21,867 bases of DNA from Plicaturopsis crispa FD-325 SS-3. Lineage: Eukaryota > Basidiomycota > Agaricomycetes > Amylocorticiales > Amylocorticiaceae. Shown piece by piece: positions 1 through 21,867 of the stretch. The stretch lies in assembly GCA_000827205.1 (NCBI GenBank), contig KN832560.1, forward strand, positions 541,957 to 563,823, in the 5' to 3' direction. The position numbers were made by a program, and so were the translations under genes. Within the stretch, counting starts at the first letter, position 1. Each line of letters opens with the position of its first letter. A model generated the notes under the pieces. The model searched no databases. It was not told the DNA's origin and saw nothing but the letters and a program-made list of their open reading frames with translations.

Positions 1-1
1 G

Positions 2-79
2 ATGGGAAGACATAGGATGCGTACGTATTGGGACCCTGTCGTCAATCTGGCTATTAAGTTCTACGAGGACAAAAGCTAA
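2..79 (+). CDS. Possible 3' end of a gene entering from the left edge (unidentified)
   Basis: One frame is open from base 2 to a TAA at 77-79 and gives 25 residues ending in WDPVVNLAIKFYEDKS. The mix of aromatic, aliphatic and charged residues looks like the C-terminus of a folded protein, but the stretch is too short to assign a family. The methionine at base 2 need not be a start; the frame may be the last exon of a gene lying outside the window. An open frame of this length can also arise by chance. Confidence 0.25.
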   Translation: MGRHRMRTYWDPVVNLAIKFYEDKS

Positions 80-865
80 TGCGAAATGTTTAAGGCATAC
101 CTGCAAGCCAGTGGTGCGCTTGCCGTGCTGCATAGACGTGGCAAAGGCGAGGTGGGCACGCGACTGCAAAAAAAGTCAGATACGCGGAAGACATGGCACA
201 CGCACACACAGCACACCTATGCGTGGGCATCCGGGGCACCTAGAGGGAGGTGAGGACTCCCTGTCATCGCTGCAAGCTCCCACGGCTATCGTATTTGAGA
301 CAACGCTAGCGTACACCGCGTCAGTGCAAGAGATATGGCAGAAAAAAGGAGGGGCGTGGAGCTCACCAAAGCATGCACGTAGCAGAGACCATCCGTGCCT
401 AGATCTACCTCTAACAATAAGATAACTCCCTCCTCCGAAACCATCCCAAGTGCTGCAGAAGGGCGCCGAGACCGTTTGCTGGCGTGAGTCGGCTACGGCG
501 TAGGCAGAGGTGGGCGGCGAGCGACGCCAAAGGAGTCGGTAAGCGGTGCAGAGGTCGACGTGGGAGGCAAAAGGACAGAGTGGCGATGCGTGGCGCGACG
601 CGAGATCGTGGAGGGAGGTAGAGTGCGAGCGAGGTGAAGGAGAGTGCGAGCGAGATGACGAAGAGCGGGCCTAGGATGAGCGCCAAAGGCGACGCGTGAA
701 GGAGAGCGGGGCGTGCGAGGGCACCGCGAGCGGCGGCGGCGAGGACGTGGCGGTCGACGACAAAAATGGGGGGACACAGAGGGCCATCGATGGGGGAAAA
801 GCAAGTTCGGCGTCGATGCGTCGAGGGATATGTATCAGGATCGTGGGAATAACTTTACAGGGTTC

Positions 866-909
866 TACGGTGCAGGACACAGTACAATCATACGGTGCAG
901 GACACAGTA
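866..909. repeat. Two-copy 19-bp direct repeat, period 25 bp
   Basis: The 19-mer TACGGTGCAGGACACAGTA occurs at 866-884 and again, without mismatch, at 891-909. Both copies lie inside a slightly longer unit flanked by GGTTCTAC (861-868 and 910-917). Confidence 0.85.
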
Positions 910-921
910 GGTTCTACTGTG
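903..921. repeat. Perfect 8-bp palindromic arms with a 3-nt loop
   Basis: CACAGTAG (903-910) and CTACTGTG (914-921) are exact reverse complements separated by GTT. The palindrome overlaps the end of the second copy of the direct repeat. It could form a small hairpin, but no terminator or other role can be assigned. Confidence 0.7.
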
Positions 922-1204
922 TTTTGGCATCAGCGGTTATCCCCAAACTTTAGTCTGTCTCATGCGGCTAAACAACACCGTCAACAAAATGTGAAAACCT
1001 GAACATCCGTTCCTGGGGTATTATTACTTTTAGCAGGGATAAATCAAGTAGCATGCAAGGGATAGCAATGCGACAGCGCGCAGTTAACAAAGCTAGAAAG
1101 AGGGAAACAGTGCGTACTGTATGAAAACCTTCTATATTATATGCGCATAGACAGCCAAATAATGAATGAACTTGAATCCGAATCCACATAATTCCCGGAA
1201 CCAT

Positions 1205-2154
1205 CTATTGTGCAGCCGCGGCAGCCCCGATGAATGCTGCCATGTTCACAACAGCGAGATTGAACTGTTGGAGGTTCTCAGGATCTGTGGCACTAGTGGG
1301 GATGGCGGGAGCTGCGGCCTCGACTGTGATACCCAAGCCGACCGAAGATGCACTAGAGCTCGTTGGGGTCGGGGTCGAGGATGTCGTTGACGTCGATGTC
1401 GATGTCGACGAGCTACTCGAGGACGAGGAACTGGTGGTTGTGTGTGTCGTCGACGTGGTTTTCGGGGGCGTCCACGTGGAGGTGGGCGTATGGGACGTCG
1501 TGGTGGGTGGAGGGGGAGGCTTCGAGGTCGTGGTGGGCTGAGACCCGGAGCCGAAGTCCCATGAACCGGTGATCACGCCGTCATCTTCGCTTGCAAAGTG
1601 CTTGAACAAGCCCTCCGAGAAGTCAAGTCCGGCGAAAGGGCAGCCCGGGCACTAAAGTGCGCGCTCAGTCCAGTACTGTGACCATAGCTATGGATCAAAC
1701 TAACCTCGTCTACGATTTGGGCCTGTGCTGTCTTTCCGTTGGCGGTAATGGTGATCATTTCAAAGCAGTGTGAGCCACCAGCATATTGCTGGAAGGGTTA
1801 TACGCGTCAGACGCGCGTAGTTGTACATCTACCGAGGACTGTAGCTTACCGCCGAGTTCAAGGCTACAATCTAAGGATCCTCGATGGTTAGCTATAGCTG
1901 CATTGATAGACACAGCAGATACGCACAAAATCAGCAGGGTTGTTGTTCTTGCCACATGCACCGAGACCATCCTGGTAGAAGGTAAAGCGGGCATTGTCGA
2001 AGCGTTTCTCGAACGTGTGGCCACTTGCCCCGAGGGACGTGCCGCGTCTGCCGTGGTGCCCCTTCCTCGAGAGCTGGTGGGTATCGGCTGAGACGATCGA
2101 CGAAAGGGAAAGGGCCAGAGAAACGACAAAAGAGACGTGACTGAGAACAAGCAT
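1205..2154 (-). CDS. Secreted RlpA-like double-psi beta-barrel (DPBB) protein with Ser/Thr-rich tail
   Basis: Four exons join in frame (2154-1927, 1870-1850, 1788-1705, 1651-1205) to give 259 residues. Residues 1-23 form a signal peptide. A Lys-Arg pair at 50-51 fits a Kex2-type processing site. The DPBB domain spans about 53-150 and shows the fungal RlpA/barwin-like signatures FTFYQDGLGACGK, DFIVALNSAQY, GGSHCF, QIVDECPGCPFAGLDFS and GVITGSWDF. It is followed by a long Ser/Thr/Pro linker (about 155-225), which is probably O-glycosylated, and a weakly hydrophobic C-terminus that might carry a GPI signal. Relatives are small secreted proteins of the expansin/barwin/cerato-platanin-like superfamily, often wall-associated; no enzymatic residue set is assured. 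Introns are 53-61 nt. The second exon is only 21 nt. It lies downstream of, and in the same orientation as, the Ca2+-ATPase gene. Confidence 0.88.
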
Positions 2155-2192
2155 TGTGAAAGGTGGACGCGGGGGAGTGCTGGGAGGTGGGA

Positions 2193-2198
2193 TTTAAA
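2193..2198 (-). promoter_or_regulatory. TATA-like TTTAAA upstream of the DPBB gene
   Basis: TTTAAA lies 39-44 nt before the start codon at 2154 on the minus strand. Spacing and composition are compatible with a core promoter, but the motif is short and can occur by chance. Confidence 0.2.
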
Positions 2199-2685
2199 GC
2201 CGGGTAGAGACCGTGTGTTTGGGAAGCTCCCTTTGAATGAAAAACGCGCACAAGGAGTGTCTTGAGGGCGACAGAAACGTTGTAGATGAAGCAGATGAAA
2301 AGGGCAGAAAAAAGAGGGTCCCCCCTTGTCCTGCCATGTCGCGCTTTTGGTTCGGTCCTCGGCGGCTAACGCGGATTTAGTAATCGACGTTGCTTGGCAG
2401 CCAGTCATAATTCAGATTGATTGACCGGTTTCGCACTTGTCCGATCACATTCTGCTCCAAAACATGAGTGCGTCGAGCACGCGGACTGGGGAAGGCCCTG
2501 GAAGGCCTGGGGAACGCGTATAGGCGACATGCCTCGCCCTGCTGGCCGGTGCAAACTCGCACAGGCAACTCAACAAAACGAAAAGAATACGGTGAACGAT
2601 GACCGACGTCTGAACACATTCATTGAGACCCCGTCGTGTCAACGCAAAATACAGTCTGCCGTACTTTCGTCTACAGCAAAGGTCC
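2199..2685. other. Intergenic: DPBB promoter and Ca2+-ATPase 3' region
   Basis: This stretch separates two minus-strand genes. It must hold the 3' untranslated region of the Ca2+-ATPase (towards 2685) and the promoter of the DPBB gene (towards 2199). No additional gene, repeat or RNA was recognised. The open frames here have no motifs and conflict with each other. Confidence 0.5.
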
Positions 2686-6183
<3,498 letters not shown>

Positions 6184-6856
6184 GACGGGAACGTGAGTTC
6201 AAGTGTAGAGATGTAAGTCCGAGACAGAGGGACAAAATCCAGGACAGACGGAGGTCAGAACTAAGTATTTGAGGAGAGAAATTTCGAGTAAAGACCGGGA
6301 CACGGGTGACACGTCAGTTTGTTCGCACGGTTAGCTGTCGACGCTCACACAGACAGGATAATCGTGAAAACTGTGGGCTTGTATTGGACTGAGCACATAG
6401 AGTACGTCTACCGTTCACAAGCAGATATGAAAGCATGGCGAGGGGAAAGAGCAGAGGAAAACCAAATACAATCGATATAAACGTGTTCGAAGCCATCCCT
6501 CAATCACGCTATCGACTTTCGGCAAATCCCAGGACTTGCGGCGCGCAGCTGTCACAAATGCTTTCGTAGAGACGCCCACAAACATATCTGGCATCCTGGT
6601 ATTGTCGGGCATTTAGATAGCTTTCTAGGGCAGTTCAGGCAGGAATGTGCACAATATTAAATAATGATTGAGCGTACTTGGACAGTTATACAGCCTTATA
6701 CAAGCGAGTCATGCAGGTGCCACCGAAAGCAAATAGTCACATATCGAATGACCTAATCGACATCGCCTATGGGATTCTCGCCGTCCGAGCGCGCTGTGTC
6801 CGTTCCTCTGTTCTCGCCGTCGTCGTCCTAGTACGCGTGTATCCCCAAGTCGTGCA
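6184..6856. promoter_or_regulatory. Divergent promoter region of the Ca2+-ATPase and SIP5-like genes
   Basis: These 673 bp lie between two start codons that face away from each other, so both promoters must be here or begin here. No recognised gene or repeat is present. A TATA-like run (GATATAAACG, 6473-6482) is visible, but its use cannot be judged from sequence. No binding site for a named factor is claimed. Confidence 0.55.
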
Positions 6857-8807
6857 ATGGGCAACAGCGCCTCGTCGTCAGGACGTGGCCAACAAGATGC
6901 TACAGTTGACTTCGGCCAACTCACCCCACAGGGCGTGTACACTGGGCCACGAGACTGGAATCATTCCATAGTCACGCAGCTCATCATCGACAGGAAACTG
7001 GCTCCATTTTACCGCCCTCTAGAGGACTACGATGACAGCTGGGACGATGAACGTATCCTTGCTGCAAGGAAAGAGTCGCCAGATGCCGAGGGCACTCACT
7101 CCGACGCTTCGAGTATCCGCACAGGCGAGTCACAAGGCTCAAGTAGCTTGAAAGCTGGACACCACCACGGACACCACAAACGGACAAGCTTAAGAGACAC
7201 CCGCTTTCCGGACGCATCTATCTACAGAGGAGCTGTGGAGTGTCCCATTTGCTTTCTGGTGAGTCGCGTACTTTGTCAGTCTCGCCCATTGACTCATTCC
7301 GACGAATGGCAGTATTATCCTCCGAATATAAATCATTCGCGATGCTGTGACCAGGCCATCTGCACAGAATGTTTTGTGCAAATCAAGCGCGCTGAGCCCA
7401 CTACGACCCACCTCGTGTCTGAACCAGCTGCCTGCCCATATTGCGTGCAAGACAACTTTGGTGTGGTTTACACACCACCTCCATGGCGCGCGGGAATAGG
7501 CAGTGAAGGCTCGGTCAGTGTCTTTTGACAATGAAATGCATCTCCTTTCTAACTATCGATTATACTACTGCTATCGCCCTTTCTCGTGTGCAGACGCCAC
7601 CATGGTCAGAAGGTTCCTCCCCAAGGGGATCTCCGTCACCAGTCGACGCACACCCTGTAATGCCCACTCACAAGCGCCGGCAGAAGAGCTTTGGCTATGA
7701 CAGTCCTGAAGTTGTTACGACAGGCATGTTCACATCGTTTTCTTGTGCCAAGACCCAATATCTAAGCCACCCTCGCAGACCAAATCAGACCCGACTGGGA
7801 AGCAAAGCTGGCTGCTGTGCGCGCACAAGTAACCCGCCGGGCAAACAGGCGAATCATCATGCGCCAGGTTGGAGACCGACTTATACCCATCGGTGTTACC
7901 AGTGGACGGATACATGCATTACCTACTGAAGATGGCCAACTGGGAGAAGGCGGTGGAGAGGGCGGCTCTGGTAGGCGGTCCCGCCGGCGGCAGCAGAACC
8001 AGGACCTGAATCAGTACTTGGGCTCTATGGGACTCGGCGGTCAGGATCTGGAAGAGGTTAGTTGTCTGCGGCCAGCGCATATCCAGGTCAAAGTGCTGAC
8101 CATATGTGTTGCAAACACAGCTTATGGTGATGGAGGCGATGCGGTTGTCTATGATTGAGCAAGAAGAGCAACAGAAGAAAGAGGCAGAAAGGAAGAAAAA
8201 CAATCCGGACGCAGCTGATGGAGACGCCCAAGGAGAGGCTTCGGCAGCACAGGCAACAGCAGAGGGCGCAGCGAACGGAGATGCATCTTCTGGGGCAGCG
8301 CCGTCCACAGCTCCTCGCTCTGCTACACCCGTTCTAGCTCCCGCCGATCTTCCAGCTCCTCATCTATCTGCACCCGCTGAGGCTGTCTCGTCCAATACAG
8401 CCTCAACTCCCGGTACTCCACGGTCCCGAACGCCTGTCCCGACTGACGAGGAGGGTACCCAGCATCCCTCGAATGTACCACCATTTAGCACCATCAGCGC
8501 GGCTCTGAGCACGACATCGACTGCGAGCGCCATCCTTAAGAGCAGTGAGAGCACTGCATTGCCTACATCGGCTCCTCTTGCTGCGCCCAGCTCAGAGGCG
8601 AGCAATTCGAATGCAGGAACTGAAGGACGATCCACCCCCGTGCACGCGGAGTCACAAACTTCCTCTGTGGCCTCTGAGGGTGGCTCAACGTACGACGTCC
8701 TGCCGTCGACGCCCGGCTCTACCGTCTCGCACGAACCACTTCTAGAAGGCGCGCGAACGGACCAAGGGCTCACGCCGGAGAGTAGCAGGACTTCCGACCT
8801 GGGTTGA
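6857..8807 (+). CDS. SIP5: SIP5-like zinc-finger protein
   Basis: Five exons (6857-7258, 7313-7513, 7594-7723, 7779-8056, 8121-8807) join in frame to 565 residues. SIP5 in yeast interacts with the Snf1 kinase and Reg1 phosphatase subunit and is linked to glucose and stress signalling; that role is taken from the family, not shown here. The N-terminus starts MGNSASSS, which could be N-myristoylated. The RING-like cysteine pattern is CPIC (129-132), CC (145-146), ICTEC (150-154) and CPYC (175-178). Further family signatures are DSPEVVTTD, IRPDWEAKL, RRANRRIIMRQVGDRL and IPIGVTSGR, followed by EELMVMEAMRLSMIEQEE. The last 200 residues are Ala/Ser/Thr/Pro-rich and probably disordered. Intron 3 has a GC donor. 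The gene is divergent from the Ca2+-ATPase and convergent with a small minus-strand candidate gene. Confidence 0.92.
7724..7778 (+). other. GC-AG intron in the SIP5-like gene
   Basis: The exon ends ACAG and the intron begins GCATGT and ends CTCGCAG (55 nt), with a CTAAG-like branch site upstream of the acceptor. Only this donor restores the conserved peptide VVTTDQIRPDWE. The nearby GT dinucleotides give the wrong frame. Confidence 0.85.
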
Positions 8808-9254
8808 CGTAGGCCAGCGAGAGTGTCGCGAGGCAGGACGGGCAAAGGACGAGCCTTCTCTCTACACTAATCATCATCCCTCAGTCATCCCCCAACCACC
8901 TCCCCTCCGTCGCTTTACTTTACCTAGACCATACCATTCCACCTAGTCCGCTCGAACACCGTGCGCTGTTCCTATGCTCTGCTCTAAACTTTCTTCTTTC
9001 GCCTGATCTCTGTGTGACATACATCGTATTCTCTTCCCTCGTGTCTGTCTTGTACTTAGAACCGCTGGAAATGTCATGGCTATGGCCTTATGTTCCTCTG
9101 CAAGTTCCAAGGCTGCAAGTACCAGGACCGCGCGACTGCCGTGAGCTGCCCGGGCCTTTTGCTTCGAGCTTAGTGCAACGCCGGCTAGAACATGTTCCAG
9201 ATATCCGCCTATTATTGCTTTGTATGTATCGCCGTACAATGCAGTATGCATGTC
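8808..9254. other. Intergenic between convergent genes; no gene supported
   Basis: This stretch should contain the 3' untranslated region of the SIP5-like gene, and from the other side that of the small gene ending at 9255. From about 8870 to 8945 the plus strand is pyrimidine-rich. A minus-strand open frame at 8943-9251 is A/L-rich but shows no motif and would overlap both 3' ends, so it is not called. Confidence 0.5.
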
Positions 9255-9650
9255 CTAGTGGACCGTTATAGCGTCCTTGTCACCGGGACGGTTTTGAGTC
9301 TGCCCATATAGGTTTCGACGCGTCTGGGTCGCTAAGCTATGAATGATCGAACAAACGTGTTAGTGCAGGGGGCTTCGCGAGAGATGAATGCACAGGTAAG
9401 TACCTGGGCAGCGACCTGTTTCTTCATAGCATCTTCCTGTGCAAGACGTGCTGCGCGGTTAGCATCGACCTTCCGCCGTAGATCTGGTGCTAATGCCTGT
9501 CGATGTTTGGGTAAGCCAGCTAGTATATGATGTATCCTTCACTCATTGGCACGTACAGCGTATGTTTCCTCGGGTGTTGGTGTAGTAGCTGCAGAAACCT
9601 CGCTCAGAATTGGGTGTTTATGGAACGGGTGTTCTGGACGTACTGCGCAT
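9255..9650 (-). CDS. Small four-exon gene of unknown function (66 aa)
   Basis: I do not recognise this protein. A chain of exons on the minus strand keeps phase throughout: 9650-9644, 9588-9557, 9496-9404 and 9323-9255. The introns are 55, 60 and 80 nt with GTACGT, GTACGT and GTACTT donors and CAG acceptors. The product is hydrophilic and mostly helical in appearance: a TPTPEETYAAL segment, a charged helix (DLRRKVDANRAARLAQEDAM), then TRRNLYGQTQNRPGDKDA and a short tail. It has no signal peptide, membrane helix or cysteine. The 7-nt first exon is the weakest part, and the true start could lie upstream. It would be convergent with SIP5 and divergent from the RAP1-like gene. The codon choice and the neat phase of three introns argue for a real gene; without a homologue this is inference. 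Confidence 0.5.
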
Positions 9651-10152
9651 GATGGTATATCCTAGTCCAATAACTACACGATACGCCAATAAGTGGATAG
9701 GTATTGACGGTCAGTCAAATGGGATGCACTGGAGTGTATGCGCAGAACGTACGTCCGACCGTAGATATCGTCATTTTGAACCAAGGAAACCCGGACATTT
9801 TGACTGTAGCAGATGCTGGGCGTTCAGGGAGTCCTTGATATAAATTTTGAGACTTTGAGCGCTTGAATAGGAAGCAGTTTTGGTATATGAAATGTCGAAG
9901 GCAAGAGCAGTCGGCGCGACAACGCGTCTCAAAAGCGGAAGCCACGTGGGTGTGGTCTTGTGCGTTCACGTCAATAACGTTCAGCTCAAGGTGGTCGACG
10001 CTTTTTCTTTACGCTCTTCGACGACGCCGCACGATCTTGTTTTTCCCGTTCATCACTTTCCTGAACTACCAGCCGCGTCTCTTGGTATTCTCGATTTTTT
10101 CGCTCGTCAGGCAGCATACGATCTCCACTGGATTAGCCAGAACGTGCAAAAC
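9651..10152. promoter_or_regulatory. Putative shared promoter of the small minus-strand gene and the RAP1-like gene
   Basis: This is the region between the two inferred start codons. The frame of the RAP1-like first exon stays open upstream to about 9880, with in-frame ATG codons (for example 9892), so part of it could be coding or 5' untranslated. No repeat or RNA gene was recognised. Confidence 0.4.
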
Positions 10153-12926
10153 ATGGATGCGGACTCAAGTTTCAGTCTGTCGCAACCGAGCGCAACACAA
10201 TCTTCGTACCCCAAGATATTCGTCGACGAGCACGAGAATTCGTACAGATTGTTCGTTGAGGCGTCCAAAATTCAGAACCGACCCAAGATTGTTCGACTTC
10301 TGAAGGTGAGGCTTCCGTAGATATTGGCAATGTTGAGGTCTGACTCGTTTTGTGCAGAATCATGGAGCCACGATATGCGTTAACCCCAAGGAGGCACAGA
10401 TAATCCTTGTTGACTCCAGCTCAGACGCGGGATTGCAATTCATTCGCGAGTGGGGGACAGACCCGAATAAAACCGTACTGGAGTATACATGGGCGCGGAG
10501 ATCGGTGGACGAGGGTCGCCCGCTGTTGGCAGGGGATGAATGGGGTGGCTGTATGGCTCGTGATGATGGCAGGCCCCTTGGTTCTCCCTTAAACGAGAGG
10601 ACATCACAAACACCGAAGTCAGTTGTCCATGTCCTTTATCGCTCGCGGAGACTTCTGACTCTTATGCAAGCCCGTTGCCTACTCCCAGACCCACACCGAC
10701 AGAGGCAGGTCCATCATCCCAGCGGTATAAATCTAGGTCTTCTCCTTTGGCCCAACCTGGTCCGTCCACGCAACCACAGTACTCTCCAGGTCCTTCGACG
10801 CCCATTCAATCCGGCTCGTCGCAGCAGCAGCAGCACTTTCAATCTCAAAATCAGCCTCAGTACGAGGAACGGCGCAATTCTGGGCCGCCCCCAACTCCAA
10901 GCCCGCAATACTCGCCCGCGAATCTTCAGCCATTCCAACAGTATGCCCAACCCGTGCAGATGCCGATGCAGCCACCACCACATTTGCAGCAGAACATGCC
11001 GCATGCACCATCTCCTCTGGGAAATATGCAGTTTCCTCAACAGATGCAGCCAAATGGCCCCTTCAATCTGCAGATGAACAACCCATTTGCCGGGCAAGCC
11101 AATGGACAGCTATATGGGCAACCAAATGGGCAATACAATCAACAAATTTCCCCTTTCAATGGCCAGTACAATGGTCAGTTCAACGGCATGCCTCAAGGTC
11201 AATACCAAGGGCCCATGAATGGCCAGGCACAGATCAACAACTTCCCCCCTGAGTTCTTTGCCACCATGATGGACGTGCTCAAGTATCATACTGGTGCACA
11301 GCAGGGACTCCAGATGTCCCCGTTCGCGCAGAACCAAATTCCCATGCAACAATACCCAAACGCCCAACATGCGAACGGCTCGGAAGCGGTATACGCCGAC
11401 TCGCCGTCGTCCGAAACACTGCCACCCTCCATCAAGCGCAGGTCTTCTCCGCCTATCGAATCGTCCAAAGGCAAGCGTAAAGCCAGTCATTCGAGTCGGC
11501 GCGGTTCGGCCTCGTCCGTCAAACAAGAGCCGTTGTACCCTGGGATATCCAGTCACCGCCCGTCTTCCTCCTCCCAGCAGCAGCCGCAACCCAGCGGCTC
11601 GACGAATCCTGGATCAGGTATCTTCAGGAGCGCGGGCAAGCCGCTCAGCTTTTTTATTCAAATAGACCTGAAAGCTAGGAAGCCGGTTGTACAAGCCGTT
11701 AAGGTTTGCCTGCCATTGCTCGTATCGCATGCGGTACTGACTCATCTCTATGTCTGTCCAGCGATGCGGCGGTGTGATCACATCTCAGACAGAGACCGCA
11801 GACTTTGTTATACTCAACCGCCATTCTACTACTTTCAACGACTTATTATCCCAAGCCCGACATAATGGCAAGGATCCCATTCAACCGTCCTTCGTGCACG
11901 ATTGCGAAGAGCAGGGAGCTCTTCTGGACTGGGAGCAATACATCCTTCAAGGGCTTCCCTCCCCCCTCAAAAAACGTGCCGCTACCAAATCGCCGAAGAA
12001 ACCAACGGTTAAGGTGGAAACGGGAAAGAAAACGACGACTCCGAAGTCGAAGATCTCGCCAGACCAGCGACACGCGAAACTTCTCAAGGACAAGGCGCGC
12101 ATAGTCAAGAAAACGGAGAAGGAACAGGCAGTAGCACCGCCATCGTCGTATATCGGCTCGCCGTCGCCGACACCGCCGCCTGACTCAAGTCGCCAGGAGC
12201 TCCCCAGTGGCAAACATCTTTTCACGCCGTCGGAAAAGGCTTACGCGGAGGCATACGCGCGTCATAACTTCAAAGGGGATCCAACCATGTCAGCCACCAT
12301 GTTCGTCAAGAAGCTATACCGGAAGGTGCGTAGGGTAGCTTGATATCCAGGTTCTCTCATCCTTACATGGAATGTTTCGCAGATGCCGCATCACTCGCAA
12401 TTATCGTGGCAATCCTACATTGCTAGCAAAGTCAAATTGGACGTGATCCGCCAAGATGTCAAAGCCCAGCTGCAAGCATCGGGCGAGCATGCAGAGGCAT
12501 CGAATCTGCCGGAGTCCCAAGAAGGCGGCTCGTCTAAAAGGCCGCGACTCGACGATGCAAACGAAAGCGAAAGCATGATGCGAGAACCGGTCTCCCAAGG
12601 AGATGCACTCGAGTTTGAAGAAGCAGACAAGCTAGTCATCGTCCAATTTTTCCTCGATGGTGGCGGCGACAACCTCAGCGACGACGACGCGTGGGCTGCT
12701 CTAGAGAAAGCGGTATGTCTCATCAGCGATATCTGCTCAAGTTCGTCCGCTAATGCCTCCTCTCTTCCAGCACAAGTGCAGGAGTGCACACTCGTGGCCT
12801 GCGTTTTACGCCCAGCGCCAGAATGAGATCGAAGCGTTAATGAGGTCTTCCGTGGACGATGACGACATGCAAGGACAGTCCAGCGAGGAAGATCCTGTGC
12901 CTAGCGTCAAGCCTGAGGTTGAATAG
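10153..12926 (+). CDS. RAP1: RAP1-like protein with two BRCT and two Myb-like domains
   Basis: Six exons (10153-10305, 10358-10617, 10671-11703, 11762-12325, 12383-12712, 12771-12926) join in frame to 831 residues. RAP1 proteins bind telomeres or act as regulators in the nucleus. The first BRCT spans about residues 15-120 (RPKIVRLLKNHGATICVN, VLEYTWARRSVDEGRPLL, EWGG). A Pro/Gln/Asn-rich linker follows (about 139-400), with NGQ/YNGQ repeats near 275-325. A second BRCT lies at about 460-550 (KPLSFFIQIDL, VKRCGGVITS, ADFVILN, PSFVHDC). Two Myb-like stretches follow: LFTPSEKAYAEAYAR to SWQSYIA, and FEEADKLVIVQFFLDGG to HSWPAFYAQRQNEI. A basic KRPR stretch could be a nuclear signal. The start at 10153 is chosen because it precedes the BRCT by a few residues and has A at -3. 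The RAP1 name rests on domain order; another BRCT-Myb regulator is possible. Confidence 0.78.
11080..11232 (+). repeat. Coding NGQ/YNGQ low-complexity repeats
   Basis: Within the RAP1-like gene, imperfect in-frame units such as ANGQ, LYGQPNGQ, YNQQ, FNGQ, YNGQFNG and PQGQYQG recur. They give a Gln/Asn/Gly/Tyr-rich block without charged residues, the composition of prion-like domains. Confidence 0.75.
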
Positions 12927-13205
12927 AGTGGACGCTGTCACCTACTTACCATGCAGGCTAGTGTAAATCAGATAATGTCGCGGGAGTATGATCTTTACAT
13001 ATGTTACACCTTCTGTCTTCTGTTGTAAGTACGTTCTGTTGTTGTAGCTGTATGTAGGCACTTGTTTCAAACTATAGCTACGGGCTACCATGCACTACAC
13101 AAATGGTCCTGGAAAGACGCGAGACGCGTCCTCGAGACCCGACGCGACTTGCCTCTGTAACCCATCCTCCATCTTCAAATTCTTGCTGTTTCGACCAAAA
13201 CCTGT

Positions 13206-14327
13206 ATGTCTTCCGCGAAACGGACAGCTCCAGCAAGTACATTGCTTGATCTCGCGTTAGCAAGCAGTACATATTCTAATTAATTCCTAGCCAGTACCCC
13301 GTCGGAGTCTACGGCAGGCCCTTCGAAGAAGCGCTCTTCGAGTGCCGCTCTAGGCAGCGCTGTTGACGCACCTCCAACTAAGATCAGCAAAGGTGAGTAC
13401 GCACTCATATTGCTCACTACACGTTGCCTTATCTCCCCTGCGGCAGTCCACCCATTCTTCGCCAAACCCCCTGCCACAGCGGTCCCGAATCCAACGACTT
13501 CATCATTCCAATGGCTCAGCCCCCTTGGCCCACAGCGCACCTGCCTCCATGGAATCAACTTGACGCCAAAGGCCTCCCCGAAGATCGCGGCCTTCGATCT
13601 CGATGGTACGGTCATTAAGTCACGCATAGGCGTCAAAGGCGTCAAGTACCATCCTACGGAGTTCCACTGGTTCAAACCTAACGTGCCGGCAAAGTTGAAA
13701 CAATTGCATATAGCTGGGTATGTCGGATTTTCGCGTGGTGTTATATTCTCACTAAGTCCGTCCTCGACTCCTCGCGGTCTGTAGTTTCTCTCTAGTCTTA
13801 ATTTCGAATCAGGCTCTGAAAGACGCTCGATTAAAAGACTGGAAAAGTAAGATTCCCCTCATCGCAGCAGCTGTAAGTACCCATCATATTATTATTCAAT
13901 GCCCACTACTGAGGTGACGTGCCCCCCTGAATAGTTGCCCGACGTCCCATTCCGCATCCTCGCTGCGACTGCGAAGGATGACTTTCGCAAACCTTCAATC
14001 GGCATGTGGCGCGAGCTCGAGCGCGAATTTACCAAAGACGATGTGGTGATAGGTATGTCTCGCTAGAGGCGTCGCGTCGCGTTTCTCGACCTATTCACTC
14101 ATATTGCACTTGCGCAAAGACAAGGACGCGTCCTTTTTCGTCGGGGACGCCGCAGGCCGCAGAGGTGATTTCTCTGACAGCGATCTGAAATGGGCTCAGG
14201 CCGCGGGGGTTCCCTTCTTCACTCCTGAGGTGCGTCTCGCAGCAAAGCACGCGCTGTAGGCAGACTTGCACTTTGCAGTTCTGATATTTCGCCTTCACAG
14301 GATTATTTCAAGGAGGAGTCACCGTAG
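13206..14327 (+). CDS. Polynucleotide 3'-phosphatase (HAD family; Tpp1/PNKP phosphatase type)
   Basis: It removes 3'-phosphates from DNA breaks so that polymerase and ligase can act. Seven exons (13206-13236, 13291-13392, 13447-13717, 13785-13872, 13935-14052, 14120-14229, 14301-14327) join in frame to 248 residues. HAD motif I is FDLDGTVIKS with the nucleophile Asp95 and Asp97. It is followed by FHWFKPNVPAKLKQLH, motif II LVLISNQALKD, the PLIAAALPDVPFRILAATAKDDFRKPSIGMW block with the motif III lysine, and motif IV FFVGDAAGRRGDFSDSDLKWA. The protein stops soon after FTPEDYF, so there is no C-terminal kinase domain; the length fits stand-alone fungal phosphatases. The N-terminus is Ser/Thr/Ala/Lys-rich with VHPFFAKP at 45-52. 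Introns are 54-71 nt. It lies 279 bp downstream of the RAP1-like gene, same strand, and converges on the metallophosphatase. Confidence 0.92.
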
Positions 14328-14605
14328 GCGCTCTGGTTAATGCGAATCTGGGTGTCTCCATTTTCCACTCCGTAACCCCATGATGCGGATGGCACTGACT
14401 ATCGGGACACGTCCGTTGGCGAAGGGCCCTTGCGTTGCAGAACTTATTATTGTATACTACACTAGTCATAAGTTAGGGAAATGATAAGTGACGAACGAAC
14501 ACTAAATATTGGGGGTCTGGGACATGCACCGGGTTGCAAAAAATACAATGGTATGAGATATGCGAGATGAATATGAAGATGGATGGGATATAAGAAACCA
14601 GGTAC

Positions 14606-16164
14606 TCATTTGCAGCGGACACTGACCAGCCGTCCCTCGTAGTCGTCCCCGAAAGGAATCTTCCTATTGTGCTTGGATTTCTTGACGTCTGAGGTATCGT
14701 CGTCGTCGCTGTCGATAGGGTGCTTGGAATCAGACCCGAGGACGAGAGCAGTAAGACGCCGGTTGTAGACCTGATATGTACATGTCAGAATAATGTTAGA
14801 CGAAGATGAAAATATACTGACGCATCCAGAGTCGAGTCCTATACTCCATCTCTTGACGTCCAGTCCCCATGTCGCAGCATGCCCATATATGACTGTCGCT
14901 GGACGACAAGGCAGAGGGCGTTTCTTTTTCTTAAGCTCATCGGCATCGGTGGCATGCATGTCGAAGCCAGCGCAGCTATCCATGTCCGCGTTCCAAAGTT
15001 CCGACCATCTCACTCCCTCTTTCTTTCTAATCATTTGGGAGAGAACAAGGTGTGTTCAGCAGGAGAGCCCAGTGGTGCGATGAATGACCCTGACCTTGTA
15101 ACATCATGGTCAAGCACTCCCCGCATATTCAAAGTGACCCAAGGGTCCAAGTTCTGCGGTACATCGGCAAGAATGGCTTCTTCCTGGAGTGTGCGCAGCA
15201 GCTCCTCTTTCTTCTTCCGTTCGGCTTTGTCGGAACCCACCGGTATTACCGGTACGTGCGCGAGCGGCTGTCGGTGGTGTGAAGGGTCGTATTGCGGGTC
15301 ACTCGAAAGAATGCCTGCATGTGCAATATACGCATGCGCCGAAGGGATGTGCAACTTCAGCGGTCTCGAGAGGAGATATTGGTACTGGAATGAATTCAGG
15401 TCGCGGGCGATCTTGTAGTGGTCGCCATAGACCTCCCAACCCTCGGGGATCATCTTCCACCACTTGGCGTTCGGACCTTCCAATTCTTCGTCCATGTCGA
15501 GCTCCGGGTCGGCGTTGTTTACTTCCCGTAGGAAGCGCTCGCCGCCGGAGAGCGATGATATCCAGTCCATCCACGCCCGCCATTCTATGACCATTTGGTC
15601 GTGGTTGCCGCGGACGCCTGTGATATTGTGCTCTGCCATGAATGAAAGGGTCTCAAGCGAGCCTTTGCGCGAACCCTTCGCGACTATATCGCCGACATGA
15701 ATTAAAGTGTCGCGATGGCGATCGTAAGAGAGCTTGGAGAGGAGATGCCTGGAAATTCAAAGAGGTCATGGTTTAGCATCGAAAGTGGTCTATATGGATC
15801 ATTCATACTGTAGCTGTTTCGCCATGCCGTGGACGTCTCCGACGATTATAACCCGCCCATCCTCTGAGTCTAAGCAAGCACTGGTGAGCATATCACACGA
15901 GTTGAGCCGCTGAGCATACCTATTGGAAACTCCTTCGCATCTAACGTCCTTAGCGGCACGTATTTACTGAAATCCGGAAACCCTACGGGCGTGTAATTAG
16001 ACTATCTAGCAATTAACACGACTGCTGAAGCACATACTGATCTTGACATTGTCTTCGACCTCTCTCAGGTAAGGTAGGGCGTGTTGGCGTATTCCGGACG
16101 TTAATACGAATATCAAGAAAAACGCAACGACTGCAAGCGAGACTATGCGCCGAATCTCGCCCAT
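14606..16164 (-). CDS. Membrane-anchored metallophosphatase (calcineurin-like; Ppn2/ApaH-like)
   Basis: Six exons (16164-16038, 15982-15920, 15869-15809, 15748-15095, 15026-14822, 14770-14606) join in frame to 424 residues. Residues 7-23 form one hydrophobic helix near the N-terminus, so the enzyme is probably a type II membrane protein with its catalytic domain in a lumen. Metal-binding motifs of the phosphoesterase fold are complete: GDVHG (74-78), GDIVAKG (103-109), GNHD (131-134), AHAG (226-229) and YGHAA (349-353). Order and spacing match ApaH-like phosphatases such as yeast Ppn2, a vacuolar zinc-dependent endopolyphosphatase. The substrate here is not proven. A Lys-rich insert (KKKKRP) precedes the last motif. 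Introns are 50-68 nt. It is convergent with the 3'-phosphatase (278 bp between stops) and divergent from SHQ1. A foldback element begins about 170 bp upstream of its start codon. Confidence 0.9.
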
Positions 16165-16326
16165 ATTGCCAGTCCTCAGCGCAGTTCAGGCGGTAAATCT
16201 ATGAGATATCGTCAAGGATGGAGTGGTGAACGGCGGGAGAGCAGAGGAGGACATAGGAGCAGGAAACGCACGTTCGCGACCGTTTAGACTTGACGCGGCT
16301 GCTACATCGGGTCCCGATTGGGACGC
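16165..16326. promoter_or_regulatory. Proximal promoter of the metallophosphatase gene
   Basis: This is what remains between the start codon and the mobile-element insertion. It is part of the divergent promoter region shared with SHQ1. No specific site is recognised. Confidence 0.4.
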
Positions 16327-16335
16327 CTTGCCGAT
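16327..16335. repeat. Target-site duplication, left copy (CTTGCCGAT)
   Basis: These nine bases directly flank the left inverted repeat and are repeated exactly at 17092-17100 after the right inverted repeat. They mark the insertion site. Confidence 0.93.
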
Positions 16336-16584
16336 CAGGCTCCTACCCACCCGGCCTTGGGAGTTATGAGATATCTCGCAAAGTCGGCGTTGAGTCTTGC
16401 AGCCACCCTCAGCCACCGATCCACGTGCCAAGTTGAAACTCAGCAACTCTAATTCCACACATAACTCCCAAGGCCGGCTGGCACACAACGTCGGGTCCCA
16501 CGCCACAGCCCGTGAATGCACCGTAGCAAACGCGCGCCACAGCAACGCCACAGCGTCGCCACTCGTCGTTTTGGCCCTCGTACA
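16336..16584 (+). repeat. Left terminal inverted repeat (249 bp)
   Basis: It begins CAGGCTCCTACCCACC and is an exact reverse complement of 16843-17091. It carries one 18-bp internal motif in each orientation (16351-16368 and 16460-16477). Confidence 0.95.
16351..16477. repeat. 18-bp inverted motif pair inside the left arm
   Basis: CCGGCCTTGGGAGTTATG at 16351-16368 reappears as its exact reverse complement at 16460-16477. Because the arm is duplicated, the motif occurs four times in the element (also 16950-16967 and 17059-17076). Repeated subterminal motifs are often transposase-binding sites, but that role is inferred. Confidence 0.9.
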
Positions 16585-16764
16585 ATGTCTCAACGCCCCC
16601 TGTACTTACACATAACTGTCGGAATTGGTTCTCACCCCAAGGGCTCCTCTAAAATTGAGTTCCATAAAAAAAATCCATGCCCATGTGGCTACACTTTGTC
16701 CAGTAGCCTGGATCATGAGGCTGCCCGGGCTACATCTCTTCCCAAACACGTCAAAAAATCGTAG
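16585..16764 (+). CDS. Short open frame in the element centre (59 aa, unidentified)
   Basis: The ATG is the first codon after the left inverted repeat and the frame ends at TAG 16762-16764. The peptide starts MSQRPLYLHITVGIG, contains one CPCGY motif near residues 32-36, and ends in a basic tail (KHVKKS). It has no recognised domain. It may be a chance frame, a fragment of captured host sequence, or a remnant of a transposon protein. The open frame also continues upstream into the arm. Confidence 0.25.
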   Translation: MSQRPLYLHITVGIGSHPKGSSKIEFHKKNPCPCGYTLSSSLDHEAARATSLPKHVKKS

Positions 16765-16842
16765 TTACATTGTGTTTTGAAGGAGTACTGCAGGAATACA
16801 TAATCTATCATCTAATATGCTCAGAAAGCTGAGTGCAAGCGG

Positions 16843-17091
16843 TGTACGAGGGCCAAAACGACGAGTGGCGACGCTGTGGCGTTGCTGTGGCGCGCGTTTG
16901 CTACGGTGCATTCACGGGCTGTGGCGTGGGACCCGACGTTGTGTGCCAGCCGGCCTTGGGAGTTATGTGTGGAATTAGAGTTGCTGAGTTTCAACTTGGC
17001 ACGTGGATCGGTGGCTGAGGGTGGCTGCAAGACTCAACGCCGACTTTGCGAGATATCTCATAACTCCCAAGGCCGGGTGGGTAGGAGCCTG
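16843..17091 (-). repeat. Right terminal inverted repeat (249 bp)
   Basis: Exact reverse complement of the left arm, ending GGTGGGTAGGAGCCTG. Confidence 0.95.
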
Positions 17092-17100
17092 CTTGCCGAT
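17092..17100. repeat. Target-site duplication, right copy (CTTGCCGAT)
   Basis: Exact copy of 16327-16335. Removing the element and one copy would leave a continuous pre-insertion site. Confidence 0.93.
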
Positions 17101-17354
17101 CACATGCCGCTCTCTGTGGTTTGCTCATTTTGTCGTTCTTGGTCTCCGTACTAAACATTTCACTACAGCATCGCAGCAGGTGAGCAGTGCCACAAAATGG
17201 ATCTGTATTATGATACTAACGCAGCACTAGCATCTGTGCAATCTATTATAGGAAAACGCACGTCCCGTGAATTTTTCCTGGTCTTCTTGGAAAACCTCCA
17301 GAAAGCTCGCGCTATCGCTTCGCGAATTGTGACTGCCATATTGCAGGGAAAGCC
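17101..17354. promoter_or_regulatory. Proximal promoter of SHQ1
   Basis: These 254 bp lie between the element and the SHQ1 start codon. With 16165-16326 they make up the original divergent promoter region of roughly 415 bp. No specific factor site is claimed. Confidence 0.4.
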
Positions 17355-19040
17355 ATGATTACACCGCGTTTCTCATGCACTCAAACAGCACAGTCAATAC
17401 TGGTGGCAATTTATTGCCCCGCCATCCGGGTATGTCCAGTCTCCCGAGATCCCCTTCAATGCGTGTATAAACCGACATTTCCCCCCGGAAAGTAGGCCTC
17501 CGAGGTGGAAATACACGTCGATGACACACTATTCACCCTGCATATAAATCCATACTTCCTACGATTAAATTTCTCCGGCTCGTTGCTGGAAGACGACCAG
17601 TCCTCTGCAAAATACGATGCAGAATCAGGATATCTCAACGTCACGCTGACCAAGGAGGTCCCCGGTCAGGAATTCAAAGATCTGGACCTTTTGGCAAAAT
17701 TACTTGCTCCCCGGCCGTCGGAAAATGCTCCCAAAGTGCCAATCATCGAGGTCGTCGGAGGTGACAACACGCCAGGCGTCGACGATGAACTCGCAGAAAG
17801 CGTACAGAGACTTTCTCTGGACCGCCGCGAAATTCTTGAAGGTATATATAGTCTGGTCAAAGATGTGATTTATGCTGATAAATTATCACTAACTTTAGCG
17901 GCTGAGAACGACTGGCAACTACCCCAGGAGGTACCTGAGCCGCTCGACACACTACATACCTCCGTGTCCAAACGGTACGGGTTCTTGGATATGCATTCGG
18001 GCTATTTTACGCATGTCGGCCACTCCGAAAACGAAGTCAACGAGCTCGGACCGGACGCAGAGACATGCCCTCTCGCAGAGCGCCGGAATAAACGGGTGAA
18101 ACACGAAGATTCGAAATGGGACGAGGAGCACTATATGTATGTTCGGCACATTGTCGCCGTGTGCTGATTCTGATGTCTCGCAGGGCTGATTATGCGGATG
18201 ATGAGTACATCCAGGAACTAATTGCATGGAGGCATCCGTATACGACCAATTTCGAATATACAGAGGAGGAAAAATTGGCCATGCTGCGTCTCCCCCGCAA
18301 AGAATGTTAGTTAGCTCTCCCATATTGCTCTCTGGTGCCCTTACGAATTTCCCCCATAGACCTTGCGTCCCCTTTGCAGACACACAACCTCTATCTCACG
18401 CTGCTGACACTGCTGTTCGCTTATGCATACGAGACGCGCACAACTCAAGGCGACCCGACGCCAGAAAGTGCATGGACACTTAGCACCCTTGTCCCCGCAT
18501 TCTCGGCATTAGACCCGCCGCCATACGCCCCGATAGCATCTTCACCACCAACCGTCTTCACATCCGCCTCCCTCGGCGCGACCCTTGTTCCCCCGTACCG
18601 CCGTTCTCTGGCGTTTCCCTTGTACCGCTCATTCGCGCTCGCAGAGGCTTGCCGATCGGACGTTGCGGATATATTGACGGGTGGACAAAGAATGGTTGTC
18701 CGCTGCCTTCTGGCAATGAAGAAAATACTGGACCACCACGAGGTGTACTACGTGTACAGTAAAGTATGGGTTGACGACTTTTGCGTGTGGGCGCAGACGT
18801 GTGCGAGGTACGCCCAATTCTTATGTGCTGAAGGCGCTATACACTTACACGTTCTGTGGCATGCGCAGTGATCAGGTATTGACACAATTAGGCGTCAGCC
18901 TTCGGTCGTCGAGAGTCGATAAATTTGCGCTGGGGTGGGATTTGGAGGCGCTTGAAGCTGCGACACGTGGGGTAGAGGACAGAGATAGTGACAGTGACGA
19001 CGAGTCCGACTCTGCAGACGATTCACCCGCCCCATTATGA
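17355..19040 (+). CDS. SHQ1: SHQ1, H/ACA snoRNP assembly chaperone
   Basis: SHQ1 binds the pseudouridine synthase Cbf5/dyskerin before RNA loading and is needed to make H/ACA snoRNPs and telomerase-related particles. Six exons (17355-17429, 17496-17841, 17899-18136, 18184-18305, 18360-18807, 18869-19040) join in frame to 466 residues. The N-terminal CS (Hsp20-like) domain begins MITPRFSCTQT, continues through IYCPAIR, VEIHVDDTLFTLHINPYFLRLNF, and ends near GYLNVTLTKE. The C-terminal SHQ1 domain shows AAENDWQLPQE, YGFLDMHSGYF, LYLTLLTLLFAYAYETRTTQGDPTPESAWT, LVPPYRRSLAFPLYRSFALAEA and YYVYSKVWVDDFCVWAQ. The acidic tail is DRDSDSDDESDSADD. Introns are 47-66 nt. Divergent from the metallophosphatase, with the foldback element in the shared upstream region. 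Confidence 0.94.
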
Positions 19041-19235
19041 TGTACACGATCAGCTGGATGGTATACGAGCTTATAACACGGTGCCTTGTCGGTACCAGAA
19101 TCAAATGTTCAATTCCATGTACGCGCTACTACACGGTGTCGCTCATTTCCACCAATTGACATGCCTTAACTTCGATACCCACCAGAATCGCCTCGACGAC
19201 GTAGATTCTTCCGTAGACTGGCGGTACAGTTGCAA

Positions 19236-19828
19236 TCACAGTGAAAGTGAGAAGTCGGCGGTAGCAGGAGAAGCCTGGGATGGGCAGTTTGCCACACGGG
19301 CGGCAGTCAATAATTACGCCGAGATACAAGAGCCGCGTGTGTAGTGAGAGGATGCGGAGCCGTGAAACACCGCGCGGCACCGAGAGAACAGAGGCAGGGT
19401 GGGATAAGATTGGGAGGAACTCTAAACATACCGCCTGAGATGTCGGCGGATGATACGTAGATCGATACCTGCCTGTTTGCGAAGCAGCCGGCCCGGGGGC
19501 GTCTGTGAGAACCTGCTGGGGTGATAGCGTCAGTCGCCTTTCGGATGTAGACAGCAGGGAGCATGCCGACCTGAGTGTATACCGTGGGGAGATGGACGTT
19601 CTTCCAACGCCGCAGTGAACAGACCATTCCAGAATTCCTCGGGGGCAGCACGACAAGTCTCTCGGGCTCTTCTACGCCAACTAGGCGGCCTGCATGGCAC
19701 GAGGCAAAACGGACCAGGCTGCAAGGCGAGTACAAGTGTACAAGTGACACAACCCTAAAAATACCCGGAGGGATGGAATAGTCAGACGGAGATACTTAGC
19801 TGTATTCTTACCCTTCAGATCCTTGCAT
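19236..19828 (-). CDS. Candidate four-exon gene of unknown function (about 106 aa)
   Basis: I do not recognise the product. A minus-strand chain keeps phase: 19828-19812 (17 nt, phase 2), 19754-19571, 19512-19432 and 19274-19236. Introns are 57, 58 and 157 nt with GTAAGA, GTCGGC and GTATGT donors. The most protein-like part is exon 2, which contains VEEPERLVVLPP, RNSGMVCSLRRWKNV and HLPTVYTQ, followed by VLTDAPGPAASQTG in exon 3. The acceptor of intron 2 could shift by three bases. The long third intron and tiny first exon are weak points. A competing frame across exon 2 (PEEFWNGLFTAALEE) is also open. This could be a real small gene, a decayed gene, or chance. Confidence 0.28.
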
Positions 19829-20104
19829 GCACGGAAGCGTGCAATTAGGCGTACTTGGGCTGCTTTATTTGATGTCCATTAACACGACGCATGGCGGCAT
19901 GGCGTGCAAAAGGCGGCTCTGCATATGGACAACAAAGGATCAGACTCGAGCGCCGACGGAGATGGCACGCATCAAAAGATCGCCACAGCCCTTTTCAATA
20001 CATGTAAGAGGCAATTTTACGTGGAGGTGCAGTAGGGTGCAGTAGCCGCACTCAGCTTCCATTCGCCGGATAGCGCCCTACACAGGGAGGTCACGGTACT
20101 AAAC

Positions 20105-20235
20105 TGGGGATGACCCGGCGGAAATCAAGTGCGGGTCAAAATGAAGTTAAAACGAGGTTGAAAGCGGACCCTTGGCGTCTGGGTTAAATCGTCGAAAACT
20201 TAACCCAGATGCAACTTCGTTTTAACCCTGGGTCA
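20105..20235. repeat. Degenerate inverted-repeat cluster with GGGTTAA-type units
   Basis: CTGGGTTAA (20179-20187) and TTAACCCAG (20200-20208) are perfect 9-bp arms with a 12-nt loop. An outer, imperfect pair surrounds them: GAAGTTAAAACGAGGTT, centred near 20148, is nearly complementary to AACTTCGTTTTAAC near 20220. The outermost bases also pair loosely (GATGACCC against GGGTCATT). This looks like a decayed foldback or repeat relic. Confidence 0.6.
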
Positions 20236-20984
20236 TTGTGCCAGGCACGAGGCAGAAACGGCATGTGGGTACGGCAGGTTCAATTTGATCCGATTATATT
20301 TCATTTTTCTCTATTTTACGACACATTATTGAAGGATATGGTTCAAATAGGCTGCATTCAACTGAAAATACATAGAACTAGGACAATCCGTAGACACCGT
20401 AAGGGCGGCAAGCTAACGGGGGGAAAGGGGGATCCGCAACGCCGTGATCTGAGTCTCCGTCCAGCCTGAGGCCTGAGTCGTTGCGTTTCCGATTGTGCGA
20501 GCAGCGTGCAATGTCCTAGTTGAACCTAACGGAGGAAACATTAGCTGAAATTTGCGAATACTATGCTTGGACGACGTACCCAAGTCCCGTGGTGTCACAA
20601 ATCACGTACGACCTAGAAAAAAACTTGTCAATGGGGGAGAAGACTCGGGGAGAAAGCGCCACATCCAGGCGGGATCAGCTGCGAACATGCAGCGAGAAAC
20701 GAAATTCTGTGAGAGGCAACAGGCTGCCTCTCAACAGATACAAGGGGCTCGCAAAACAACGCGGCAGTGGTCCACAACGGACATTCCAACACGAGATTCG
20801 AAGGCAAGAGGGAGGGCAAGAGGGAAAAGGAGCGAAGCGTTTTTTTCAGAGTCGAAATACAGCTCACCGTTGATATAGACGTGCCAGCCAAGTGCCAGCC
20901 ATCAAAGTCTGATCGATGGCGATGGCGCCATACGGCGTCGTATGCAGCAGGTCTGCGATATCTGTGCGAGGGTTAGGCCGGCGA

Positions 20985-21140
20985 AGCGCGCTGGGGTTAA
21001 GTTTCGATGAAAACGCGTCCCGGTCAAGTCACGCATTCGAGTCTGGTTTAATTTCAGATTTTTGCCCCAGAGTCAAATCCGTTTCGCGTCGGGGTCAACG
21101 CCCGTTTCAACCAAAATCCGCCAGTTTGATTATCAACCCT
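20985..21140. repeat. Second patch of degenerate GGGGTCAA-type units
   Basis: Short units resembling those at 20105-20235 recur here (GGGGTTAAG, CCGGTCAAG, CTGGTTTAAT, GAGTCAAATC, GGGGTCAACG). The copies diverge and no exact long repeat was found by eye, so a common origin is only suggested. Confidence 0.35.
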
Positions 21141-21723
21141 GGTACAAACTAACTACTGGCTGTGTAGGTAGAGTTGATCAGGTAAAAATACCAGGGAAAA
21201 TTTGCCTGCAAGCTGCGAAACAGATCCGACGGACTGTCAATCAGCGTCAATCCTTCATACTTAATGAAGTCTATACAAAGAAAGGCGCACCTTCTGTCAT
21301 GAAAGCACGCCACAAAGCCACGGAGGTAGTCTACTACCCGACGCGCGACCTTAGTGGGAGGTCGTTTTTTTTAATCGGAGCTTAAACGGCGCCGCGGGGC
21401 TTGAAGTGGTGAGAATTGCAGCCCCTGCAAGCATTCGTTCAGCTCTTCATGCCGTCCACGCTCTATATATCTGCTTTCAACATGCGCGCACTCCTTTCTG
21501 GATGCAAATCGATGCTCTAAACAAAGAAATTCCTGCGCGGTCACATCGTGCCGGATGAAGAAGGCGGAGGATTCGTATAAGCCTGAATCGTTTTGACCGT
21601 GGCTGAGGGGCATCGTTCTGACAGAGATATCATTATGAATATTGCGATACTTCGCATCCAAACGAAGACTGGTCAAGGGTTCAGTACTGGCGTCACATTG
21701 GTGGCAGTCATACAGCGGGCCAC

Positions 21724-21867
21724 TCACGACGTGTATAAGTATTTGTGGGTATCGTCGGCTTCCTCCCATGATGCAAGATTGGGCCAAACACGGTCGGAGA
21801 ATATAGTTTCGAGGTCTTTGAGAACTTGCGGGGTCCCAAATAAACGCTTTCGCGGACCACCAAGGCT
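21724..21867 (-). CDS. 3' end of a gene entering from the right edge (unidentified)
   Basis: From the right edge one minus-strand frame gives 47 residues and a TGA at 21726-21724. It includes GGPRKRLFGTPQVLKDLE, SDRVWPNLASWEEADD and HKYLYTS. The hydrophilic, Trp-containing composition and ordinary codon use look coding. The stop overlaps a GTGAGT donor consensus (TCGTGAGT), so the exon may instead splice onward. I do not recognise the family. Confidence 0.45.
   Translation of the reverse strand, partial: SLGGPRKRLFGTPQVLKDLETIFSDRVWPNLASWEEADDTHKYLYTS

Follow-up and report, generated by a model that had tools for sequence, protein, structure and literature searches.

A 756-bp foldback element with perfect inverted arms lies in the 21,867-nucleotide stretch of Plicaturopsis crispa DNA analysed here (the window, part of contig C7, on which the element and its flanking duplications occupy 558283-559056), and it raises the question of which machinery moves it. 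Its two arms, at 16336-16584 (plus strand) and 16843-17091 (minus strand), are 249 nt each and 100% complementary, with a 258-bp centre between them (16585-16842) and an exact 9-bp target site duplication, CTTGCCGAT, on either side (16327-16335 and 17092-17100); among flank lengths of 2 to 14 tested, an exact repeat was found at 9 only. The arms, centre and flanking duplication reported in an earlier, sequence-only reading of this locus were thereby reproduced. Each arm also carries a 22-nt inner motif, a second copy of which lies 91 bp further in, inverted and 95% complementary (16347-16368, plus, and 16460-16481, minus, in the left arm; 16946-16967, plus, and 17059-17080, minus, in the right arm), so that an arm is a loose palindrome in itself. 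The terminal 20 bp, CAGGCTCCTACCCACCCGGC (16336-16355, plus strand), are the probable transposase recognition end. In the ORF list of the window, no ORF of at least 100 aa lies wholly inside the element, and one ORF, at 16186-16593, overlaps the left arm and the first 9 bases of the centre. The element can thus be at most a non-autonomous dependant, in keeping with its earlier classification as a non-autonomous terminal-inverted-repeat DNA transposon. ORFs near it match P-type ATPase and SHQ1 domains, the closest SHQ1-matching ORF beginning at 17505, ~0.4 kb away.

The genome (33.2 Mb, 49 contigs) was searched with the whole element and with its 30-bp terminus. The terminus occurs at 16 places at no more than 3 mismatches, against 0 for a reversed-pattern control, and the searches gave seven bounded copies of the window family, 7/7 with an exact 9-bp duplication that differs in each. 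Besides the window element these are C5:525630-526455 (CATAATGCT), C8:795514-796505 (GCCCGCGCT), C3:543575-544329 (GGTTCAACG), C15:651659-651818 (GACATTAGT), the outer element at C18:312843-320874 (GGTAAACGC) and C23:152171-152823 (CCGCGAGAC), in which another element is nested in the left arm. Because the terminus is so enriched over its control and the other copies have 9-bp duplications of their own, the structure in the window is not a product of chance, and the differently flanked copies anticipated by the earlier reading do exist. The count of seven leaves out the orphan end C2:3535137, short fragments such as C19:340615-340655, and a partial C5 end (526920-527060), which lies next to an N gap of 370 bp and was rejected as a separate copy because it is a duplicate. 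Sequence related to the centre of the window element was found in the genome search in the C5 copy only.

Several copies have peculiarities of their own. The C15 copy (L013 2160-2319), 160 bp long, consists of one arm with the terminal bases closing its inner end, and it too has an exact 9-bp duplication. In the outer C18 copy, the left arm is split by an element of 726 bp (L034 380-1105; ends TACACCCCCAGACC.../...GGTCTAGGGGTGTA), for which a TA duplication of Tc1/mariner type would fit, and the left arm of the C23 copy holds a nested 342-bp element, CAGGACCCCGGACAA...TTGTCCGGGGTCCTG, flanked by a 6-bp duplication, CTCCTA (L010 1682-2023). In the C8 copy, a section of the centre (element positions 394-570) has an 87% match at C3:2447357-2447535, and may be either captured host sequence or another repeat.

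Comparison of the copies bears on the age of the insertion, which the sequence-only reading had called very recent. The arms of one copy agree at 249/249 positions in the window element, 249/252 in C5, 258/258 in C8 and 247/248 in C3; between copies, arms agree at 244/249 positions (window and C5) and at 234/248, gaps apart (C8 and C3). Likeness within a copy exceeds likeness between copies, which implies that the arms of one copy are renewed together, and because nearly identical arms occur inside copies that differ from each other by ~6%, arm identity is no clock. The arms would be kept alike inside each copy by homogenisation, probably gene conversion or template switching through the hairpin. 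The exact 9-bp duplication of the window element is compatible with a young insertion, so that the claim of a very recent move is supported only in part; the perfection of the arms in elements of this kind is no guide to age.

A candidate partner for the window family was found on C5. Two ends recovered by the terminus search, at C5:873045 and C5:879189, face each other around matches to DUF6589 (C5:876353-877766) and to a RecQ-like helicase (C5:873758-874351; E 1.5e-20 to the C18 RecQ-like helicase); the resulting element of 6,145 bp has the inverted terminus at both ends and an exact 9-bp duplication, GGTATTGCA. Its first 20 bases are 16/20 identical to those of the window element and the following 20 only 7/20; the two elements thus share the extreme terminus alone, as expected for a transposase recognition end. 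Since this locus was found through the terminus search, the likeness of its ends is not an independent test; independent support comes from the way in which the ends bracket the gene pair and from the exact duplication. One end of a DUF6589+RecQ element on C15, located without use of the window terminus, matches the end of the C8 subfamily at 14/20 and the window at 13/20; the opposite end of that C15 element, like the TAGGTTCGG ends described below, matches the window terminus at only 10/20. The dependence on a transposase elsewhere in the genome, proposed in the earlier reading, thus gains a candidate source in an element with a common terminus, whose DUF6589 protein would do the cutting. 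The genome search gave no autonomous copy bearing the arms of the window element. The 8,032-bp C18:312843-320874 was considered as one and rejected: its gene pair belongs to a different element, 313713-320727, which has TAGGTTCGG ends and the duplication CAAGGCCTT and is nested within the centre of the outer CAGGCTCC copy.

The pairing of DUF6589 with a RecQ-like helicase recurs throughout the genome. The 56 exon-level DUF6589 matches (2 below the family cut-off) form 28 clusters, and 16 of these lie no more than 5 kb from a RecQ-like match (convergent in 14 cases, divergent in 2, tandem in none). Conversely, 16/23 helicase clusters have a DUF6589 cluster at no more than 5 kb, against a mean of 0.27 and a maximum of 4 in 2,000 random placements, and because the C18 helicase was the single query, more distant RecQ-like helicases may be missing from these counts. 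That helicase matches recQ_fam TIGR00614 at 2.2e-44 with 152 bits, below the curated cut-off of 219.8. Five of the six pairs examined for ends have inverted ends and exact 9-bp duplications; at the sixth, C5:1723541, no bounding ends or duplication were found. Besides the C5 partner, these are C14:633312-640499 (GACTTTGTA) and C15:208001-215050 (CCATTTGCA), both with short TAGRCTCG ends, and C18:313713-320727 and C1:197220-207348 (CTGCCACGC), both with TAGGTTCGG ends. In C14 and in C15 the end scan also turned up a further weak pair with 8-bp repeats, which in one of the two cases scored slightly above the chosen pair; the chosen pairs are supported by both copies having the same ends. For the TAGGTTCGG family, 26 ends were found in the genome and 5/6 tested elements have exact 9-bp duplications; an alternative partner end at C10 gave no such duplication. 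This separate family includes long and 709-bp copies (C1:197220-207348, C3:966178-966886, C10:712160-712868 and C3:119347-126099). In other mushrooms, neighbouring gene tags for the two proteins, taken as examples among the best 120 matches of each protein search, are EVJ58_g3389/g3390 (Rhodofomes roseus), NMY22_g3064/g3065 (Coprinellus aureogranulatus), MD484_g5119/g5120 (Candolleomyces efflorescens), CVT24_010875/010876 (Panaeolus cyanescens) and PM082_018334/018335 (Marasmius tenuissimus); one protein search matched 338 DUF6589 proteins in many mushroom genomes.

DUF6589 (Pfam PF20231) is predicted to adopt an RNase-H-like fold with three conserved acidic residues positioned as expected: in the predicted structure, D247 is part of the first strand, D409 follows the fourth strand and E648 sits in a late helix, and they are conserved in 68, 67 and 73 of 73 alignment rows, respectively. 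Of the 43 structural matches listed, the first 31 were DDE transposases or RAG1, although no Foldseek match reached E <= 0.001. The predicted fold thus suggests that DUF6589 is a DDE-type transposase, presumably acting on CAGGCTCC ends. The structure of the hAT transposase Hermes shares 9% sequence identity with DUF6589, no position between D409 and E648 shows C/DxxH in at least 5 of 73 rows, and hAT target duplications are 8 bp. The DUF6589 alignment produced 40 pattern matches in viral contigs and no relative among them, and its only match in a PDB sequence search (E 8) is meaningless.

Shorter terminus patterns yielded further elements, in two noisy searches (36 and 49 places, against 30 and 21, respectively, for the reversed control). 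A recurring CAGGCTCCTACCCATCCGTC marks a second CAGGCTCC-ended family, in which 4/4 bounded copies have exact 9-bp duplications (ATCGATATC, GTTCCGTCC, GCTCCTGGC and AGTATGAGC), the single ends C2:2675828 and C5:671309 being left out of this count; another CAGGCTCC-ended element, C25:91333-93146, is flanked by exact copies of TTATCCCCG. All 13/13 bounded CAGGCTCC-ended elements tested, the window family and C5:873045-879189 included, have exact 9-bp duplications. Inspection of the duplications by eye gave at most a very weak target-site consensus. No partner end was recognised for the orphan ends C2:3535137, C2:2675828, C5:671309, C7:992856 and C5:666465, of which C5:671309 meets N after ~420 bases and C2:3535137 after ~2.4 kb. 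The latter (L035 2638 onward) consists of the 30-bp family terminus followed by unlike, TAGC-rich sequence and then the assembly gap, and may be where a larger partner element terminates. A weaker end-like motif occurs at C3:453354 and C3:454955, in the same orientation at both (91 bases of each read). Self-inverted arms were considered as a general mark of CAGGCTCC elements, which was not borne out: the stretches read at C25:91333 and C7:992856 have no inverted pair, and the pairs at the ends of C5:671309 (second family) and C5:873045 measure 29 bp and 21 bp (76%), respectively.

The anatomy, copies, duplications and common terminus, all directly observed, are best explained by a non-autonomous DNA transposon of 756 bp that is mobilised in trans by DUF6589+RecQ-like elements of the same genome, which carry the two genes and fit AcademH, and we consider this probable. 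The DUF6589 transposase made by such an element would recognise the terminal ~14-20 bp (CAGGCTCCTAMCCA...), excise the element and join it at a 9-bp staggered cut, giving the 9-bp duplication; DUF6589 would supply the transposition chemistry, judging from its modelled fold, and the RecQ-like helicase may assist by helping to open or repair the donor or target. In place of the initial guess of a MULE there is now a tested connection with a transposon system of two genes, and for DUF6589, a Pfam family of unknown function, a DDE transposase becomes a concrete candidate role.

The DUF6589+RecQ elements might be real transposons of a superfamily separate from Academ, to which AcademH is merely similar; this would be compatible with the proposed mechanism. 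The literature searched contains no mention of DUF6589, and PF20231 appears there only in an unrelated physics paper; however, a helicase together with 9-10-bp duplications in fungi is what AcademH is reported to have, and we judge a separate superfamily unlikely. The fuller proposal, that DUF6589+RecQ is a non-Academ, undescribed mushroom superfamily whose dependants keep their mirror-image arms identical by active homogenisation linked to movement, appears rather doubtful. Another transposase, lying undetected in an assembly gap or lost from the strain, could be the true partner, the shared terminus being coincidence or capture. Orphan ends do meet N gaps (C5:671731 onward; ~2.4 kb from the end on C2) and an autonomous copy with the window's arms was not found, but the C5 element has the inverted terminus at both ends, an exact duplication and both genes inside, and the independently located C15 end resembles that of the C8 subfamily; an undetected partner is therefore improbable.

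The sequence-only reading took the element for a TIR-MULE of the Mutator superfamily, moved by a MULE transposase of the same genome. Its long inverted repeats and 9-bp duplication are typical of MULEs; maize Mu has ~215-bp repeats and 9-bp duplications (PMC2774946). Profile searches of the genome gave just two PF10551 matches, C13:897127, which passes the cut-off with 28.4 bits, and C5:422915, which falls short of it at 24.8 bits, and no match to PF00872. Both loci likewise lie between 9-bp duplications, C13:894869-898799 with TCAAGTACA and C5:421124-424476 with TCCACCGAC, but their ends are their own, agreeing with the window terminus at 4, 5, 5 and 8 of 20 positions against 16/20 for the DUF6589+RecQ element, and in the 10-11 kb that were read around them, CAGGCTCC, GGAGCCTG and the inner motif are all absent. 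With ends so unlike, PF10551 matches few and no PF00872 match in the genome, a MULE partner is not supported; the expected MULE transposase between window-type arms did not turn up in the genome search, the window-type terminus brackets a DUF6589+RecQ pair instead, and the MULE identity is very improbable. An assembly or palindrome artefact is scarcely credible: inverted repeats are hard to assemble and the partial C5 end is a duplicate next to a gap, but seven bounded copies lie at separate places with different exact duplications and the window contains no N.

With movement by DUF6589+RecQ elements as the preferred reading, the window element can be set beside known systems. With TIR-MULE or Mutator foldback elements it shares long inverted repeats and a 9-bp duplication, but the MULE-type loci of this genome have other ends, and the matching terminus is on a DUF6589+RecQ element. 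AcademH, reportedly introduced by Kojima in 2020, is a lineage within Academ, a superfamily of DNA transposons. AcademH elements have 9- or 10-bp duplications and a helicase, and AcademX elements 3- or 4-bp duplications and a nuclease (PMC10045372); a RecQ helicase is present in Academ elements (PMC3627910), and fungal Academ copies contain DEAD and recQ_fam domains and are frequently annotated as host genes (PMC6416283). Basidiomycota, Ascomycota and Mucoromycota carry AcademH in low copy numbers (PMC10799480), and putative non-autonomous MULE and Academ elements were reported as common throughout Marasmius oreades (PMC8290104). The DUF6589+RecQ system fits AcademH by duplication length, helicase and host, and DUF6589 would then be the Academ transposase. 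The window element resembles AcademH, as so reported, in its 9-bp target duplications, its RecQ-type helicase partner and its fungal host, and differs in coding for nothing and in having self-inverted 249-bp arms. KolobokH is a fungal Kolobok lineage with a RecQ helicase downstream of the transposase domain, Kolobok duplications being the 4-bp TTAA (PMC9587614). It resembles DUF6589+RecQ in being fungal and in joining a transposase with a RecQ helicase, but here the duplication is 9 bp (CTTGCCGAT in the window) rather than TTAA, and the helicase is a separate, usually convergent gene.
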